From the NCBI RefSeq assembly GCF_003752415.1, contig NZ_RKHG01000001.1:434001-498000 (forward strand): a stretch of DNA of 64,000 nucleotides, in the 5' to 3' direction. The stretch comes from Luteococcus japonicus (lineage in GTDB: Bacteria > Actinomycetota > Actinomycetes > Propionibacteriales > Propionibacteriaceae). Below are positions 1 through 64,000 of this stretch, piece by piece. The notes beneath the pieces are model-generated. The model was given only the letters and a program-made list of their open reading frames with translations, did no database searches and was not told the DNA's origin. Numbering within the stretch: the stretch's first letter is position 1; each line of letters opens with the position of its first letter. A program made the position numbers and the translations under genes.

Positions 1-1
1 C

Positions 2-529
2 CTCGAGGGCGTCATCCGCCAGAAGCTCGTCACCGACGTGACCAACAAGCTCGACGATGCCCTGCTGAAGGGTGACGGCGCTGGTGACACCATCACTGGC
101 ATCCTGAACCAGGCCGGCGTGACCAAGGTCACGGCCGATCCCGCCACCATCGACGGGTTCCTCGCCGGTCTGGCTGCCATGGCCGCCGTCGAGGAGCAGC
201 CCAGCGTTGCGTTCATGTCCGGCGCCGACTACTTCAAGATCCTGGGCCTGAAGGACGGCCAGAACCGTCCCCTGGTGCAGCCCGACGTGACCCGCGCCGC
301 CGGCATGCAGCTGCACGGCGTGAAGCTCGTGGTGACCAACAAGCTGGCCGCGGGCAAGACCATGCTGGTGAACATGTCCGAGGTGGCCATCGTGCGCGAC
401 CTGGCCGCCCAGGTGACCCCGCTGAAGGAGGCCTTCGCCACCAAGGACTCCACCGGCATCCGCGTCGTCACCCGCTACGACCTGGGCCTGCTGCGCCCCG
501 AGGCCGTCGCCATCGTGAGTGCCGCCTGA
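2..529 (+). CDS. HK97-fold phage major capsid protein, C-terminal part
   Basis: The reading frame is open from base 2 and its 5' part lies outside the window. The visible 175 residues resemble the C-terminal half of HK97-type capsid proteins: a middle segment with SGADYFKILGLKDGQNRPLV, then LHGVKLVVTNKL and a closing RYDLGLLRPEAVAIV, the usual P-domain to A-domain order. The product would form the icosahedral head. It is followed with a TGATG overlap by two small head-completion genes, so this is the end of a head module. The family call is from pattern recognition; the N-terminal scaffold and protease region cannot be seen. Confidence 0.75.
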   Translation, partial: LEGVIRQKLVTDVTNKLDDALLKGDGAGDTITGILNQAGVTKVTADPATIDGFLAGLAAMAAVEEQPSVAFMSGADYFKILGLKDGQNRPLVQPDVTRAAGMQLHGVKLVVTNKLAAGKTMLVNMSEVAIVRDLAAQVTPLKEAFATKDSTGIRVVTRYDLGLLRPEAVAIVSAA

Positions 530-837
530 TGATGCCGACTCCCGAGTCCGTGGCGGCCTTCCTGGGCCGTGGTGACGATCCAGCGACCGTCGCCGCGGCT
601 CGGGAGACCCTGCCCATCGTCGCCGCCATGGCGAGGTCCTACACCCGCGACCGTGGCTTCGACGAGAGAGACCCCGCCTATGACGTGGCCGCAGTCCTGG
701 TGACCGCTACGGCCCGCTTGATGGCCAACCCGGAGCAGCTCGCCAGCACTGTCGGGGAAGTGACGCTGGCCGGATGGCAGGGCTGGACGTTGGCTGAGAC
801 GTTCGTCTTGAACCGCTACCGGGTGAGGTCAGCATGA
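529..837 (+). CDS. Phage head-tail connector-like protein
   Basis: This 102-residue, mostly helical protein starts at an ATG overlapping the capsid stop codon (TGATG). The size, the position directly after the capsid gene and the layout (MPTPESVAAFLGRG, then helices with VAAMARSYTRDRGF and a C-terminal TFVLNRYRVR) match gp6/gp15-type connector proteins that form a ring under the portal. Two alternative ATGs lie at 529 and 532. No enzyme motif is present. The assignment rests mainly on gene order and length. Confidence 0.6.
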   Translation: MMPTPESVAAFLGRGDDPATVAAARETLPIVAAMARSYTRDRGFDERDPAYDVAAVLVTATARLMANPEQLASTVGEVTLAGWQGWTLAETFVLNRYRVRSA

Positions 838-1160
838 TGGGCTTTCGCACGAAGATTCGCTTCGCTCGGCAGGGCCAGGAAATCGACTGGGACTCTCACG
901 GCAACCCGATCTACGGCCCCAGCGTCGATGTCACCTACTGGGGCGAGATCCAGCCCTTGTCGAGCGTCGAGAAGGGACCGATCAGCGCCCAGAGCACCGT
1001 CACCCTGCAGAAGGTCTACCTTCCCGCCCACGCGGCCCTGAGCGGCGCCGACCGCGTGACCATCGACGGGCGTACCTACGAGCTGACCGGCGATCCCGAG
1101 CGACACATGGTCGGTGGGCATGTCCACCACCAGACCGTCGTCGTGAAGCACGTCACCTGA
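834..1160 (+). CDS. Phage head closure-like protein
   Basis: This 108-residue protein overlaps the connector gene by four bases. It is rich in beta strands (VTYWGEIQPLSSVEK, TVTLQKVYLPAH, VTIDGRTYELTGDPERHMV, then a closing HHQTVVVKHVT), the profile of head-closure or head-tail stopper proteins that follow the connector in siphovirus maps. No tail genes follow. The next feature is a hairpin and then tRNA-Val on the other strand, so the phage segment ends here. Function is inferred from fold pattern and order. Confidence 0.6.
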   Translation: MMGFRTKIRFARQGQEIDWDSHGNPIYGPSVDVTYWGEIQPLSSVEKGPISAQSTVTLQKVYLPAHAALSGADRVTIDGRTYELTGDPERHMVGGHVHHQTVVVKHVT

Positions 1161-1273
1161 GACTTCTGCGTCAACGCGCCCAAGTCGAGACGGTCAGGCT
1201 CGATGTTTCCGGGAGCGAAGGGCGGGAGCCGGTCCAAGCGACGGAGCCAGCATTGATCGCACCTGCGCAGAAC

Positions 1274-1315
1274 AGAACACCCCCAGCAGCCGTGGAAAGC
1301 TGCTGGGGGTGTTCT
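1274..1315 (+). terminator. 17-bp perfect hairpin ending the phage segment
   Basis: Bases 1274-1290 pair perfectly with 1299-1315 around an eight-base loop. There is no T run after it, as is common in high-G+C genomes. It lies about 110 bases past the head-closure gene. Just beyond it, CGACACG occurs twice (1321 and 1332) with an 11-base period, which could be an integrase arm-type site. Nothing coding is seen in 1161-1399. Confidence 0.7.
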
Positions 1316-1399
1316 GCGTCCGACACGTATCCGACACGGGCCGAAATGAGGACGGCCCCTGACGAGCGTTTCCGCTTGCCAGGGGCTACTTCACAAGGG

Positions 1400-1471
1400 T
1401 GGGCGATACTGGGTTCGAACCAGTGACCTCTTCGGTGTGAACGAAGCGCGCTACCACTGCGCCAATCGCCC
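1400..1471 (-). tRNA. tRNA-Val (CAC)
   Basis: The reverse strand folds as a 72-base tRNA. The acceptor stem GGGCGAT pairs with ATCGCCC, the anticodon stem is CTTCG/CGAAG with anticodon CAC, and the T-loop is GTTCGAACC with discriminator A. CCA is not encoded (ACCC follows). Its body is nearly identical to tRNA-Val(GAC) at 2016. The 3' end faces the phage remnant, making it the likely attachment site. Confidence 0.95.
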
Positions 1472-1744
1472 TTGCGTTGAGAAACACTAGTGCCATCCCG
1501 GGCGAAAGCACAAATCGGCCACATGACCTGCCCTCAACGAGCGAACCACGGGCAGGTGACATGAGCTCGAACGAAGGAGGCAAGGGCCACGGGAGGGGAC
1601 CGAGGGCATGGTTTCGGCACGGTGAACACGGGTGAATCACGCCGATGTGACTCTCGATTTGCACATCCAGAAATCCCTCCGCTAGTGTTCTCAACGCACC
1701 GCTTCGGGGCGCTGGTTCGAAGAGCTGGCAAGCCGAAAAAGGAT
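1472..1744. other. Intergenic stretch without recognisable gene
   Basis: Together with the promoter region to 1824 this is about 350 bases between divergent tRNA genes. Open frames here show no credible protein signature and have an A+T level above the neighbours. No repeat or RNA was recognised apart from the tRNA promoter at its right end. Confidence 0.4.
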
Positions 1745-1773
1745 TTGAACCGAATCGCAAGATCCGATAGAGT
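1745..1773 (+). promoter_or_regulatory. Promoter of the tRNA-Gly/Cys/Val cluster
   Basis: TTGAAC at 1745-1750 and TAGAGT at 1768-1773 are separated by 17 bases, a good sigma-A type pair. They lie about 50 bases upstream of tRNA-Gly. The three downstream tRNA genes lie close together and end at one terminator, so they are probably one transcript. Confidence 0.6.
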
Positions 1774-1824
1774 CCTCTGGTGCGAAGCGCGAGGGAGTCC
1801 GCAAGGATGAACTCAAGCAAACAT

Positions 1825-1897
1825 GCGGACGTGGCTCAGTTGGTAGAGCATCACCTTGCCAAGGTGAGGGTCGCGGGTTCGAATCCCGTCGTCCGCT
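1825..1897 (+). tRNA. tRNA-Gly (GCC)
   Basis: A 73-base cloverleaf: acceptor GCGGACG with CGTCCGC, anticodon stem CACCT/AGGTG enclosing GCC, and T-loop GTTCGAATCC. First of three co-oriented tRNA genes. CCA is not encoded. Confidence 0.97.
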
Positions 1898-1943
1898 CGG
1901 AGAGGCTCTCGCCCCATCCCCATCGGTGAGGTCCATCCTTCAC

Positions 1944-2014
1944 GGTGGAGTGGCCGAGAGGCGAGGCAACGGACTGCAAATCCGTGTACACGGGTTCAAA
2001 TCCCGTCTCCACCT
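1944..2014 (+). tRNA. tRNA-Cys (GCA)
   Basis: A 71-base cloverleaf: acceptor GGTGGAG with CTCCACC, anticodon arm GGACT-GCA-AATCC, and T-arm CGGGTTCAAATCCCG. It is separated from the next tRNA by one base. Confidence 0.96.
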
Positions 2015-2015
2015 C

Positions 2016-2090
2016 GGGCGGTTGGCGCAGTGGTAGCGCGCTTCCCTGACACGGAAGAGGTCACTGGTTCAAACCCAGTATCGCCCACCA
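2016..2090 (+). tRNA. tRNA-Val (GAC) with encoded CCA
   Basis: The acceptor stem GGGCGGT pairs with ATCGCCC, the anticodon arm is CTTCC-CT-GAC-AC-GGAAG, and the T-arm contains GGTTCAAACCC. Unlike the other three tRNAs here, the 3' CCA is present in the DNA (2088-2090). The 3' half is almost identical to tRNA-Val(CAC) on the opposite strand. Confidence 0.96.
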
Positions 2091-2092
2091 CC

Positions 2093-2128
2093 AAGAAGGC
2101 CCGCAGATTTTCTGCGGGCCTTCTTTTT
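2093..2128 (+). terminator. Rho-independent terminator of the tRNA cluster
   Basis: A 15-bp perfect stem (2093-2107 with 2111-2125) closes a TTT loop. With the T run that completes the right arm and continues past it, this is a textbook intrinsic terminator, just after tRNA-Val. Confidence 0.9.
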
Positions 2129-2239
2129 GCGTTGCTGCGTTGAGAACGACGGGCCTCCAGACTTGGTGTTGGCTGAAGGCTGTTCCCGGCTGCGCCTTCA
2201 CGGGGCGTGGAGACCCAGGCACCACATAACATCGAATCC

Positions 2240-3358
2240 ATGCCCACACCCATGAGCGCAGAGCGGAGCGCTCCGCGTCCCATGGTGGTCTTCGTCGATC
2301 TGGGCACGATGCTCTCCTTCGACCAACTCGCTGCCTGCCTGCACCGTCGCGGGATCGAGGTGGTCCACGTGACGGTCGCCGACAATCTCCTCGCCCGGGT
2401 CAGCTCACGCGTCCTCTATGACCAGAGCCACTACTTCAGCACTCCCGAGGACCTCGATTCGATCCTCGGGGCCCTGCCGGCCGAGCGGGTGGTGGACGTG
2501 CAGTGCCCCGAATTCCTGCTCGACGACGTGATCCATGCGGCTCACCGTGCGGGCTTCCCCGGAAGGGTGGTGGAGGCCTTGGAGCATCGCTTCACCTGGC
2601 GGGACAAATTGGTGGTGTCCAGGGCGCTGACCGAGGAAGGGCTTCCCGTTCCTCCCGTCGAGCCCCTGCTGGGCCTGTCTGGCCCTCAACTCGTGCACGA
2701 CCTGGGCCTTCCCCTGGTGATCAAGCAGCGGATCGGGTCGGGCGGCGAGGGTGTGCGCATCGTCTTCGACGTCGCGCAATTGGATGGGGTCGTCGACGAG
2801 CTCGGCGGCGACCCGGAACAGCTCTACGCCGAACGCTTCGAACCGGGCGAGACCCTCTGTTATGCCGCCGCGCACCACGATGGGGTGGTGACGGAACACG
2901 CTGTCTATCGCACCATCCAGGCGACCGCCGCGGAGGGCCCTTCATCGACCATCGAGGTGACCGACGATCCCGAGGTCGCCCGCGTGGGAGATCTTCTGGT
3001 CAGGCAGATGAAGGGCCTGGGGCTGGTGAACCTGGACCTCGTCCGCGACAAGCAGGGCACACCCCAGGTCGTCGACGTGAATCTGAGGGCGTGGCACTCG
3101 ATCGTCGCCCTCGGAGCCGCCGGGCACCACTTCGTGGAGTCCTACCTGGAGTGTCTGGGTGTTGACTTCGCCCAGCCCCGGCGTCCTCGGCCATTACACG
3201 GGCGCGAGGTGCACGTCTTCCCGGACCAGACTCCCCGAACGGGAGCCCGATGGCCCACCGTGCGACGCTTCGTGGGGGACTGGGCCGGACAGCGCCGCGT
3301 GCTACCTGCGAAGTATGTCGCGGTGCAGCTCCTGCTCTTCCTGCGTCGCCTCCTCTGA
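2240..3358 (+). CDS. ATP-grasp domain protein
   Basis: A 372-residue protein with an ATP-grasp layout. The N-terminal alpha/beta region (VVFVDLGTMLSFDQLAACL) is followed by the ATP-grasp core: the lysine-containing strand LPLVIKQRIGSGGEGVRIVF (K and the glycine-rich lid), an acidic LYAERFEPGE, and metal ligands in the late VNLDLVRD...VVDVNLRAW. ATP-grasp enzymes ligate a carboxylate to an amine or similar nucleophile; the substrate cannot be told. An in-frame ATG exists at 2207, but 2240 is preferred because TAACAT sits eight bases upstream, fitting a leaderless transcript. No partner gene is evident: it stands alone before thrS. Confidence 0.75.
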   Translation: MPTPMSAERSAPRPMVVFVDLGTMLSFDQLAACLHRRGIEVVHVTVADNLLARVSSRVLYDQSHYFSTPEDLDSILGALPAERVVDVQCPEFLLDDVIHAAHRAGFPGRVVEALEHRFTWRDKLVVSRALTEEGLPVPPVEPLLGLSGPQLVHDLGLPLVIKQRIGSGGEGVRIVFDVAQLDGVVDELGGDPEQLYAERFEPGETLCYAAAHHDGVVTEHAVYRTIQATAAEGPSSTIEVTDDPEVARVGDLLVRQMKGLGLVNLDLVRDKQGTPQVVDVNLRAWHSIVALGAAGHHFVESYLECLGVDFAQPRRPRPLHGREVHVFPDQTPRTGARWPTVRRFVGDWAGQRRVLPAKYVAVQLLLFLRRLL

Positions 3359-3469
3359 GCGGGCCGCGAGCAGTCCTCTCGCCGATCGGGCAGAATGGGG
3401 TGCGCGTCCGTTGACGCAGCCACCGCGCACGTCCCCTGTCTGGGCGCGCGCACGAAGAGAGGAAGCCCA

Positions 3470-5482
3470 GTGAGCACGATCACCATCCAACGCGAAGGCC
3501 AGACGACGGAACAGGTGATCGAGACCACCACCACGGGTCTGGACCTCTTCGGCGACGACCGCTCCATCGTGGCCATGCACGTCAATGGCGAGACCCAGGA
3601 CCTCCAGCGAACCCTGCACGAGGGGGATGTCGTCGAGCCCGTGCTGATGACCAGCGACGAGGGATTGTCCATCGTGCGCCACTCCGCCGGGCACGTCACT
3701 GCCCAGGCGCTGCAGAGCATCTTCGTCGAAGCCAAGCTGGGGATCGGGCCTCCCATCAGTGACGGCTTCTACTACGACTTCCAGTGCGAGCCGCTGACCC
3801 CCGAGGACCTGAAGGCCGTCGAGAAGAAGGCCACGCAGATCATCAAGGAGAAGCAACGCTTCGTGCGCCGCGTCGTCTCCGAGGCCGAAGCCCTGGAGGC
3901 CGAGAAGGATGAGCCTTTCAAGCTGGAGCTGATCCAGGACAAGGGCGGCAGCAATGACGAGGACGGCTCCTCGGTCGAGGTCGGCGGCGCCGAGCTGACC
4001 ATCTATGACAACGTCCGCCGCGACGGCAGCGTGGCCTGGTACGACCTGTGCCGCGGCCCGCACGTGCCCCACACCGGCTACATCAACGCCTTCGCCCTCA
4101 CCAAGAGCTCCGCCGCCTACTGGCGCGGTGACCAGGCGAAGGCACACCTGCAGCGTGTCTATGGCACGGCCTGGGCCAGTCGTGAGGACCTCAAGGCCTA
4201 CCAGGAGCGGCTGGCCGAGGCCGCCAAGCGTGACCACCGCAAGCTGGGCGCCGAGCTGGACCTGTTCAGCTTCCCCGAGACGCTGGGTGCCGGCCTGCCG
4301 GTCTTCCACCCCAAGGGTGGCGTCATCATCCGTGAGATGGAGGACTACGTCCGCCAGGCCCACGTCGACAACGGCTTCGTCTATGTCAAGACGCCCCACA
4401 TCAGCAAGGAGGACCTGTTCTTCACCTCGGGTCACCTGCCCTACTACGCCGATGGCATGTTCCCCGCCATGGACGACAACGGCACCGCCTACCGCCTCAA
4501 GGCCATGAACTGCCCGATGCACAACGAGATCTTCCGCAGCCGTGGTCGCTCCTACCGTGAGCTCCCGCTGCGGCTGTTCGAGTTCGGCACCGTGTACCGC
4601 AACGAGAAGTCGGGCGTGCTGCAGGGCCTCACGCGCGTGCGCACCATCAGCCAGGATGACTCGCACAGCTATGTGACCCCGGAGCAGGCCCCCGAGGAGA
4701 TCAAGCACCTCTTGCAGTTCATCTTGAAGCTGCTGCGCGACTTCGGGCTGGACGACTTCTACCTGGAGCTGTCCACTCGGGACGAGGACGGCAAGAAGAA
4801 GGACAAGTTCATCGGTTCCGACGAGCAGTGGGCCACGGCCACCGAGGTGCTGCGCCAGTGCGCCGAGGAATCCGGGCTGGAGTGCGTGCCGGACCCGGGT
4901 GGCGCCGCCTTCTACGGCCCGAAGATCTCCATCCAGGCCAAGGATGCGATCGGCCGGACCTGGCAGATGTCGACGATCCAGTACGACTTCAACCAGCCCG
5001 AACGCTTCGGCCTGCAGTTCACGGCCAGTGATGGCAGCCACCAGCAGCCGGTGATGATCCACTCGGCGAAGTTCGGCTCCATCGAGCGCTTCTTCGGTGT
5101 TCTGGTGGAGCACTATGCCGGTGCCTTCCCGGCGTGGCTGAGCCCCGTGCAGGTGATCGGCATCCCCGTCGCCGGCGAGTTCAACGAATACCTGGCCGAG
5201 GTGCTCTCCCAGCTGGAGAAGCGCGGGGTGCGGGTGGAGATGGACACCTCCGACGACCGATTCCCGAAGAAGATCCGCAATGCGACAAAGCAGAAGGTGC
5301 CCTTCATGCTGATCGCCGGTGGTGAGGACCGCGAGGCAGGTGCGGTCAGCTTCCGCTACCGCGATGGATCGCAGCGCAATGGCCTGCCGGTGGCCGAGGC
5401 CGTCGACCAGATCGTCGAATGGGTCGAGTCCCGTCGCAATGACTCGCCCTCGGCGGCCGAAGCGGAGGAATCCCAGGCGTGA
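3470..5482 (+). CDS. thrS: Threonyl-tRNA synthetase
   Basis: Charges tRNA-Thr with threonine in the cytoplasm. The 670 residues give the full architecture: N-terminal TGS domain, the editing/SAD domain with [11 protein letters not shown] and SDGFYYDFQ, the class II core with zinc-ligand segment [10 protein letters not shown], motif 2 around [20 protein letters not shown] and motif 3 near the [16 protein letters not shown] segment, and the anticodon-binding C-terminus. The start is a GTG at 3470 with AGAGAGGAAG just upstream; upstream in-frame ATG codons give a poor N-terminus. It overlaps the following HIT gene by four bases (GTGA). No T-box leader is visible in the short upstream gap. Confidence 0.97.
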
Positions 5483-6045
5483 GCGACGACCAGCCCCTGC
5501 TCGAGTTCGCCGATTCGATGGCGGGTGTCCCGGATGCCTTCCAGCGCTTGTGGACCCCCCATCGGATGGCCTACATCAAGGGGGATTCGAAGCCGACGGA
5601 CAGCACGGAGAACCAGTGTCCCTTCTGCGTGAAGCCGCAGCGACCCGACGATGACGGGCTGATCGTGCACCGGGGCGAGACCTGCTTCGTGGTGATGAAC
5701 CTCTTCCCGTACTCGCCGGGTCACCTGTTGGTCTGTCCCTACCGGCACATCTCCTGGTACACCGACGCCAACGAGGCGGAGGTTGCGGAGATGGCGGTCC
5801 TGACCAGGACGGCCATGGACGTGCTGATGGAGGTCTCCCGTCCGGCCGGCTTCAACATCGGGATGAACCAGGGGGAGGTTGCCGGCGCCGGCATCGCCGC
5901 CCATCTGCACCAGCATGTGGTTCCACGCTGGCAGGGGGATTCCAACTTCCTGCCGATCATTGCCCAGACCAAGGCCGTACCCCAGCTCCTCGACGATGCG
6001 CGCCAGGCGCTCGCTGCGGCGTGGCCGACGACCAGCAAGGACTGA
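5479..6045 (+). CDS. HIT-family nucleotide phosphorylase/hydrolase (Rv2613c-like)
   Basis: A 188-residue histidine-triad protein. The catalytic signature HLHQHVVPR (His-x-His-x-His-xx) is intact and [16 protein letters not shown] is typical of the actinobacterial AP4A phosphorylase group, whose Mycobacterium member Rv2613c sits in the same place after thrS. An N-terminal CPFC pair is also present, as in that group. It probably degrades diadenosine polyphosphates. Translation is likely coupled to thrS through the GTGA overlap. Confidence 0.9.
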
Positions 6046-6050
6046 TCCGA

Positions 6051-6749
6051 ATGGTTGAACGACTCCGCAAGGGCTATGCGGCCGCCATGACACCGGCCGC
6101 CCGTCTGTTCATGGCGCTGCGCATGACACCGGACATGGTCACCTGGTTGGGGACCCTGCTGGTGATCGTCGTCTCCCTGTGGCTCGTGCCCGCAGGACAC
6201 CTGTGGCAGGCAGCACTGGCCATCACCTTCTGCGTCCTCACCGACGGGGTGGACGGCCAGATGGCCCGGATGACGAACCACAAGTCCGCCTACGGCGCCT
6301 TCCTGGACTCGACCCTGGACCGGGTGGCCGATGGCGCGATCTTCGGTGCCGTTGCCCTCTGGTATGCCGGGGGCGGGGACTCGGTCCTGCTGGCGGGAGC
6401 CGCCATTGGGGCGCTCGTCATGGGACAGGTCACCAGCTACGCCAAGGCCCGCGGGCTGGCGCTCGGATTCAAGGTCTGGGGTGGGCTCGCGGCCCGGGGC
6501 GACCGTCTGCTGGCGCTGTTGCTGGGCATGCTGCTGACCGGTCTTGGCCTGTGGTGGGCCATGCCGGTGGCACTGGGCTACCTGCTCTTCGCCAGCACCT
6601 GGACGGTCCTGCAGCGCATGGGCCAGGTCAAGCAGCAGGCCCGTGAAGCCGAGGCACAGGGCATCGAGGTCATCGATCCGCAGGCCACCGTCGCTGCCGA
6701 GCATGCCGGCGAGCAGACCCTGCACCGCAAGGAGCGTTCGCAGCCATGA
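6051..6749 (+). CDS. pgsA: Phosphatidylinositol phosphate synthase (CDP-alcohol phosphatidyltransferase)
   Basis: An integral membrane enzyme that should transfer the phosphatidyl group of CDP-diacylglycerol to inositol phosphate, the first step of PI and PIM synthesis. The signature DGVDGQMARMTNH...GAFLDSTLDRVADG gives the full D-xx-DG-xx-AR...G-xxx-D-xxx-D active site. About six hydrophobic segments follow. The ATG at 6051, six bases past the HIT stop and with AAGGA upstream, is preferred to a GTG at 6021 that would overlap HIT. Gene order (HIT, pgsA, acyltransferase, pimA) is the conserved actinobacterial PIM operon. Confidence 0.92.
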   Translation: MVERLRKGYAAAMTPAARLFMALRMTPDMVTWLGTLLVIVVSLWLVPAGHLWQAALAITFCVLTDGVDGQMARMTNHKSAYGAFLDSTLDRVADGAIFGAVALWYAGGGDSVLLAGAAIGALVMGQVTSYAKARGLALGFKVWGGLAARGDRLLALLLGMLLTGLGLWWAMPVALGYLLFASTWTVLQRMGQVKQQAREAEAQGIEVIDPQATVAAEHAGEQTLHRKERSQP

Positions 6750-7591
6750 GCAGGATGGGCCTCGCCCTGGCTGTGGCCGGTGACGTGCCACCCGTGCTGT
6801 GGCGGCCGATGGTGCAGATCGCATCGTGGGCCGTGGCCCTTCGGCCGCCTCGGCCGCTGCGGCAGTGGCAGCTCAACGCCTGCGTGGTGACCGGCACCAT
6901 GCCCGGCCGCCGCGACACCGCCCGGGCAGCAGCCAGCTGGGCGCGCAATCTGTTCGAATCCACCCAGCTGGAGCACTGGAGCCATGAGGACATCCGGGCC
7001 AGCATCCTTGTCGACGACGAGGACCGGGCACGGCTGCTGGTCGCCCATCGCGAGGGGGGAGCGGTCATCGCCCTGCCGCACATGGCTTCCTGGGATCTGG
7101 CCGGTGCCTGGGCCTGTCTGGAGGGGATGCCGGTTGCCACCGTCGCCGAGGAGCTCGAGGAGTCAGAATTCGCCTACTTCACGCGTGTGCGGGAGCGGCT
7201 CGGGATGCGCATCCACGGACACCGCACACCCCACATCCTCAGCCTGTTGGAAGCCGATGCGCGCGATGGTCGGCTGGTCTGTCTGGTGGGGGACCGCAAC
7301 TTCGGCCGCGGCGGCGTTCCGGTCTCCTGGCCCACGGCGACGGGGGCGGTGCGGGTGCGGATGCCGGGCGGCGCCGCGCACCTGTCTTTGACCACCGGCG
7401 CGACCCTGCTCGGTGTCGCGTGCCGCTACGAGGGCCGACGGATGCGGTTGGTCGTCTCCCAGCCCATTGCCGGCGGCGACGTGGCCGGCCGAACACAGGG
7501 GCTGGCGGACTTCTTCGCTGCCCAGGTCCAGCAGGACGTCGTCGACTGGCACGTCCTGGTGCGCTTCTTCCCCGGAGTGGTGGCGCGGTGA
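6746..7591 (+). CDS. patA: PIM mannoside acyltransferase (LpxL-like)
   Basis: A 281-residue LpxL/HtrB-type acyltransferase. The H-xxxx-D catalytic pair is visible in LPHMASWDLAGA, followed by the conserved GDRNFGRGGVPVSW region. In Mycobacterium the protein in this position (Rv2611c) acylates the mannose of phosphatidylinositol mannosides at the inner membrane face. It overlaps pgsA by ATGA and the next gene by GTGA, so the block pgsA-patA-pimA is almost certainly one operon. The symbol is assigned by synteny plus motif. Confidence 0.88.
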   Translation: MSRMGLALAVAGDVPPVLWRPMVQIASWAVALRPPRPLRQWQLNACVVTGTMPGRRDTARAAASWARNLFESTQLEHWSHEDIRASILVDDEDRARLLVAHREGGAVIALPHMASWDLAGAWACLEGMPVATVAEELEESEFAYFTRVRERLGMRIHGHRTPHILSLLEADARDGRLVCLVGDRNFGRGGVPVSWPTATGAVRVRMPGGAAHLSLTTGATLLGVACRYEGRRMRLVVSQPIAGGDVAGRTQGLADFFAAQVQQDVVDWHVLVRFFPGVVAR

Positions 7592-8745
7592 ACGACTGCC
7601 TGCGGGTCGGCCTGGTCTGCCCGTATTCCTTCGCACGTGCCGGGGGCGTGCAGAACCATGTTCTCGGACTGGCCGGCTGGTTGCGTTCGCAGGGACACAG
7701 CGTCTCGATCCTGGCGCCCGGGCGGCCCACCGCGGCAATGCTGCACGGCGCGGGCCTCGGCGCCACGGACTTCACCTCCGCGGGCCCGGCCATCCCGGTC
7801 TCCTACAACGGCTCGGTGGCCCGGATCAACTTCGGACCCGCCGCCGCCCTGCGGGTGCGCGACTGGCTCAAGCACGGGCATTTCGACCTGGTTCACGTGC
7901 ACGAGCCGATGACGCCGTCCATCTCACTGCTGGCACTGGGCCGTGCCCGGGTGCCCCTGGTGGCCACCTTCCACACGGCCACCCCCGGCTCTCGAACCAT
8001 GGGGCTGGCCTACCAGCTGCTGCCGCAGGCCGCCGAGCGGATCGACCGCTCGATTGCCGTCTCGCGGACGGCAGCTCGGGTGGCCGAGGCACACGGAGGA
8101 CCACGTTCGACGGTGATCGGCAATGCCATTTCAGTCCGCGAACACCCGCTGGCCGAATGCACCGCGCGCTGGCGGGCCGGCGACCATCCGCGAGTGACCT
8201 TCGTCGGACGCTATGACGAACCGCGCAAGGGGCTCTCCGTCCTGCTCGACGCGCTGCCCGTCGTGCGTCGCCGTCATCCCGACCTGCGCGTGCAGGTGGT
8301 CGGGGCCGGGACGGCCAGGAGGACAGCGGGGGTGCAGTTCACCGGCCCCCTGGATGACCGGGGCCGCAACGAGGCATTGGCCACGTCCGACGCCTACGTG
8401 GCACCACACACGGGACGAGAGAGCTTCGGCATCGTCCTGCTGGAGGCCCTGGCCTCCGGCGCGCCCGTGGTGGCCTCCGACCTGCCCGCCTTCCGCGAGG
8501 TGGTCAGCGACGAGCACGGCCCGGTGGCAGACCTCTTCCGCCCGGGGGACCCGCAGGCCCTCGCCGAGGCGCTGCTCACCAGCCTCGCGCGGCCCCGCGG
8601 CCAGTGGGAACGGCGCGGCAGGCGTCGCGCCGAGGCCTTCGACTGGAGCGTCGTGGGGCCCCAGGTCCTGGAGGTCTACCGCAATGCCGCGGGGAGCGCG
8701 TCCTCGGCGGCACCACGTGGGCGATCGCCTAGGCTGTGGGTGTGA
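7588..8745 (+). CDS. pimA: Phosphatidylinositol alpha-mannosyltransferase
   Basis: A 385-residue GT-B glycosyltransferase of the GT4 family that adds the first mannose from GDP-mannose to phosphatidylinositol at the cytoplasmic membrane face. The N-terminus VGLVCPYSFARAGGVQNHV, the HVHEPMTPS segment, and the nucleotide-sugar binding E-x7-E region RESFGIVLLEALASGAPVV are all present. The GTG start at 7588 overlaps the acyltransferase stop. Length and position match actinobacterial PimA. Confidence 0.93.
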   Translation: MNDCLRVGLVCPYSFARAGGVQNHVLGLAGWLRSQGHSVSILAPGRPTAAMLHGAGLGATDFTSAGPAIPVSYNGSVARINFGPAAALRVRDWLKHGHFDLVHVHEPMTPSISLLALGRARVPLVATFHTATPGSRTMGLAYQLLPQAAERIDRSIAVSRTAARVAEAHGGPRSTVIGNAISVREHPLAECTARWRAGDHPRVTFVGRYDEPRKGLSVLLDALPVVRRRHPDLRVQVVGAGTARRTAGVQFTGPLDDRGRNEALATSDAYVAPHTGRESFGIVLLEALASGAPVVASDLPAFREVVSDEHGPVADLFRPGDPQALAEALLTSLARPRGQWERRGRRRAEAFDWSVVGPQVLEVYRNAAGSASSAAPRGRSPRLWV

Positions 8746-9371
8746 GCAATTCCATCCCCGGGCCAGACATGCGCGGCGTGCGCCCGGCGGAGCGCTCCTA
8801 TGACACGGATCGTGTGCTGACGCTGCCCAATGTGCTGAGCTTCCTGCGGCTCACCGGGGTACCCCTGTTCCTGTGGATGATCCTGGGTCCGCATGCCGAC
8901 GGTTGGGCGGTCATCCTGCTGATGTTCGCCGGGTTCACCGACTGGCTGGACGGAACGCTGGCCAGGGCCTGGCATCAGACCTCACGGCTGGGCCAGATGC
9001 TCGACCCGGTGGCCGATCGCCTGTACATCGGCTCCACGCTCATCGCCCTGGCCCTGCGCGACGTGATCCCGTGGTGGCTGGTGGCCCTCCTGGTGGCCCG
9101 CGACCTGATGATGGTGGCGCTCGTGCCCCTGCTGAAGACCCGCGGCTACACCAGTCTGCCCGTCCACCTGATCGGCAAGGCCGCCACCTTCTGCCTGCTC
9201 TACGCCTTTCCGCTGGTGCTGCTGGGGGCCGGGGACTCGGGCGTGGCGACCCTCGCCCGCGTGGTGGGCTGGTCCTTCGCCATCTGGGGCAGCGCCCTGT
9301 ACTGGTGGGCCGGCCTGTTGTATGTCCGCCAGACCTGGCACCTGATGCAGACTCCACGGATCCCGCGATGA
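8742..9371 (+). CDS. CDP-alcohol phosphatidyltransferase (PgsA2/Rv1822-like)
   Basis: A second CDP-alcohol phosphatidyltransferase with about five membrane segments and the active-site motif DWLDGTLARAWHQTSRLGQ followed by MLDPVADR. The acceptor is probably glycerol 3-phosphate or a related alcohol; cardiolipin synthesis is also possible. Two GTG starts (8736, 8742) are available; 8742 gives the usual four-base overlap with pimA. It opens the Rv1822-Rv1832-like block, here fused directly to the PIM operon. Confidence 0.85.
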   Translation: MSNSIPGPDMRGVRPAERSYDTDRVLTLPNVLSFLRLTGVPLFLWMILGPHADGWAVILLMFAGFTDWLDGTLARAWHQTSRLGQMLDPVADRLYIGSTLIALALRDVIPWWLVALLVARDLMMVALVPLLKTRGYTSLPVHLIGKAATFCLLYAFPLVLLGAGDSGVATLARVVGWSFAIWGSALYWWAGLLYVRQTWHLMQTPRIPR

Positions 9372-10156
9372 CCCAGCCCAGCCGTTCCCCTGCCGCGAGC
9401 ATGGACCTGCTCGCCTCGATCCAGCGCAATGCCCTGGAACCGGACTACCGCCGGGCGCGTCCCGGGGGAGAGGCCGGGCGGCGGCCCGCACTTCGCGTGG
9501 TGGGCATCGCCCTGGCCACCGGACTGTTGGCGATGGCCGCAGCACAGACGAGCCGCTCTGCTCCCAGCGCCCAGGCCGAGCGCACCGAGTTGTTGGACAG
9601 GGTTCGCTCCGCGCAGGTCCGCCAGGAGGAGTCCGTGGCCCGGATCGCGTCCCTCGACGCCGACGTCCGCCGCCTGCAGGAGGAGAACCTCGTCAGCTCG
9701 CACGACGGTGACCAGACAGAAGGCATCGTCACCGGCCGGGTGGCAGTCACCGGCCCAGGAATCGTCCTTGACCTGGATGATGCCCTGTCGGCCACCGATG
9801 GCGCCCAGCCTGCACGCGTGACTGACCAGGACCTTCGTCGCCTCGTCAACGGACTGTGGCTCTCCGGTGCCGAGGCGATCGCCGTGAACGGGCACCGGAT
9901 CACGGCGCGGACCGCCATCCGCCAGGCCGGCTCGGCCATCACGGTGGACTACCGTTCCCTCAACCATCCCTATCGGGTGGAGGCCATCGGAGATCCCCGG
10001 CAGCTGGGTTCTCGGCTGGCCGCCGCCCCGGCCGGCCACTGGTGGAACTTCCTCAAGGACAACTACGGCCTGGCATACCAGGTCACGACGGCCGAGGACC
10101 TCACCCTGCCCGCCGATCCCGGCCTGGGGGTCTCCAAGGCCCGGGTTGACCGATGA
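9368..10156 (+). CDS. DUF881 membrane-anchored protein
   Basis: A 262-residue protein with one N-terminal membrane segment (VVGIALATGLLAMAA), a coiled-coil region (about 70-115), then the DUF881 domain with VAVTGPGIVLDLDDA and LVNGLWLSGAEAIAVNG. It overlaps the previous gene by ATGA. DUF881 proteins flank the small basic protein gene in actinobacteria and sit near cell-division and sporulation loci; their biochemical role is unknown. The second copy lies at 10504, as in Mycobacterium Rv1823/Rv1825. Confidence 0.85.
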   Translation: MTQPSRSPAASMDLLASIQRNALEPDYRRARPGGEAGRRPALRVVGIALATGLLAMAAAQTSRSAPSAQAERTELLDRVRSAQVRQEESVARIASLDADVRRLQEENLVSSHDGDQTEGIVTGRVAVTGPGIVLDLDDALSATDGAQPARVTDQDLRRLVNGLWLSGAEAIAVNGHRITARTAIRQAGSAITVDYRSLNHPYRVEAIGDPRQLGSRLAAAPAGHWWNFLKDNYGLAYQVTTAEDLTLPADPGLGVSKARVDR

Positions 10157-10178
10157 CCACAGCTTCCGGAGGATCACG

Positions 10179-10511
10179 ATGATCGCACTGCTCGGCCTCG
10201 TCCTGGGGGTCCTTCTGGGCCTGTGGTTGGAACCCAGTCTCCCCACGGCCCTGCAGCCCTACCTGCCGATCGCCATCGTCGCGGCGCTGGACGCGCTCTT
10301 CGGCGCACTTCGCGCCTATCTGGAGGGGACCTTCACGGACAAGGTCTTCGTGGTGAGCTTCATCTCCAATGTCCTGATCGCGGCCATGATCGTGTGGGTC
10401 GGTGACCTGATCGGGGTCGGCTCCCAGCTGTCGACGGCCGTCGTCGTAGTGCTGGGCATCCGCATCTTCACCAATTCGGCTGCCATCCGCAGAGCCCTGA
10501 TCCATGCCTGA
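10179..10511 (+). CDS. sbp: Small basic membrane protein (DUF1290)
   Basis: A 110-residue protein with three predicted membrane segments, beginning MIALLGLVLGVLLGLWLEP and ending with basic residues. The family is known as small basic protein, always between two DUF881 genes in actinobacteria, and has been linked to cell-division gene clusters. A GGAGG at about 10168 supports ATG 10179 over an upstream in-frame start at 10146. It overlaps the next gene by eight bases. Confidence 0.88.
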   Translation: MIALLGLVLGVLLGLWLEPSLPTALQPYLPIAIVAALDALFGALRAYLEGTFTDKVFVVSFISNVLIAAMIVWVGDLIGVGSQLSTAVVVVLGIRIFTNSAAIRRALIHA

Positions 10512-11295
10512 GCCGACGCCAAAACCCGACGGGCAGCTCGAGGCGGAGCGCAGCCACCGCGAGGTCCTGCGCTCGGAGTACCCGGCCTGGGACCGTCTGC
10601 TGTCGGACTTCTTCCGTCCCTCCACCGGTCAGGCGATCATGGCAGTCGTGCTCTGCCTCGTGGGCCTGCTGGTGGTCATGCAGGTCCGGGCCAAGAATGC
10701 CGACGACTCCCTGGGTTCGATGCGGCGCACAGACCTGGTCCAGCTGCTCGACCAGCTCAATGCGGAACAGGAGCGCCTCGGGCAGGAGTCGGCCCGGCTG
10801 GAACACACTCGCGAACAGCTCGCGAGCGGCGCGGATGCCCGCCGGGTCGCCGAGGCGGAGAACCGCAAGCGGCGCGACGAGCTGGCGATCCTCGCCGGAA
10901 CCGCCCCCGCCAAGGGACCCGGCATCCGCATCACGATCGTCGATCCCCAGGGCAAGGTGGGAGCAGACCTGTTGCTCGATGCCGTCGAGGAATTGCGGGA
11001 CGCCGGTGCCGAGGCGATCGAGATCGACGACCAGGTCCGGGTGGTGGCACAGACGTGGTTCTCCCAACAGGACGGTTCGCTGGTGGTCGACGGCCAGCAG
11101 GTCCGCACGCCGATCACGCTCGATGTGGTGGGGGAGCCTCACGCGCTGGAGGAGGGGGCGCGCTTCCGCGGTGGTCTGGTCAGTCAGGTTCAGGCCGAAC
11201 AGGTCGGTGGGCACGTGTTGATCTCACGGCTGGAGAGCGTCCAGGTCTCATCCCTGCACCACGTCACCACGCCTCAGTGGGCCCGCCCTGCCTGA
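10504..11295 (+). CDS. DUF881 membrane-anchored protein, second copy
   Basis: A 263-residue paralogue of the protein at 9368. It has a membrane segment (about 46-62), a coiled coil (73-115) and a DUF881 core with GTAPAKGPGIRITIVD and LLLDAVEELRDAGAEAIEID. It probably acts with the small basic protein at the membrane. A gap of about 130 bases with a new promoter-like region separates it from gcvH. Confidence 0.85.
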   Translation: MPEPTPKPDGQLEAERSHREVLRSEYPAWDRLLSDFFRPSTGQAIMAVVLCLVGLLVVMQVRAKNADDSLGSMRRTDLVQLLDQLNAEQERLGQESARLEHTREQLASGADARRVAEAENRKRRDELAILAGTAPAKGPGIRITIVDPQGKVGADLLLDAVEELRDAGAEAIEIDDQVRVVAQTWFSQQDGSLVVDGQQVRTPITLDVVGEPHALEEGARFRGGLVSQVQAEQVGGHVLISRLESVQVSSLHHVTTPQWARPA

Positions 11296-11428
11296 CCCGA
11301 AGGGCGTGACGAGCGCAGCCTGACTAGGAGAATGTCTGTGAGGGCTGGCGTGCGAAGCCCATCTGGGCGTTAGGCTAGTGGCGCCCCCGACGGGCAACGT
11401 CGGGCAGACCTGCAAAGGAGCGATTGCG

Positions 11429-11815
11429 ATGTCCCGTTTTCCCGAGGACCTGAAGTACAGCGAAGAGCACGAGTGGGTGCGCGCCGGCAACGGATCAACT
11501 GTTCGGGTCGGCATCACGGACTACGCGGCGCAGGCACTGGGCGACATCGTCTACGTCTCCCTTCCCACCGTCGGTGAGGAGATCGCCGCGGGAGACTCAT
11601 GCGGCGAGCTGGAGAGCACCAAGAGCGTCTCCGACGTGTTCTCCCCGGTCTCCGGTGTGGTCACCGCGGTGAATGACAACCTTGCCGATGCTCCCGAGAC
11701 GGTCAACAGTGACGCCTACGGTGATGGTTGGCTCTTCGAAGTGGAGCTCGGCGCCGACGCGGACACCGATTCCCTGCTCGACAGCGACGCGTACGCTGAA
11801 CTCGTCGGCGAGTGA
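11429..11815 (+). CDS. gcvH: Glycine cleavage system H protein
   Basis: The 128-residue lipoyl carrier that shuttles the aminomethyl group between P, T and L proteins of the glycine cleavage complex. The lipoylation site is K65 in GELESTKSVSDVFSPVSG. AAGGAG at about 11414 supports the ATG at 11429. A small 7-bp hairpin (11386-11404) sits in the leader, but no glycine riboswitch was recognised. gcvP follows five genes downstream; gcvT and lpd are not in the window. Confidence 0.97.
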   Translation: MSRFPEDLKYSEEHEWVRAGNGSTVRVGITDYAAQALGDIVYVSLPTVGEEIAAGDSCGELESTKSVSDVFSPVSGVVTAVNDNLADAPETVNSDAYGDGWLFEVELGADADTDSLLDSDAYAELVGE

Positions 11816-11970
11816 TCGCGCACGGCAGGACGACAACCTGACAGAATGAAGGCTGTTCGCCCCGGCGGGGCGAACAGCGCCGGCGACGGGCAAACCCGTC
11901 ACCATGCCTCGTACCTCAGGGGGGACGTCTCCGGATGTCCCTCCGCGCCAGTCGAATGGAGAACGGACCA

Positions 11971-12483
11971 ATGGTGGAGTGCAGCCGATGCGGTCGTGAG
12001 GTGGACCCCCAGGCGAACTTCTGTTCGCACTGCGGTGAGCGAATCGTCGCCGTCGACGGACAGGCCGCCGAGGTGGCAGGGGACAGTACCCGGATGATCC
12101 CCGTGGTCACTGAGGTGACCGGCACCCTCGAGCTGGGGCCGGATGATCTCGCTGCGGTCAGCGCCCTGCCCATGGAGCATGCCCTGCTGATCGTGGAGCG
12201 CGGCCCCGGGGCCGGAGCGCGCTACCTGCTCGACAATGACGAGGTGACCGTTGGACGGCACCCGGACTCAGACATCTTCCTGGACGACATCACCGTCTCC
12301 CGGCACCACGTGAAGTTCACCAAGCAGGACCAGAACTGGTTCGTCGAGGACCAGAACAGCCTCAACGGCACCTACGTGAACCGCACGTTGGTGGACGGGC
12401 AGGCGCAGCTGCGCCAGGGCGACGAGGTGCAGATCGGCAAGTTCCGCATGATCTTCTTCGTGAGTGAGCCTGGTCTGCGCTGA
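11971..12483 (+). CDS. garA: GarA/OdhI-like FHA protein with N-terminal zinc ribbon
   Basis: A 170-residue protein. The C-terminal FHA domain is very close to GarA/OdhI: GRHPDSDIFLDDITVSRHH, SLNGTYVNR and GDEVQIGKFRMIF give all phosphothreonine-binding signatures. GarA inhibits 2-oxoglutarate dehydrogenase and controls glutamate enzymes, switched by Ser/Thr kinase phosphorylation. Here the N-terminus is a double CxxC zinc ribbon (CSRCG...CSHCG) and the usual ETTS phospho-motif is absent; TEVTGT at about 47 is a possible substitute. GGAGA eight bases upstream favours ATG 11971 over ATG 11935. The following regulator overlaps by one base. Confidence 0.88.
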   Translation: MVECSRCGREVDPQANFCSHCGERIVAVDGQAAEVAGDSTRMIPVVTEVTGTLELGPDDLAAVSALPMEHALLIVERGPGAGARYLLDNDEVTVGRHPDSDIFLDDITVSRHHVKFTKQDQNWFVEDQNSLNGTYVNRTLVDGQAQLRQGDEVQIGKFRMIFFVSEPGLR

Positions 12484-13205
12484 TGCCCCAGCCGCTGCGT
12501 TCCATCGGCCAGGTGCTGGCCATCCTGAAGGTGGAGTTCCCCGACGTCTCGATCTCCAAGATTCGCTTCCTGGAGAGCGAGGGCCTGCTGTCACCCGAGC
12601 GGGCGCCCTCGGGCTACCGCCGCTACTCCCAGGCCGACATCGACCGGTTGCGGTACATCCTGCGAGTCCAGCGGGACCACTACCTGCCGCTGAAGGTGAT
12701 CCGCGAGCACCTGGACATGATGGACCGTGGCGAGCAGCCTCCCAACCTGGAGGCACCCCCACCCACCCCGAGCGCCCCGGTGACACCGCCGGAGGCCGAG
12801 TTGCCTCCTGCCGTCCCCTTCGCACGTCAGGATCGGCAGGCGGGCCCCCGAAAGCCCATCCGTCTCACGCGCCGAGAGCTGATCTCCACCTCGGGAATCA
12901 GTGAGCAGGTCTTGGTGGACCTGGAACGCCAACAGCTGGTCAGCCCGCGGCGACAGACCAATTTCTACGGGCGCGAGGCACTGACCATCTGCGTCGTCGC
13001 CAGGAAGCTGCAGCTCTACGGCATGGACTCCCGGCACCTGCGGGCCATCAAGCAGTCCGCGGAGCGGGAAGCCGGGCTCGTCGAACAGGCCGTCGCCCCC
13101 TTCCTCCGTCGACAGAACTCGCAGGCCACGGAGGCCGCCCGGGAGGTGACCCAGTTGGTCATTCACGCCCACGCGGCCATGATGCACTCCTTGATCGAAC
13201 GCTGA
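12483..13205 (+). CDS. ftsR: MerR-family regulator FtsR
   Basis: A 240-residue regulator with two winged-helix MerR-like parts. The N-terminal one has SIGQVLAILKVEFPDVSISK and FLESEGLLSPERAPSGYRRY; the second begins RLTRRELISTSGISEQVL. This matches Rv1828/FtsR, a transcription activator of ftsZ in Corynebacterium that always follows garA. It lacks a recognisable ligand-binding cysteine set. The start overlaps the garA stop as TGATG. Confidence 0.87.
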   Translation: MPQPLRSIGQVLAILKVEFPDVSISKIRFLESEGLLSPERAPSGYRRYSQADIDRLRYILRVQRDHYLPLKVIREHLDMMDRGEQPPNLEAPPPTPSAPVTPPEAELPPAVPFARQDRQAGPRKPIRLTRRELISTSGISEQVLVDLERQQLVSPRRQTNFYGREALTICVVARKLQLYGMDSRHLRAIKQSAEREAGLVEQAVAPFLRRQNSQATEAAREVTQLVIHAHAAMMHSLIER

Positions 13206-13234
13206 GCATCCGTCGCGCGAGCTAGGGTGGAGGC

Positions 13235-13699
13235 ATGCCTGAACTTGACGTCGTGGGAGTCCGGGTGGACGCCCCCTCCGGGGCCCCCATCCTGTTGCTG
13301 CAGGAATCCGGTGGCACCAGGGCCCTGCCCATCTGGGTGGGTGCTGCGGAGGCCTCGGCCATCGCCAATGCCCTCGAAGGCCTGGTCCCACCCCGTCCCA
13401 TGACGCATGACCTGATGGTTCGCCTGCTCGCGGAGCTGGGCCATGACCGGGTGAGTGGACGCATCACCGGGATGCAGGATGGCGTCTTCCATGCAGAGCT
13501 CGAGGTCGACGGCCATGTCCTGGCCGCACGTCCCTCGGACGTGGCGGCGTTGGCGGTGCGCAGCGGCATCGTGATCACCGCGCCGGAGTCACTGATGGAT
13601 GAAGTTGGGGTTGAGGTCGAGGAACCAGCCCAGGACGAGGTGGAGCAGTTCCGGGCCTTCCTGGACCAGGTCAATCCAGACGACTTCGAGGCTTCATAA
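13235..13699 (+). CDS. Bifunctional nuclease family protein (DUF151)
   Basis: A 154-residue DUF151 protein, with the conserved core ALPIWVGAAEASAIANALEG and RPMTHDLMVRLLAELGH and an acidic tail. Family members were described as DNase/RNase in plants; the bacterial role is open. Rv1829 holds the same position between FtsR and another MerR protein. Confidence 0.87.
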   Translation: MPELDVVGVRVDAPSGAPILLLQESGGTRALPIWVGAAEASAIANALEGLVPPRPMTHDLMVRLLAELGHDRVSGRITGMQDGVFHAELEVDGHVLAARPSDVAALAVRSGIVITAPESLMDEVGVEVEEPAQDEVEQFRAFLDQVNPDDFEAS

Positions 13700-13881
13700 C
13701 CACTGGTCAGCGGGCACTCTCAAGCAGAGCTTCACCTCGCGTTCGAGCATTTCCCCTTGTCAAAGCGATTTTTCTGGTCCTTGGCGATATCGCGAGCGGG
13801 TTGCGGCGTGTTCATTGCCCCAACCCACCGTCGCCCTTTACGGTCGATACACAGACATTGCACTTCGAAGGGCAGGACCAG

Positions 13882-14445
13882 ATGAACCAGGCGAACGAGG
13901 CACTTCCCGTGACGGCGTCGGCCGCCCAGGACGCCCTCTTCGATGGCGACTTCGCCCCCCTTCCCGACGACCTGGGCTTCCGTGGGCCCGTGGCCTGCAA
14001 GGCCGCCGGCATCACCTATCGCCAGCTGGACTACTGGGCGCGCACCAACCTGGTCATCCCGGGTATCCGGGGCGCCGAGGGCTCCGGCACCCAACGCCTG
14101 TACTCCTTCCGCGACATCCTGATGCTCAAGGTGATCAAGCGCCTGATCGATGCCGGCATCTCGCTGCAGCAGATCCGGGTTGCCATCGACCACCTCCGTG
14201 AGCGTGGTGTGGAGGACCTGACCCAGGTCACCCTGATGAGCGATGGTGTCAGCGTCTACGAGTGCACCAGCGACCTGGAGGTCGTCGACCTGCTGCGCGG
14301 AGGTCAGGGCATGTTCGCCATTGCCCTGGGCGGCGTCTGGCGCGACATCGAGGGCACCCTGAGCGTCCTGCCGACCGAACGTGCCGAGGCGCGCAAGGAG
14401 CAGGCCGACCCACCCGTCACACGCCCCATGCTGCGCGCGATCTGA
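13882..14445 (+). CDS. MerR-family transcriptional regulator (Rv1830-like)
   Basis: A 187-residue regulator with a single MerR winged helix: CKAAGITYRQLDYWARTNLVIPGIRG, RLYSFRDILMLKVIKRLIDAGI and SLQQIRVAIDHL. The C-terminal part carries no cysteines of the metal-sensing type. The start at 13882 has GGGCAGGA upstream; the longer frame to 13801 lacks one. The 180-base gap before it probably carries its own promoter. It lies 50 bases before gcvP, as in Mycobacterium. Confidence 0.83.
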   Translation: MNQANEALPVTASAAQDALFDGDFAPLPDDLGFRGPVACKAAGITYRQLDYWARTNLVIPGIRGAEGSGTQRLYSFRDILMLKVIKRLIDAGISLQQIRVAIDHLRERGVEDLTQVTLMSDGVSVYECTSDLEVVDLLRGGQGMFAIALGGVWRDIEGTLSVLPTERAEARKEQADPPVTRPMLRAI

Positions 14446-14495
14446 ACAGCCTCCTGGCACTGCCGGGCAGCCCCGCCAGCCGCTAGTGTGAATCC

Positions 14496-17363
14496 ATGGT
14501 GACCACGGCTAGCGCACACATCTTCAGCACCCGCCACATCGGCCCCAGCGACGCGGAACGTCGCGAGATGCTGGAGCACCTGGGTCTGCAGGAACTCGAG
14601 GACCTTGCCCAGGCCCTGCCCGCGGCAATTCGGATGGACGGGCCACTCGACCTTCCGGAGGCCCTGACCGAGTCGGCAGTGCTGGACGACCTGCGGGCCC
14701 TGTCGGAGATGAACCATCCGAAGCGCGCCATGATCGGCCTGGGCTACCACGGGACCATCACGCCGCCGGTCGTGCGACGCAATGTGCTGGAGGACCCGGC
14801 CTGGCACACGGCCTACACGCCCTACCAGCCGGAGATCAGCCAGGGCCGTCTGGAAGCCCTGCTGAACTTCCAGACCATGGTCAGTGACCTCACCGGACTG
14901 CCCACGGCCGGCGCCTCCCTGCTGGACGAGGCCACTGCCGTTGCGGAGGCGGTGGGTGTGGCCCGACGCACCACTCGCAAGGGCAATGTGGTGCTGCTCG
15001 ATGCGGAGATCCTGCCCCAGTCGGCAGCCGTCGTCCGCACCCGCGCCGCCGCCCTCGGGTGGGAGGTGGTCGAGGCCGAGGACCTGGTGGCCGCCCTCCA
15101 GCAGCACGAGGCCTTCTGCGTCGTCGTCCAGCTTCCCGGTGCCAGCGGTGTCGTGCGGGGGGCCGCGGATCTTCGCTCCATCAGCGACAAGGCCCACGAG
15201 AACGGCGCCACTGTCGTGGCCGCGGCCGACCTGTTGGCCCTGACACGTCTGGAGTCGCCCGCCTCCTGGGGGGCGGACATTGCGGTGGGTTCCACCCAAC
15301 GTTTCGGCGTGCCGCTCTTCTACGGCGGTCCGCACGCCGGCTACATCTCCGTCCGCGCCGGGCTCGAGCGTTCGATGCCCGGACGCCTGGTGGGTGTCTC
15401 GGTGGACGCCGACGGAACCCCCGCCTACCGGCTCGCACTGCAGACCCGTGAGCAGCACATCCGCCGGGAGAAGGCCACCAGCAATATCTGCACGGCCCAG
15501 GTGCTGCTGGCCGTCACCGCCAGCATGTATGCCGTCTACCACGGCCCCGAGGGCCTGCGCAGCATCGCCGACCAGATCCATGGCAAGGCGCGCATGGTGG
15601 CTGCCGCCCTGCGCACCGGCGGCTTCCAGCTGGCCAGTGAGCACTTCTTCGACACCCTGACCGTGGCCGCGCCCGGCCGGGCGACACAGATCGTCGCGGC
15701 CGCTCGCGACAGGGGAGTCCACCTCCGTCAGATCGACGCGGACCACGTCGGCATCAGCGTGGGCGAGGACAGTGACCAGACGGCCCTGCAGGCCGTCGCA
15801 GAAGCCTTCGGCGTCAGTCTCGACGAGCAGGCCGGCGTGGGTGACCTGGCGGGTCATCAGCGCGGGGAGGACTACCTGCTGCACCCGGTCTTCAACAGCT
15901 ACCACTCCGAGACGCTGATGCTGCGTTACCTGCGTGCGCTCTCGGACCGGGACTTCGCACTCGACCGTGGCATGATCCCATTGGGTTCCTGCACGATGAA
16001 GCTCAACGCGACGGCGGAGATGGAGCCGATCAGCTACCCGGGCTTTGCGAACCTGCACCCCTTCTGCCCGCTGGAGGATGCCAAGGGCTACGCCATGATG
16101 ATCGAACGCCTGGGCCAGTGGCTCGAGGCCATCACCGGCTATGACCGCGTCAGCCTGCAGCCCAATTCCGGAGCCGCCGGTGAGTATGCAGGCCTGATGG
16201 CGATCCGCAGCTACCACCTCGCCCGTGGTGACGAGCAGCGCACCATCTGCCTGATCCCGTCCTCGGCCCACGGCACCAATGCCGCCTCCGCCGCCATGGC
16301 GGGCATGAAGGTGGTGGTGGTCAGGGCCCTGGCCGACGGCTCCATCGACATGGATGACCTGCGGGCCCAGGTGGACAAACACCGCGACCAGCTCGCAGCG
16401 ATCATGGTGACCTACCCGTCGACCCACGGCGTCTACGAGGACACCATCACCGAACTGTCCCGGCTGGTGCACGAGGCCGGTGGCCAGGTCTATGTCGACG
16501 GTGCCAACATGAACGCCCTGGCCGGCCTGGCGCAGCCCGGCAGGTTCGGCGGCGACGTGAGCCACCTGAACCTGCACAAGACCTTCGCCATCCCGCACGG
16601 CGGTGGCGGTCCCGGCGTCGGCCCGATCGGGGTCCGGGAGCATCTGGCCCCCTACCTGCCCAACCACCCGTTGGTGCCCGAGGCTGGCCCCGAGAGCTCC
16701 TACGGGCCGGTGGCGGGTGCCCCGTGGGGTTCCGCGGGCGTGATGCCGATCTCCTATGCCTACATCGCCATGATGGGCGCGCAGGGGCTGCGTGAGGCCA
16801 CCCTCAATGCCATCCTGAACGCCAACTACATCGGCAAGCGCCTGGAGGGGCACTTCCCGGTGCTCTACGCCGGCGCGGACGGCCGTGTGGCCCACGAGTG
16901 CATCCTCGACCTGCGAGGCATCACCAAGACCAGTCATGTCACCGTCGACGACGTCGCCAAGCGCCTCATCGACTACGGTTTCCACGCCCCGACGATGAGC
17001 TTCCCGGTGGCCGGCACCCTGATGGTGGAGCCCACGGAGAGCGAGAGCAAGTACGAACTGGACCGCTTCTGCGACGCGATGCTCGCGATCCGCCGGGAGA
17101 TCGCCAAGGTCGAGGCGGGGGAGTGGGAAGGCCAGAACAACCCCTTGGCGAATGCCCCGCACACCCTGGCCCGGGTGACGGCCGATGAGTGGACCCATCC
17201 GTACAGCCGCAGCGAGGCGGGCTACCCGGCCGGGCGGCATGCGGGCCCGATCGCGGGGGTGGGCCAGGACAAGTACTGGCCGGCCGTCGCGCGCATCGAC
17301 GGCGTGCACGGTGACCGCAACCTGGTCTGCTCCTGCCCGCCCATCGAGAGCTACCAGGACTGA
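14496..17363 (+). CDS. gcvP: Glycine dehydrogenase (decarboxylating), P protein
   Basis: A 955-residue single-chain P protein, the PLP enzyme that decarboxylates glycine and loads aminomethyl on GcvH. The PLP lysine is in [18 protein letters not shown], and N- and C-terminal PLP-fold halves are both present (TRHIGPS at the start, [19 protein letters not shown] in mid-chain). TAGTGT lies about eight bases before the ATG, suggesting a leaderless mRNA. Strongly isolated from the next gene by a 16-bp hairpin. Confidence 0.97.
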
Positions 17364-17383
17364 CCGACACCGGATCCCCAACA

Positions 17384-17420
17384 CGGCCCGCGCCGCTTGC
17401 CCGTCAAGCGGCGCGGGCCG
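17384..17420 (+). terminator. 16-bp perfect hairpin after gcvP
   Basis: Bases 17384-17399 pair perfectly with 17405-17420 around a five-base loop. It is strongly G+C-rich with no T tract, and lies between gcvP and the yihY promoter region. Confidence 0.7.
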
Positions 17421-17459
17421 CTACCCTCTTGGGGACGGAAACGTGACCTAGGGGGATCG

Positions 17460-18524
17460 ATGGGGCTGTGGCGGTGGCTGAAGCGCACGCCGTGGTCTGC
17501 CCACCTCATTCGCGCCAATGACCGCTTCCAGAACCGGATGGGAAACCAGCTGGCGGGCGGCATCACCTACTTCTCCGTGCTGACACTCATCCCGGCCCTG
17601 ATGTTCGCCTTCAGCTTCCTGGGCTGGACCCTGACGGTCTACAAGCCGGAGTGGCTGATCACCCTGACGGACCGGGCCATTCGTGAGGTCGGCGCCATCG
17701 CCGGCGGTGCGGCCGCCGTGAAGCAGATCAACCTGGCCTTGAACAACTGGCCCAAGGTCCTGTTGATCGCCGTGCCGGTGGCCGCCTACTCGGGCTCCGG
17801 GTGGATGGGCAACCTGCGCGGTGCCGTCCGCGCCCAGTGGCGCCCCGAGTTCGACATGAGTCCTCCGGGCCGCAACTGGGTGGCGGAGCGCTTCGTGAAC
17901 CTGCTCTACTTCGTGGCCCTGATCGGGGCGCTGATGGTCTCCTTCACCATCGTGACGCTGAGCGGGAACTTCGCGGGCCGAGTGGTGGACTGGTTGGGGA
18001 TCGATCAGACGGCAGGGGTGGAGAGCACCCTGCAGCTGGGCGCCATGCTGCTGACCGTGCTGCTGTCCAGCCTGCTCTTCTGGTTCCTCTTCCACGTGCT
18101 CCCGCAGTACCGGGCACCGCTGAAGGACATGCTCAAGGGCTCCTTCGGGTCCGGCGTCACGATGACGGCGCTGCTCTACGGCACCACCCAGCTCATCACC
18201 TGGTTCTCCAAGAGCCTGTCCACCGTGGTCTTCGGCAACATCATCATCGTGATGCTCTTCTTCAACCTGTTCGCCAGGTTGATCCTGTTCGCGGCCGCGT
18301 GGATCGCCACCAGCTACCAACCGGCCACGCCTCGCAAGTACTCCGAGGTCGACCTGCCCTTGCGTCGACGCTCCGACGTGATGACGGTACCGGGTCACTG
18401 GGAGGCCGCCGAGGCCGCGCGGCTCAACGACGAGAAGGCCAAGCAGCGGGAGAAGCTCGCCAAGGAGGAGGCCCGGCGGCTGGAGAGCGAGCACCGGCGG
18501 CACCGCAGGATCTTCAAGGTCTGA
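17460..18524 (+). CDS. YihY/BrkB-family inner membrane protein
   Basis: A 354-residue membrane protein with about six hydrophobic segments. The family signature NRMGNQLAGGITYFSVLTLIPALM is at the start and VLPQYRAPLKDMLKGSFG in the middle. The C-terminal tail is long, charged and coiled (EAARLNDEKAKQREKLAKEE). AGGGGG precedes the ATG at 17460. The family was once called ribonuclease BN in error; the real function is not established. Confidence 0.85.
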   Translation: MGLWRWLKRTPWSAHLIRANDRFQNRMGNQLAGGITYFSVLTLIPALMFAFSFLGWTLTVYKPEWLITLTDRAIREVGAIAGGAAAVKQINLALNNWPKVLLIAVPVAAYSGSGWMGNLRGAVRAQWRPEFDMSPPGRNWVAERFVNLLYFVALIGALMVSFTIVTLSGNFAGRVVDWLGIDQTAGVESTLQLGAMLLTVLLSSLLFWFLFHVLPQYRAPLKDMLKGSFGSGVTMTALLYGTTQLITWFSKSLSTVVFGNIIIVMLFFNLFARLILFAAAWIATSYQPATPRKYSEVDLPLRRRSDVMTVPGHWEAAEAARLNDEKAKQREKLAKEEARRLESEHRRHRRIFKV

Positions 18525-18557
18525 CGCAGCGCCCGTGTGATTGGTTGGGGCGCTGCG
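18525..18557 (+). terminator. 10-bp hairpin after yihY
   Basis: CGCAGCGCCC (18525-18534) pairs with GGGCGCTGCG (18548-18557) around a 13-base loop directly behind the yihY stop. Confidence 0.6.
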
Positions 18558-18563
18558 GGAGCG

Positions 18564-18579
18564 TAGTATGGTCTTACCA
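18564..18579 (+). promoter_or_regulatory. lrgAB promoter with TGGTCTTACCA dyad
   Basis: The -10-like TAGTAT (18564-18569) overlaps the perfect dyad TGGT-N3-ACCA (18569-18579). That is the consensus operator of GntR/FadR-family regulators such as LldR and PdhR, which sense lactate, pyruvate or glycolate. A repressor bound here would block transcription start. No regulator gene of this family is in the window. Confidence 0.45.
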
Positions 18580-18646
18580 CTGACCCTTCGTGGGGCAGTT
18601 CCCGGACGATGACGACGCGGTGCGCCGTCGCCGCGGGAAAGAGACC

Positions 18647-19012
18647 ATGATCGAAGGACTTTTCCAGCTCCTCATGTGCCAGCTCGTGGGCACCCTGCTC
18701 TCCCAGGCCCTGCACCTGCCGATTCCGGGCCCCGTGGCCGGCATGTTGTTCCTGCTGGCCATCCTGACGGTGCGTCGCCCGGGGGTTGAAGCCCCGGTGA
18801 TGCGTGCCGGTGGACGGATCCTGCAGGACCTGCCCCTGCTCTTCATCCCGGCCGGCGTCGGCCTGGTGACCTGTCTGGGCCTCTTGCGGCACCAATGGCT
18901 GCCGATCGGCGCCGCCATGCTCCTGGGCTGGGCCGCGGGTCTGCTGGGCACGGTCTTCGCTTCGCGGGGCGGGCTGGCGCGCAATGCGTCGGACCCGGAC
19001 GAGGGGCAGTGA
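18647..19012 (+). CDS. lrgA: LrgA/CidA-family membrane protein
   Basis: A 121-residue protein with four hydrophobic segments and the family motif HLPIPGPVAGMLFLL; LPLLFIPAGVGLV is also typical. With LrgB it forms a holin-like or, in better studied cases, a pyruvate/glycolate exporter. GAAAGAGA precedes the ATG at 18647. lrgB starts six bases after the stop codon. Confidence 0.85.
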   Translation: MIEGLFQLLMCQLVGTLLSQALHLPIPGPVAGMLFLLAILTVRRPGVEAPVMRAGGRILQDLPLLFIPAGVGLVTCLGLLRHQWLPIGAAMLLGWAAGLLGTVFASRGGLARNASDPDEGQ

Positions 19013-19017
19013 GGCAC

Positions 19018-19725
19018 ATGCTCCCGTCCTTGCACCAGTTCACGACCACCCCATTGTTCGGCGTGACCCTGACCATCGGCGCCTACGGCGTGGCACACCG
19101 CCTGTGGCTGCGCGGCGGCCGACATCCGCTGCTCACCCCGGTGCTGGTGGCCATCGCCCTGGTGGTCGCCGTACTCCACGTCGCCGGCGTCGGATATGCG
19201 GACTACCTCACCGGGGGAGACCTCCTGAGCTTCCTGCTGGGCCCCGCCACCGTGGCCCTGGCGGTTCCCCTGCACCGGGCGGGACCGTCCATCGGTCGCA
19301 TGCTCAGGCCCGTGCTGATGGCCGTCCTCGTCGGCAGCACTGCGGCCATGGCCACCACCGTCGTGGTCGTCAGGCTGTGTGGCGGCACACCACAACTGGA
19401 GGCGACGCTGGCACCCAAGTCCGCCACCACCCCGATCGCCATCGTGCTGGCCAGTTCGACAGGTGGAGTTGCGGCGCTCGCCGCCGTGGTGACCGTGCTG
19501 ACCGGGGTGCTCGGCGCCGTCGCCGGCCCCGGCTTGCTCCGAGCAGTGGGCATTCACGATCCCCGGGTCCGTGGACTCGCGCTGGGCGTGGCATCACATG
19601 GCATCGGCACCAGCCGCGCCCTGGAGGAGGATCCGCTCGCGGGGGCCTTCGCCGCCCTGGCGATGGCACTGTCCGGGATCAGCACGTCGCTGCTGATGCC
19701 CGGGGTACTGGCCCTGCTCGGCTGA
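19018..19725 (+). CDS. lrgB: LrgB/CidB-family membrane protein
   Basis: A 235-residue partner of LrgA with six or seven hydrophobic segments. The family motif is clear in LAPKSATTPIAIVLASSTGG and in LALGVASHGIGTSRALEEDP. Start at 19018 with GAGG seven bases upstream; longer in-frame starts would overlap lrgA heavily. Likely cotranscribed with lrgA under the dyad at 18569. Confidence 0.87.
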   Translation: MLPSLHQFTTTPLFGVTLTIGAYGVAHRLWLRGGRHPLLTPVLVAIALVVAVLHVAGVGYADYLTGGDLLSFLLGPATVALAVPLHRAGPSIGRMLRPVLMAVLVGSTAAMATTVVVVRLCGGTPQLEATLAPKSATTPIAIVLASSTGGVAALAAVVTVLTGVLGAVAGPGLLRAVGIHDPRVRGLALGVASHGIGTSRALEEDPLAGAFAALAMALSGISTSLLMPGVLALLG

Positions 19726-19744
19726 TCCGGAGCCGCGTGGCAAG

Positions 19745-19786
19745 ACGAGGGCCCGGCCACCACCGAAGTGGAGGCCGGGCCCTCGT
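19745..19786. terminator. Bidirectional hairpin between lrgB and pfp
   Basis: ACGAGGGCCCGGCC (19745-19758) pairs with GGCCGGGCCCTCGT (19773-19786). The genes on both sides converge on it. Confidence 0.7.
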
Positions 19787-19824
19787 GACTCAGCGTCAGG
19801 GTCCGGGGGCACAGCCCCCAGATC

Positions 19825-21057
19825 TCAGTGCTCGGGGGCGTGCGCCACCGGCTTGGGCGCACCCTGACCGATGGTCTCAAGCATCTGACCGAACCATTCC
19901 TGGTTGATGTCGAAGGGCTTGCCACCCTTGATGCGCGGGAAGTCGATGACGCTCAGCACGTCGCCGGCCTCCTCGTCCTGGCCCACGACGCCCGGCTTGC
20001 CGGCCAGCGCCGAGTCCACGGCGAGGTCCGTGCACTGCTTGATCAGGGCCAGGTCCGCGTCATTGGCGGCAGCGGCGCGGCTGTAGTAGCCGGACTTCTG
20101 CACCATGACCTTCTCAGCCTTGAGCAGCTTGGCGAACTGGTCGCCGAACCACTTGCCGGGGTTGACCTTGTCGAGCTTGACGTGGCCGAAGGGATCCCGC
20201 GGGACCTCCTCGCCGGCCTTCTCCATCTCCGCGATGATCGACTCCAGGCCCGCGCCCTCCGACAGGAAGATGGTCACATTGCCCACCTCGTCCATCACCT
20301 TGTTCAGGCGCTCGGCCTCGGCCCCCAGGTCCAGTTCGGCCTCCGGTACGTAGACGGCGTGCACGTCCCAGGCGTCCTTGCTCAGACCGATCTCGGGGAT
20401 CCAGGTCTCGACGCTGTCCAGCCACTCGCGGTACTTCTGGGCAGTGGCGGCGGTCAGCCAGCCACAGTTGCGGCCCATGACCTCGTGGATGATGAGCATG
20501 CGCGAGCCGGAGTTGTGCTCACCGATGATGTTGCGGGCGAAACCGGCGCCCTGCTCGGCGGCGGTCCAGGCCCCCAGCGACTGCTTGATCGGGATGACGT
20601 CGTTGTCGATGGTCTTGGGCAGGCCCACGACGGTCAGTTCGTAGTCGTTCTCGTGCAGGTAGGCGGCCAGGTCGGCGGCGGTGGTGTTCGTGTCATCGCC
20701 ACCAATGGTGTGCAGCACGTCCACGCCGTCAGCCACCAGACGGTCGGCGGCCACCTTCAGCGGATCCTCGCCCTCCTTGACCAGACCACGCTTGACCAGG
20801 TCCGCGGCATTGGTCAGCTTGACCCGGGAGTTGCCGATGGGGGAGCCGCCGTACTGGTGCAGGACTGCGGCATTCTCACGCACGGCGGGGGTCACGGTAA
20901 AGTAGTCACCCTTGAGCAGGCCCTGGTAGCCGTGCTTGTAGGCGATGATCTCGACGTCGGGGGCAACCTCGGTGTAGCGCTCGATGAGACCGCCGACGGC
21001 AGACGACAGACACGGGGCGAAACCACCCGCGGTGAGCAGCGCAACCTTCTTGACCAT
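19825..21057 (-). CDS. pfp: Pyrophosphate-dependent phosphofructokinase
   Basis: A 410-residue enzyme that reversibly phosphorylates fructose 6-phosphate with pyrophosphate rather than ATP. GGDDTNTTA carries the aspartate that selects PPi and PKTIDND is the catalytic loop; both are intact. Size and sequence type fit the Propionibacterium enzyme of about 404 residues, which supports the lineage call. AAAGG lies upstream of the ATG. Single-gene unit with a terminator behind it. Confidence 0.95.
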   Translation of the reverse strand: MVKKVALLTAGGFAPCLSSAVGGLIERYTEVAPDVEIIAYKHGYQGLLKGDYFTVTPAVRENAAVLHQYGGSPIGNSRVKLTNAADLVKRGLVKEGEDPLKVAADRLVADGVDVLHTIGGDDTNTTAADLAAYLHENDYELTVVGLPKTIDNDVIPIKQSLGAWTAAEQGAGFARNIIGEHNSGSRMLIIHEVMGRNCGWLTAATAQKYREWLDSVETWIPEIGLSKDAWDVHAVYVPEAELDLGAEAERLNKVMDEVGNVTIFLSEGAGLESIIAEMEKAGEEVPRDPFGHVKLDKVNPGKWFGDQFAKLLKAEKVMVQKSGYYSRAAAANDADLALIKQCTDLAVDSALAGKPGVVGQDEEAGDVLSVIDFPRIKGGKPFDINQEWFGQMLETIGQGAPKPVAHAPEH

Positions 21058-21190
21058 GTTGGTCCAGACCTTTCGTAGAAGCTATGTGGCTCCAGCCTAT
21101 CCAAGTCGACGGGCGGGGGAGCCAGACCGGGTGCACTGGGCGGTCCTGTGAGCCTCGTCATAGGGCTGTCCCCGCTGCCAGACTCCGGGC

Positions 21191-21610
21191 ATGACCTGCC
21201 CACCCCCACACCAAAGCGCCAGCGCCGGCGGCGACGACCGCGGCTCCAGCCTGACGGCGATGACGGCCCCCGTCATCATGGCGCTCTTCCTGGTCGCGGG
21301 GCTGGTCGTCGACGGCACGGCACAGGTCCGGGCCCATCGACGGGCCGAGGTGGTCGCGGCCCATGCAGTGCGTTCCGGCTGCGATGCCGGTGCGGCACGA
21401 CGCCTGGTCGGTCAGGACGGTTCCGGTGCCGCCCTCCGTGCCGCACGCCAGGTGCTGGACGACGAGGGCCTGAACGGTTCCGCGAGCATGCACGACGGAA
21501 TGCTGGACGTGACCACGAGCACCACCGTGCCGACCACCTTCCTCGCACTGCTCGGCGTGGAACAGCTCACGGCCAGTGGCGCGGCGCGCGGCGAGCTGCA
21601 CCGGATCTGA
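21191..21610 (+). CDS. TadE/TadG-like pilin-related protein
   Basis: A 139-residue protein with one hydrophobic segment after a charged N-terminus: DDRGSSLTAMTAPVIMALFLVAGLVVDG. This resembles TadE/TadG and Rv3655c-type minor pilins, where DRGS marks the prepilin-like N-terminus. The rest is a short extracytoplasmic domain. No other tad genes are nearby, so it is an orphan here. The start is one of several options. Confidence 0.55.
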   Translation: MTCPPPHQSASAGGDDRGSSLTAMTAPVIMALFLVAGLVVDGTAQVRAHRRAEVVAAHAVRSGCDAGAARRLVGQDGSGAALRAARQVLDDEGLNGSASMHDGMLDVTTSTTVPTTFLALLGVEQLTASGAARGELHRI

Positions 21611-21714
21611 ATGCTCCCCTCGTCGCACACGCTAAAGTCTTGATGAGTCAGACACGATGGGGCACCATTCATGATGACAGTTCGCGTGTGACCAACCCAG
21701 AGGAGGCCCGGCGC

Positions 21715-22653
21715 GTGCCAGACAAGGAAGCCCGGGCCTTCGCAGCGGAGCAGGACAACCGATTCTCCACGGCGCTGTCCACGGCTCTGGCCCGTCAGGG
21801 GCTGACGCTGGAACAGGTGGTGCGTCGGCTCGAGGAGGCCGGCAAGCCCGTCTCCCAGGCCACCCTCAGCTATTGGCAACGTGGCCGGGCGCTGCCCACC
21901 CGGGAGAGTTCCCTGGCGGCGATCGCAGAACTCGAGCGCATCCTGCGCCTGCCCATCGGGCACCTCACCAGTTCCCTGCCGAGCGATGCCTTCAGCCGCT
22001 GGCAGCCCTTGCACCACCTGGCCCTCTCGGACCGGGTCACCGCCCTGCTCGAGGCGCTGCAAGTTGATCCCTACGGCGATGTGGCCACCGACTACGTACA
22101 TGCCCGCGTGACGGTCCTCGAGGACGACCGCGCCCGGGTGGAGACCACCCGGGAGGTGGTACGTGCGCTCCACGACGGCCTGAACCGGACGGCCGTCGTG
22201 CTGGGCACCAATGGACCCGAGGACGAGCTCCCCCTGGTGGAAGCCGGGACGGGCTGCGAGCTGGGCCGCGTGGTGGACCTGGGGGAGCGCGGCCTGATGG
22301 CGGTCGAACTCCTGCTGCCACACCCACTGACCGCCGGTCAGCCACACATGCGGTCATTCACGACGAAATGGCACGGCACCGACCCCGATTCAGGCGGCGA
22401 TGTCCAGCGCGTCCTGAAGACCAGCATCCCCTTCCTGGTCTTCGAGGCCCATTTCCTGGGCTCTGTGCCGTCGGTGGCGGCCTACGAGACGACGCCCTAC
22501 GACTACGAGCCGGACATCGCCAAGCGCCATCCCCTGCGGCAGACCGTGCCCCGGGGGCGTCATGCGCAGGTGTGCCTGGCCGACCCACCGCCCGGCTGGC
22601 ACTGCCTGTCCTGGGACTTCGAGGGTGTCGAGGAGAACGGTGGACAGTCATGA
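21715..22653 (+). CDS. HTH protein, first of a tandem pair
   Basis: A 312-residue protein. The N-terminal region FSTALSTALARQGLTLEQVV...SQATLSYWQRGRALPTRESS is an XRE-like helix-turn-helix; the remaining 230 residues are an unrecognised alpha/beta domain with HARVTVLEDDRARVETTREV. GAGGAGG seven bases before GTG 21715 decides the start. The next gene overlaps by ATGA and is a paralogue, so the two probably form a heteromer. Targets and ligand are unknown. Confidence 0.65.
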   Translation: MPDKEARAFAAEQDNRFSTALSTALARQGLTLEQVVRRLEEAGKPVSQATLSYWQRGRALPTRESSLAAIAELERILRLPIGHLTSSLPSDAFSRWQPLHHLALSDRVTALLEALQVDPYGDVATDYVHARVTVLEDDRARVETTREVVRALHDGLNRTAVVLGTNGPEDELPLVEAGTGCELGRVVDLGERGLMAVELLLPHPLTAGQPHMRSFTTKWHGTDPDSGGDVQRVLKTSIPFLVFEAHFLGSVPSVAAYETTPYDYEPDIAKRHPLRQTVPRGRHAQVCLADPPPGWHCLSWDFEGVEENGGQS

Positions 22654-23504
22654 CCGACACCAGCCCCAGCACTGCCTTCGCCGGAGCCCTCAGCCGGGCC
22701 GTGTCCGAAGGCTCTCTCACCCTGCAACAACTCAGCCAACGTCTCGGCGAGCTGGGGACCCCGCTGTCGGCCGCCACTCTGAGCTACTGGTGCTCGGGCC
22801 GCTCCGTCCCGGCCCGGGCGCGTTCTCGCCAGGCCGTCACACATCTGGAACGGCTGCTGGACCTCGTCCCCGGGCACCTGGTGAGCTCACTCCCGGGGGC
22901 CCTCAATGCCCGCTGGAACCCGTCGGTCGGCGTGGCGGACCTCAAGGCCGTGCAACTGGCTGTGGCCGGAATGGGAATGGACCTCGACCGGCATCTGGAG
23001 GCACGCGTCATCACCGACGAACTGACCGTGTCGGAGGATGGGCAGCGGATGCAGCTCACCACTCACCAGTTGCACTGGGCGGATGCCAAGAAGGTCTCCC
23101 GGTTCCCCGTCCTGATGCCCCTGCCACACCCGAACGCCCGGCTGGAGTCCGCCTCCGCCGAGGCGGGTGCACACCTCGGCAGTCACCAGATCCTGCCGGC
23201 CGCCGGCGTCCTCGCCATGGAGGTCCGGCTGGACCACGAGCTGCGGCGGGGTGACCTGGGGCAGATCCGCTACGAGGTGAGCTGGGCGTGCGACGAGCCC
23301 ATCACCCAGTACACGAGACGCCTGCCCATCGTGCTGGGGCGCCTGGCACTGGCCGTCGCCTTCGAGGGTGACCCGCCGCGCACCGTCGTCCACGCCCACC
23401 TCGCCCAGCACGGCACCGCATCCCGCACCGAGCTGCCTGCGGGGCCACAGGTCCAGACATGCATCGCCGAAGCTGCCGCCGGAATCCACCGGCTGGAATG
23501 GTGA
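22650..23504 (+). CDS. HTH protein, second of a tandem pair
   Basis: A 284-residue paralogue of the upstream protein. It has the same N-terminal pattern (LTLQQLSQRLGELGTPLSAA, TLSYWCSGRSVPARARSRQA) and the same length of unrecognised domain, with VITDELTVSEDGQRMQLTTH aligning to the first protein. It starts inside the upstream stop codon (ATGA). Divergent paralogues fixed in tandem suggest a two-subunit regulator. Confidence 0.65.
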   Translation: MTDTSPSTAFAGALSRAVSEGSLTLQQLSQRLGELGTPLSAATLSYWCSGRSVPARARSRQAVTHLERLLDLVPGHLVSSLPGALNARWNPSVGVADLKAVQLAVAGMGMDLDRHLEARVITDELTVSEDGQRMQLTTHQLHWADAKKVSRFPVLMPLPHPNARLESASAEAGAHLGSHQILPAAGVLAMEVRLDHELRRGDLGQIRYEVSWACDEPITQYTRRLPIVLGRLALAVAFEGDPPRTVVHAHLAQHGTASRTELPAGPQVQTCIAEAAAGIHRLEW

Positions 23505-23524
23505 ACGGGGCCTAGACTGCGGGC

Positions 23525-24148
23525 ATGGCCCGCTATCTCGACGTCCATCCCGCCAATCCTCAGCCGCGTGCACTGGCACAGGCGGCCGCCGTGATCCGCG
23601 ACGGAGGCCTCGTGGCCTACCCGACTGACTCGGGTTTCGCGCTGGGCTGTGCCATGGGAAACCGGGACGCACTGGACCGGATCCGCCGGCTCCGCCAGCT
23701 CGACGACAAGCACCACTTCACCCTGGTGGTCAGCGAATTCGCCCAGCTGGGGCAGTGGGTGGAGATGGACAACTGGCAGTTTCGTGCCATCAAGGCGGCC
23801 ACGCCCGGCCCGTACACCTTCATCCTCAAGGCCACCCGGGAACTGCCCAAGGCGATGCTGAACCCGCGCAAGAAGACCGTCGGCGTACGGATCCCGGACC
23901 ACGTGACGGCACTGGCCCTGCTCTCGGAACTGGGGGAGCCCTTGACCTCCTCGTCGCTGATCCTTCCCGGCGAGGACGAGCCGCAGACCGATGGTTGGAC
24001 CATCGCCGACGCACTCGGTCATGAGGTGGACCTGGTCCTTGATTCCGGCGATGTGGGCGCAGGCCCCACCACGGTGGTGGACTTCACCGGCGACGAGGTC
24101 CAGGTGGCGCGCACGGGCGCAGGAGACCCCGCACCCTTCGAGGGGTGA
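23525..24148 (+). CDS. Sua5/YciO/YrdC-family protein
   Basis: A 207-residue YrdC-fold protein. The core includes GGLVAYPTDSGFALGCAMGN, RIRRLRQLDDKHHFTLVV and ATPGPYTFILKAT. Family members bind ATP, bicarbonate and threonine to make threonylcarbamoyl-AMP for the t6A37 modification of tRNA; the YciO branch has an uncertain role. DSGFALGC rather than the classical TETVYGLG suggests the YciO branch. Confidence 0.8.
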   Translation: MARYLDVHPANPQPRALAQAAAVIRDGGLVAYPTDSGFALGCAMGNRDALDRIRRLRQLDDKHHFTLVVSEFAQLGQWVEMDNWQFRAIKAATPGPYTFILKATRELPKAMLNPRKKTVGVRIPDHVTALALLSELGEPLTSSSLILPGEDEPQTDGWTIADALGHEVDLVLDSGDVGAGPTTVVDFTGDEVQVARTGAGDPAPFEG

Positions 24149-24177
24149 CCCGGCCCGGCCGTGGCTAGGGTGGGCGC

Positions 24178-26226
24178 ATGCCCAATCCCTTGCTTGACGC
24201 CGCAGACCGTCCCTTCGGGCTCCCCGACTTCACCGTCCTGGAGACCGAGCACCATCGCGAGGCACTCGAGGCCGGCATGGCAGAACAGCGCGCCGAACTG
24301 GAGGCCATCGTCGGCAATCCGGATGAACCCACCTTTGACAACACCGTCCGGGCCCTGGAGGCCTCGGGCCGGTTGCTGGGACTGGCACGGCGCATCTTCC
24401 ACAACCAGGTCGCGGCAGACTCCGAAGACGCCCTGCGCGCCCTGGACAGCGAGTTCGCGCCCCTCCTGGCGGCCCATGGAGATGCCCTGCTGCTGGATCC
24501 AGAGCTGTTTGCGCGGGTCAGCGCAGTGCGCGAGGCCCTGGACGGGCTCGGGCTGGACGCGGAGTCCCGATTCCTGGTCGAACGCACCTGGCGACGCATG
24601 CAGTTGGCCGGTGCTGGGCTCGACGACCCACGGCGCTTCCGGCTGATGGAGGTCAACCAGGAGTTGTCCCGGCTGATGACTCGCTTCCAGGAGAACCTGC
24701 TCGCGGAGACGAATGACCTGGCCGTGCCGTTCCGAGATCCGGCTGAACTCGACGGGCTGTCCGATTCCCAGCTGAGTGCCTGCCGAGCGGCGGCCGAGGC
24801 GCGCGGACTCGACGGCTTCCTGGTGACGTTGGTGCTCTTCAGCGACCATCCCTTCCTGGCCCAGCTCACCCAGCGCGAAAGTCGGCGACGGCTGTACGAG
24901 GCATCCACCCAGCGGTGCAACCGCGGAAAGGAGCACGACAACAACGCCCTGGTCTCACGGATCACCGCCCTGCGCGCCGAGCGTGCGGGTCTGCTGGGAC
25001 ATCCCAACCACGCGGCCGTCGTCGCGGCGGACGAGACCGCGGGCACGCCCGAACGGATCGACGAGGTGGTGCAACCCTTGGTGGCACCGGCGCTCGCGAA
25101 CCTGGAAGGCGAGGCGCAGTCCCTGCAGTCCAGGATGGACGCGGACCATGCGGCCAGGGGAGTTCCCGCCGAGCCGCTGGCACCCTGGGACTGGTCCTTC
25201 TACGCGGAGCAGGTGCGCCGCGAGCGCCACGCGGTGGATACCGCTGGCCTGAGCTCCTGGTTCGAGTACGAACGCGTCCTGACAGATGGTGTCTTCTGGA
25301 CGGCGACGCAGCTCTACGGCATCTCCTTCGTCGAGCGCCCGGACCTGGTGGCCTACCATCCCCAGGCGCGCACCTTCGAGGTGCTGGACGTCGATGGCAG
25401 CACGCTGGGCCTGTTCATCCACGACGTCTTCACGCGTGACTCGAAGCGTGGCGGGGCGTGGATGAACAATCTTGTGGAGCAGAACCACCTGTTCGGCGAG
25501 CTTCCCGTGGTCTGCAACAACCTGAACGTCCCGCAACCTGCCGAGGGGGAGCCGGTGCTGCTGACCCTGGACGAGGTGACCACGATGTTCCACGAGTTCG
25601 GCCACGCCCTGCATGGCCTGCTCAGCGATGCCACCTACCCGAGCCTGTCCGGCACCAACGTCTCCCGTGACTTCGTCGAGTTCCCCAGCCAGGTCAACGA
25701 GATGTGGATCACCTGGCCGGAGGTGGTCGCGCACTACGCCCGCCACCACACGACGGGCGAGCCGATCCCGGCCCAGGTCCTGCAGGCCATGGAGGCGGCC
25801 AGCACCTTCAACGAGGGCTTCAACACCACCGAGTACCTGGCCTCGGCACTCCTGGACCAGCAGTGGCACCGGCTGGAGCCCGGCGCCGTCGTCGACGATG
25901 TGCAGGCCTTCGAGCGGGAGGCACTGGACAGGATCGGGCTGGCCAACCCGTGGATCGGGCCGCGCTATCGCAGCACCTACTTCTCACACACCTTCGCCGG
26001 CGGCTACGACGCGGGCTACTACTCCTACATCTTCTCCGAGGTGCTGGACGCCGACACCGTCGAATGGTTCACCGAGAACGGAGGCCTGCTCCGGGAGAAC
26101 GGCCAACGCTTCCGCGACGAGGTGCTCAGCCGCGGACTGACCCGGGACCCTCTGCAGGGCTACCGAGCCTTCCGGGGCCGCGACGCGCGCATCGAACCGC
26201 TCCTGGCGCGTCGCGGCCTCGGGTGA
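24178..26226 (+). CDS. dcp: M3-family zinc metallopeptidase (Dcp-like)
   Basis: A 682-residue cytoplasmic oligopeptidase or dipeptidyl carboxypeptidase. The zinc site HEFGH lies in TTMFHEFGHALHGLLSD and the third ligand follows in FPSQVNEMW; SHTFAGGYDAGYYSYIFSE is the substrate loop typical of M3. Full family length, no signal peptide. It starts 30 bases after the Sua5-like gene and converges with the CitE-like gene 12 bases past its stop. Confidence 0.93.
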   Translation: MPNPLLDAADRPFGLPDFTVLETEHHREALEAGMAEQRAELEAIVGNPDEPTFDNTVRALEASGRLLGLARRIFHNQVAADSEDALRALDSEFAPLLAAHGDALLLDPELFARVSAVREALDGLGLDAESRFLVERTWRRMQLAGAGLDDPRRFRLMEVNQELSRLMTRFQENLLAETNDLAVPFRDPAELDGLSDSQLSACRAAAEARGLDGFLVTLVLFSDHPFLAQLTQRESRRRLYEASTQRCNRGKEHDNNALVSRITALRAERAGLLGHPNHAAVVAADETAGTPERIDEVVQPLVAPALANLEGEAQSLQSRMDADHAARGVPAEPLAPWDWSFYAEQVRRERHAVDTAGLSSWFEYERVLTDGVFWTATQLYGISFVERPDLVAYHPQARTFEVLDVDGSTLGLFIHDVFTRDSKRGGAWMNNLVEQNHLFGELPVVCNNLNVPQPAEGEPVLLTLDEVTTMFHEFGHALHGLLSDATYPSLSGTNVSRDFVEFPSQVNEMWITWPEVVAHYARHHTTGEPIPAQVLQAMEAASTFNEGFNTTEYLASALLDQQWHRLEPGAVVDDVQAFEREALDRIGLANPWIGPRYRSTYFSHTFAGGYDAGYYSYIFSEVLDADTVEWFTENGGLLRENGQRFRDEVLSRGLTRDPLQGYRAFRGRDARIEPLLARRGLG

Positions 26227-26238
26227 GTTCGGCCCGCC

Positions 26239-27114
26239 TCAGCAGTGGTAGGTGTCGCTGGGGGCGGGGAAGTGGTGGTAGCCGTCCGGCGGCGTCAGCC
26301 CGAAGGCCTGCGCGAGGGTCAGGATCTTGTTCGCCCGCGCCAACCGCGGCAGGTCGGAGCCATTGCGGATCTCGGCGCCCGCCTCGTTGAACTCCTTGAG
26401 GAAGTCCAGCGCCCAGGACATGTCGTTGATGCTCGGCGCAAGGATCTCGTTGACGATGGGGGTCTGCTCAGGCATCAGGCAGATCTTGCCGGTCATCCCG
26501 AACTGTGAGGTCACACCGGCCGAATCGGCCAGGGCGACGCCCGTGGCACCCACGGCCGGGCCGTCGATGGCGCCGGGCAGGCCTGCCGCCTTGGAGGCGA
26601 TGGTGAACTGGCTGCGGGTGTAGGCCAGCGTGGTGGGGTCGTCGTCAAAGCCCGTGTCACGTCGGTAGTCACCCAGGCCGAAGGCGAGCCGGAAGGTGTG
26701 GCGGCTGGCGGCGATCTGTGGAAGGTAGGTGATCCCGCGAGCGGTCTCCACCAGGGCCACGATCGGCGTGCCGTCGGGCAGCATGGCGGCGGTGCGCATG
26801 ACGTGCTCGGGTCCCTCGACCATGGCCAGGAAGATGCCTTCCAGGCCGGGGAGGGCCGCCAGGGACTTGAGGTCCGCCTCCCACCACTCGGTGCCGAATC
26901 CGTTGATCCGCACCCAGGCGTGGTGCTCCCCGCTGGACAGGTGCTGGACGACGTTCTCGCGAGCCTGGGCCTTGTTGGCCGGGGCCACGGCGTCCTCGAT
27001 GTCCAGCACGACGATGTCCGCCTGCCCGACGTGCGTGAAGCGGTCGGTGTGCAGTCCGTTGACCAGCAGCCAGGAGCGGGCGAGGTCGGGGCCAATGGTG
27101 GGAGCGTCGGTCAC
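26239..27114 (-). CDS. HpcH/HpaI aldolase/citrate lyase-family protein (CitE-like)
   Basis: A 291-residue TIM-barrel protein related to CitE and malyl-CoA lyase. Motifs seen: IVVLDIEDAVAPANKAQAR (metal and phosphate region), WVRINGFGTEWWEADL and VALVETARGITYLPQIA (the catalytic glutamate-x-arginine strand). It probably cleaves or forms a hydroxyacyl-CoA, or acts on a small hydroxy acid; there are no CitD or CitF genes nearby, so it is not part of a classical citrate lyase. Confidence 0.8.
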   Translation of the reverse strand: MTDAPTIGPDLARSWLLVNGLHTDRFTHVGQADIVVLDIEDAVAPANKAQARENVVQHLSSGEHHAWVRINGFGTEWWEADLKSLAALPGLEGIFLAMVEGPEHVMRTAAMLPDGTPIVALVETARGITYLPQIAASRHTFRLAFGLGDYRRDTGFDDDPTTLAYTRSQFTIASKAAGLPGAIDGPAVGATGVALADSAGVTSQFGMTGKICLMPEQTPIVNEILAPSINDMSWALDFLKEFNEAGAEIRNGSDLPRLARANKILTLAQAFGLTPPDGYHHFPAPSDTYHC

Positions 27115-27217
27115 GTGAGTGCCTCTCGTCGTCGAACGGGTGGTTCTGGCGACGAGGCTACGGGATCCCTTGACGTCAAACTAGAGTCTCGTGCCGCGAG
27201 ATGGCCCGTCTCACGTC

Positions 27218-27874
27218 CTAGTCATCGTCGATCTCTTCGCCGGCCAGCGCCCTCGCGGCCAGCGTCTCGCTCTCGGCCACTTCCCACACCTCGCGGGCGG
27301 CCGTGACGTTCAGGGCGACAATGAAAAGGCCCAGCGCAATGTCCGGCCATCCGGACCTGGTGGCCCAGGTGAGGCCACCCATGGCAATGATGGCCAGATT
27401 GGCGATGACGTCATTGCGGGCGGCCAGGAAAGCGGCCGCCGTCATGGACCCGCCATGGTGGCGCCACCGGGCCAGCACCCAGGTGCACAGCAGGTTCACC
27501 GCGATGGCACCACCGGCCGTGACGAGCAGGGACAGGACCTGCGGAGGCTCCGGATTGCGGAACTTGCTCACTGCCTGCCAAACGGCCGCCAAGGCAGGCA
27601 GCAGGATGATGCCGGCCATCACCTTCCCGGCGACGGCCCGTCGGGACAGGCTCCAGCCGAGGGCCAACGCGATCAGGCTGTTGACCGCGAAGTCCTCGAA
27701 GAAGTCCACCGAGTCCGCGAACAGGCTCACCGAGCCGATCGCCAGGGCGACGATGCCCTCCACGAAGAAGTAGCCCAGGTTCAGCAGCGCCACCAGCAGG
27801 ACGGTGCGGCGCAGGCCGGAGCGAAGTTCGGGTGAGTCGTCGAGGCTGGGGCCGGGAAGATCATCGTGGGTCAC
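27218..27874 (-). CDS. Cation diffusion facilitator-like transporter
   Basis: A 218-residue membrane protein with six hydrophobic segments. FADSVDFFEDFAVNSLIAL is the second-segment metal site pattern and FLAARNDVIANLAII the fifth; the usual cytoplasmic C-terminal domain is missing. Probably exports a divalent metal. The start GTG at 27874 is chosen because the upstream in-frame ATG would overlap the divergent acetyltransferase gene at 27906. Confidence 0.72.
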   Translation of the reverse strand: MTHDDLPGPSLDDSPELRSGLRRTVLLVALLNLGYFFVEGIVALAIGSVSLFADSVDFFEDFAVNSLIALALGWSLSRRAVAGKVMAGIILLPALAAVWQAVSKFRNPEPPQVLSLLVTAGGAIAVNLLCTWVLARWRHHGGSMTAAAFLAARNDVIANLAIIAMGGLTWATRSGWPDIALGLFIVALNVTAAREVWEVAESETLAARALAGEEIDDD

Positions 27875-27905
27875 CACGCCATTGTGCCGCGCTAGGTTGT
27901 AGCGC

Positions 27906-28826
27906 ATGCACCAACCCGCCCGGATCAGCCTGCGCCATGTCGATGCCGAAGGGCGGGCCCATGACCTCGTGGGGGACCTCGTGCTCTCTGACCAGGAACG
28001 GGTGGTGGTGCTCCCCGCCGGCCGCGGGCCGGTGGAGCTTCCGCGCAGCGCCGTCCAGGTCATGCGACGCGTGCCACCGCGCGTGGTGCGTCCCACCTCG
28101 TCCGTGGACGACATGGTGCGGCTCACATCACGGGGATGGCCGGGCACCGAGGTGGTCCGGATGGGTGGCTGGAGCCTGCACGCCGGCGGTGGCTACTCGC
28201 GCCGCGCCAATTCCTGTCATCCGACGGGCGATGCGGAGCGGCCCTTGGACGAGGCGCTGGACGGGCTCAGCGCCTCCTATCGCCACCGCGGGCTGAGGCC
28301 GTGCCTGCAGGTGGCGGCACGGGACCTGACCGGCGACGAGCCGGGCGCCCTGCTGGATGCGGCGCTGGCCGCCCGCGGATGGCACACGGCCACCCCCTCA
28401 AGCGTGATGACGGTAGACCTGCGCGCCGCCCCGTCGGATCCCCCCACACCGCTGGAGTGGTCAACCACGCCCGGGGACATCTGGCTCGGCGTCGACCCCT
28501 CGCAACATCCCGACCGGGTCGAGGTGCTCGCCTCGGCCGACGCCCACTACTCCACCTGGCTGACCGGCGGCAGGGCCGTGGCAGCTGGCCGGATGGCGAT
28601 CACCGACGACTGGGCTGGCCTGAGCTGCCTCGTCGTGGACCCTGCCCTGCGGAGGAACGGACATGGCCGTGCCCTGACCATCGCCATGATGGCCAGGGCA
28701 CGTGAGCTGGGCGCCAGATGGGCCTACCTGCAAGTGGCCGACGAGAATCCACGCGCCCAGCGACTCTACGAATCGCTCGGCTTCCGCGTGCACCACCGCT
28801 ACCACTACCGCGAACTGGTCAGCTGA
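27906..28826 (+). CDS. GNAT-family N-acetyltransferase
   Basis: A 306-residue protein. The C-terminal GNAT domain has the acetyl-CoA loop LVVDPALRRNGHGRALT and the closing ENPRAQRLYESLGF. The N-terminal 180 residues form a second, less conserved region starting RISLRHVDAEGRAHDLVGD. The substrate cannot be predicted. It is divergent from the CDF-like gene with a 31-base shared spacer. Confidence 0.82.
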   Translation: MHQPARISLRHVDAEGRAHDLVGDLVLSDQERVVVLPAGRGPVELPRSAVQVMRRVPPRVVRPTSSVDDMVRLTSRGWPGTEVVRMGGWSLHAGGGYSRRANSCHPTGDAERPLDEALDGLSASYRHRGLRPCLQVAARDLTGDEPGALLDAALAARGWHTATPSSVMTVDLRAAPSDPPTPLEWSTTPGDIWLGVDPSQHPDRVEVLASADAHYSTWLTGGRAVAAGRMAITDDWAGLSCLVVDPALRRNGHGRALTIAMMARARELGARWAYLQVADENPRAQRLYESLGFRVHHRYHYRELVS

Positions 28827-29234
28827 GGATCCGGGTCTGGAAGGGGTAGCGGTAGTCCTCTCCCTGCAGGGACTTCAGGGTGCCGCGCAGGTGGCACCAG
28901 ACCTGCATGATCGTGGTCACGATGAAGATGATCGCGGCCACCGGCGAGCCGATGATGGTGAAGACCAGGATCCAGGCGACGACATTGGCCAGGGTGAGCC
29001 AGATGTTGAAGTTGAAGGCGCTGGCCGCCGCGCGGCGCACGTAGGGGAGCGGTCCTTGTACAGGAGCCACATCACGAGCGGCCCCAGGAAGGGCAGTGAC
29101 CCCACGCTGAAGACCAGCGCGATCAGCGTCGAGCCGTGGGCAAGGGCGGCCGCGCTGCGATCCTCGGTGGGGATCACATAGTGCTGGCCGTACTGGTTCG
29201 GGTAGGCATTGTTGGGGTAGCCGTAGTTGCTCAT
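28819..29234 (-). pseudogene. DUF4870 membrane protein with a frameshift
   Basis: Two frames together make one DUF4870 protein. The first (from ATG 29234) reads MSNYGYPNN...GPLVMWLLYKDRSP, and the second continues YVRRAAASAFNFNIWLTLANV to the stop at 28819. The break is at the G run around 29045-29050, where one base appears to be missing. It may be a true pseudogene or an assembly error. The stop region overlaps the acetyltransferase gene on the other strand by eight bases. Confidence 0.75.
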
Positions 29235-29372
29235 GACTCCATGGTGACCCAGTCCAAGGCCGCCATGGGGCCGCCCACGGGGTGGACCGGGGTGCACTCA
29301 GGGAATGATCCGGGGCGGCCGGTGCTTCCGGGAGCCCCTCCGTAGAGCCCTTGCCCCGCTAGGGTCTTCGGC

Positions 29373-29531
29373 ATGTTCTTGTTCGTCGCCGCCGGGCTCG
29401 TCCTGCTCGCACTGCCACTGTTGGTGTTGCTGGTGTGGTCTGCCGCACGCGAAGCGCATCTGCGGCAGGAGCTACGACGCAAGGCCCTGTCCACACCCCA
29501 CACCCTGCTCGACCAGCAGGATTCCGAGTGA
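29373..29531 (+). CDS. Small membrane protein, 52 residues
   Basis: A short gene encoding MFLFVAAGLVLLALPLLVLL followed by a charged helix (REAHLRQELRRKALS). One membrane segment with the C-terminus inside is expected. TAGGGT sits seven bases before the ATG, fitting a leaderless transcript. Function unknown; actinobacterial codon use is normal. Confidence 0.55.
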   Translation: MFLFVAAGLVLLALPLLVLLVWSAAREAHLRQELRRKALSTPHTLLDQQDSE

Positions 29532-29582
29532 CTGCCGTGGAGGGATGCCGGTGCACCGCCTGGGGCGGTCCGAGCCGGGTCG

Positions 29583-30335
29583 TCAGAGCTTGCGGCGCAG
29601 CTTGGTCAGGGTGACCTCGTCGAGGCCCAAACCTTCGCGGAGATAGCCGTCGAGGCCGCCGTACCCAGCGGCCACCTCGTCGAGACCGGCCTGTAGGAAG
29701 GCCAGGTCAACCCGGTTCATCGGGCGGTTGCGGCGGGCCAGGCGTCGGCCCCCACGCAGTGTGTCGGTGCGCCACCGGAAGGTGGCCATGTGGTCAACCA
29801 GGGGCTGGCTGGCCAAGTAGTCGGCCCGGATCTGGGCCAGCGAGTCACCATGGACATGTTGCAGGAGAAGTGCGATCCATCCGGTGCGATCCTTGCCGTC
29901 CGTGCAGTGGAAGAGCACGGCACCCGGTTCATCGGCGATCAACAGCAGGGTCTGGGCGATGCGCTGAAGCTGGCCCTGGTCAGTGACCATCCGGCGATAG
30001 CGGGCCTTCATCGCCTCGATCGTGTCGGCCTCGGTGATCCGCTGCCCAGGGGTCGTGTGTCCCGTGCCGTGCAGGTCCACGAGGGTGTTGCGGATCCCCT
30101 CAACATGGGGGTCGGGGAAGTTCGCGGCGACCTCCTGGGTGCGCAGGTCGATGACGAGCCGGATCCCGAGTTCCGTCAGCCGCCGACGATCCGACGCAGT
30201 GGCCCCCCAGAGCAGTGACGAGCGATAGACGCCCGTTCCGGGACGGGTCGTCGACGTCACGGGGCGCAGGTTGTACACACCAAAGGGGACGTGGACGCGG
30301 GTGGTCATGGCACGCAGCACCGACAGGCCGTTCAT
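29583..30335 (-). CDS. Tyrosine/lipid phosphatase (LipA/PtpB-like)
   Basis: A 251-residue phosphatase with the P-loop HCTDGKDRTG, the signature (Cys, Arg and the extra Lys-Asp) of the Listeria LipA and Mycobacterium PtpB group, which act on phosphotyrosine and phosphoinositides. The N-terminus FGVYNLRPVTSTTRPGTGVY is typical. No signal peptide. The start is chosen at 30335, where TAGGGT is about nine bases upstream. Last gene of a run of five on this strand. Confidence 0.85.
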   Translation of the reverse strand: MNGLSVLRAMTTRVHVPFGVYNLRPVTSTTRPGTGVYRSSLLWGATASDRRRLTELGIRLVIDLRTQEVAANFPDPHVEGIRNTLVDLHGTGHTTPGQRITEADTIEAMKARYRRMVTDQGQLQRIAQTLLLIADEPGAVLFHCTDGKDRTGWIALLLQHVHGDSLAQIRADYLASQPLVDHMATFRWRTDTLRGGRRLARRNRPMNRVDLAFLQAGLDEVAAGYGGLDGYLREGLGLDEVTLTKLRRKL

Positions 30336-30366
30336 GGCCCCGACCCTACCGGGCAGCTGCGCCCGG

Positions 30367-31287
30367 TCAGGGCCAACCGGGATGGGCCCGCTCGTTGGCC
30401 AGGTTGCCCCGGGCGCGCTCCTCCCAGACACCATGCCCGTGCTCCGTGTGGAAGATCCGGTCCTGGGCAAGGAAGGTGTCCAGCACATGCCCCCGGCCGC
30501 TGCGCCAGTCCTGGGGAGAGACATGTGCGTACTCCAGCCGGATGTCCCGCACGCTGACGTGGTAGCGCCCGGGCACGCTGGCGAGGATGGCCATGTCCGC
30601 GTCACTGACCCGGGCTCCCGCGGCATCACCCGGCGCCGGGCGGTGGTCCACGGTGAGGAGGACAAGGCCCTCCACCTCGCGTACAAGGTCGGCGGGCGCT
30701 CCGACGGCGCCGAGGGTCTCTACGGCCCACCGGGCCGAGGCGCGTTCGTCCTCGCCCGCCCGTCCTTTGTAGACGACGTCGTGGAAGATCGCCGCCAACC
30801 GCTCCGCCACCGGTGCCGTCTTCAGACCGTCTGCTTGCGCCAGCGTCTCCAGGTGACGCAGCATCTCGTCGACATGACGCAGGTCGTGGTACCGCCGGGC
30901 CGGCTCGGTGTGGGCCTCGACGAGGGCGTCCACCGCCGCCGTCACCAGGTGTGGTCCGGCGCCCCATCCGGCCAGCAGTTCCTCGGCCACCGTGGACACC
31001 CGGGCGCGAGCGCGTCGCCGCCTGGGGGCGTGGTCCGCCGGCAGGACCCGCAGGCCACCGGTGCGAAGCCGCAGCACCAGGTCTCGCTCGTCGAGGAGGG
31101 TCGCCCCTTGGGCGAGAGCGGGCTCCCAACGGTCGACGGCGAGGTCGTAGTGGTCATGGTCGAATCCGCGAGGATCCAGACCGAGGGTGAGCGCGAAGTC
31201 GTGGAGTTCCCACAGGCTCGCGTCGCTGACCAGGTGGCCATAGACGGTGCCGTGTGCCGGCCAGCGTGGCGTGTCGACAAGGATCAC
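30367..31287 (-). CDS. DUF4031-HD domain fusion protein
   Basis: A 306-residue protein with two parts. Residues 1-90 are a DUF4031 domain (MILVDTPRWPAHGTVYGHL, SDASLWELHDFA, DHYDLAVDRW). Residues 110-300 form an HD-type region with RYHDLRHVDEML, AIFHDVVYKG and a late D, the metal-binding pattern of HD hydrolases. It overlaps the oxidase gene by four bases (ATGA). The substrate is unknown; nucleotide or phosphate ester hydrolysis is likely. Confidence 0.75.
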   Translation of the reverse strand: MILVDTPRWPAHGTVYGHLVSDASLWELHDFALTLGLDPRGFDHDHYDLAVDRWEPALAQGATLLDERDLVLRLRTGGLRVLPADHAPRRRRARARVSTVAEELLAGWGAGPHLVTAAVDALVEAHTEPARRYHDLRHVDEMLRHLETLAQADGLKTAPVAERLAAIFHDVVYKGRAGEDERASARWAVETLGAVGAPADLVREVEGLVLLTVDHRPAPGDAAGARVSDADMAILASVPGRYHVSVRDIRLEYAHVSPQDWRSGRGHVLDTFLAQDRIFHTEHGHGVWEERARGNLANERAHPGWP

Positions 31288-34226
31288 CGGGTGAGCTCCT
31301 CCAGCAGAAGGACCACGGACTCGAAGGGCTTGCCGGTGGCCTGCCGCAAGCCCATCTCGCAGGTGCGGTTCGAAGAGACATAGGCTTGGCTGTCACCCAG
31401 GTCCGCCAGCTCCTGCTCCGTGGCCGAGGCGACGAGCTCTGGGTGCAGCAGCCCCCGATCCCCGGCCGTGCCACAGCAGGCCTGTGCAATGGGCACATGG
31501 ACCGTGCGGGCCAGCGCCTCGCAGATCCGCAGCATGTCCGCGGCCTGTCCCAGCTGGCGTGCCGAACACCCGGTGTGCACCGTGACCTGGTCCAGGCGGC
31601 GCGACACCTCGAGCGTCGGCAACAACTCGGCCGCCCATCGAGTCGGATCCATCACCTGCACCGCGGCGAAGCGCTCAGCCAGATCCGCAGGAAGGTGCGA
31701 TGGCAGTTCCTGGATGAGCGCCTGGGCGCAGGACGAGGCATCGATCACCACAGGGAGGCGCCCCTCCTCGCTCCAGGCGAGCAGGGCACGCGCCATCCGG
31801 ACGTACATCGCGTCACGGGCGTCGGGGTATCCCTTGCTGCCGAAGGGGGTGCCGCAGCACAGGCCGTCGACGTCGTCGGGAATCCACACCGGCCGTCCCG
31901 CCCGGGCAGAGACACTGACCAGGGCTTCGGACAGCCCCAGGCCGCCCTGGACCCCCGGGTCCCGCCCGAAGATCCGGTTCACGCAGGCGGGGAAGTAGAC
32001 GGCACAGGCCTCCTGGCTTGCCGTCCGAGGCAGTTTCCGCGCGGCGGGCCGGGGCATGGGTCCGGCCACCGAAGGCACGAGGTCCGCGCTGGCAACCCGT
32101 CGCAAGGCCCCCGTCACCAGTGCCAATGGTTCCGTGCCCACACGCTGCTGGACGAGGTCGGCGGCCGTGACCGCCGCCCGGGCAACTGCACTGACGGGCC
32201 CCCAATGGTCAGACATCCAGGAAGCGGTGCGCTGGCTCGTGGGGGAGGCCTGGGCGACACGCAGGGACTTCATCATCGCGCCGGTGTCGATGCCGTACGG
32301 ACAGGCCTCCGCGCACGAGGAATCCACGGCACAGGTCTCCACGGCCTCGTACCGGTACTCGTCCAACAGGGCCCGGGTCAGTGGGGAATCAGGCTCCTGA
32401 CGAGCCATCTCCCGCCGCAAGGCGATCCGCTGGCGTGGTGTCGTGGTGACATTGCGACTGGGGCAGACCGGCTCGCAGAAGCCGCATTCGACGCATCCGT
32501 CTATCACCGGGTCCGCCAGCGGATCCTGCTTGAAACGCTTCAGGTGCACCTGCGGATCCTTGGTGAGCATCACATCCCTGCCCAGGACACCGTGTGGATC
32601 CGCCAGCTGCTTGATCCGCCACATCATGCCGGTGACCCGTTCGCCCCATTCACGTTCCACGAAGGGCGCCATGTTGATGCCGGTGCCGTGTTCGGCCTTC
32701 AAGGACCCCTGGTACTTGTCCACCACCAGCGTCGCGAAGGCCTCCATGAAGTCCGAGTACTGCTGGCGTCCCTCGGGCGTCGCGAGGTGGGTGGCCAGGG
32801 TGAAGTGCATGTTTCCGTAGGCGGCATGCCCCACCACCTGCGGGTTGAAGCCATGGTGCGTCAGCAGTGCCGACAGGTCCCGCACACCCTCCGCGAGCCG
32901 GTCGGTGGGAAAGCAGACGTCCTCGTTGACATTGACGGCACCGACGGGCTTGTTGAGGGCCATGTCACTGGCCAGACCGCTACGGACCCGCCAGCCGAGG
33001 GCCATGACTGCCGGGTCCGTGCTCAGGATCACGGGCAGCAGCGGAGACAGGGGAGCGGCGCACCGACGCATCTGCTCCTGCAGTGCCTCGATCTCGGCCT
33101 CGTCCTGCCCACCGAATTCCACCAGCAGGGAGACACCGTCGGGCGGCAATGTGGCCCAGTCGGCCGGCGCTCCCGGCAACCGGGAAGCGGCGGAGACCAG
33201 GCTGGAGGACATCATCATCTCCACCGCCTCGGCACCGAGTTCGCGCACCTGGGTCACCAGCTCCACGGCGGATGCGGCATCAGGGAGGTGCACCCAGCCC
33301 AGTCCCAGGACAGGGGGGATCGGCAAGGTGTCCATCACGACCTCCGCGATGAAGGCCAGGGTTCCTTCGGAACCCACCAGCAGGCGTCGGAAGATCTCCA
33401 GGGGGGTGCTGCCATCCAGCAGGGCTCGCATCGTGTAGCCGGTGGTGTTGCGGATCGAGTACTTGCGACGCAGGAAGTCCGTCAGTTGCGGATCTTCCAG
33501 GACCTCTCGTCGCAGCTCCATCAGCCCCTGGGCGAGGGCCGGTTCGGCGCTCGCGAAGCGCTCTTCGGCATCGGGGGCGGCGGTGTCGATGATCGTGCCC
33601 GAGGCGGTGACGAAGGTGGCCGAGCGCAGGGTGGCATAGGCGCTGCGCTCCATCCGGCAGCGCATCCCGGCGGCATTGTTGGCCACCACTCCGCCGAGAC
33701 ATGCCGCACGCGCGCTTGCCGGATCCGGGCCGAGCCGTCGGCCGTGGCGTGCAAGCACGGCATTCGCGTGCTCGAGGACGGTTCCAGGCCGGGCGCGAAG
33801 GGTCTGGCCGTCCTCCTCCACCACCATCCCGGACCAGTGCCGACGCACGTCCACGAGCACGCCGTCGCACTGGGACTGCCCGGACAGGCTGGTGCCACCG
33901 GCCCGGAAGGTGGCGTTGAGGCCATGCTCGGCACAGTGGCGGAGCACGGCCGCGACCTGCTCGGCGGTGCGTGGGCTGACGACGACTTGGGGGACCAGCC
34001 GGTAGGGGCTCGCATCGCTGGCATGCCTGACCAGGTCCGATGCGCGGGCGTGCACCTGTTCCTCTCCCAGAAGGGCTTCCATGGCCCGGCGCAGGTCCGG
34101 GTGACTGCCACCGGCCAAGGATGGGTCCAGCCGATCCTCCGCGGGCGCGCAGGACGCGTCGATCACGCGGTGCAGCCCCCGGCGGCCAGGCTGCGGGGCG
34201 CTTGCGGACTGCGTGTCAACTTCCAT
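31284..34226 (-). CDS. FAD-linked oxidase with Fe-S domain (D-lactate/2-hydroxyacid dehydrogenase, YdiJ-like)
   Basis: A 980-residue flavoprotein. The N-terminal FAD-binding-4 domain has TFRAGGTSLSGQSQ and GGVVANNAAGMRCR; next come the FAD-oxidase C domain with YGNMHFT and HGTGINMAPFVERE, a 4Fe-4S segment (ECGFCEPVCPSRN, SSCAEACPYGID), and a CCG domain with CCGTPFGSKG and ACCGTAGDRG. This single-chain layout is that of YdiJ-type D-2-hydroxyglutarate or D-lactate dehydrogenases feeding electrons to quinone. In propionibacteria lactate is a main substrate, which fits. Confidence 0.88.
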   Translation of the reverse strand: MEVDTQSASAPQPGRRGLHRVIDASCAPAEDRLDPSLAGGSHPDLRRAMEALLGEEQVHARASDLVRHASDASPYRLVPQVVVSPRTAEQVAAVLRHCAEHGLNATFRAGGTSLSGQSQCDGVLVDVRRHWSGMVVEEDGQTLRARPGTVLEHANAVLARHGRRLGPDPASARAACLGGVVANNAAGMRCRMERSAYATLRSATFVTASGTIIDTAAPDAEERFASAEPALAQGLMELRREVLEDPQLTDFLRRKYSIRNTTGYTMRALLDGSTPLEIFRRLLVGSEGTLAFIAEVVMDTLPIPPVLGLGWVHLPDAASAVELVTQVRELGAEAVEMMMSSSLVSAASRLPGAPADWATLPPDGVSLLVEFGGQDEAEIEALQEQMRRCAAPLSPLLPVILSTDPAVMALGWRVRSGLASDMALNKPVGAVNVNEDVCFPTDRLAEGVRDLSALLTHHGFNPQVVGHAAYGNMHFTLATHLATPEGRQQYSDFMEAFATLVVDKYQGSLKAEHGTGINMAPFVEREWGERVTGMMWRIKQLADPHGVLGRDVMLTKDPQVHLKRFKQDPLADPVIDGCVECGFCEPVCPSRNVTTTPRQRIALRREMARQEPDSPLTRALLDEYRYEAVETCAVDSSCAEACPYGIDTGAMMKSLRVAQASPTSQRTASWMSDHWGPVSAVARAAVTAADLVQQRVGTEPLALVTGALRRVASADLVPSVAGPMPRPAARKLPRTASQEACAVYFPACVNRIFGRDPGVQGGLGLSEALVSVSARAGRPVWIPDDVDGLCCGTPFGSKGYPDARDAMYVRMARALLAWSEEGRLPVVIDASSCAQALIQELPSHLPADLAERFAAVQVMDPTRWAAELLPTLEVSRRLDQVTVHTGCSARQLGQAADMLRICEALARTVHVPIAQACCGTAGDRGLLHPELVASATEQELADLGDSQAYVSSNRTCEMGLRQATGKPFESVVLLLEELTR

Positions 34227-34253
34227 GGGGGTCCTCCAGTGGTTTGGGTGGAT

Positions 34254-34685
34254 TCACGGCTCGACCAGTCGGCAGGCCCCCAGCACGAGCCCGGCGCCGG
34301 AACATGCCACCAGGACGCTGACGAAGGTGCCGATGATGAACCTCTCGGCGGCACCCGTGGTGGTGGCCTTCAGTTCGGGATAGCGGGCCAGGCCCTTCAT
34401 GGCCAGGCAGATGGCGATGGCTTCCGGGTAGTGGGCCACCAGGCCGGCATAGATCGCCAGCCGCTCCAGCCGCCCGATCCATGCTCCGCCGCGCAGCTGC
34501 GTCGCCGCAGCCACAACGCCCGCTGGCTGGGAGTCGGCGGACGCCTCGGCACCGCGGGGAGAAACCGTGCTGCGGTCGACCCGGCGAAAGACGGCCTGGA
34601 CCACCGGCGCTCCCACCAGGACGACGACCACGCCGCCGACCATGACCACCAGGGCCTGGAGCGCTCCGGACAGAAGCGGGCTCAT
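34254..34685 (-). CDS. Small membrane protein next to SatD-like gene
   Basis: A 143-residue protein with three hydrophobic segments: ALVVMVGGVVVVLVGAPVV, RLERLAIYAGLVAHY and GTFVSVLVACSGAGLVLGA. It overlaps the SatD-like gene by four bases and shows KATTTGAAERFIIGTF between segments. A similar pair of a SatD-like protein and a small membrane protein is known from several Gram-positive bacteria; its function is not established. Confidence 0.65.
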   Translation of the reverse strand: MSPLLSGALQALVVMVGGVVVVLVGAPVVQAVFRRVDRSTVSPRGAEASADSQPAGVVAAATQLRGGAWIGRLERLAIYAGLVAHYPEAIAICLAMKGLARYPELKATTTGAAERFIIGTFVSVLVACSGAGLVLGACRLVEP

Positions 34686-35389
34686 GCCGCACCACCCGTC
34701 CCGGAGCCCAGCCCCTCCTGGAGCGATCCGAGCAGTCCGGCGCACAGCTCCCGCCCGCGCACACCCACCTCCCAGCCGGCTCGCTGGTGCCGCTGACTGG
34801 CGGCCGACGGGCTGATCCCCAGGCGTTGCGCCGCCTGGCCCACACCGATGCCTTCGTCGAGCAGTTCCACGATCTGCCACCCTTCCACGCTTCGCCCCTT
34901 CAGGAGGCCCTCCAGCAGCCACAGCGCCGATTCCGCGTCGTGCAGCGCCCGCTGCGTGTCCCTTCTGTCGTCACCATAGGGGCCGGCACCGACATTGCCG
35001 GCCCTGCCCGGACGCTGGCACTCCAGGGCCAGCCCGGTGGGGGTGGAGTGGGCTCGCTCGATGGCGGCACGGGCCGCCAGGTAGGCGCCCCCGCGGGCGC
35101 TGCGGGTGGAGCGCGGAAGCGGTGACTCGACGCCTCCCAGCCCAATGCCGATTCGCCAGTCACCGAGCCGTACCAGTTGCTCGAACACCGTGAGGACCAT
35201 GTCCGGGTTGGGCAGCAGCAGCTGAAGCTCATCCCCGGCGGTGCGTTCAGCCGGGAGGAGTTCCTGGCCTCGCAGGCCGTGCTCCAGGGCGGCCAGCGCC
35301 TCGGGGACTCGATCCTCGGATCGACGTGAGTGTCGCTGGTCGGCGGTCACGGCGAACACGCTCGTGAAGTCTGGATCCTTCATGTTCAC
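34682..35389 (-). CDS. SatD-like regulator
   Basis: A 235-residue protein. The N-terminal SatD-type region has VFAVTADQRHSRRSEDRVPE, TAGDELQLLLPNPDMVL and WRIGIGLGGVE. The C-terminus has a helix-turn-helix (IGVGQAAQRLGISPSAASQR), so it is probably an autoregulated transcription factor. SatD was first seen in the Streptococcus acid-tolerance locus satCDE. The start is GTG 35389 or ATG 35383. The dyad at 35393 sits at its promoter. Confidence 0.7.
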   Translation of the reverse strand: MNMKDPDFTSVFAVTADQRHSRRSEDRVPEALAALEHGLRGQELLPAERTAGDELQLLLPNPDMVLTVFEQLVRLGDWRIGIGLGGVESPLPRSTRSARGGAYLAARAAIERAHSTPTGLALECQRPGRAGNVGAGPYGDDRRDTQRALHDAESALWLLEGLLKGRSVEGWQIVELLDEGIGVGQAAQRLGISPSAASQRHQRAGWEVGVRGRELCAGLLGSLQEGLGSGTGGAA

Positions 35390-35392
35390 ATC

Positions 35393-35410
35393 TTAAGCCT
35401 GAGTCCTTAA
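35393..35410. promoter_or_regulatory. TTAAG-N8-CTTAA dyad between satD-like gene and tpx
   Basis: TTAAG (35393-35397) and CTTAA (35406-35410) form an inverted repeat in the 53-base gap between divergent genes. It is unusually A+T-rich for this genome. It is a good candidate operator for the SatD-like protein, possibly touching the tpx promoter. Confidence 0.4.
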
Positions 35411-35442
35411 CACGTCGAGACCGGCTGTGCTAGACAAGAGGC

Positions 35443-35940
35443 ATGGCTACCACTGCATTCAAGGGCACCCCGGTCAACACCTCCGGCGAACTGCCCACCG
35501 TCGGATCCTCCGCCCCCGCCTTCGACCTCGTCGGCGCAGACCTGTCGCCCGTGACCTCCGAGTCGCTGGCCAGCAAGCGCGTCGTGCTCAACATCTTCCC
35601 CAGCGTCGACACCGGTGTCTGTGCCACCAGCGTGCGCAAGTTCAATGAGCTGGCTGCCGGCCTCGAGAACACGACCGTCATCAATGTCAGCAAGGACCTC
35701 CCCTTCGCGCAGGCCCGCTTCTGCGGCGCCGAGGGCATCGAGAACGTGACCGTCGGCTCGGACTTCCGCGGCAGCTTCGCCGACGACTACGGCGTCCTCC
35801 AGACCGAGGGCCCGCTCCAGGGCCTGCTGGCACGCGCCGTGGTGGTCATCGATGCCGACGGCACCGTGCTGCACTCGCAGCTGGTTCCTGAGATCACCAC
35901 CGAGCCCGACTACGACGCGGCCGTCGCAGCCCTCGGCTGA
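35443..35940 (+). CDS. tpx: Thiol peroxidase (Tpx)
   Basis: A 165-residue atypical 2-Cys peroxiredoxin that reduces lipid and hydrogen peroxide with thioredoxin. The peroxidatic cysteine C60 lies in [14 protein letters not shown] and the resolving C94 in [19 protein letters not shown] and [13 protein letters not shown] are family-typical. Its 3' end overlaps the convergent Hsp70-like gene by 31 bases. Confidence 0.96.
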
Positions 35941-37415
35941 GCCGTCACGCTGAATCCGTCGTCCAGATCGGTCACCCGCACGGTGATGATCCCGTGGGGA
36001 TCCACCGTGTAGACCTCCTCGACAAGATGCCCCTGCTCCAGGCGCACCACCGGCGCCTGGAGCAGGTCTTGTCCGCGGCGAAGTTCGGGGTCGAAGGGGA
36101 AGATGAGCTCACCACGCGGTGACAGGTCCCCGACGGGTTGTCCGGCATCGTCGAGGCGCCCGTACTCCACGAAGCGGAACCACCCGATGTTGTGCGCCGC
36201 ACGGTAGCGGCGGGTCACCACCACCTCGTCGGTGACGCTGACCCGGTGGTCCGGCGCCAGGATCGCGTCGAAGCGCACCTCGCGCCCCGCATCCCCCTCC
36301 CGGAAGACGCCGAAGCCGCGGGAGAGCTGCTCGGTGAGGGTGTAGCCCGCCTCCGGGTCTGCGGCAATGGCCAGTCCAATGGCGGTCGAGGCGCCGGGAT
36401 AGGGGGAGCGGCGCACCCTCCGTCCGAAGCGTTCGCGCAGCACCCGTGGCACCAGGGGCAGGCCCGATGAGCCGCCCACCAGGTACAGCCCCGCGAGGTC
36501 ACTCGCGGCGGCATCCAATCCGGTGACCAGCGGCTCCATGACCTGCAGGCTCTGCTCGACCAGCGGGGTCGAGGCCCGGTAGAAGTCCGCGACATCCAGG
36601 GCCACCATCTGGTCCCCGACCTCGACGCCCAGCCGACGCGTCTGCGGCGTCAGACCCTCCTTGGCCTCGCGGCACTGCTCCACCAGCTCGTCCAGCGCGC
36701 GCTCGGGGAGGTCCTGCTCCCGCACCCCGGCCTTCTCCAGGACCAGGTCCGCCAGCAGCAGGTCGAAGTCATCGCCGCCCAGCCGGTTGATGCCGACGGA
36801 GCCGAGGACCTCATGGTCCGCATTCTCGACACTGACCAGCGAGGCGTCGAAGGTGCCACCGCCCAGGTCATAGACGAGGACGCAGTTGCGTCGTGAGGTC
36901 ACCGTGCGGTGCTGGCGGTGGGTGTACTCGAATCCTGCTGCCGAGGGTTCGTTCAGCATGGCGCCCACCTCGAAGCCGGCTCGCCGGAAGGCCTCCAGGG
37001 TGAGCAGCCGCTGGGCGGTGTGGGCGTGGGCCGGCACGCCGACGACGACCGCTCCGATCGGCTCGCCCTCGGGCAGGGTGGAGGACTGCTGCAAGGCCTC
37101 TCTCAGGGCCGTGAAAAAGCTCGTCACCAGGTGCAGCAGGGCAATCTGCTGCCCGTCGACGTCGATGACGGACTCCAGCGTGAGGTCAGGGTCAGCCAGG
37201 TGACGCTTCACGGAACGAATCAGACGCGCCCCGGAACGCGCGGCGGTCTGGGCCGCGAAGCCGTGGACGAGCTTCCCGTCCACCAGGGCACTCACGGTGG
37301 GGAAGTGGGAGTGATAGTCGTGATCCAGGTCGAGGAAGTCGACGACGGGGTAGTTCCCCCGGTCTGCGACCGCCACGACGGTACGGGTGGTTCCGAAGTC
37401 GATGCCAAGGTGCAT
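35910..37415 (-). CDS. Hsp70-like protein without the lid domain
   Basis: A 501-residue Hsp70 relative. The nucleotide-binding domain has [46 protein letters not shown] and [15 protein letters not shown]. The C-terminal 120 residues form only a beta-sandwich, so the helical lid is absent. Such short Hsp70s are common in actinobacteria and differ from DnaK. The divergent neighbour encodes a large coiled-coil protein that may be a partner. Confidence 0.88.
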
Positions 37416-37516
37416 GCCTCAAGCCAACCATGCCGGGCCCTCCTGGGGCGGCGATCCGCCCGGGCCTCGGAACGGGCACGTCGAGCGCCCGCGGATGTGC
37501 TGCCAGAATGGGAGCC

Positions 37517-39586
37517 ATGGCAGACAACCAACCCCGCGACGACCACGCCAAGCAGCTCAAGCAGGCCATCTCCCGCACCAAGCAGCTGCGGGGCTGGGTC
37601 TCCAGCGACCCCGGCCGCAGTGACGACTTCGTGGACGCCCTCAACGAGGCCACCGGTCTGCGCCTGCTCTCCCGGCTGTGGGCAGAGGCCGCCCCAGAGG
37701 CCACCGAGGCCGTCGGTGCCGCGGACAAGCTTGTCGCCTCCCGTGGGCCGGTCGGTCCCTACACCCCTTTGGTGGATGCCGGCCGCTATTTCACGGCCCT
37801 GACCCACGTCGCCACGGTCCAGAGCGGGATGAACCTGCCCGAGCATGCCGGCATGACCATTGGCGCCGCCTTTGCCTGGAAGGACCAGCTGACCCGCGAC
37901 GGCCTGGCCGATGAACTCCTGCCCCGGACCGCGGTGTGGGCACTGCTGGCCCGCGCCCGGGGTGCCCTTGCCGTCGGAGACCTGGCCCAGGCCAATGCCC
38001 AGGCGGATGCCGCCCTGAACCGCGCCCGCGAGGCCGAATTCAGCGGCGCCGAGACCCTCATCCTGCTGGAGGCGCTGCGCACCGACGCCGATGCCCGCTT
38101 CGCCGTGGACTTGACGGACCAGTCGATCGACCTCCTGCACGAGGCTGTGGCCCGCTGGCAGGAGTGGACCCGCGCGGACCTTGAGCAACTTCCCCGAATG
38201 GCAAAGGCCCACCTGGAACGCCTCGTCGGCCCCGTCGTGCCACTGCGACGCGACCTCGCCGACCGGCTCGCCTGGGCAGGACGCTGGGACGAGGCGCTGA
38301 CGGTGCGCGAGGAACTCTCCACCCTGCTGCACCGCACCGCCGCACGCCGTGGCGAGCAGGGACGCGTCGACCTGGCGGTCGCTCGCGGGGACCAGACGTG
38401 GACCCTGGCCGACGCGGGCCGTGCCCAGGAGGCGCTCCGGGCCGGCGCCGATGCCCAGCAGGCGCTGCAAGCCCTGTTCAAGGCGGAGAAGCCGGTTGGT
38501 TCCCACCTGCCCACCCAGGCACTCGTCGCCCCGGCGCTGGCTCGCGCCGAGCTGGCCGCCGGCCACCCGGACAGGGCGCTGGCCGCCCTCGACCAGTTTG
38601 CGAACCGGCTCCAGGCCCACCAGTCCGTTCCGGTCGGTGCGGCCGCACGCGCCGTCGCCCTGCTCGTCCGAGCCCAGGTCCAGGATGCCCTGGCCGATGG
38701 CGGTGCGGCCGCCACTTCCCGCGCCCAGGCCGACCAGTTGGTGGGGGACGTGCGTGCCCGCGAGGTCGAGCGAGCGCACCACTCCGCCCAGGACGGCTTG
38801 GTCCTGGCCCGTGGCCGCTCACGCGGCATGGTGCTGCCCAGCCAGCTGCCCACCCCGCACTGGGAGGTCCCCGACTCCGCCGCGTCCCTGGCCCCGAGCG
38901 GCGCTCGCCTGGCTGGCCTGGAGCAGGTCAGCGACGAGGAGGCCATGCGTCGCATCGACGAGGTGCGCGACCAGGAGGCCCGCGAGAGGGCGGTCGCCGA
39001 ACTGCGCCAGGCCACCGAGCGCGCCGAACGCGAACGCCAGGATGCCGAGCGGCGCTCTGAGCGCGAGGCAGCCGCACAGGCCACCCGAGAGCAGACCGAG
39101 CGTGAGGCCGCCGCCCAGGAACAGTCCCAGCAGGAGGAGGACGCGCGCATGGAGGCGGAGGCGCTCCTGATCCAGCGGGAGCACGAGCACGCCGAACAGG
39201 ACCGTCTTGCTGCCGAGCGTGCCGAGGCAGAACGTCAGGAAGCTGAGCGTGCCGAGGCAGAGCGAGCCGAGGCCGAGCGTCGGGAGGCGGAGCGTCGGGA
39301 GGCGGAGCGTGGAGAGGCCGAGCGACCGACCACCCCAGCCGTCAGCCCGCTGGATGCCCTGCGCGAGCGTGCCGCCGAGGCTCGACGCCGCGGGGACAAG
39401 GCACTCATCGAGAGCTCCCATGAGGATCTGATCGGCGCCCTGGAGGCTCCGGCGCAGGCAGATCCGCAGCGCCACGGCCGCGAGCTGGTCAGTGCCCTGG
39501 AGCACCTGTCCGAGGCCCAGGGCTGGTGGGGTGGCCGCGCCGCCGGCAAGCGCGCCAAGCAGCTGCAGAAGCAGTGGCAGCTGTGA
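37517..39586 (+). CDS. Large helical repeat/coiled-coil protein
   Basis: A 689-residue soluble protein. About 460 residues are alanine-rich helices in TPR-like pairs (for example [20 protein letters not shown]). From about 480 to 610 there is a highly charged coiled coil with an AERAEAER-type repeat (DNA repeat at about 39208-39330). A short globular end contains [20 protein letters not shown]. Start ATG 37517 is taken with CAGAAT as a -10 for a leaderless mRNA; ATG 37508 is possible. Function unknown; divergent from the Hsp70-like gene, a likely functional pair. Confidence 0.6.
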
Positions 39587-39607
39587 GCCGCTTCTGATCG
39601 GCTCGAC

Positions 39608-40342
39608 TCAGCTCGGCAGCACCGCATCCACAGCGCTGCCGAGCACCTCGCCGAGGCTGTCGTGGATGACCAGCGTCGCCTGGTCGTCGTAGGGGGTCGC
39701 ATCGCGGTTGACGAGGACCAGCTGCCGGCCTCGGAAGAAGCGGAGCAGTCCGGCGGCGGGATGGACGTTGAGCGACGTGCCGCCGACGATGATGACGTCA
39801 CAGCCCAGGATTGCCTCGATGGCCTCGTCCATCACCCGAGAGTCGAGGGCCTCCTCGTAGAGGACGACGTCGGGCCGGACCATGCCGCCGCACGCGGGGC
39901 AGGCCGGCACCCCGGTGCTAGTCACCATCCAGGCCATGTCCTGCGGGGCGCCGCAGTCCACGCAGTGGTTGCGGTGCGCAGAGCCGTGCAGTTCGAGCAC
40001 TCGTCGCGAACCGGCGGCCTGGTGCAGTCCGTCGATGTTCTGGGTGATGACGGCCGCCAGCTTCCCGGCCTCCTCCAGACGTGCGAGCGCCGTGTGGGCG
40101 CGATTGGGGCGGGCTTCGGGGTGCAGCAGGCTCGTGCGGTGGAAGTCGAAGAAGGCCTCTGGATCCTGCACCAGGCAGCTGTGGCTGAGCAAGTACTCGG
40201 GTGGGGGAGCGTCGGGCGTGGCACTGACATAGAGCCCCGCGGAGGAGCGGAAGTCTGGGATCCCGCTCTCGGTGGAGATCCCGGCGCCACCGAAGAAGAC
40301 CGTCGAAGCCGTCCCTGCCAGTACCTCAGCCAGTTCGTCCAT
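39608..40342 (-). CDS. Sir2-family NAD-dependent deacylase
   Basis: A 244-residue sirtuin that removes acyl groups from lysine using NAD. The motifs [32 protein letters not shown] and the catalytic ELHGSAH are all intact, and the four zinc cysteines appear as CVDC and CPAC. The start ATG at 40342 is chosen because the long upstream open frame has no sirtuin homology. It is divergent from terC. Confidence 0.95.
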
Positions 40343-40376
40343 GGGCCCAGTCTTCCACCGGCACCGACAGAACCAA

Positions 40377-40407
40377 TGTGACAAATCACACATCGACTCT
40401 CTAGAAT
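40377..40407 (+). promoter_or_regulatory. terC promoter with TGTGA-N4-TCACA dyad
   Basis: GTGACA (40378-40383) and TAGAAT (40402-40407) are spaced 18 bases. The dyad TGTGA-N4-TCACA (40377-40390) covers the -35 element. Its half sites are CRP/GlxR-like, but the spacing of four is two shorter than the CRP consensus and equals that of FNR. A regulator bound here would act on terC. Confidence 0.45.
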
Positions 40408-40474
40408 TCATCAGGTCGACGGCTGGGCATCGCTCTCGTCGGCCCTCCTGAGGCGAACGACCAGATGGTCTCGT

Positions 40475-40493
40475 CTCGGTGCAAGACACCGAG
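40475..40493 (+). promoter_or_regulatory. Hairpin in the terC 5' leader
   Basis: CTCGGTG and CACCGAG form a perfect 7-bp stem with a CAAGA loop in a leader of about 145 bases. TerC genes are often preceded by a Mn-sensing yybP-ykoY riboswitch, but its conserved bases were not found here, so the nature of the leader is open. Confidence 0.35.
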
Positions 40494-40555
40494 CCGCACC
40501 AGCCCGCAACGCATCCGCGTCGCGGGCCCGGAAAGCGATCCTCTGGGAGTTTCCC

Positions 40556-41773
40556 GTGCACGTTTCCCCGCTGGTCTGGGGCCTGACCGTCACCTTCATC
40601 ATCGGACTTCTGCTGTTCGACTTCGTCTTCCACGTCCGCCAGGCCCACATCCCGACGCTGCGGGAGGCGGCAATCTGGTCCGCCATCTACGTGGGTATCG
40701 CCATCATCTTCGGCCTGGGGATCTGGGCCCTGGCAGGCAACCAGATGGGCACCGAGTACTTCGCCGGCTACATCACGGAGAAGGCGCTCAGCGTCGACAA
40801 CCTGTTCGTCTTCCTCATCATCATGACCAGTTTCAAGGTGCCTCGTGCGGACCAGCAGAAGGTCCTCCTCTTCGGCATCGTGGTCAGCCTGATCGCCCGT
40901 ACCGGCTTCATCTTCGTGGGAGCCGCACTGATCAACTCCTTCGCCTGGGTCTTCTACATCTTCGGCCTGATCCTGCTGGTCACGGCAGGCAACATGCTCA
41001 AGCCCGAGGACACCTCGGATGACCATGGCGCGGACAACTTCATGATCCGCATCGCCCGTCGACTGTTCAAGACCAGCGAGCACTATGACGGCGACAAGCT
41101 GTTCACCATGGTCGACGGCAAGAAGGTGATGACCCCGATGCTGCTGGTGATGGCAGCCATTGGTGGCACGGACATCCTGTTCGCGCTGGACTCCATTCCG
41201 GCCATCTTCGGTCTGACGCAGTCCACCTTCATCGTCTTCACCGCGACCGCCTTCAGCCTGCTGGGGCTGCGCCAGCTCTTCTTCCTGATCGACGGCCTGC
41301 TGGACCGCCTGATCTACCTGTCCTACGGCCTCGCGGCGATCCTGGGCTTCATCGGCGTCAAGCTCATCCTGCACGCACTACACGAGAACACGCTCGGCTT
41401 CATCAACGACGGCCAGCACGTCAAAGTGGTGGAGATCAGCACCGGATTGAGCCTCAGCGTGATCCTCGGGGTCCTCGCCCTCACGATCATCGCCTCGCTC
41501 GTCTCTCCCAAGGGCAAGGCGCAGACCGCGGTCAACAATGCCCGTACCCACGCCCAGACCTATGTGGACCTGGAGTGGGAGAGCGACCAGACCGAGCGGG
41601 AACGCATCTACGCCCGGCTCACCCGGGAGCGCGCGCAGATCGAGCTGCTGCCGACCCGTTACCGCGACGACATCCGAGACCAGCGGGAGCTGACGGAACT
41701 CTTCGCGCGGGCCGACGAGTTGCACCAGCAAAGGGTGCGTGAGGGGCACGGGACCCGCAGCGTCCTGACCTGA
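40556..41773 (+). CDS. terC: TerC-family membrane protein (metal homeostasis)
   Basis: A 405-residue protein with eight or nine hydrophobic segments. Conserved acidic residues in TEKALSVDNLFVFLIIM and GGTDILFALDSIPAIFG are the TerC metal-binding signatures. Members of the family export Mn, mostly to load exoenzymes, or take part in tellurite resistance. A charged C-terminal tail follows the last membrane segment. GGGAG upstream supports the GTG start at 40556. Confidence 0.92.
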   Translation: MHVSPLVWGLTVTFIIGLLLFDFVFHVRQAHIPTLREAAIWSAIYVGIAIIFGLGIWALAGNQMGTEYFAGYITEKALSVDNLFVFLIIMTSFKVPRADQQKVLLFGIVVSLIARTGFIFVGAALINSFAWVFYIFGLILLVTAGNMLKPEDTSDDHGADNFMIRIARRLFKTSEHYDGDKLFTMVDGKKVMTPMLLVMAAIGGTDILFALDSIPAIFGLTQSTFIVFTATAFSLLGLRQLFFLIDGLLDRLIYLSYGLAAILGFIGVKLILHALHENTLGFINDGQHVKVVEISTGLSLSVILGVLALTIIASLVSPKGKAQTAVNNARTHAQTYVDLEWESDQTERERIYARLTRERAQIELLPTRYRDDIRDQRELTELFARADELHQQRVREGHGTRSVLT

Positions 41774-41806
41774 ACGAAGACCCCGGGCTGGCCGTCGCGA
41801 GGGCGG

Positions 41807-42721
41807 TCAGCCCAGGGTGTCCCTTCCACGGGTGACGATCAGCGGATCGGGCTCATGCACCACCGAGCTGTCCTTGCCCTCGTAGTCGAACTGGTTCAGG
41901 AAGAAGCGCATCGCATTGATCCGGGCTCGCTTCTTGTCATTGCTCTTGATGCTCCACCACGGCGCGGTGTCGGTGTCGGTGGCCGCGAACATGGCATCCT
42001 TGGCGGCCCCGTACTCCTGCCATTTGTCGAGGCTCTCGATGTCCATCGGGGAGAGCTTCCACTGGCGAACCGGGTCGATCTGGCGGATGGCGAAGCGGGT
42101 GCGCTGCTCACCCTGCGTCACGGAGAACCAGAACTTGGTCAAGGACGTGCCCGAATCGGTGATCATCTGCTCCAGCATCGGCGCCTGGCGCAGGAACTGC
42201 TGGTAGTCGTCCTCCGCGCAGAAGCCCATCACACGCTCCACGCCGGCCCTGTTGTACCAGGAGCGGTCAAAGAGCGTGATGTCCCCGGCGGTGGGGAAGT
42301 GCTGCACATAGCGCTGGAAGTACCACTGGCCCTGCTCGGTGCTGGTCGGCTTGTTCAGGGCGACGGTGCGCAGGTGGCGCGGGTTCAGGTGCTCCTCGAA
42401 GCGCTTGATGGTGCCGCCCTTGCCTGCCGCGTCCCGGCCCTCGAAGACGATGATGTGCCGGGCACCGGTCTCCTGGGTCCAGTACTGGAACTTCAGCAGC
42501 TCCACCTGCAGGGCGTACTTCTCCTGCTCGTACTCGTCGCGCTCCATGCGCTCGTCATAGGGGTAGTCCTCACGCCAGGTCTCGACCGCCGAGCCGCCGG
42601 GATCGATCAGGTCCGGGTCCGAGCCCGCAACGTCTGGGAGCACGCTGTAGCCGCTCTCGCGCAGCCGGTCGATGTACTCGCGAAAGTCCATGTTGCTCAT
42701 GTCTTCGAACTCGATGCTCAC
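41807..42721 (-). CDS. ppk2: Polyphosphate kinase 2 family
   Basis: A 304-residue PPK2 enzyme that transfers phosphate between polyphosphate and nucleotides. Walker A is in VFEGRDAAGKGGTIKR, Walker B in ITLFDRSWYNRAGVE, and the lid region in KFWFSVTQGEQRTRF. One-domain form of the usual length. Transcription converges with terC; an imperfect hairpin (about 41785-41813) lies between. Confidence 0.93.
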   Translation of the reverse strand: MSIEFEDMSNMDFREYIDRLRESGYSVLPDVAGSDPDLIDPGGSAVETWREDYPYDERMERDEYEQEKYALQVELLKFQYWTQETGARHIIVFEGRDAAGKGGTIKRFEEHLNPRHLRTVALNKPTSTEQGQWYFQRYVQHFPTAGDITLFDRSWYNRAGVERVMGFCAEDDYQQFLRQAPMLEQMITDSGTSLTKFWFSVTQGEQRTRFAIRQIDPVRQWKLSPMDIESLDKWQEYGAAKDAMFAATDTDTAPWWSIKSNDKKRARINAMRFFLNQFDYEGKDSSVVHEPDPLIVTRGRDTLG

Positions 42722-42851
42722 ACTTGCCCCTCAGTGGTCCAGAACGCCCGCACCATCCTAGGGAGACAGGCCGCAGCTCCGACGCCGAAGAGGGGAGCTC
42801 GTTCGCAGAGTTCGCCCCGTGTACACCTGCCGTCCAACCAGAACGGATAAT

Positions 42852-42879
42852 TTGCACGGTTTCCATCGGGGAATATTGT
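42852..42879 (+). promoter_or_regulatory. Promoter of the flavohemoglobin gene
   Basis: TTGCAC (42852-42857) and TATTGT (42874-42879) are spaced 16 bases, about 28 bases before the start codon. No NsrR-type dyad was recognised. Confidence 0.45.
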
Positions 42880-42907
42880 GGGGGAGTACCGACCCACAGG
42901 AGGAACC

Positions 42908-44128
42908 ATGGCCCAGCACGTCCCCGTCGACGAGCAACTCAGCGCCGCCCACACACAGACCATCAAGGCGACGCTGCCGCTGGTGGGATCCAAGATCGAC
43001 GAGATCACCCCCATCTTCTACCAGCGCATGTTCGATGCCCACCCCGAGCTCCTGCGCGACACCTTCAATCGCGCCAACCAGAAGCAGGGAGCCCAGCAGA
43101 AGGCCCTGGCCGCCTCTGTCGCCCATTTCGCGATGATGCTGGTGGACCCGGCCAGGCCGAACCTGGATGACCTGCTCAGCCGCATCGGACACAAGCACGT
43201 CAGCCTCGGCATCACCGAGGACCAGTACCAGATCGTCCACGACAACCTGTTCGCCGCCATCGTCGAGGTCCTCGGTGCGGACGTCGTCACCGCCGACGTG
43301 GCCGAGGCCTGGGATGAGGTCTACTGGATCATGGCCCGCACCTTGGTCCGCTTCGAGAAGAAGCGCTATGCGGAACTCGGCGTCCCCGACGGCAAGGTCT
43401 TCCACACCGTCACCGTCGCTCGTCGCACCGACCTGTCCAGCGACACCGCCAGCTTCGAGCTCGTGGCCCGCGACGGGGACCGGTCGCTCAACGGCTTCGC
43501 GCCCGGCCAGTACATCTCCGTGCGCCGAACCCTGGCCGACGGCGCCGGGCAGCTACGCCAGTACAGCCTGTGCAATGCCGGTGGTGACGGGACCTGGCAG
43601 ATCACCGTCAAGAAGACCCTCGGACAGGGGTCCCCCGACGGCGAGGTGTCCGGCTCGATCATCGCCGGCCTGCACGCCGGCGACGAGCTCGAGGTCAGCC
43701 TGCCCACCGGAGACCTCGTGCTCGACGAGGGCACCAACCCGGTCGTGCTGATCAGCGCAGGGATCGGCGCCACACCCATGCTGGGCATGGCCCGTCACCT
43801 CGCGACACGGCCGGGCAAGCGGGAACTCGTGGTGCTGCACGCGGACCACGACGCCAATGACGCCGCCCTCGTCGAGGAGCTCTCCCAGGCAACCGAGCAG
43901 GCAGGGGGCACCTTCCACCCGTGGTTCACCCACGGTTCGACGCTGGGCTCCACCAGCGGGCGGATGAACCTGGAGCGCGTCGAACTGCCCGAGGGCGCCA
44001 GCTACTACCTCTGCGGTTCCAATGGCTTCCTGCAGGCCATGCGCTCCCAGTTGGCCGAGCGGGAAGTTCCCGCGGAGTCCGTCCACTTCGAGCTGTTCTC
44101 GCCCAATGACTGGCTGCTGCCCGCCTGA
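42908..44128 (+). CDS. hmp: Flavohemoglobin / nitric oxide dioxygenase
   Basis: A 406-residue protein converting NO to nitrate. The globin domain has the distal region KIDEITPIFYQRMF and the proximal histidine at about residue 97 in GHKHVSLGI. The FAD domain has LRQYSLCNAGG and the NAD domain ISAGIGATPMLGMAR and YYLCGSNGF. All cofactor residues appear intact. AGGAGGAACC before ATG 42908 is a strong ribosome site and decides the start. Confidence 0.96.
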   Translation: MAQHVPVDEQLSAAHTQTIKATLPLVGSKIDEITPIFYQRMFDAHPELLRDTFNRANQKQGAQQKALAASVAHFAMMLVDPARPNLDDLLSRIGHKHVSLGITEDQYQIVHDNLFAAIVEVLGADVVTADVAEAWDEVYWIMARTLVRFEKKRYAELGVPDGKVFHTVTVARRTDLSSDTASFELVARDGDRSLNGFAPGQYISVRRTLADGAGQLRQYSLCNAGGDGTWQITVKKTLGQGSPDGEVSGSIIAGLHAGDELEVSLPTGDLVLDEGTNPVVLISAGIGATPMLGMARHLATRPGKRELVVLHADHDANDAALVEELSQATEQAGGTFHPWFTHGSTLGSTSGRMNLERVELPEGASYYLCGSNGFLQAMRSQLAEREVPAESVHFELFSPNDWLLPA

Positions 44129-44182
44129 AACGCCCTAGGCTTCGGGCAGCGGCGGCCGTGCCGCCCGACGAAAGGAATCCCA

Positions 44183-44521
44183 GTGGTTGACATCAATGCC
44201 ATCGTGAACAAGGCCGAGGCACTGGCCAAGGAGCACCAGGACGAGGTCCGCAAGGCCATCGACGCGGTGGAGGACCAGATCGACGCGCGCACGGGCGGCA
44301 AGTACAGCCAGCAGGTGGACCAGGCGGGCAATGCCGTCGAGGGCCGCCTGGGGCTGCCCGAGCCGAGCGCCCCCGCTCCGGAACAGCCGTCGGAGCCGAC
44401 CCCTCAAGCCCCGGCGCAGGAAGCGCAGGCTCCCGCCCCCACCGAGCACACGCAGGCACCCGCGTCCACCGAGGAGGCAGGCAGCGCCCAGACCGCCGAC
44501 CAGCAGGCGACACAGGCCTGA
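44183..44521 (+). CDS. Antitoxin-like small protein (Rv0909-type)
   Basis: A 112-residue, acidic protein. The first 60 residues (NAIVNKAEALAKEHQDEVRK, TGGKYSQQVDQAGNAV) resemble the Rv0909-type family annotated as antitoxin. The tail is proline- and alanine-rich and disordered. No adjacent toxin gene was found; the name may not reflect its job. Confidence 0.6.
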   Translation: MVDINAIVNKAEALAKEHQDEVRKAIDAVEDQIDARTGGKYSQQVDQAGNAVEGRLGLPEPSAPAPEQPSEPTPQAPAQEAQAPAPTEHTQAPASTEEAGSAQTADQQATQA

Positions 44522-44535
44522 CCTGCCGCACCACA

Positions 44536-44577
44536 CCTGCTGCACCACGCCTGCTGCACCACGCCTGCTGCACCAAC
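44536..44577. repeat. Three tandem 14-bp units
   Basis: The unit CCTGCTGCACCACG occurs three times in a row (44536, 44550, 44564; the last ends CCAAC). It lies between the antitoxin-like stop codon and a terminator, and copy number may vary between strains. Confidence 0.8.
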
Positions 44578-44585
44578 ACAATGGC

Positions 44586-44623
44586 CGAGGTGGCCGGGTC
44601 CCTATGAGGTCCCGGCCGCCTCG
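44586..44623. terminator. Bidirectional terminator
   Basis: CGAGG-GGCCGGG pairs with CCCGGCC-CCTCG with a single mismatch; the genes on both sides converge on it. Confidence 0.7.
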
Positions 44624-44625
44624 TC

Positions 44626-45879
44626 TCACACCAGCTGGCTGACGGCATGGATCACCAGACCAGCCAGGCAACCCACCACGGTGCCGTTGATCCGGATGAA
44701 TTGCAGATCCCGTCCGACGAAGAGCTCGATCCGCTCCGAGGCCTCATCGGCATCCCACCGGTCCACGGTGGACGAGATGACGGTCGCCAATTCCTCCCCG
44801 TAGGTGTCCACCAGGAAGCCCACCGCATCGACCACCCGGCCATCGAGCCGGGACCGCATCTGGTCATCGCCGGCCAGGTGCTCCGCGGCATCAGCCAGCC
44901 ACTGGTCGGCGCGCTGCCACAGCCCCGAGGCGTCGTCGTCCAGAGCGACGGCGATGGACTCCCGCACGCTCTCCCAGAGCTCCACCACGGCCGGCCCCAC
45001 CGAGGGGTTGTCCAGCAGCCGCTCCTTGATGTGCTCGGCCTTCGCCATGATGGCCGGATCGTGGCGCAGGTCGTCGGCCAGTTTGGCCAGATAGGTGTCG
45101 ACGGCCTTGCGGAAGGGATGCCCAGGCTGCGTGCGCACGGCCATCGACCATTCGAGGGCCTGTTGGTATCCGAAGCCTGACACCTGCTTGTCGATCCAAC
45201 GAGGGCTCCATGCCGGCGCCCGTTCGCCGATCACGTGGCGGGCTGCATCCGGATTGCGCTCGAGCCAGCCGTGCAGCTCCTTGGCCAGCACGTCGACCAG
45301 CTGCTGGTGGGAACCATCCCGCACGACGTCCGCCAGCAGGTCGCCGGCCAGTGGGCTCATCTGTTGCTGCCGCAGCCGGGGGAGGACTGTCTCGGTGACC
45401 AGGCCCTCCACGTCCTGAGGGCGGACCCTGTCCAACAAGGCACGCAACCCACGCACCACCTGGCCCAGCGCGCGACGTCGGTTGGCGGGGGACTGCAGCC
45501 AGTTGGCCACCCGCTGGGCCACCTGCGCGTCGCGGACGCGCTCGCGGAAGATGTCGGCGGTCAGGAAGTTATTGGTGACGAACTGTTGCAGGCTGCGTCC
45601 CAGCTCATTCTTGCGCCGCTTCACCAAGGCCGTGTGGGGGACCGGGATCCCGAGGGGGTGACGGAAGATCGCGGTCACGGCGAACCAGTCGGCGAGCGCG
45701 CCCACCATGGCCGCCTCGCTCCCGGCGTTCACCCAACCCATCCAGCCGCTGCGCACGTCGCGCAGCGTCACCAGGTACAGGACCGCGGCCAGGACCAACA
45801 GGCCGGTGGCAAGCGCGCGCATCTTCCGCAGGTCTGCGCGTCGTTCGGCGTCACCGGGTGCGTCCATCATCATGCTCAC
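44626..45879 (-). CDS. DUF445 family membrane-associated protein
   Basis: A 417-residue DUF445 protein: an N-terminal membrane segment (ATGLLVLAAVLYLVT), then ADWFAVTAIFRHPLGIPVPH as the family signature, a long helical region and a final membrane segment near the C-terminus. Function unknown. The start is GTG 45879; ATG 45873 is also possible. It is divergent from the small membrane protein gene at 45939. Confidence 0.8.
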   Translation of the reverse strand: MSMMMDAPGDAERRADLRKMRALATGLLVLAAVLYLVTLRDVRSGWMGWVNAGSEAAMVGALADWFAVTAIFRHPLGIPVPHTALVKRRKNELGRSLQQFVTNNFLTADIFRERVRDAQVAQRVANWLQSPANRRRALGQVVRGLRALLDRVRPQDVEGLVTETVLPRLRQQQMSPLAGDLLADVVRDGSHQQLVDVLAKELHGWLERNPDAARHVIGERAPAWSPRWIDKQVSGFGYQQALEWSMAVRTQPGHPFRKAVDTYLAKLADDLRHDPAIMAKAEHIKERLLDNPSVGPAVVELWESVRESIAVALDDDASGLWQRADQWLADAAEHLAGDDQMRSRLDGRVVDAVGFLVDTYGEELATVISSTVDRWDADEASERIELFVGRDLQFIRINGTVVGCLAGLVIHAVSQLV

Positions 45880-45938
45880 CCGTCCAGTCTGGCCCATGCC
45901 TCCAACTGCTCGCAGGTCCGGGCTGGCATGCTGGTGCG

Positions 45939-46115
45939 GTGAAGTCCTCCCCACTGGCTGCCCTCGTCGCCCTCGTCCTCGCGCTGGTCCTGTTCTGGTT
46001 CGCCGCGCAGGGCTACAACGTGGTGCGCTGGCGCATCCGCTACATGATGCCGGCCTTCATCTCCGGCGTCCTGGTGGGCGTCGTGTCCACCCTTGTGCTC
46101 GTCGGCCGACGCTGA
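45939..46115 (+). CDS. Small two-segment membrane protein
   Basis: A 58-residue protein with two hydrophobic segments (LAALVALVLALVLFWFAAQG and MPAFISGVLVGVVSTLVLVG) and a short basic loop (RWRIRY). Start GTG 45939. No homologue recognised. Confidence 0.55.
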   Translation: MKSSPLAALVALVLALVLFWFAAQGYNVVRWRIRYMMPAFISGVLVGVVSTLVLVGRR

Positions 46116-46145
46116 GCACGCGACGGCTCGAGTAGTCTTGCCCGC

Positions 46146-46685
46146 ATGCCCCAGCCCTTTGACAAGCAATGGCTCACCGTTGATCAACAGCGGGCCTGGC
46201 GTCTGTTGTTGGTGGTGATGAGCCAGCTGCCCAGCGACCTCAATCGCCAGCTCCAGGCGGATGCGGGGCTGTCGTTCCAGGACTTCGACGTCCTGGTACA
46301 TCTGCGCGAGAGCAAAGGGAATCGATTGCGGATCGGTGAACTGGCCGAGGCGCTGGGCTGGGAACGCAGCCGCACGTCACACCATGTGGCACGGATGGGC
46401 GCTCGGGGCCTGGTCTGCCGGGAGAGGGTCGACGGCGACGGCCGGGGCGCCTGGGTCATCGCCACGGACCGTGGCCTGACCGAGCAGGAGGCGGCGGCGG
46501 CAGCCCACGTCGAACTGGTGCGACGCCTGCTGTTCACCGACATGCCGGAAGAACAGATCCACGAGCTGGGAGACACGCTGGCAGTGATCACCCGCAATCT
46601 CGGCTTCACCCCGCGGGAGATGTGGCATGTCGAGTCCAACGACGAGAATGACAAGGCACAGGAGGATGAGAGTGGCAAGCAGTGA
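46146..46685 (+). CDS. MarR-family transcriptional regulator
   Basis: A 179-residue MarR-type repressor. The winged helix appears as RIGELAEALGWERSRTSHHV, followed by RMGARGLVCRERVDGDGRGA, the wing. The C-terminal 30 residues are acidic. It overlaps the next gene (membrane protein), which it may regulate. Confidence 0.85.
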   Translation: MPQPFDKQWLTVDQQRAWRLLLVVMSQLPSDLNRQLQADAGLSFQDFDVLVHLRESKGNRLRIGELAEALGWERSRTSHHVARMGARGLVCRERVDGDGRGAWVIATDRGLTEQEAAAAAHVELVRRLLFTDMPEEQIHELGDTLAVITRNLGFTPREMWHVESNDENDKAQEDESGKQ

Positions 46686-47061
46686 AGTGGTCGGTCCGGA
46701 GGCGGACGGGACCACGTCCGGCACATGGGCCGTGGTGGTCTCCGCCTTCGCGGTGATCGCGACGGCCGCCGCCTGCGGGATCCTCTTCCGTGGCTATCTG
46801 GCGCTTGCCCGGCTGCCAGGTGAGGTGCCGCCCCTCGACCAGGTGCCCGACACGCCCCAGACCCAAGGCCCGATGCAGTGGATGCAGTTCGGCACGTGGG
46901 GCCTGGCCCTGGCTGCCCTTCTGGCACTGGTGGGCCTGGTGGCCGGCGTCCGTCTGGTGCGTCGTCCCGACGGCTTCAATCGCGGGGTCTGGGCAATTGC
47001 GCTTGCCGCGTGCACGCCGGTGCTGGCTGTGATGCTGCTGGCCGGCATGGGCGCCACCTAG
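46672..47061 (+). CDS. Membrane protein of unknown function
   Basis: A 129-residue protein with three or four hydrophobic segments (WAVVVSAFAVIATAAACGIL, FGTWGLALAALLALVGLVAG, AIALAACTPVLAVMLLAGMG). AGGAGG at 46660-46665 makes GTG 46672 the best start, overlapping the MarR stop by 14 bases. Function unknown. Confidence 0.6.
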   Translation: MASSEVVGPEADGTTSGTWAVVVSAFAVIATAAACGILFRGYLALARLPGEVPPLDQVPDTPQTQGPMQWMQFGTWGLALAALLALVGLVAGVRLVRRPDGFNRGVWAIALAACTPVLAVMLLAGMGAT

Positions 47062-47248
47062 TCCGACGGCCATGACCGACGCCTGGCAGCCGATGCTGGC
47101 CACCATGGGGAGCATGGAGGCGCTGGGTCCGGATGAGGGCCAGTGGCACTTCGAGGTGAAGTGGGACGGCTACCGCGCCCTCGTCCACCAGACATCCGAC
47201 CACAGCCTGCGACTCCGCTCCCGCGGGGGGCTGGACCTATGTTCCTCG

Positions 47249-48472
47249 TCAAGCGGCGAGGGGCATAGGTGATGGCTCTGGTGTTGGGGCGGGTGCCCGG
47301 TAGGGCTCCCGGTTCTTGATCATCGCGAACAGGACATCACAGCGTCGGCGGGACAGGCAGATGAGGGCGGCGTTGTGTTTCTTGCCCTGCGCTCGCTTGC
47401 GGTCGTAGTAGGCCCGACTGGTCGGGTCCTTCAGTGCCGCGAAGGCGGACAGGAACAGGGCTCGTTTGAGGTGCTTGTTCCCGGAGCGGGCGGGGAACTC
47501 CCCGCGGATGCTGGTGCCGGAACGGCGAGTGACCGGTGCGAGGCCGGCGTAGGCCGCCAAGTGCCCGGCGGTCGGGAACTGTGAGGCATCGCCGACGTCG
47601 AGCAGGATCCGTGCTGCGGTCCTGACCCCGACGCCTGGCATCGAGGTCAGGACCTCGGCAAGAGGGTGAGCATCAACCACTTTCTCGACCTGGACAGCCA
47701 GCTCGGCGCGCTGATCCAAGGTGGCGCGCAGCGACGCGGCCAGCTTGGGCAGGACCTGCTCGGCCGCTGCCGTGCCCGCAACGGTGACGGTCTGCTCCGT
47801 AAGAGCTTGGGTGATGGCGTCGGCGAAGTCCTGCGCGTTGCGCGGATAGGCCTTCGTGATCACCCTGAGCAGCTTCGATTTCGACGCTGCTGCCATGCCC
47901 TGGGGGCCGCCGAGTTGCTCGACAACGGCCAAGCCCTGTTTGGTGGTCAACCTGGGTCCGACAACGCGCTCCAAGGCGGGATGGATCTGGGTGAGCAGGC
48001 CGCGGATGCGGTTCGACAACCGGGTCGCCTCGGCTGCGAGGTCCTCATCGAACCCGACCAACACCTTCAACTCGGCGAGGGTTTCCTCGCCGGCATCGAC
48101 CCGGCGCAGCGTGTGGGGCATCGTCCTCGCGGCATCCGCGATGATGAACGCATCCCGGGCGTCAGTCTTCGCGTTTCCCGGATAGAGATCGGCGGCGCGG
48201 CGCATCGCCAACCCGGGCAGGTAGGCAACCTGGATGCCCATCGACCGGGCGACAGCGATCGGCAGCGCACCGATCGTGTTCGGCTGGTCAACGACAACCA
48301 GCACCCGCCCATGGGATTGGAGCTTGTCGAACAGTTCCTCGAGTCGCTTCTGGTCCTGGGGCAGGGGCTTGTCGAAGACACGTTTGCCGGCAGCATCGAG
48401 GGCGCAGGCGTGGTGGGCTTGTTTGCCCACGTCGAGCCCGCACCAGATGTCGAAACCGCTGTCCTGATTCAT
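47249..48472 (-). CDS. IS110-family transposase
   Basis: A 407-residue DEDD transposase. The RuvC-like part has GLDVGKQAHH, VVDQPNTIGALPIAVA and AKTDARDAFIIADAAR. The Tnp20 part has SMPGVGVRTAARIL and ARSGNKHLKRALFLSAFAAL, with the serine needed for the nicking step. No frameshift is seen, so it should be active. The start at 48472 (MNQDSGF) is preferred to ATG 48484. Confidence 0.92.
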   Translation of the reverse strand: MNQDSGFDIWCGLDVGKQAHHACALDAAGKRVFDKPLPQDQKRLEELFDKLQSHGRVLVVVDQPNTIGALPIAVARSMGIQVAYLPGLAMRRAADLYPGNAKTDARDAFIIADAARTMPHTLRRVDAGEETLAELKVLVGFDEDLAAEATRLSNRIRGLLTQIHPALERVVGPRLTTKQGLAVVEQLGGPQGMAAASKSKLLRVITKAYPRNAQDFADAITQALTEQTVTVAGTAAAEQVLPKLAASLRATLDQRAELAVQVEKVVDAHPLAEVLTSMPGVGVRTAARILLDVGDASQFPTAGHLAAYAGLAPVTRRSGTSIRGEFPARSGNKHLKRALFLSAFAALKDPTSRAYYDRKRAQGKKHNAALICLSRRRCDVLFAMIKNREPYRAPAPTPEPSPMPLAA

Positions 48473-48702
48473 GACGCCCACCATCCTTGCATCGAAGCGA
48501 CGGTCGTCGTGGTTGGTGATGCGTCAGCTGCCGGCACCCACGTTACGAAGAGACCTCAATGCTGGGCCGTGTCCCTATCAGCGGTCGGCTGGCGCCACCA
48601 GGCCCGGTGACAACACCCCCCGGATCATCAAAGACAGGGGCAGTAAGTCATGCCGGGCCCGGCGACCGTAACCCCGCCCTACGGGGTCACCAGCAAGGTA
48701 AC
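48473..48702 (-). ncRNA. Candidate bridge RNA region of the IS110 element
   Basis: About 230 noncoding bases lie between the transposase start and the element boundary. In the IS110 group this position encodes the bridge RNA with target- and donor-binding loops. I can see G+C-rich inverted pairs but did not derive loop positions that match the ligase target, so the call rests on location only. Confidence 0.4.
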
Positions 48703-49533
48703 GGGGCTGGACCTGGCGCCGTCCTATCCCGAGCTGCGGGAGGTGCAGGAGCTTCTGCAGGGGCAGGATGTCGTCCTCGACGGGGAGATCGTCGCGCTGA
48801 CAGCCGACGGACGTTCTGACTTCGAACTCCTGCAGAACCACGGACGGGCGGGTTCCTCGGGGGCACACCTGATGCTCTTCGACCTGCTCCACCTGGACGG
48901 TCACGATCTGCTCCGCATGCCCTACCTGCAGCGCCGCGAACTGCTCCTCGCCCTGGTTGGGAGGGGCACCGCCCATGTCCATGTGCCCGAGACCTTCGGC
49001 CCCGAGCGGGAACTCGCCCTGACCGCGAGCGGGCAGCTGCGGTTGGAGGGGCTGGTGGCCAAGCGGGTGGGCAGCACCTACCAGCCGGGGCGCCGCAGCG
49101 AGGACTGGGTCAAGATCAAGAATGTCTTCACACAGGAGGTCGTGGTGGTCGGTTGGAGTCGTGGCAGCGGAAACCGCAGTCACGGCCTCGGCTCGGTGCT
49201 ACTGGCTGTGCCTGACGAGTCAGGCGTGCTGCACTGCGTCGGCAGCGCGGGCAGTGGTTTCAGCGTCGCCGCACAGCAGGAGGCACGGGAACGGCTGGCC
49301 TTGTGCGAGGTGGACCACAATCCCGGCGTCGTGGGTGTCCGGCCCGCGGAGTCACGCGGTCTCACATGGGTCCGTCCTGGGCTGGCGGCCGAGGTCTCGC
49401 ACTCGATGTGGACCGCGGCGGGCAGGTTGCGTCACCCGGTATGGCGCGGATGGCGCGACGACCTCGACCCGATGAACATCGTGCGAGGCGAGGGCTGAGG
49501 GTCCCCGCCCCGCACGAACATCGGTGTCCGGAC

Positions 49534-51792
49534 TCAGGCAGTTGGCTCGCGCACGATCAGCGCCATGCCACCGAAGGGGGGCAGAGAGACGTGGAAGCCG
49601 CCCAGGTCATCGACATTGTCCACCTTGCGACGGGCGGACAGGTCGAAGACGCGGCCTGCGGGGATCTTGTGCGACTGGACCCGCCCCTGGATCTTCTCGG
49701 CCCCGAAGTTCAGCACGGTCACCTGGGTGGCACCGATCTCCAGCTTGTTCACCAGGACCAGCAGGGACTTGTGCGCCACCTCCGGAACGTCGACCAGTGC
49801 GGCCGACGCAATGCCATTGCGCTTGCGGATCTTGAGGATCTGCGCGAGCCGCGAGGCAAAGGAGTTCTGATTGCCCAGCTGCTCCGGGAGCGATCCATAC
49901 AGGCACCGGGCGCGCGGCATTCCCGATGAGGAGGACTCCGCCTCCGGGTTGCTGCCCAGCAGGTCATAGGCTCCACGCTCCAGCCAGCGGGTGTCACCGG
50001 TGCTGACCAGCTGCTTGACCTGCTCCCGCGGCACGGGAAGGGCCCCGACGAGGTCCCAGCCGGACAGCGCGAAGACGCCCGGCTGCCAGGCGTTGTACAT
50101 GCACAGCAGCAGGTGAGCCTGCATGATCCGCTTGACGTCGGCGTCGGTGATCTCGTCGAAGTCGGTGATGCCGAGCGTGGCCGTGATGATGGAGGCCGTG
50201 GTGCAGGCGATGCCGTTCTGGGTGAAGACGGCGTTGTAGGGGCCGGCATTGCCGGTGAGCTTCTGGCGCATCGTCTCGCGGATGTGCTCGCTCATGTCCG
50301 CACCGGTCCAGTCCTTGCCGTCAAGGTGGTAGGTCTCGTCCTTGTGGTTGTTGGCGAAGTGGACCAGCTCGTAGGTCAGCTCGTCATGGTTCTGCAGGGC
50401 ATGTACCAGGGAGGCCTGGTCGATGCCGGTCGCCGCGGCCTCGCGCAGGGTGAGGCGAAGGAACTCGCTGTCACCGGTGGCCATGGCGTACTGGTATGCG
50501 GGCCGGGTCACGAAGTCGTAGCTGAGGTCTGGGCCCACCGCGGAGGTGTTGCGAATGTCGTCCATGCCCAGGTTCATCTCCTGGAAGGTGAAACCACCCA
50601 CCTTGCGCACCATGGAGCCGATCAGCTGGTTCGCGGCCTGGCTCAGCGGGTGTCCCTCGGACCAGGCAGCGGCCTGGTCGGTGGACTTCTCGACGCCGAG
50701 GAAGCCATTGGCATCCAGTCGCAGACCACCGGAACCAAGATCCAGCAGGGAGTGCAGGGCATCGCCCATCACCAGGCGCATGCCGGCGAAGGTCGGGTCG
50801 AGCCAGTTGATGGACGGCTGGCCCTCCTTGAAGTAGTGCAGGTAGACCCAGCGACGCTTCACGCCCTTGTGGTCGTAGACCTCCGGGGTGCAGGACCAGT
50901 TGGTCTCCTTGACGCCGGGCTCGTAGAAGATGACTCGCTGCATCTCGCCGATGATGAAGCCGGCCTCGGCCAAGGCACGCTCGTGCATCGGGTCAAGGTT
51001 GACGGAGTCCTCACCGACGGGAACCTCGGGGAGCAGGTGCCAGGCATGTTCGGGGATGTCGATCATGTGGTAGATGCCTGGGTAGTCCCGGTAGTTCAGC
51101 GTCGCCAGGCGGAAGTCCGCACCCTTGCCGGTGTGGGCGGGAATGATGTCATCAATGATGGTGCCGCCGTGCTTGGAGGCGTTCTCGCACATCTCGCGGA
51201 ACTCCGCCTCGGTACCGAAGACCGGGTCCATCGCCATGCTGATCCGGTCGAAGTGACCGTCGACGCTGGGTGTGGGCTTCCAGCCTGTCACTCCACCGGC
51301 CAGCTTCACGGGACCCGTGTGGACCGCGTCGATCCCCACCTGCTCGAAGGCCTCCCAGAGAGCCTCCGAGCCCAGCGCACCCAGGAAGGACTGGCCGGGC
51401 TCGTTGATCATGCTGAGCGGATAGGCCGTGAACCAGACCGATGCGGTCTGGAGCGCGGCACGCGGGTCCGGGGCCGCGAATGGATTTGCCCACATCTGGT
51501 GGCTGCCGGCCAGCTGACGCGCCACGGTCGTGGCGTCGTGCAGCATGGACTGGCCCTCCAGCCACTCGACATAGGCATGGTTGCGCCCGTCGGCCTCGAA
51601 GGGAGGCGTCAGCGGACTGGCATCGCGCCCACCCCGGTGTCGCGTGGCCCGGGGCCGCACCATCGGGGGCCGTGCGGCGAAGCGCTGCTGCTCGAAGCTG
51701 ATCTCGGGCAGGATCTCCTCGAGCGGAACGCCCTCGGCGTTGACGTCATCGCCCTGCAGGGGCTCGGGAGTGGTGTTCTTGGGAGTGCTCAC
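49534..51792 (-). CDS. TreS-like GH13 enzyme (maltose/trehalose glucosyltransferase group)
   Basis: A 752-residue alpha-amylase-superfamily enzyme. The nucleophile aspartate is in GLRLDANGFLGVE, the acid glutamate in FQEMNLGMDD, and the third carboxylate in HALQNHDELTYEL. A C-terminal beta domain follows. Layout and length are those of the actinobacterial trehalose-synthase-like GH13 group that isomerises maltose and trehalose; the exact substrate is not proven. TAGATT upstream suggests a leaderless start at GTG 51792. Confidence 0.75.
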   Translation of the reverse strand: MSTPKNTTPEPLQGDDVNAEGVPLEEILPEISFEQQRFAARPPMVRPRATRHRGGRDASPLTPPFEADGRNHAYVEWLEGQSMLHDATTVARQLAGSHQMWANPFAAPDPRAALQTASVWFTAYPLSMINEPGQSFLGALGSEALWEAFEQVGIDAVHTGPVKLAGGVTGWKPTPSVDGHFDRISMAMDPVFGTEAEFREMCENASKHGGTIIDDIIPAHTGKGADFRLATLNYRDYPGIYHMIDIPEHAWHLLPEVPVGEDSVNLDPMHERALAEAGFIIGEMQRVIFYEPGVKETNWSCTPEVYDHKGVKRRWVYLHYFKEGQPSINWLDPTFAGMRLVMGDALHSLLDLGSGGLRLDANGFLGVEKSTDQAAAWSEGHPLSQAANQLIGSMVRKVGGFTFQEMNLGMDDIRNTSAVGPDLSYDFVTRPAYQYAMATGDSEFLRLTLREAAATGIDQASLVHALQNHDELTYELVHFANNHKDETYHLDGKDWTGADMSEHIRETMRQKLTGNAGPYNAVFTQNGIACTTASIITATLGITDFDEITDADVKRIMQAHLLLCMYNAWQPGVFALSGWDLVGALPVPREQVKQLVSTGDTRWLERGAYDLLGSNPEAESSSSGMPRARCLYGSLPEQLGNQNSFASRLAQILKIRKRNGIASAALVDVPEVAHKSLLVLVNKLEIGATQVTVLNFGAEKIQGRVQSHKIPAGRVFDLSARRKVDNVDDLGGFHVSLPPFGGMALIVREPTA

Positions 51793-51812
51793 CCACCACA
51801 ATCTAGTGGGTC

Positions 51813-52655
51813 TCAGCGACGGTTGCGGAGCTTCATCAGTTCCCGATGCTGGGCCGCACTCAGCGACTCCATACCCTTCTCACTGATCAGATCCAGCAGC
51901 TCGTCGAGGCGGGCATCATCCTTGGCACGCGACGCCTGACGCTTGGCCTGTTCCTTGGCCGCGCGAGTGGGTCTGCCCGGCTTGGCGGGACGAGAGGCCG
52001 AGGCCAGGCGGGGGATCCAGTCGTAGTCTCGCAGGAGGCCGAGGCGACGGGCGATCAGGGCGACGAGCACGAAGGCCAAGGCCATCTCCAGCAGCCCGAA
52101 GACGTTGCGCCCGGCCAGCATCTGGAGTGCCTGCACCCCCACCAGGACGGCGCCGATCAACCATGCCGGGATGCCGAAGAAGAAGGGTCGCCTGGGGTAT
52201 TCGGCAATCCAGAGCAGCAACACGATGAACTGCACCATGCCGATCCCGGCCAAGGCAGCCCACGAGTTGAGGCCGAGCCCGACGATGGTGGCGGCCACGG
52301 TCAGGGCTGCCCAGATCCCGACCAGCAGGCGGGCCATCCGCGCCTTGCCGATCTGCACCTCCAGTTCGGTGCCGAAGATGTAGAAGAAGAACAGGTTGAG
52401 CACGTCCCAGATGCTGATCTGGTTGGCCAGCGGCCAGCTCACCACCCGCCAGACCTCACCGTTCAGCACCTGATGGGGAGTGAACATGAACAGTTCCGCC
52501 AGACCAGTGCCGCCGGTGGACATCGTCACCAGCACGTCGACGATCCAGGAGATCAGCACGGCGCCGACGACTAGCAGGGTGGTGCCCACCTCTGTGCGTC
52601 CAGCCTTGAACCAGTGGTCCCGCAGGTCATTGCCCTTGGAGAAGTATCCGCTCAC
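51813..52655 (-). CDS. Rhomboid-fold membrane protein without catalytic serine
   Basis: A 280-residue membrane protein with six hydrophobic segments. NGEVWRVVSWPLANQ and LFFFYIFGTELEVQIG match the rhomboid fold, but the GxSG motif and the catalytic histidine are not visible, so it is likely a pseudoprotease. The C-terminus ends with a small domain (LDELLDLISEKGMESLSAAQ). GGGAGA upstream of GTG 52655 decides the start. Confidence 0.7.
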   Translation of the reverse strand: MSGYFSKGNDLRDHWFKAGRTEVGTTLLVVGAVLISWIVDVLVTMSTGGTGLAELFMFTPHQVLNGEVWRVVSWPLANQISIWDVLNLFFFYIFGTELEVQIGKARMARLLVGIWAALTVAATIVGLGLNSWAALAGIGMVQFIVLLLWIAEYPRRPFFFGIPAWLIGAVLVGVQALQMLAGRNVFGLLEMALAFVLVALIARRLGLLRDYDWIPRLASASRPAKPGRPTRAAKEQAKRQASRAKDDARLDELLDLISEKGMESLSAAQHRELMKLRNRR

Positions 52656-52734
52656 CCCGACATTCTCCCAGATGCGGCAAGCTTCCCCGGACGGTCGCTG
52701 GACCGGCTGGACCGGCACGAAGTAGCTTGGGCCC

Positions 52735-53109
52735 ATGGAGCACGCAGAACTGCTGTCCCGCACCGTCGACCAGGCGGGCGATGCCATCGTCGTCATCGAC
52801 CGCGAGGGCCTGGTCCGTGCATGGAACCGCAAGGCCGAGGAGCTCTTCGGACACAAGGGAGCGGACATGCTGGGGGAGCCGCTCACCGCGATGATCCCCG
52901 AGCGGCTGCGTGCCCCGCATGACAAGGGATTCAAGGCCGCCATGGACAGCGGACACCTGGCCTCTGACGGCCGGGCTCGACGCACGAAGGCGCTCAGGCC
53001 AGATGGCTCCACGGTCTACGTCACCATGACATTCGCCGTGGTGACCGATGCCGAGGGTCAAGCGCTGGGTTCGGTGGCCGTGGCCCGGGAATGGGTCAGG
53101 GATGCCTGA
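52735..53109 (+). CDS. Single-domain PAS protein
   Basis: A 124-residue protein made only of a PAS domain: DQAGDAIVVIDREGLVRAWN, AEELFGHKGADMLGEPL, RPDGSTVYVTMTFAVV. PAS domains sense redox, light or ligand; with no output domain it may regulate a partner. The next small ORF overlaps it by eight bases. Confidence 0.8.
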   Translation: MEHAELLSRTVDQAGDAIVVIDREGLVRAWNRKAEELFGHKGADMLGEPLTAMIPERLRAPHDKGFKAAMDSGHLASDGRARRTKALRPDGSTVYVTMTFAVVTDAEGQALGSVAVAREWVRDA

Positions 53110-53281
53110 GGCCGAACCGACGCCGGGGGAGCGGCGGAGCGAAACGGCCGTTGCCATGGCTGCGATACGCGAGGTCGTGGCGCTCATCGATGCGGGTGAG
53201 TTGACGGCAACTGCCGCACAGCGAGGATTCCTGCTGGGCGCCATCGCGGCCCAGGACAACAATCCTTTGCTGTACAAGTAG
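53102..53281 (+). CDS. Small helical protein after the PAS gene
   Basis: A 59-residue protein (ETAVAMAAIREVVALIDAGE, LTATAAQRGFLLGAIAAQ). It overlaps the PAS gene by eight bases and is the last gene of ordinary chromosome before the island. Function unknown. Confidence 0.55.
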   Translation: MPEAEPTPGERRSETAVAMAAIREVVALIDAGELTATAAQRGFLLGAIAAQDNNPLLYK

Positions 53282-53297
53282 GGACCGTTTGTTGTAC
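53272..53297. promoter_or_regulatory. GTACAA/TTGTAC inverted repeat upstream of the recombinase
   Basis: GTACAA (53272-53277) and TTGTAC (53292-53297) form an inverted repeat with 14 bases between, 40 bases before the recombinase start. It may be an operator or a recombination site. Confidence 0.35.
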
Positions 53298-53334
53298 GCT
53301 GCGGGGGAGAGCAGCCCCCGACAGAAGGATCACC

Positions 53335-53970
53335 GTGCGAGCACTGGGTTACATTCGCGTCTCCACCAGCGAACAGGCCACTGAGGGCACCAGCCTGGAG
53401 GTACAGACCGACGCACTGCTGCGCGATGCACGACGTCGCGGCTGGGAGATCGAGATCGTCTCCGACGCGGGAATTTCCGCCGCGGGAGGGGATCAAAAGT
53501 CGCTCAAAGCTGCTCTGGCAAGCCTCGATGATGGATCACATGACGTCTTGATGGTAACCCGTCTCGACCGCCTGACCCGCTCAGTGGCGGGCCTCGGCGC
53601 CATCCTGGCCCGTGCGCAGGCCAATCAATGGGAACTGGTGCTGCTGTCGCCAGGAATCGACACCACGGAGCCAGCGGGCCGTTTCACGACGTCGATCCTG
53701 GCCTGTGCCGCCCAGTACGAACGCGATCTGATCAGCCAGCGAACCCGAGAGGCGCTGGCACACCGCAGATCCCAGGGTGGCAGCCTGGGCAGACCGCGCA
53801 ATGTGGATGCGGGCGTGGTGGAGCGAATCAAGCAGCAGCGCGCGCACAAGAAGTCACTGCGAGCAATCGCGGAGCAGCTCAACGCCGAAGGAGTCCCGAC
53901 GGCACAGGGTGGCGCACGGTGGCATGCGTCGACTGTGTCGGCAGTCCTGAAGTCATACGAGGACCAGTAG
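53335..53970 (+). CDS. Serine recombinase with a Recombinase-type DNA-binding region
   Basis: A 211-residue serine recombinase. The catalytic serine is in RALGYIRVSTSEQATEGT, the arginine cluster in VTRLDRLTRSVAGLG, and the C-terminal domain in SLRAIAEQLNAEGVPTAQGG, which is shared with large recombinases. Start GTG 53335. It marks the left edge of the accessory island and is unrelated in detail to the two resolvases at 56327 and 59232. Confidence 0.85.
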   Translation: MRALGYIRVSTSEQATEGTSLEVQTDALLRDARRRGWEIEIVSDAGISAAGGDQKSLKAALASLDDGSHDVLMVTRLDRLTRSVAGLGAILARAQANQWELVLLSPGIDTTEPAGRFTTSILACAAQYERDLISQRTREALAHRRSQGGSLGRPRNVDAGVVERIKQQRAHKKSLRAIAEQLNAEGVPTAQGGARWHASTVSAVLKSYEDQ

Positions 53971-53986
53971 ATACGAGGACCAGTAG
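53955..53986. repeat. 16-bp tandem duplication at the recombinase end
   Basis: ATACGAGGACCAGTAG occurs at 53955-53970 and again at 53971-53986. The first copy contains the recombinase stop codon. It may be a leftover of a duplication event at the element edge. Confidence 0.8.
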
Positions 53987-54071
53987 ACCCGAGGGGAGAG
54001 CCTTCCTCATGCCATATTGTCATAATGTCGCTTATCGGTCATATCTCCACGAGTTGCCCACCGCCCGGCGG

Positions 54072-54150
54072 CACTTGATGTCCGTTGACATTGAACATGT
54101 CTACTGTGACATTCATAGTGTCCTTCTCCGGTCTTCAGCAGTTTTGACAC
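54072..54150 (+). repeat. TGTC-rich repeat, copy A (Tn7-like end)
   Basis: The 28-bp core (54072-54099, starting CACTTGATGTCCGTTGACA) is followed by TGTC motifs at about 20-base steps and by a 33-bp unit (54118-54150): GTGTCCTTCTCCG, ten variable bases, GTTTTGACAC. TnsB-binding arrays at Tn7-like ends look like this, and a TnsA-like gene starts 31 bases downstream. Confidence 0.65.
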
Positions 54151-54181
54151 ATAGATGTCCGCAGCCACCTAGGCTTCCCGT

Positions 54182-54529
54182 ATGGCGACGTCAGAAGGTG
54201 TGAGCACCTCGGCAATCGACGCCGCAGAAATCCGAGTGAAGTTCTGCCTGGACGGCCAACACGCCACCGAACAGGCCGCATCAGAACTTGCTCATACCGA
54301 TCTGGCAAGCCTCACCCCGATCACAAAGGCGCCGGCGTACAGCGGCCGGCGTGGCTACTCCGGCTACTGGTGGTTGGCGTCCGTGCGCCGCAGCGTGCCC
54401 TTCTCAACCCTCAGCGAAGTCGACATGCTCATTTCGCTCGACTATTCGAACAAATATACGCAATTCATTCACAACCCCTTCCGGATCTCTTGGCCCACCT
54501 CCTCGAGGAGTAAGCGAAGGCAGCGATGA
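54182..54529 (+). CDS. TnsA-like transposase endonuclease subunit, shortened
   Basis: A 115-residue protein. RRGYSGYWWLASVRRSVPFS, TLSEVDMLISLDYSNKYTQF and IHNPFRISWP follow the N-terminal pattern of TnsA-like endonuclease subunits (YSGxYW, S-xx-E, D, QPF). The expected C-terminal part with the second aspartate and lysine is missing: the frame ends after a basic tail. It is probably a remnant of a Tn7-like element. It overlaps the next gene by ATGA. Confidence 0.55.
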   Translation: MATSEGVSTSAIDAAEIRVKFCLDGQHATEQAASELAHTDLASLTPITKAPAYSGRRGYSGYWWLASVRRSVPFSTLSEVDMLISLDYSNKYTQFIHNPFRISWPTSSRSKRRQR

Positions 54530-54915
54530 ACCAACTCAACCTGGACGAGAGCCTGTATCGCCAGCAGCAAGTCCAGAACAACTTCATTCCCAACTGGAGT
54601 CGGGCCAGCCGCCCCGAGCGCGATGCGGTCTCGCTGGCACGCGACAATTACGTAGGTATGGCGCAAGCGGACCTCGGCTTGGCCGCCACTGAACCGAAGT
54701 TCGCGGCCGGTGCGCGAATCCAACCTGCGCCCCATCCAGAGTGGCGCGACTGGCGCGAGCGCGACATCTACTACGAGGACTTGGCCAGCACTCGCCTCGC
54801 CGAGCTCCAACCCGCCAATGGAACTGGTGGCCCCCGCGGACTAGGACCGAGTACCGCTGGTCCGACCACAGCTCGCCCTGACTGCACCCAACTCAAGTCC
54901 ACACCCCAGACATGA
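54526..54915 (+). CDS. Unrecognised protein after the TnsA-like fragment
   Basis: A 129-residue protein starting MNQLNLDESLYRQQQ, with ERDAVSLARDNYVGMAQADL and PAPHPEWRDWRERDIYYEDL. It is coupled to the upstream gene by an ATGA overlap and has a purine-rich stretch before it. I do not recognise the family. The end is proline- and threonine-rich. Confidence 0.5.
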   Translation: MNQLNLDESLYRQQQVQNNFIPNWSRASRPERDAVSLARDNYVGMAQADLGLAATEPKFAAGARIQPAPHPEWRDWRERDIYYEDLASTRLAELQPANGTGGPRGLGPSTAGPTTARPDCTQLKSTPQT

Positions 54916-54947
54916 GCCGAAGAGACTCAATACTGGAGCGTGAAGGG

Positions 54948-54977
54948 TGTTGCAATGGGGTACACCCCATTGCAACA
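54948..54977. repeat. 30-bp perfect palindrome
   Basis: TGTTGCAATGGGGT (54948-54961) and its exact complement (54964-54977) are separated by AC. It lies in a gene-free stretch (54916-55174) with nothing else recognisable, downstream of cadD, and could be abutted transposon ends or a protein-binding site. Confidence 0.85.
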
Positions 54978-55174
54978 TGAGGCGCATCCCGCCACGCGTG
55001 TCGCTATAGGGCGCTGGAACATGCTGTGGCTTCGTTCGCTTGGTGGCGGGGTTTTTGCAGCGCTCCGTGGCGGTCTTGTTGCCGCGATCACGCAGGACTG
55101 GCTGCAGGTAGGTGTCGCGGTCTGAACCGAGAGGGGTGCGCCCGGTCGGGGCCGTTTGGATCGCTGCCGCTACG

Positions 55175-55777
55175 TCAGAGTCCGAAGGCTCCGCCGCTGA
55201 CGAGGATCACGATGCCGAGGCCGATGAGAACGATGGGGAAGAGGATGTGCTCCCAGCGTTCGAGCACTTCGGCGATCGGGGGGCGGGTGGCGACGAACTT
55301 TGCCAGGGCCACCAGGACCGCGACGAGCGCGAGGAAGATGATGCAGTAGGCGACTACTGCGAGAGGTTCCACGCTGAGGAAGACAGGGGTGTAGACGCCG
55401 ATGTTGTCGCCGCCGTTGGCAAGGGTGACGCCTGCGACTGTCCACACGCCGACCTTCTTGCCGGCAACCTTGACCTCGTCGTCATCGTCGTCATCGTCTC
55501 CGCGCCAGGCCTGCCATGCGGCCCAGAGGCCGAGGCCCAGAGGGATGAGACCGAAGTACGGGATGGCTGCCGAGGGCAGGAATGCTCCGGCACCGATAGT
55601 CACCAGGACCGCGGCACCGAGGATGCCGGCGAATCCGAGGTACTGGCCGGCCAGAATGCGGGCGGTAGTGCCGCGCTGGCCTGCCCCTCGCGCGAAGAAG
55701 AGGGAGAGCACGATGATGTCGTCGATGTTGGTCGCTGCGAACAGGCCCATCGCCTGCAAGACCGAGGTGAGGATCAT
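55175..55777 (-). CDS. cadD: Cadmium resistance transporter CadD
   Basis: A 200-residue membrane protein of the LysE superfamily with five or six hydrophobic segments. AMGLFAATNIDDIIVLSLFF and VTLANGGDNIGVYTPVF are the two repeated acidic metal-site motifs of CadD. A run of aspartates (about 94-100) lies in the cytoplasmic loop. GGGGAGGG before ATG 55777 and the ATGA overlap with cmtR show one operon. It should export cadmium. Confidence 0.88.
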   Translation of the reverse strand: MILTSVLQAMGLFAATNIDDIIVLSLFFARGAGQRGTTARILAGQYLGFAGILGAAVLVTIGAGAFLPSAAIPYFGLIPLGLGLWAAWQAWRGDDDDDDDEVKVAGKKVGVWTVAGVTLANGGDNIGVYTPVFLSVEPLAVVAYCIIFLALVAVLVALAKFVATRPPIAEVLERWEHILFPIVLIGLGIVILVSGGAFGL

Positions 55778-56133
55778 GCGCCCTCCCCAGCTGCGTCGCA
55801 TCCGGGAAGCGAGCAGGCGGGATCGATGCACGGGGCGTCTTCGTCCACTGCCAGGGTGGCATCGACCAGTGCCGTCAGCGCCTGCGCCAGGTGCGAATCG
55901 GCGATCTCATATCGTGTCCGAGGACCCTCGGGCTCGGAGACGACGATCCCGCAATCGCGCAGGCATGCCAGGTGGTTGGACACGTTCGGGCGTGTCAGGT
56001 CCAGATCTCGGGCCAGTTCCGCCGGGTAAGCGGGATGGTCGAGCAGGGTCAAGATGATCCGGGATCGAGTGGGGTCGGCCAGTGCACGACCCAGGCGGTT
56101 CATCACGTCGAGACGCGAAGCAATAGTCAGCAT
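55774..56133 (-). CDS. cmtR: Cd/Pb-sensing ArsR/SmtB repressor CmtR
   Basis: A 119-residue winged-helix repressor. The DNA-reading helix is in DLTRPNVSNHLACLRDCGIV. The three metal ligands known from Mycobacterium CmtR, C57, C61 and C102, fall at exactly these positions here (ACLRDC and APC). Further cysteines follow at the tail. It represses itself and cadD until Cd or Pb binds. The start at 56133 gives a near-leaderless transcript. Confidence 0.93.
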   Translation of the reverse strand: MLTIASRLDVMNRLGRALADPTRSRIILTLLDHPAYPAELARDLDLTRPNVSNHLACLRDCGIVVSEPEGPRTRYEIADSHLAQALTALVDATLAVDEDAPCIDPACSLPGCDAAGEGA

Positions 56134-56135
56134 GG

Positions 56136-56171
56136 ACTGAACTATACAGCGCGCACTGAACACTCGGTCAC
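56136..56171 (-). promoter_or_regulatory. cmtR-cadD promoter and operator
   Basis: On the reverse strand TATAGT (56146-56141) is a good -10, with a weak GTGACC at 56171-56166. ACTGAAC occurs at 56136-56142 and 56155-56161 (direct repeat, 19-base step), flanking the -10, and is the likely CmtR site. Confidence 0.5.
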
Positions 56172-56277
56172 AGGCGTCAGCCCAGATCGCATGCCCGTAA
56201 GGGGAACCCTCACCGGAGACCACCGCTACTTATCGAGAGGAACGACGGCACGCCTGGCGGGCTGTCCCGTAAGACCC

Positions 56278-56299
56278 GTCCGGTGAACTGTCCGGTGAA
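56278..56299 (+). repeat. GTCCGGTGAA direct repeat upstream of the resolvase
   Basis: GTCCGGTGAA occurs at 56278 and 56290 (12-base period) in the leader of the resolvase gene. This is the expected place for a res site. Confidence 0.45.
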
Positions 56300-56326
56300 G
56301 GGAGGCTATATGACACACTGGGGAGC

Positions 56327-56923
56327 ATGTCCCCCTTGAAGGTCGGCTATGCCCGAGTCTCCACCGACGAGCAGGACCTGACCGCGCAGCGTGACGGACT
56401 CGCGGCGTTCGGCGTCGATCCCAAGCGCATCTACGTCGATCACGGGCTCACGGGCCGCAACGCCGACCGTGAGGGACTGCGGCAGGCGCTGGCAGCGTGT
56501 CGGGACGGCGATACATTCGTGGTCCCCAAGCTCGATCGGCTGGCGCGTTCGGTCCGTGATGCCCACCAGATCGCCGACGACCTCGCGGCGCGGGAAGTGA
56601 AGCTGAGCATCGCCGGATCGGTGTACGACCCGACCGACCCGATGGGGAAACTGTTGTTCAACGTGCTGGCGATGGTCGCCGAATTCGAAGCCGACCTCAT
56701 CCGTGCCCGCACCCGCGAGGGGATGAAGGTCGCCAAGGCCAAGGGCCGGCTGCGCGGGAAGTCACCGAAACTCACCCCCCGGCAAGAAGCTCACCTCGTC
56801 CAGCTACATGCCGCCGACGAGCACACCGTGGGCGAGCTGGCCGAGCTGTTCAGCGTGGGCCGCTCCACGGTCTACCGCGCCCTTCAGCGCGCCGAGCGCG
56901 GGCGCGAGAACGCCTTGCAGTAG
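56327..56923 (+). CDS. Resolvase of the Tn552-like element (TniR-like)
   Basis: A 198-residue small serine recombinase. The catalytic serine is in KVGYARVSTDEQDLTAQRDG, and VPKLDRLARSVRDAHQIADD and AEFEADLIRARTREGM are the typical core. A helix-turn-helix closes the protein (VGELAELFSVGRSTVYRALQ). It probably resolves cointegrates. The tniA start is seven bases after its stop. Confidence 0.9.
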   Translation: MSPLKVGYARVSTDEQDLTAQRDGLAAFGVDPKRIYVDHGLTGRNADREGLRQALAACRDGDTFVVPKLDRLARSVRDAHQIADDLAAREVKLSIAGSVYDPTDPMGKLLFNVLAMVAEFEADLIRARTREGMKVAKAKGRLRGKSPKLTPRQEAHLVQLHAADEHTVGELAELFSVGRSTVYRALQRAERGRENALQ

Positions 56924-56930
56924 GTGCGTC

Positions 56931-58328
56931 GTGGACGCTCGAGCGCGGTGGCGAATCCTCAGGCTCCACGTCGAGGACCAGGTGCCCCTCGCGCGCTTAG
57001 CTCGCGAGACCGATGTTGGGCTGCGGACCCTGGAGCGCTGGCACGCCCGCTACCGCGCCGACGGCTACGCCGGACTGGAGACAGCCTCGCGAGCGGACAC
57101 CGGCTCCCGCCGCCTTCCGCCCGACCTCGTCCACCTGATCGAGGGCCTGGCACTGAGCAAGCCGCGGCCGGCCATCGCCACCATCCACCGCAAAGTCACC
57201 GGCATCTGCGCCGCCCGGAGATGGCCGGTCCCCTCCTACTCGGTGGTCTGGGACATCGTGCGGACCCTGGATCCCGGCATGGTCACCCTCGCCCTGGAGG
57301 GCGCAGCGTCCTACCGCGACAAGCACGAGCTGGTGCTACGCCGGCAAGCAGAGCTGCCCAACGCGATGTGGCAATCCGATCACACCATGCTCGACATCCT
57401 GGTGGTGGGCACCGACGGCAAGCCCGCACGGCCATGGCTGACAACGATCCTCGACGACTGCTCCCGGGCGGTCTGCGGCTACACAGTCTTCCTGGGCGCA
57501 CCGTCGGCGATGAGCACCGCCCTGGCGCTGCGCCAAGCGATCTGGCACAAGACCGACCCGGCCTGGCCGATGTGCGGCCTGCCCGACGTGCTCTACGTCG
57601 ACCACGGCAGCGACTTCACCAGTGACAAGCTCGCCCACACCGCCGTCGACCTCCACATCCGACTGATCCACTCCACCGTCGCCCGACCCCAGGGACGGGG
57701 CAAGATCGAGCGGTTCTTCGGCACCATCAACACCGAGCTACTCGCCACCCTGCCCGGACACATCACCGAAGGGCACCCCTGGCCGACACCGAAACTGTCC
57801 CTGGCCGCCCTCGATAGCGCCCTGGAGGCGTTCGTGGCCACCTACAACGACCGCACGCACAGCGAGCTCGGAACCTCCCCGCGCAGCGCGTGGATCGCCG
57901 ATGGCTGGCTGCCCCGAATGCCCGAGAGCCTGGAAGACCTCGACAGACTGCTGTTGACCGTCGCCAAGACCCGCGTCGTGCGCCGCGATGGCATCCGCTT
58001 CCAGGGCCTGCGCTACGTCTCGCCAACTCTGGCCGGCTACGTCGGACGCTCGGTCGTGATCCGCTACGACCCCCGCGACATCACCGAGATCCGCGTCTTC
58101 GATCACGACGAATTCGTCTGCAAGGCCGTCAACCAAGAGCACCACGACCAGAAGGTCAGCCTCAAGGAGATCCAGGCCGCGCGCAACGCCCGCCGCCGGG
58201 CGCTGCGAGCCGGCATCAACGAACGCATCGCCCTCGTGGCCGCACCTACCGAGACGCCACGGATCACCGAAGCACCGGCTCCGGCGCCGAGGTCGGCGTT
58301 GAAGATCTACAAGGAGGACCTCAGGTGA
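56931..58328 (+). CDS. tniA: TniA-like DDE transposase
   Basis: A 465-residue Mu/TnsB/TniA-type transposase. An N-terminal helix-turn-helix region (QVPLARLARETDVGLRTLER) is followed by the DDE core: D150 in MWQSDHTMLDIL, D224 in VLYVDHGSDF and E260 in GRGKIERFFG, spaced 35. The Mu C-terminal beta-barrel contains FQGLRYVSPTLAGYVGRSVV. GTG 56931 is chosen; the long upstream frame overlaps the resolvase. It overlaps tniB by GTGA. Confidence 0.92.
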   Translation: MDARARWRILRLHVEDQVPLARLARETDVGLRTLERWHARYRADGYAGLETASRADTGSRRLPPDLVHLIEGLALSKPRPAIATIHRKVTGICAARRWPVPSYSVVWDIVRTLDPGMVTLALEGAASYRDKHELVLRRQAELPNAMWQSDHTMLDILVVGTDGKPARPWLTTILDDCSRAVCGYTVFLGAPSAMSTALALRQAIWHKTDPAWPMCGLPDVLYVDHGSDFTSDKLAHTAVDLHIRLIHSTVARPQGRGKIERFFGTINTELLATLPGHITEGHPWPTPKLSLAALDSALEAFVATYNDRTHSELGTSPRSAWIADGWLPRMPESLEDLDRLLLTVAKTRVVRRDGIRFQGLRYVSPTLAGYVGRSVVIRYDPRDITEIRVFDHDEFVCKAVNQEHHDQKVSLKEIQAARNARRRALRAGINERIALVAAPTETPRITEAPAPAPRSALKIYKEDLR

Positions 58329-59143
58329 GCCAGCGCTTCATCGTCACCAAGGAGCACCGCCGCTTCACCGAGTTCGCCGACGCCGTGCGCCGCGGGCACA
58401 CCATCGGTTTGTGCTTCGGATCAGCCGGCGTAGGAAAGACACTCTCCGCGCGCCGCTACGCACACTACGAGAAGGCTCATGACCTGCTGACCTACTGGGG
58501 GCCGCGCTCCGACAACGACGCCAAGATCTACGCCGCCTTGAACCGGAGCCGCACCGTGCTCTACACCCCCAGCGTGCTGACCACCCCGCGGACCCTGAAG
58601 GACGAGCTGACCCAAGCCATCACCCGCACCAACATGTGCATCGAGCAGCACCTCGTACCTCCCGGCACGGCCACTCCCGAGGCCTGGGGATGGCGACACG
58701 GCAGGAACTACGTGGAGCTGATCATCGTCGACGAGGCCGAACGACTGCGTCCCGCCGCTCTGGAACTGCTGCGCGATCGCTACGACCGCGACGACATCGC
58801 CCTGATCCTGATCGGCATGCCCGGCCTGGAGAAGCAGTTCAGCCACTACCCCCAGTTCTACAGCCGAGTCGGCTTCGCCCACCAGTACCGGCCCCTGGGA
58901 CAAGACGAACTGCTGTTCGTCCTCGAGCGACACTGGCGATCCCTCGGCAAGACCCTCGACCCCGACGACTTCACCGATGCCCAAGCCATCGCAGCCATCG
59001 CACGGATCACCCGCGGCAACTTCCGGCTCCTCGAACGCCTCTTCCCCCAGATCCAGCGGGTCCTGAAGATCAACGAACTCGACACCATCACCAACGACGT
59101 CATCGAAGCCGCACAGAGCACCCTGGTCATCGGTGTCACCTGA
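58325..59143 (+). CDS. tniB: TniB-like AAA ATPase
   Basis: A 272-residue ATPase partner of TniA that selects target DNA. Walker A is GSAGVGKT in LCFGSAGVGKTLSARRYAHY and Walker B is LIIVDEAERLRPAAL; a sensor arginine region (FYSRVGFAHQYRPL) follows. The GTGA overlap with tniA shows translational coupling. No TniQ is found, as in Tn552. Confidence 0.9.
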   Translation: MSQRFIVTKEHRRFTEFADAVRRGHTIGLCFGSAGVGKTLSARRYAHYEKAHDLLTYWGPRSDNDAKIYAALNRSRTVLYTPSVLTTPRTLKDELTQAITRTNMCIEQHLVPPGTATPEAWGWRHGRNYVELIIVDEAERLRPAALELLRDRYDRDDIALILIGMPGLEKQFSHYPQFYSRVGFAHQYRPLGQDELLFVLERHWRSLGKTLDPDDFTDAQAIAAIARITRGNFRLLERLFPQIQRVLKINELDTITNDVIEAAQSTLVIGVT

Positions 59144-59231
59144 CCCCGCCACGAAGCGACCGAAGAACCCCGCCATTCAGCAGACGAAGTCACAAACATG
59201 CAGTGCAACACTTCTGTTCGGAGGTCTAGAC

Positions 59232-59807
59232 ATGGCGCCACAGGGACAGGTGGTCGGTTACGTTCGCGTCTCGAGCGAGCAACAGAATCTGGCGCGTCAG
59301 CTTGAGAGCATCGGAGAGGTGGACCGCTTCTTCCAGGACAAGGTCAGCGGTGGATCGCGATCGGCACGGGTCGGCCTTGCCGAGTGCCTGCGTTACATCC
59401 GCGACGGCGACACAGTGCGCGTTGCTTCGATGGACCGGCTCGCCCGCTCCCTCGTCGACTTGCAGCAGATCGTCGACGAGATCCTTCAGAAGGGTGCGTC
59501 GGTGCAGTTTGTAAAGGAGGGGCAGACCTACTCCCCCTCGACTGATGATTCCATGAGCCGCTTGCTTTTGCAGATCCTTGGAGCCTTCGCCGAGTTCCAG
59601 CGTAACCTCATCCGAGAACGTCAGGCGGAGGGGATCGCCATTGCGAAGGCGAACGGACGCTATAAGGGGCGAGCTCAGTCCCTCAGTCCGGCGCAGATCG
59701 AAAGCGCAAAAGAACTGAACGCGCAAGGAATCCCCAAGACACGTATCGCCCGCGAGTTCGGAGTAAATAGATCGACCCTCTATCGAGCGCTCAAGAAGCA
59801 TCCATAA
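59232..59807 (+). CDS. Serine resolvase, third recombinase of the island
   Basis: A 191-residue resolvase: VVGYVRVSSEQQNLARQL, MDRLARSLVDLQQIVDE, AEFQRNLIRERQAEGI and a C-terminal HTH (IPKTRIAREFGVNRSTLYRA). GGAGG (59220-59224) decides ATG 59232. It lies between the Tn552-like module and the retron, and its G+C is already a little lower. The 88-base gap upstream of its start may contain a res site. Confidence 0.87.
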   Translation: MAPQGQVVGYVRVSSEQQNLARQLESIGEVDRFFQDKVSGGSRSARVGLAECLRYIRDGDTVRVASMDRLARSLVDLQQIVDEILQKGASVQFVKEGQTYSPSTDDSMSRLLLQILGAFAEFQRNLIRERQAEGIAIAKANGRYKGRAQSLSPAQIESAKELNAQGIPKTRIAREFGVNRSTLYRALKKHP

Positions 59808-59870
59808 CAGAACGGCGACAGTACACCCACGCCACGCCCGACCCAACCAGTAAGTAGAGGATCTTTAGAC

Positions 59871-61103
59871 ATGCCTCTCCAGCTCCCCAGCTTGACACCC
59901 CGCGGCCAGCAATGGCTTGAAAACTTCGACGAACAAGACAAAACGCTTGCGGAGATGCTCCTTGACTCTTTGCAGATGGCTACCACGGAAGAGATCCAAG
60001 CAGGCTTAAGACGCGCATTGAGTGATTCCAACTACAAGGGTCCTACGCTGCTAATACCAGTGGTCGCGATCGAGGATATCCTTGACTTGGCACCATACTC
60101 TCTTACCCGAGCCGGCGAAAGCCGGAGACAACGCGGGGATAACTTGAGGCAATCCCTGATTGCCTATCAAGACTTTCATGTAGGAAAATTCATCGCTGGC
60201 ACGCCGGGCAGTGAAGGGATTCTAGGAAACATCATCCGAGATTTGACAAACGAGGATCCTAGCCGTTGGGTTGCCCCGTCATCCAGCATTGATGAGGTTC
60301 GCAGGCGACGAGTGCGGAGTTGTGTGCTGCTCACCGACTACTCGGGCTCGGGATCCCAGGTGTCACGAATGCTTGCAACATTCGCACGCAACACCACTTT
60401 CCGCAGCTGGCATTCATTCGGTTGGGTCCGCTTTCACTCCCTGTGCTACGCAGAATCTCCAGCATCGATCGATTCACTCTCGCGGAACAAATTGATCCAG
60501 ACTCAAAGTCGAGTCATGGAGGCTCGAACTCTGAATACCTGCGGATGGGATTCGAAAACCAAAGCAGAAATCGAGAACCTTTGCATTCGCAAGGCTGGCC
60601 GGAAGAATCGCAGCCAAGCACTAGGCTACGCCGAAAGTCGAGGAATGTTCACGACAGAGTATAGAATCCCAAATAACACGCCCTATATTCTCCGGAAGAC
60701 GGGTGGTGGCTGGAAGTCATTTGGTATAGGGGAAGGTGGTCGACAAATCCCAATTGAACAGTCGGAAGTCCTAAAACAAAAGGTAGAGCACGATGGAATT
60801 TTGAACCACAATTTTAGAGGCCGCAAGTTGGCGAAGGACGATACCTTTGCTCAAAAACTCCTATTCTGCCTGAGCGCCTACGAGTTACGCTTGCCAACCC
60901 AAGCGATTGTCTCACAAAATAGATCTCTGTCTGAATCCAGGGTCCACGAGTTAACCCAAGTCCTTCGTGGCCTAAGCCTGGTGGACGACAACCTGCGCAT
61001 CACGGAGAGTGGCCGACGCGAGCTGCTTCGAGCAAAGAAGCGCACGGCTCGACCACCCATGCTTCCAAAGACCGAGCATCCGTACTATCCTGAACTCGGA
61101 TGA
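59871..61103 (+). CDS. Retron effector: PRTase-like domain plus winged helix
   Basis: A 410-residue protein. The phosphoribosyltransferase-like core shows CVLLTDYSGSGSQVSRML (PRPP-loop-like DYSGSGSQ at 156-163) and LGYAESRGMF with IPNNTPYI (252-273), as seen in PRTase-like proteins of retrons. A winged helix follows (about 325-390: AIVSQNRSLSESRVHELTQV, LRITESGRREL). PRTase-plus-wHTH effectors are known partners of one retron group (type III, as I recall the Mestre scheme). AGAGGA precedes the ATG. Its stop codon lies inside the left arm of the ncRNA inverted repeat. G+C is visibly lower than in the chromosome. Confidence 0.78.
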   Translation: MPLQLPSLTPRGQQWLENFDEQDKTLAEMLLDSLQMATTEEIQAGLRRALSDSNYKGPTLLIPVVAIEDILDLAPYSLTRAGESRRQRGDNLRQSLIAYQDFHVGKFIAGTPGSEGILGNIIRDLTNEDPSRWVAPSSSIDEVRRRRVRSCVLLTDYSGSGSQVSRMLATFARNTTFRSWHSFGWVRFHSLCYAESPASIDSLSRNKLIQTQSRVMEARTLNTCGWDSKTKAEIENLCIRKAGRKNRSQALGYAESRGMFTTEYRIPNNTPYILRKTGGGWKSFGIGEGGRQIPIEQSEVLKQKVEHDGILNHNFRGRKLAKDDTFAQKLLFCLSAYELRLPTQAIVSQNRSLSESRVHELTQVLRGLSLVDDNLRITESGRRELLRAKKRTARPPMLPKTEHPYYPELG

Positions 61104-61316
61104 GGAGCATCCGTAGGTGCGCCTAGATTGCCACCCATCGCGGTGGTCGGATCTCGGGTTGGACTTCTAAAGTCCCGCCTCCGCACGAGCTTCCGCTACG
61201 CCTGAGTTGCGACCTCCCACCCCCGGTGGCGTGTGCCTTTCCGGGTGCAGGAGCCCGCAACCGAGGGGACTTCGTCAAAATATTGGGTAGGTTCATGTCT
61301 ATAGATGCTCCTCATC
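61099..61316 (+). ncRNA. Candidate retron msr-msd RNA
   Basis: A perfect 13-bp inverted repeat, GATGAGGAGCATC (61099-61111) and GATGCTCCTCATC (61304-61316), fits the a1/a2 pair that brackets retron ncRNA, about 218 bases. Inside are a CCACC/GGTGG hairpin (61131-61146), a GGACTT/AAGTCC hairpin (61161-61175) and a long msd-like stem of 15 pairs (61206-61222 with 61243-61261). Candidate priming guanosines follow a1 at 61116 and 61126. a1 overlaps the effector stop and a2 lies within RT codons 4-8. Confidence 0.75.
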
Positions 61317-62425
61317 TCTACCGAAAGGCGGCGCTCGCCGCGGGTAGGTCCAACGCGGCCGTTGAAGCAACTCTCTCGCGAGCTCACACCACGGCACTGA
61401 GGGGTGCCGTGCCAATCTTTTCTCTCGGTCACCTGGCGAGGCTATCAAACGTCGACTATCAATTTCTGCATGACGTCGTCTGCCGCAAGGTCGATCCGTA
61501 CCAATCGATCACCATGAGAAAGCCCTCAGGGAAGATCCGCCCTATTTCGGCCCCCAATCAAGAACTAAAAGCGGTGCAGCAAGTCATCCTTTACCGAGCG
61601 CTAAGGAACCTGGATCCAAATCCCTCTAGCTTTGCATACACCAAAAATTTATCGGTGCTCGACTGCGCCAAGCGTCATGTAGGTGCTAGATGGGTAATCA
61701 AGATGGATTTGCGAGACTTCTTTTCATCAGTCGACGAGAGATCTGCGTACAGAACTTTCATCAAAAGGGGATACGCCTCTCTGATGGCTTTTGAAATGGC
61801 CCGTATTTGCACTCGGGACAGGTCCCCAAGACGAGGGGCACGTGAATACGTGGACCGATACCCACGTATCCCGGGCTACGCATGTGGTTCCGTGGGCATG
61901 CTACCGCAAGGCGCTCCCACCAGCGGCGCGCTTGCAAATGAAGCCGCTAGACCGCTTGATCGCAAGTTAGCTTCTCTCGCTGCTTCGTCCGGAGGGATCT
62001 ACACGCGCTACTCGGACGACCTAGCCTTCTCGTGGGCTCAAGATGTCGACAGATCACACTTACATGGCTTTGTGTCGAATGTCACGGAACTGTGTGCCTT
62101 GCAGGGATTTTCTGTCCACCGCCGAAAGACGCGCATCCTCTCGCCAGGATCCCGAAAAGTCATATTAGGGCTCTTGGTCGATGAGTCCAGCGTTCGCCTA
62201 TTGCCAGAATTTAAGCGACGCGTGGACAACCACATTCGTTGCGTCGCAAAATTCGGCGCTTCAAAACATGCAGAAGAGCGCGGATTCATGTCAATTTTTG
62301 AGATGGTGAATCATGTTGATGGCTGCTTGGCCTACAGCCATGGAATCGAGCCTGGTTGGACAGAGGTACGAAACACCAAATGGAAGGAGGCACTGTCAAA
62401 ATCTGGTATCCAGTCTGCAACTTAG
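61295..62425 (+). CDS. Retron-type reverse transcriptase
   Basis: A 376-residue reverse transcriptase. RT motifs: KIRPISAPNQELKAVQQ, VIKMDLRDFFSSVD (D138), LPQGAPTSGALANEA (203-217), YTRYSDDLAFSW (YSDD, 239-242) and FSVHRRKTRIL. Retron-specific regions are variants: CAKRH (124-128) where NAxxH is usual, and ILG (290-292) for VTG. GGGTAGG (61285-61291) supports ATG 61295; a longer frame from 61226 would read through the ncRNA. It should prime on the upstream RNA and make msDNA. Confidence 0.88.
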   Translation: MSIDAPHLYRKAALAAGRSNAAVEATLSRAHTTALRGAVPIFSLGHLARLSNVDYQFLHDVVCRKVDPYQSITMRKPSGKIRPISAPNQELKAVQQVILYRALRNLDPNPSSFAYTKNLSVLDCAKRHVGARWVIKMDLRDFFSSVDERSAYRTFIKRGYASLMAFEMARICTRDRSPRRGAREYVDRYPRIPGYACGSVGMLPQGAPTSGALANEAARPLDRKLASLAASSGGIYTRYSDDLAFSWAQDVDRSHLHGFVSNVTELCALQGFSVHRRKTRILSPGSRKVILGLLVDESSVRLLPEFKRRVDNHIRCVAKFGASKHAEERGFMSIFEMVNHVDGCLAYSHGIEPGWTEVRNTKWKEALSKSGIQSAT

Positions 62426-62445
62426 ACTCTTCGTCTGATTTCTCC

Positions 62446-62504
62446 TGAACATGGCGTTTCAGACATTCCGCGTGTCCTTCTCCGAGATCGATCGGTTTTG
62501 ACAC
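62446..62504 (+). repeat. TGTC-rich repeat, copy B
   Basis: TGAACATGGCGTTTCAGACA (62446-62465) matches copy C, and the 33-bp unit at 62472-62504 has the same outer arms as copy A with different central ten bases. The outer CACTTGATGTCC part is missing. It begins 20 bases after the RT stop, and no gene is recognised in the 700 bases that follow except one weak ORF. Confidence 0.65.
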
Positions 62505-62593
62505 GCAGTTGTTCTTAGCGGCAACATGAGATTCCTGTTGCAGCCCCGCGCGGCGCGTGGTGACGTTGAGCCAACCCGCCGGCGCCGGTCAGA

Positions 62594-62827
62594 TCAGGGA
62601 ACCCAGTGCCCGACCATCGCACTCACAGCGCCCGTCCATACTGTCTCCAATACGAACTGGTAAAATCTGCGAGGACTCGTTGAGCCGTTACTCGTTACAC
62701 ATACTTCGCCACACTGCATAGGCGTCTCCTTCCCAAAAGACCTCGGAGGCCTCTCGCTTAGCAGACAAACCGCTGCGAGCACGACTAGACACGTGATTCC
62801 CGAAATAACCGGGTGTTGATCGAACAC
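62594..62827 (-). CDS. Doubtful small secreted or membrane protein
   Basis: A 77-residue frame with a hydrophobic N-terminus (ISGITCLVVLAAVCLLSE) and no recognised domain. It lies in the gene-poor stretch after the retron. No ribosome site is evident, so it may be chance. Confidence 0.25.
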   Translation of the reverse strand: MFDQHPVISGITCLVVLAAVCLLSERPPRSFGKETPMQCGEVCVTSNGSTSPRRFYQFVLETVWTGAVSAMVGHWVP

Positions 62828-63143
62828 ACCGACACTGGGATCCGTGACGCGACCGACACTTGGAGAGTAGCACCTGGAGATGCCGGCTGGTTAGCGCTTG
62901 AGAACGTAGCTGACAGTCGCCCACCCACGGGTGTAAGGAGAGGGGCTATCCGCACACAGCGCCCCTTCCACAGTTCCGCGACCAGCCACTCGCTTCTATT
63001 GAGGCAACTAACCCCTGATCGCCTCTAGGCAGCGATCCGGATGTGACATGATCCGTGTCACGGATTCGTACTGCTCGTCTGCCACGTTCGTGTCAAACCC
63101 CTAGTCACCGTCTCGGCCCCATGACATGTTCCGTGGCGCCGGA
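62828..63143. other. Gene-free, TGTCA-rich stretch
   Basis: No credible coding frame. TGACATGATCCGTGTCA (63048-63064) is a TGACA/TGTCA dyad, with further GTGTCA and TGACA motifs up to copy C. It may be an outer array of transposase sites. Confidence 0.4.
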
Positions 63144-63183
63144 CACTTGATGTCCGTTGACACTGAACATGCCGTTTCAGACA
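63144..63183 (+). repeat. TGTC-rich repeat, copy C
   Basis: The 28-bp core (63144-63171) matches copy A at all but one position, then CGTTTCAGACA matches copy B. It has the same orientation as A and B, so it is not the inverted partner expected for the other end of one element. Confidence 0.65.
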
Positions 63184-63632
63184 GGCGAACCGACAGCCCG
63201 GCAACCGCTCGATGCTTTGGCCCGCCTGGACCTGGATCGGCTAACACCCATCCCCACCACCCCACTAGCGAGGCAGACCCCTCGAAGGGGATCCATTCTG
63301 CCTTTGGCACGTAAGGCCCCACTTCCAGACGAGTAGCCGCCGACCTCATCGATGTTCGTGGACGTGGCCATCGCCGTAGGACAGGACCGTGTCAAGCTAA
63401 AGCGCGCCCTGATGGACTCGGCATCAGTACCGATCGGGACTCCAAATCTCTGGCCTTCCACCTCAAACCACAACTTGGAGTCGGCAGGATCGAGCGTCTG
63501 GCCGTAGCCTACGATAGGTCCGCACTCCGTGCGCACGTACTCCCCCACGGCCGTTCCCGACAAGGAACCCACCGCTTCTCTTTGAAGTCGTCTGCGACTG
63601 CGGCTCGGGACGTGGGAAGACCCCTGACTCAA
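63177..63632 (-). CDS. Possible gene fragment of unknown family
   Basis: An open frame of 151 codons. Its middle (TAVGEYVRTECGPIVGYGQT, LWFEVEGQRFGVPIGTDAES) looks protein-like, whereas both ends do not. It is probably a fragment. Its start region overlaps the MBL-fold fragment on the other strand. Confidence 0.3.
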   Translation of the reverse strand: MSQGSSHVPSRSRRRLQREAVGSLSGTAVGEYVRTECGPIVGYGQTLDPADSKLWFEVEGQRFGVPIGTDAESIRARFSLTRSCPTAMATSTNIDEVGGYSSGSGALRAKGRMDPLRGVCLASGVVGMGVSRSRSRRAKASSGCRAVGSPV

Positions 63633-63847
63633 GTGTGGTCCGTCCGATTGATGGACACGTGCTGTACTTGAGCGAGATGGAGCGGAACATCGACCTTTTG
63701 GTGGTGTCTCACTTCGACAGTGACCACATCAACGGGGTGCAGCACCTAGCCGAAGAGCTGGAGAGGCGCTCGGTGGAAGTGAAGCGCGTCTGGGCACCGT
63801 TGCTCGATCCCATCACGCGCGTGGTGGTCGCTCTGTCGGGCCCGGCT
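63572..63847 (+). pseudogene. MBL-fold hydrolase fragment
   Basis: The frame reads PLLFEVVCDCGSGRGKTP, then NIDLLVVSHFDSDHINGVQH, the HxDxDH motif of metallo-beta-lactamase-fold hydrolases, then VKRVWAPLLDP. There is no start codon at the expected place and the protein ends within about 90 residues. It is truncated at both ends. Confidence 0.6.
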
Positions 63848-63870
63848 TGTGCGCCCCCGGACAGGACAAT

Positions 63871-63898
63871 GGGCGCCACACCGCATGGTGTGGCGCCC
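63871..63898. terminator. 12-bp perfect hairpin
   Basis: GGGCGCCACACC (63871-63882) pairs exactly with GGTGTGGCGCCC (63887-63898) around GCAT. It is the terminator of the reverse-strand gene ending at 63921. Confidence 0.75.
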
Positions 63899-63920
63899 TC
63901 CTCGCTCTCCGATGGGTGCG

Positions 63921-64000
63921 TCAGCCTTGGGTCTTCGCAGGTCCCGCGAGCTTGAGCGCCTTGGCGGTATGTTCCATGACCTCATACGCACGTTCGGGGT
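63921..64000 (-). CDS. C-terminal end of an unidentified gene
   Basis: Reading in from the window edge, the reverse strand gives PERAYEVMEHTAKALKLAGP followed by AKTQG and a stop at 63921. Codon use is typical for the genome. Only 25 residues are visible, too few for a family call. Confidence 0.45.
   Translation of the reverse strand, partial: PERAYEVMEHTAKALKLAGPAKTQG

What the first reader, a model, noticed from the sequence alone, without database searches (positions are those of the whole stretch)
48473..48702. Candidate bridge RNA upstream of IS110 transposase
About 230 noncoding bases upstream of the transposase is the established location of the bridge RNA in the IS110 group. The target is known here (GGGGCTGGACCT site), so guide loops can be searched against a defined sequence.
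Basis: inference. Interest (0 to 1): 0.5.

Follow-up and report, generated by a model that had tools for sequence, protein, structure and literature searches.

The report
Guide RNA of an insertion element
The stretch upstream of this mobile element's recombinase gene encodes a bridge RNA, the guide that tells IS110-type elements where to insert; in relatives its guide loops change in step with the DNA they should pair with, but this copy has lost the end sequence that its own RNA should recognise.

Summary
On the minus strand, about 48689-48521, the DNA predicts a 5' stem-loop, a target loop and a donor loop upstream of an IS110-group recombinase (47249-48484). In 31 sequences (the window and 30 relatives) 96.1% of the cells of 32 pairs are paired and 15 pairs show changes on both sides; 0 of 500 shuffles did as well. 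[quoted passage not shown] On a tree this rests on few independent changes. The target loop specifies a C run; relatives with A-rich guides sit in a T run. The rest is a 12-bp repeat seen only here. The left donor of this copy (CATAGGGACACC in relatives) is replaced by a copy of the target (1 of 94 loci tested), so this copy is probably immobile. RNA expression is untested.

The parts
47239..48702 (-). IS110-group element, from RD (GTTACC, starting at 48702) to the last element base before the target-derived patch; core CC at 48703-48704
   Evidence: junctions aligned with relatives; occupied/empty comparisons in relatives
47249..48484 (-). IS110 recombinase, 411 aa; D18, D66, D108, D111 and S322 conserved
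   Evidence: Pfam; S322 aligned with the IS621 serine S241; alignment of 12 sequences
48521..48689 (-). bridge RNA, predicted extent (true 5' and 3' ends not known)
   Evidence: covariation, covariance model 166.8 bits (the window was one of the model's own sequences)
48669..48689 (-). 5' stem-loop
   Evidence: a stem folds upstream of the model match in 85 of 99 loci at z below -1.5 against simple shuffles
48593..48664 (-). target-binding loop: outer stem 48664-48653 with 48607-48598, inner stem UGAC/GUCA
   Evidence: helix 1: 97.2% of cells paired, 6 pairs with changes on both sides
48637..48642 (-). LTG, TGCCCC (left target guide; would match GCC plus core CC)
   Evidence: left-junction pattern in relatives; weak, see membership test
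48616..48621 (-). RTG, GGGGGG (complement of core CC plus CCCC)
   Evidence: right junctions of 69 relatives: 55 match the RTG at 6 of 6 bases, 11 at 5, 3 at 4
48521..48595 (-). donor-binding loop: outer stem GCGCCAGC/GCTGACGC, inner stem-loop 48568-48552
   Evidence: helices 3 to 5
48569..48578 (-). LDG, ATAGGGACAC; identical to the LD of relatives, not to the right end of this copy
48538..48547 (-). RDG, CGTAACGTGG; GTAACG is complementary to CGTTAC at the left end
   Evidence: in the window alone this 6-nt match is reached by 175 of 2000 shuffles
47227..47238 (+). GGGGCTGGACCT, target-derived copy at the right end of the element, in place of LD
   Evidence: only such copy among 94 loci tested
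48703..48714 (+). GGGGCTGGACCT, target at the left junction (left target and core)
47244..47253 (-). CTTGACGAGG, possible -35 (TTGAC) that a circle would bring near the left end
47072..47238 (+). N-terminal part of the interrupted ATP-dependent DNA ligase gene
   Evidence: read directly from the sequence; not searched on its own
48715..49498 (+). C-terminal part of the interrupted ligase gene
   Evidence: Pfam DNA_ligase_A_M and DNA_ligase_A_C in the ORF 48650-49498

Best explanation
The region encodes a bridge RNA of an IS110-group element. Shown by sequence: a 5' stem-loop, a target loop and a donor loop; in relatives, donor guides that are identical or complementary to the two ends of the element, and a right target guide complementary to the sequence at the right junction. 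Inferred: as in IS621, the RNA binds the recombinase and aligns the circular element (CATAGGGACA-CC-GTTACC) with a target of the form GCC-CC-CCCC, strands are exchanged at the core, and transcription starts from a promoter made when the ends are joined. In the window copy the left junction is canonical, but the left donor at the right junction has been replaced by a copy of the target, giving a 12-bp repeat. The RNA looks intact, but it should no longer recognise its own right end, so the copy is probably stranded in the ligase gene.
For: Structure: 32 pairs, 96.1% of 992 cells paired against 89.6% in shuffles, 15 pairs with changes on both sides, 0/500 shuffles as high on any of five measures; slid controls 28-46% paired. 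The covariance model finds it in 29 of 391 genomes of the order and 42 of 394 of the class. LDG and LD agree at both variable positions in 49 of 49 distinct guide sets that could be read, of 76; with three ends found by hand, all 73 loci readable agree, in four LD classes. RD and RDG agree in 69 of 69 at one position and 65 of 69 at the other. RTG: among 69 loci 55 match at all six bases, and no permutation of 5000 does as well; L020 (AAAAGG), L186 and L338 (AAAAAG) sit in a T run, which is uninterrupted in 18 of 20 loci examined for L186. Core CC: the empty site of L148 is C8 in two genomes, where 4 and 6 C flank the insert. The window's LDG matches canonical LD over 10 nt, 0 of 2000 shuffles.
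Against: On a tree of 64 recombinases LD and LDG each need only 4 changes; two independent pairs per position agree, too few for a significant sign test. The RTG permutation rests on few non-G guides and ignores kinship; L160, L033, L173, L179 (CGGGGG) and L040 (GTGGGG) match their right flanks at 4 or 5 of 6 only. Left-target bases from the third outward carry at most 0.36 bits, so LTG pairing is weaker than in IS621. In the window alone, RDG and target matches are no better than chance by shuffling (175, 1119 and 1112 of 2000), and its right end does not fit its LDG. Register within C runs is ambiguous. Four of 69 guide sets break the second RD position. No RNA data.
Confidence: 0.93

Rival explanations
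1. The stretch is a structured 5' leader that controls translation of the recombinase and does not guide anything.
For: It lies directly upstream of the gene and is strongly structured.
Against: A leader does not predict that loop bases change with the element ends (49 of 49) or with the target.
Confidence: 0.03
2. The conservation reflects DNA-level end recognition by the recombinase; LDG and RDG are internal repeats of the ends bound as DNA.
For: LDG and RDG are repeats of the ends, and their joint changes are few on the tree.
Against: Changes on both sides in 15 of 32 helical pairs, and the A-rich RTG with T-run targets, which is a relation to the target and not to the ends.
Confidence: 0.02
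3. GGGGCTGGACCT is the ordinary target of this element, duplicated at insertion as a normal target site duplication.
For: The 12-mer is at both junctions.
Against: No other of 94 loci tested has such a copy at its right end; 67 of 99 loci carry the canonical LD there, with 26 not found by the scan; targets of relatives share the C run only; Siddiquee et al. [quoted passage not shown]
Confidence: 0.05

Closest known systems
IS621 bridge RNA (IS110 group; PMC11208160, PMC11208158)
   Same: RNA in the left end upstream of the recombinase; 5' stem-loop, target loop, donor loop; LTG and LDG read the bottom strand, RTG and RDG the top strand; 2-nt core; junction promoter likely; catalytic serine conserved.
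   Different: Core CC (likely) and not CT; target is a C run with little left-target information; RTG covers core plus four bases where IS621 uses core plus two; the second acidic residue is D66, by spacing the place of E60 in IS621; sequence search matches the C-terminal domain only.
ISEc21 seekRNA (IS110 type; PMC11187229)
   Same: Upstream noncoding region and a promoter made in the circle; it targets a conserved part of another element's transposase gene, as the T-run relatives do here; natural redirection is reported for its relative ISMch6.
   Different: Different target; no sequence or guide comparison with ISEc21 was made here.
IS1111 group
   Same: Same family of recombinase and RNA-guided principle.
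   Different: Its noncoding region is downstream of the gene; here only about 10 element bases follow the stop codon.

Membership tests
IS110 group element | DEDD/RuvC domain followed by Transposase_20 domain with catalytic serine | tested here: met
   S322 aligned with IS621 S241; D66, D108, D111, S322 invariant and D18 nearly so in 12 sequences; D66 at the place of E60 judged by spacing only
IS110 group element | long noncoding region upstream of the recombinase, short right end | tested here: met
IS110 group element | no target duplication on insertion | tested here: not met
   12-bp repeat in the window copy; no such copy in the other 93 of 94 loci tested, L049's match lying outside the element
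IS110 bridge RNA | 5' stem-loop, then two stem-loops with internal loops | tested here: met
IS110 bridge RNA | LDG identical to LD, covarying | tested here: met
   49 of 49 readable guide sets; not met by the right end of the window copy itself
IS110 bridge RNA | RDG complementary to RD, covarying | tested here: met
   69 of 69 and 65 of 69 readable guide sets
IS110 bridge RNA | RTG complementary to core and right target, covarying | tested here: met
   69 loci: 55 at 6 of 6, 11 at 5, 3 at 4; 0 of 5000 permutations; A-rich RTGs in T runs
IS110 bridge RNA | LTG identical to left target, covarying | tested here: inconclusive
   little information beyond the bases next to the core; C runs make the register ambiguous
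IS110 bridge RNA | promoter formed at the RE-LE junction | tested here: inconclusive
   TTGAC upstream of LD in 73 of 73 scanned ends, but the scan gave it a bonus; spacing to TAnnnT would be 18 or 19 in a CC-core circle
IS110 bridge RNA | RNA is made and co-purifies with the recombinase | not testable with these tools
   no expression data held
IS1111 group | noncoding region downstream of the recombinase | tested here: not met
   element ends about 10 bases beyond the stop codon
IS1111 group | subterminal inverted repeats of 7 to 17 bp | tested here: inconclusive
   longest exact inverted match between the two outer 60 bases is 7 nt, GGGCGGG, not tested against chance

The most novel reading that the evidence does not exclude
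The window copy records an abnormal outcome of bridge-RNA recombination: left junction exact, right junction joined to the target upstream of the core through a shared AGG, which erased the donor site and repeated 12 bp of the target. If such resolution is a property of these enzymes at poorly matched right targets (here 5 of 6 bases), IS110 elements would immobilise themselves by losing LD.
Probability: 0.2. Interest if true: 0.5.

Novelty: new member of a known kind. Interest (0 to 1): 0.4.

Why it matters
It adds a well-supported actinobacterial branch of bridge RNAs with a likely CC core and homopolymer targets, and natural guide changes that go with changed ends and targets. These are ready-made test pairs for how guides and DNA are matched, and the altered copy suggests one way in which such elements become fixed.

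Tried and rejected
Rfam at gathering thresholds over 46000-52000: no match. Fold of the window sequence alone: weak z-score, not used as evidence. A first target model with four donor Cs (note) was dropped after the empty sites of L186 and L148. Symmetry of the inverted repeat around L168 was considered for counting Cs and judged undecided. L053 differs from its homologues by nine bases between two C runs; a deletion before insertion and guides using two C runs cannot be told apart. Branch migration in register as the cause of the window's right end was considered and does not fit, because the shared AGG lies at different distances from the core. Elements with other RTGs (L057, L194, L204, L022, L189) gave no usable right end. 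A search of the sister genome and other relatives for the uninterrupted ligase gave only diverged homologues. One paper search with words for homopolymer tracts and IS110 matched 433 papers, of which I saw the 15 listed; among these only the two bridge RNA papers also hold IS110, so I make no claim that C-run targets are unreported.

Full report
What is there. The recombinase gene lies on the minus strand at 47249-48484 and has both IS110 domains. Reading the minus strand, the element begins with GTTACC at 48702 and interrupts an ATP-dependent DNA ligase gene whose halves lie at about 47072-47238 and 48715-49498 (the N-terminal half was read by eye only). A phmmer search of solved structures finds IS621 (8wt6, 4.9e-17, query 235-402) and ISCro4 (9t56, 1.6e-14, query 264-402), and one marginal hit to another protein (4noc, 0.0049); the IS621 alignment puts S322 opposite what I take for the catalytic serine, after correcting for two extra residues in the chain (numbering from passages of PMC11208158). 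D66, D108, D111 and S322 are invariant and D18 nearly so in 12 aligned sequences, the window included. The spacing D66 to D108 equals that of E60 to D102 in IS621, so I read D66 as the E60 position; I did not align the N-terminal domains.

Relatives. A scan of named genomes gave 37 loci with a related recombinase, and 67 of 198 genomes of the family hold a DNA match to the element, many of them short. Left and right ends were compared for copies that reach them. The left ends share GTTACC, with a few variants, and a conserved leader; most right ends share CATAGGGACACC followed by a C run. The window copy reads CATAGGTCCAGCC instead.

RNA structure. RNAalifold on 35 sequences gave 34 pairs, 20 with a compensated change. 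I wrote a structure of 32 pairs that leaves out guide-to-guide pairs and counted it on 31 sequences: 96.1% of cells paired, 67 cells with changes on both sides against 19.7 in shuffles, 0 of 500 shuffles as high on any measure; sliding the partners by one to three columns drops pairing to 28-46%. The structure was derived from these sequences, so the slid control leans in its favour. The covariance model built from it found 29 of 391 genomes of the order and 42 of 394 of the class, the window's own genome counted in both, and a match in each of the 99 loci that I then gave it, which had been chosen because they hold the element. The 5' stem-loop lies outside the model; the 30 bases upstream of it fold at z below -1.5 against simple shuffles in 85 of 99 loci.

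Donor guides. The donor loop of the window holds ATAGGGACAC (48578-48569), identical to the LD of relatives over 10 nt; none of 2000 shuffles of that donor does as well. Across relatives LD comes as AGGGAC, AGGGGC, AGAGGC and AGAGAC, and LDG follows. Of 76 distinct guide sets among 99 loci, 49 had both parts readable by pattern and all 49 agree at both variable positions. The pattern would have dropped an LD outside those forms, and it drops the window copy. With L163, L195 and L197, whose right ends were found by hand, 73 loci are readable and none disagrees. RD and RDG were readable in 69 of the 76 sets: 69 agree at the second base and 65 at the sixth; L011, L018, L033 and L082 are the exceptions. 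On a quick recombinase tree of 64 rows LD and LDG each need four changes, and the independent pairs (two per position) all agree, too few for the sign test. The agreement is complete but rests on few independent events. In the window alone the RDG match (6 nt) is reached by 175 of 2000 shuffles.

Target guides. In the commonest guide type, the five bases after the assumed cut are C in 20 to 22 of 22 relatives, the window left out, while bases to the left from the third outward carry at most 0.36 bits (in which the window is one of 23). The RTG of that type is GGGGGG. Over all 69 loci with a readable RTG and right flank, the flank matches the complement of the RTG at six of six bases in 55, five in 11 and four in 3, and none of 5000 permutations does as well; the permutation ignores kinship and depends on few unusual guides. 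L020 (AAAAGG, flank CCTTTT) and L186 (AAAAAG, flank CTTTTT) match fully; the guides CGGGGG (four loci) and GTGGGG (one) match at four or five. A further relative, L338, has AAAAAG and a CTTTTT flank. L020, L186 and L338 lie inside what looks like the transposase gene of another element; calling it IS5-like is my recollection. For L186 the site is uninterrupted in 18 of the 20 loci examined, and in 17 of these 18 it reads C4 or C5 followed by at least four T, L221 being the exception. The empty site of L148 is C8 in two genomes at 97% identity, while four and six C flank the insert, which gives a two-base core, CC. L053 fits the same count if nine bases between two C runs had been lost. Homopolymer length can change, so the core assignment is likely and not proven. 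In L186 itself the count fits if the native run was C4 with a C/T mismatch at the core, or C5 with a one-base core.

The window copy. Diverged homologues of the ligase (L228, L229) align without a gap across the run, which suggests a native C6; that also keeps the reading frame. The left junction is then AG-CC-CC-GTTACC, in keeping with the LTG (TGCCCC); core and right target read CCCCGC against the CCCCCC that the RTG predicts. The right junction should read CATAGGGACA-CC and instead continues from CAT into the target at AGG. Of 94 loci tested, only the window has a copy of its left flank at the element's right end; L049 has a match outside the element. Among the 99 loci the right end was canonical in 67, lacked one A in 3, was a sequencing adaptor in 1 (recognised from memory), a bare C run in 1, the target copy in 1, and was not found by the scan in 26, three of which were found later. 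Most likely this copy can no longer be excised by its own RNA. The cause is unknown; a join through the shared AGG is one possibility.

Comparison. Order of parts, position and pairing scheme are those of the IS110 bridge RNA (PMC11208160: abstract and outline, passages, sections 6 and 12; PMC11208158: passages). Siddiquee et al. [quoted passage not shown] I therefore file this as a new member of a known kind. Expression, RNA-protein binding and recombination remain untested.

Noticed in passing
L016, right end of the element: The contig runs from CATAGGG into a sequence that looks like a transposon-based library adaptor (from memory), so this public contig end is probably an artefact.
   Followed up: no
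L053 against L247-L257: The target allele lacks nine bases that homologues have between a C5 and a C4 run; either a prior deletion made C9 or the two target guides used two C runs.
   Followed up: partly
L168: Insertion lies in one arm of a long inverted repeat that looks like a terminator hairpin.
   Followed up: no
L339, L340, L341: The same transposase site (GTTCGCCCCC) is followed by other sequence, and a related bridge RNA lies about 1.4 kb away; arrangement not understood.
   Followed up: no
L148 and L149 (G122:C1:1613205-1613352 and 1614812-1614959): Two copies with equal bridge RNA scores lie in opposite orientation, their bridge RNAs about 1.5 kb apart.
   Followed up: no
L080 (own genome, G000:C1:2595838-2596576): A second, partial copy in the window's genome with a bridge RNA that still scores 130.6 bits.
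   Followed up: partly
L012, L034, L192: Right ends lack the last A of LD (AGGGAC-CC or AGGGGC-CC), as if a target base had replaced it or one base were lost.
   Followed up: partly
L180: Right end reads CATAG followed by a long C run, so most of its LD is missing; cause not known.
   Followed up: no
L064, L065: Flanks hold what looks like an interspersed repeat (around TTCGACAAGCTCA or its reverse complement).
   Followed up: no
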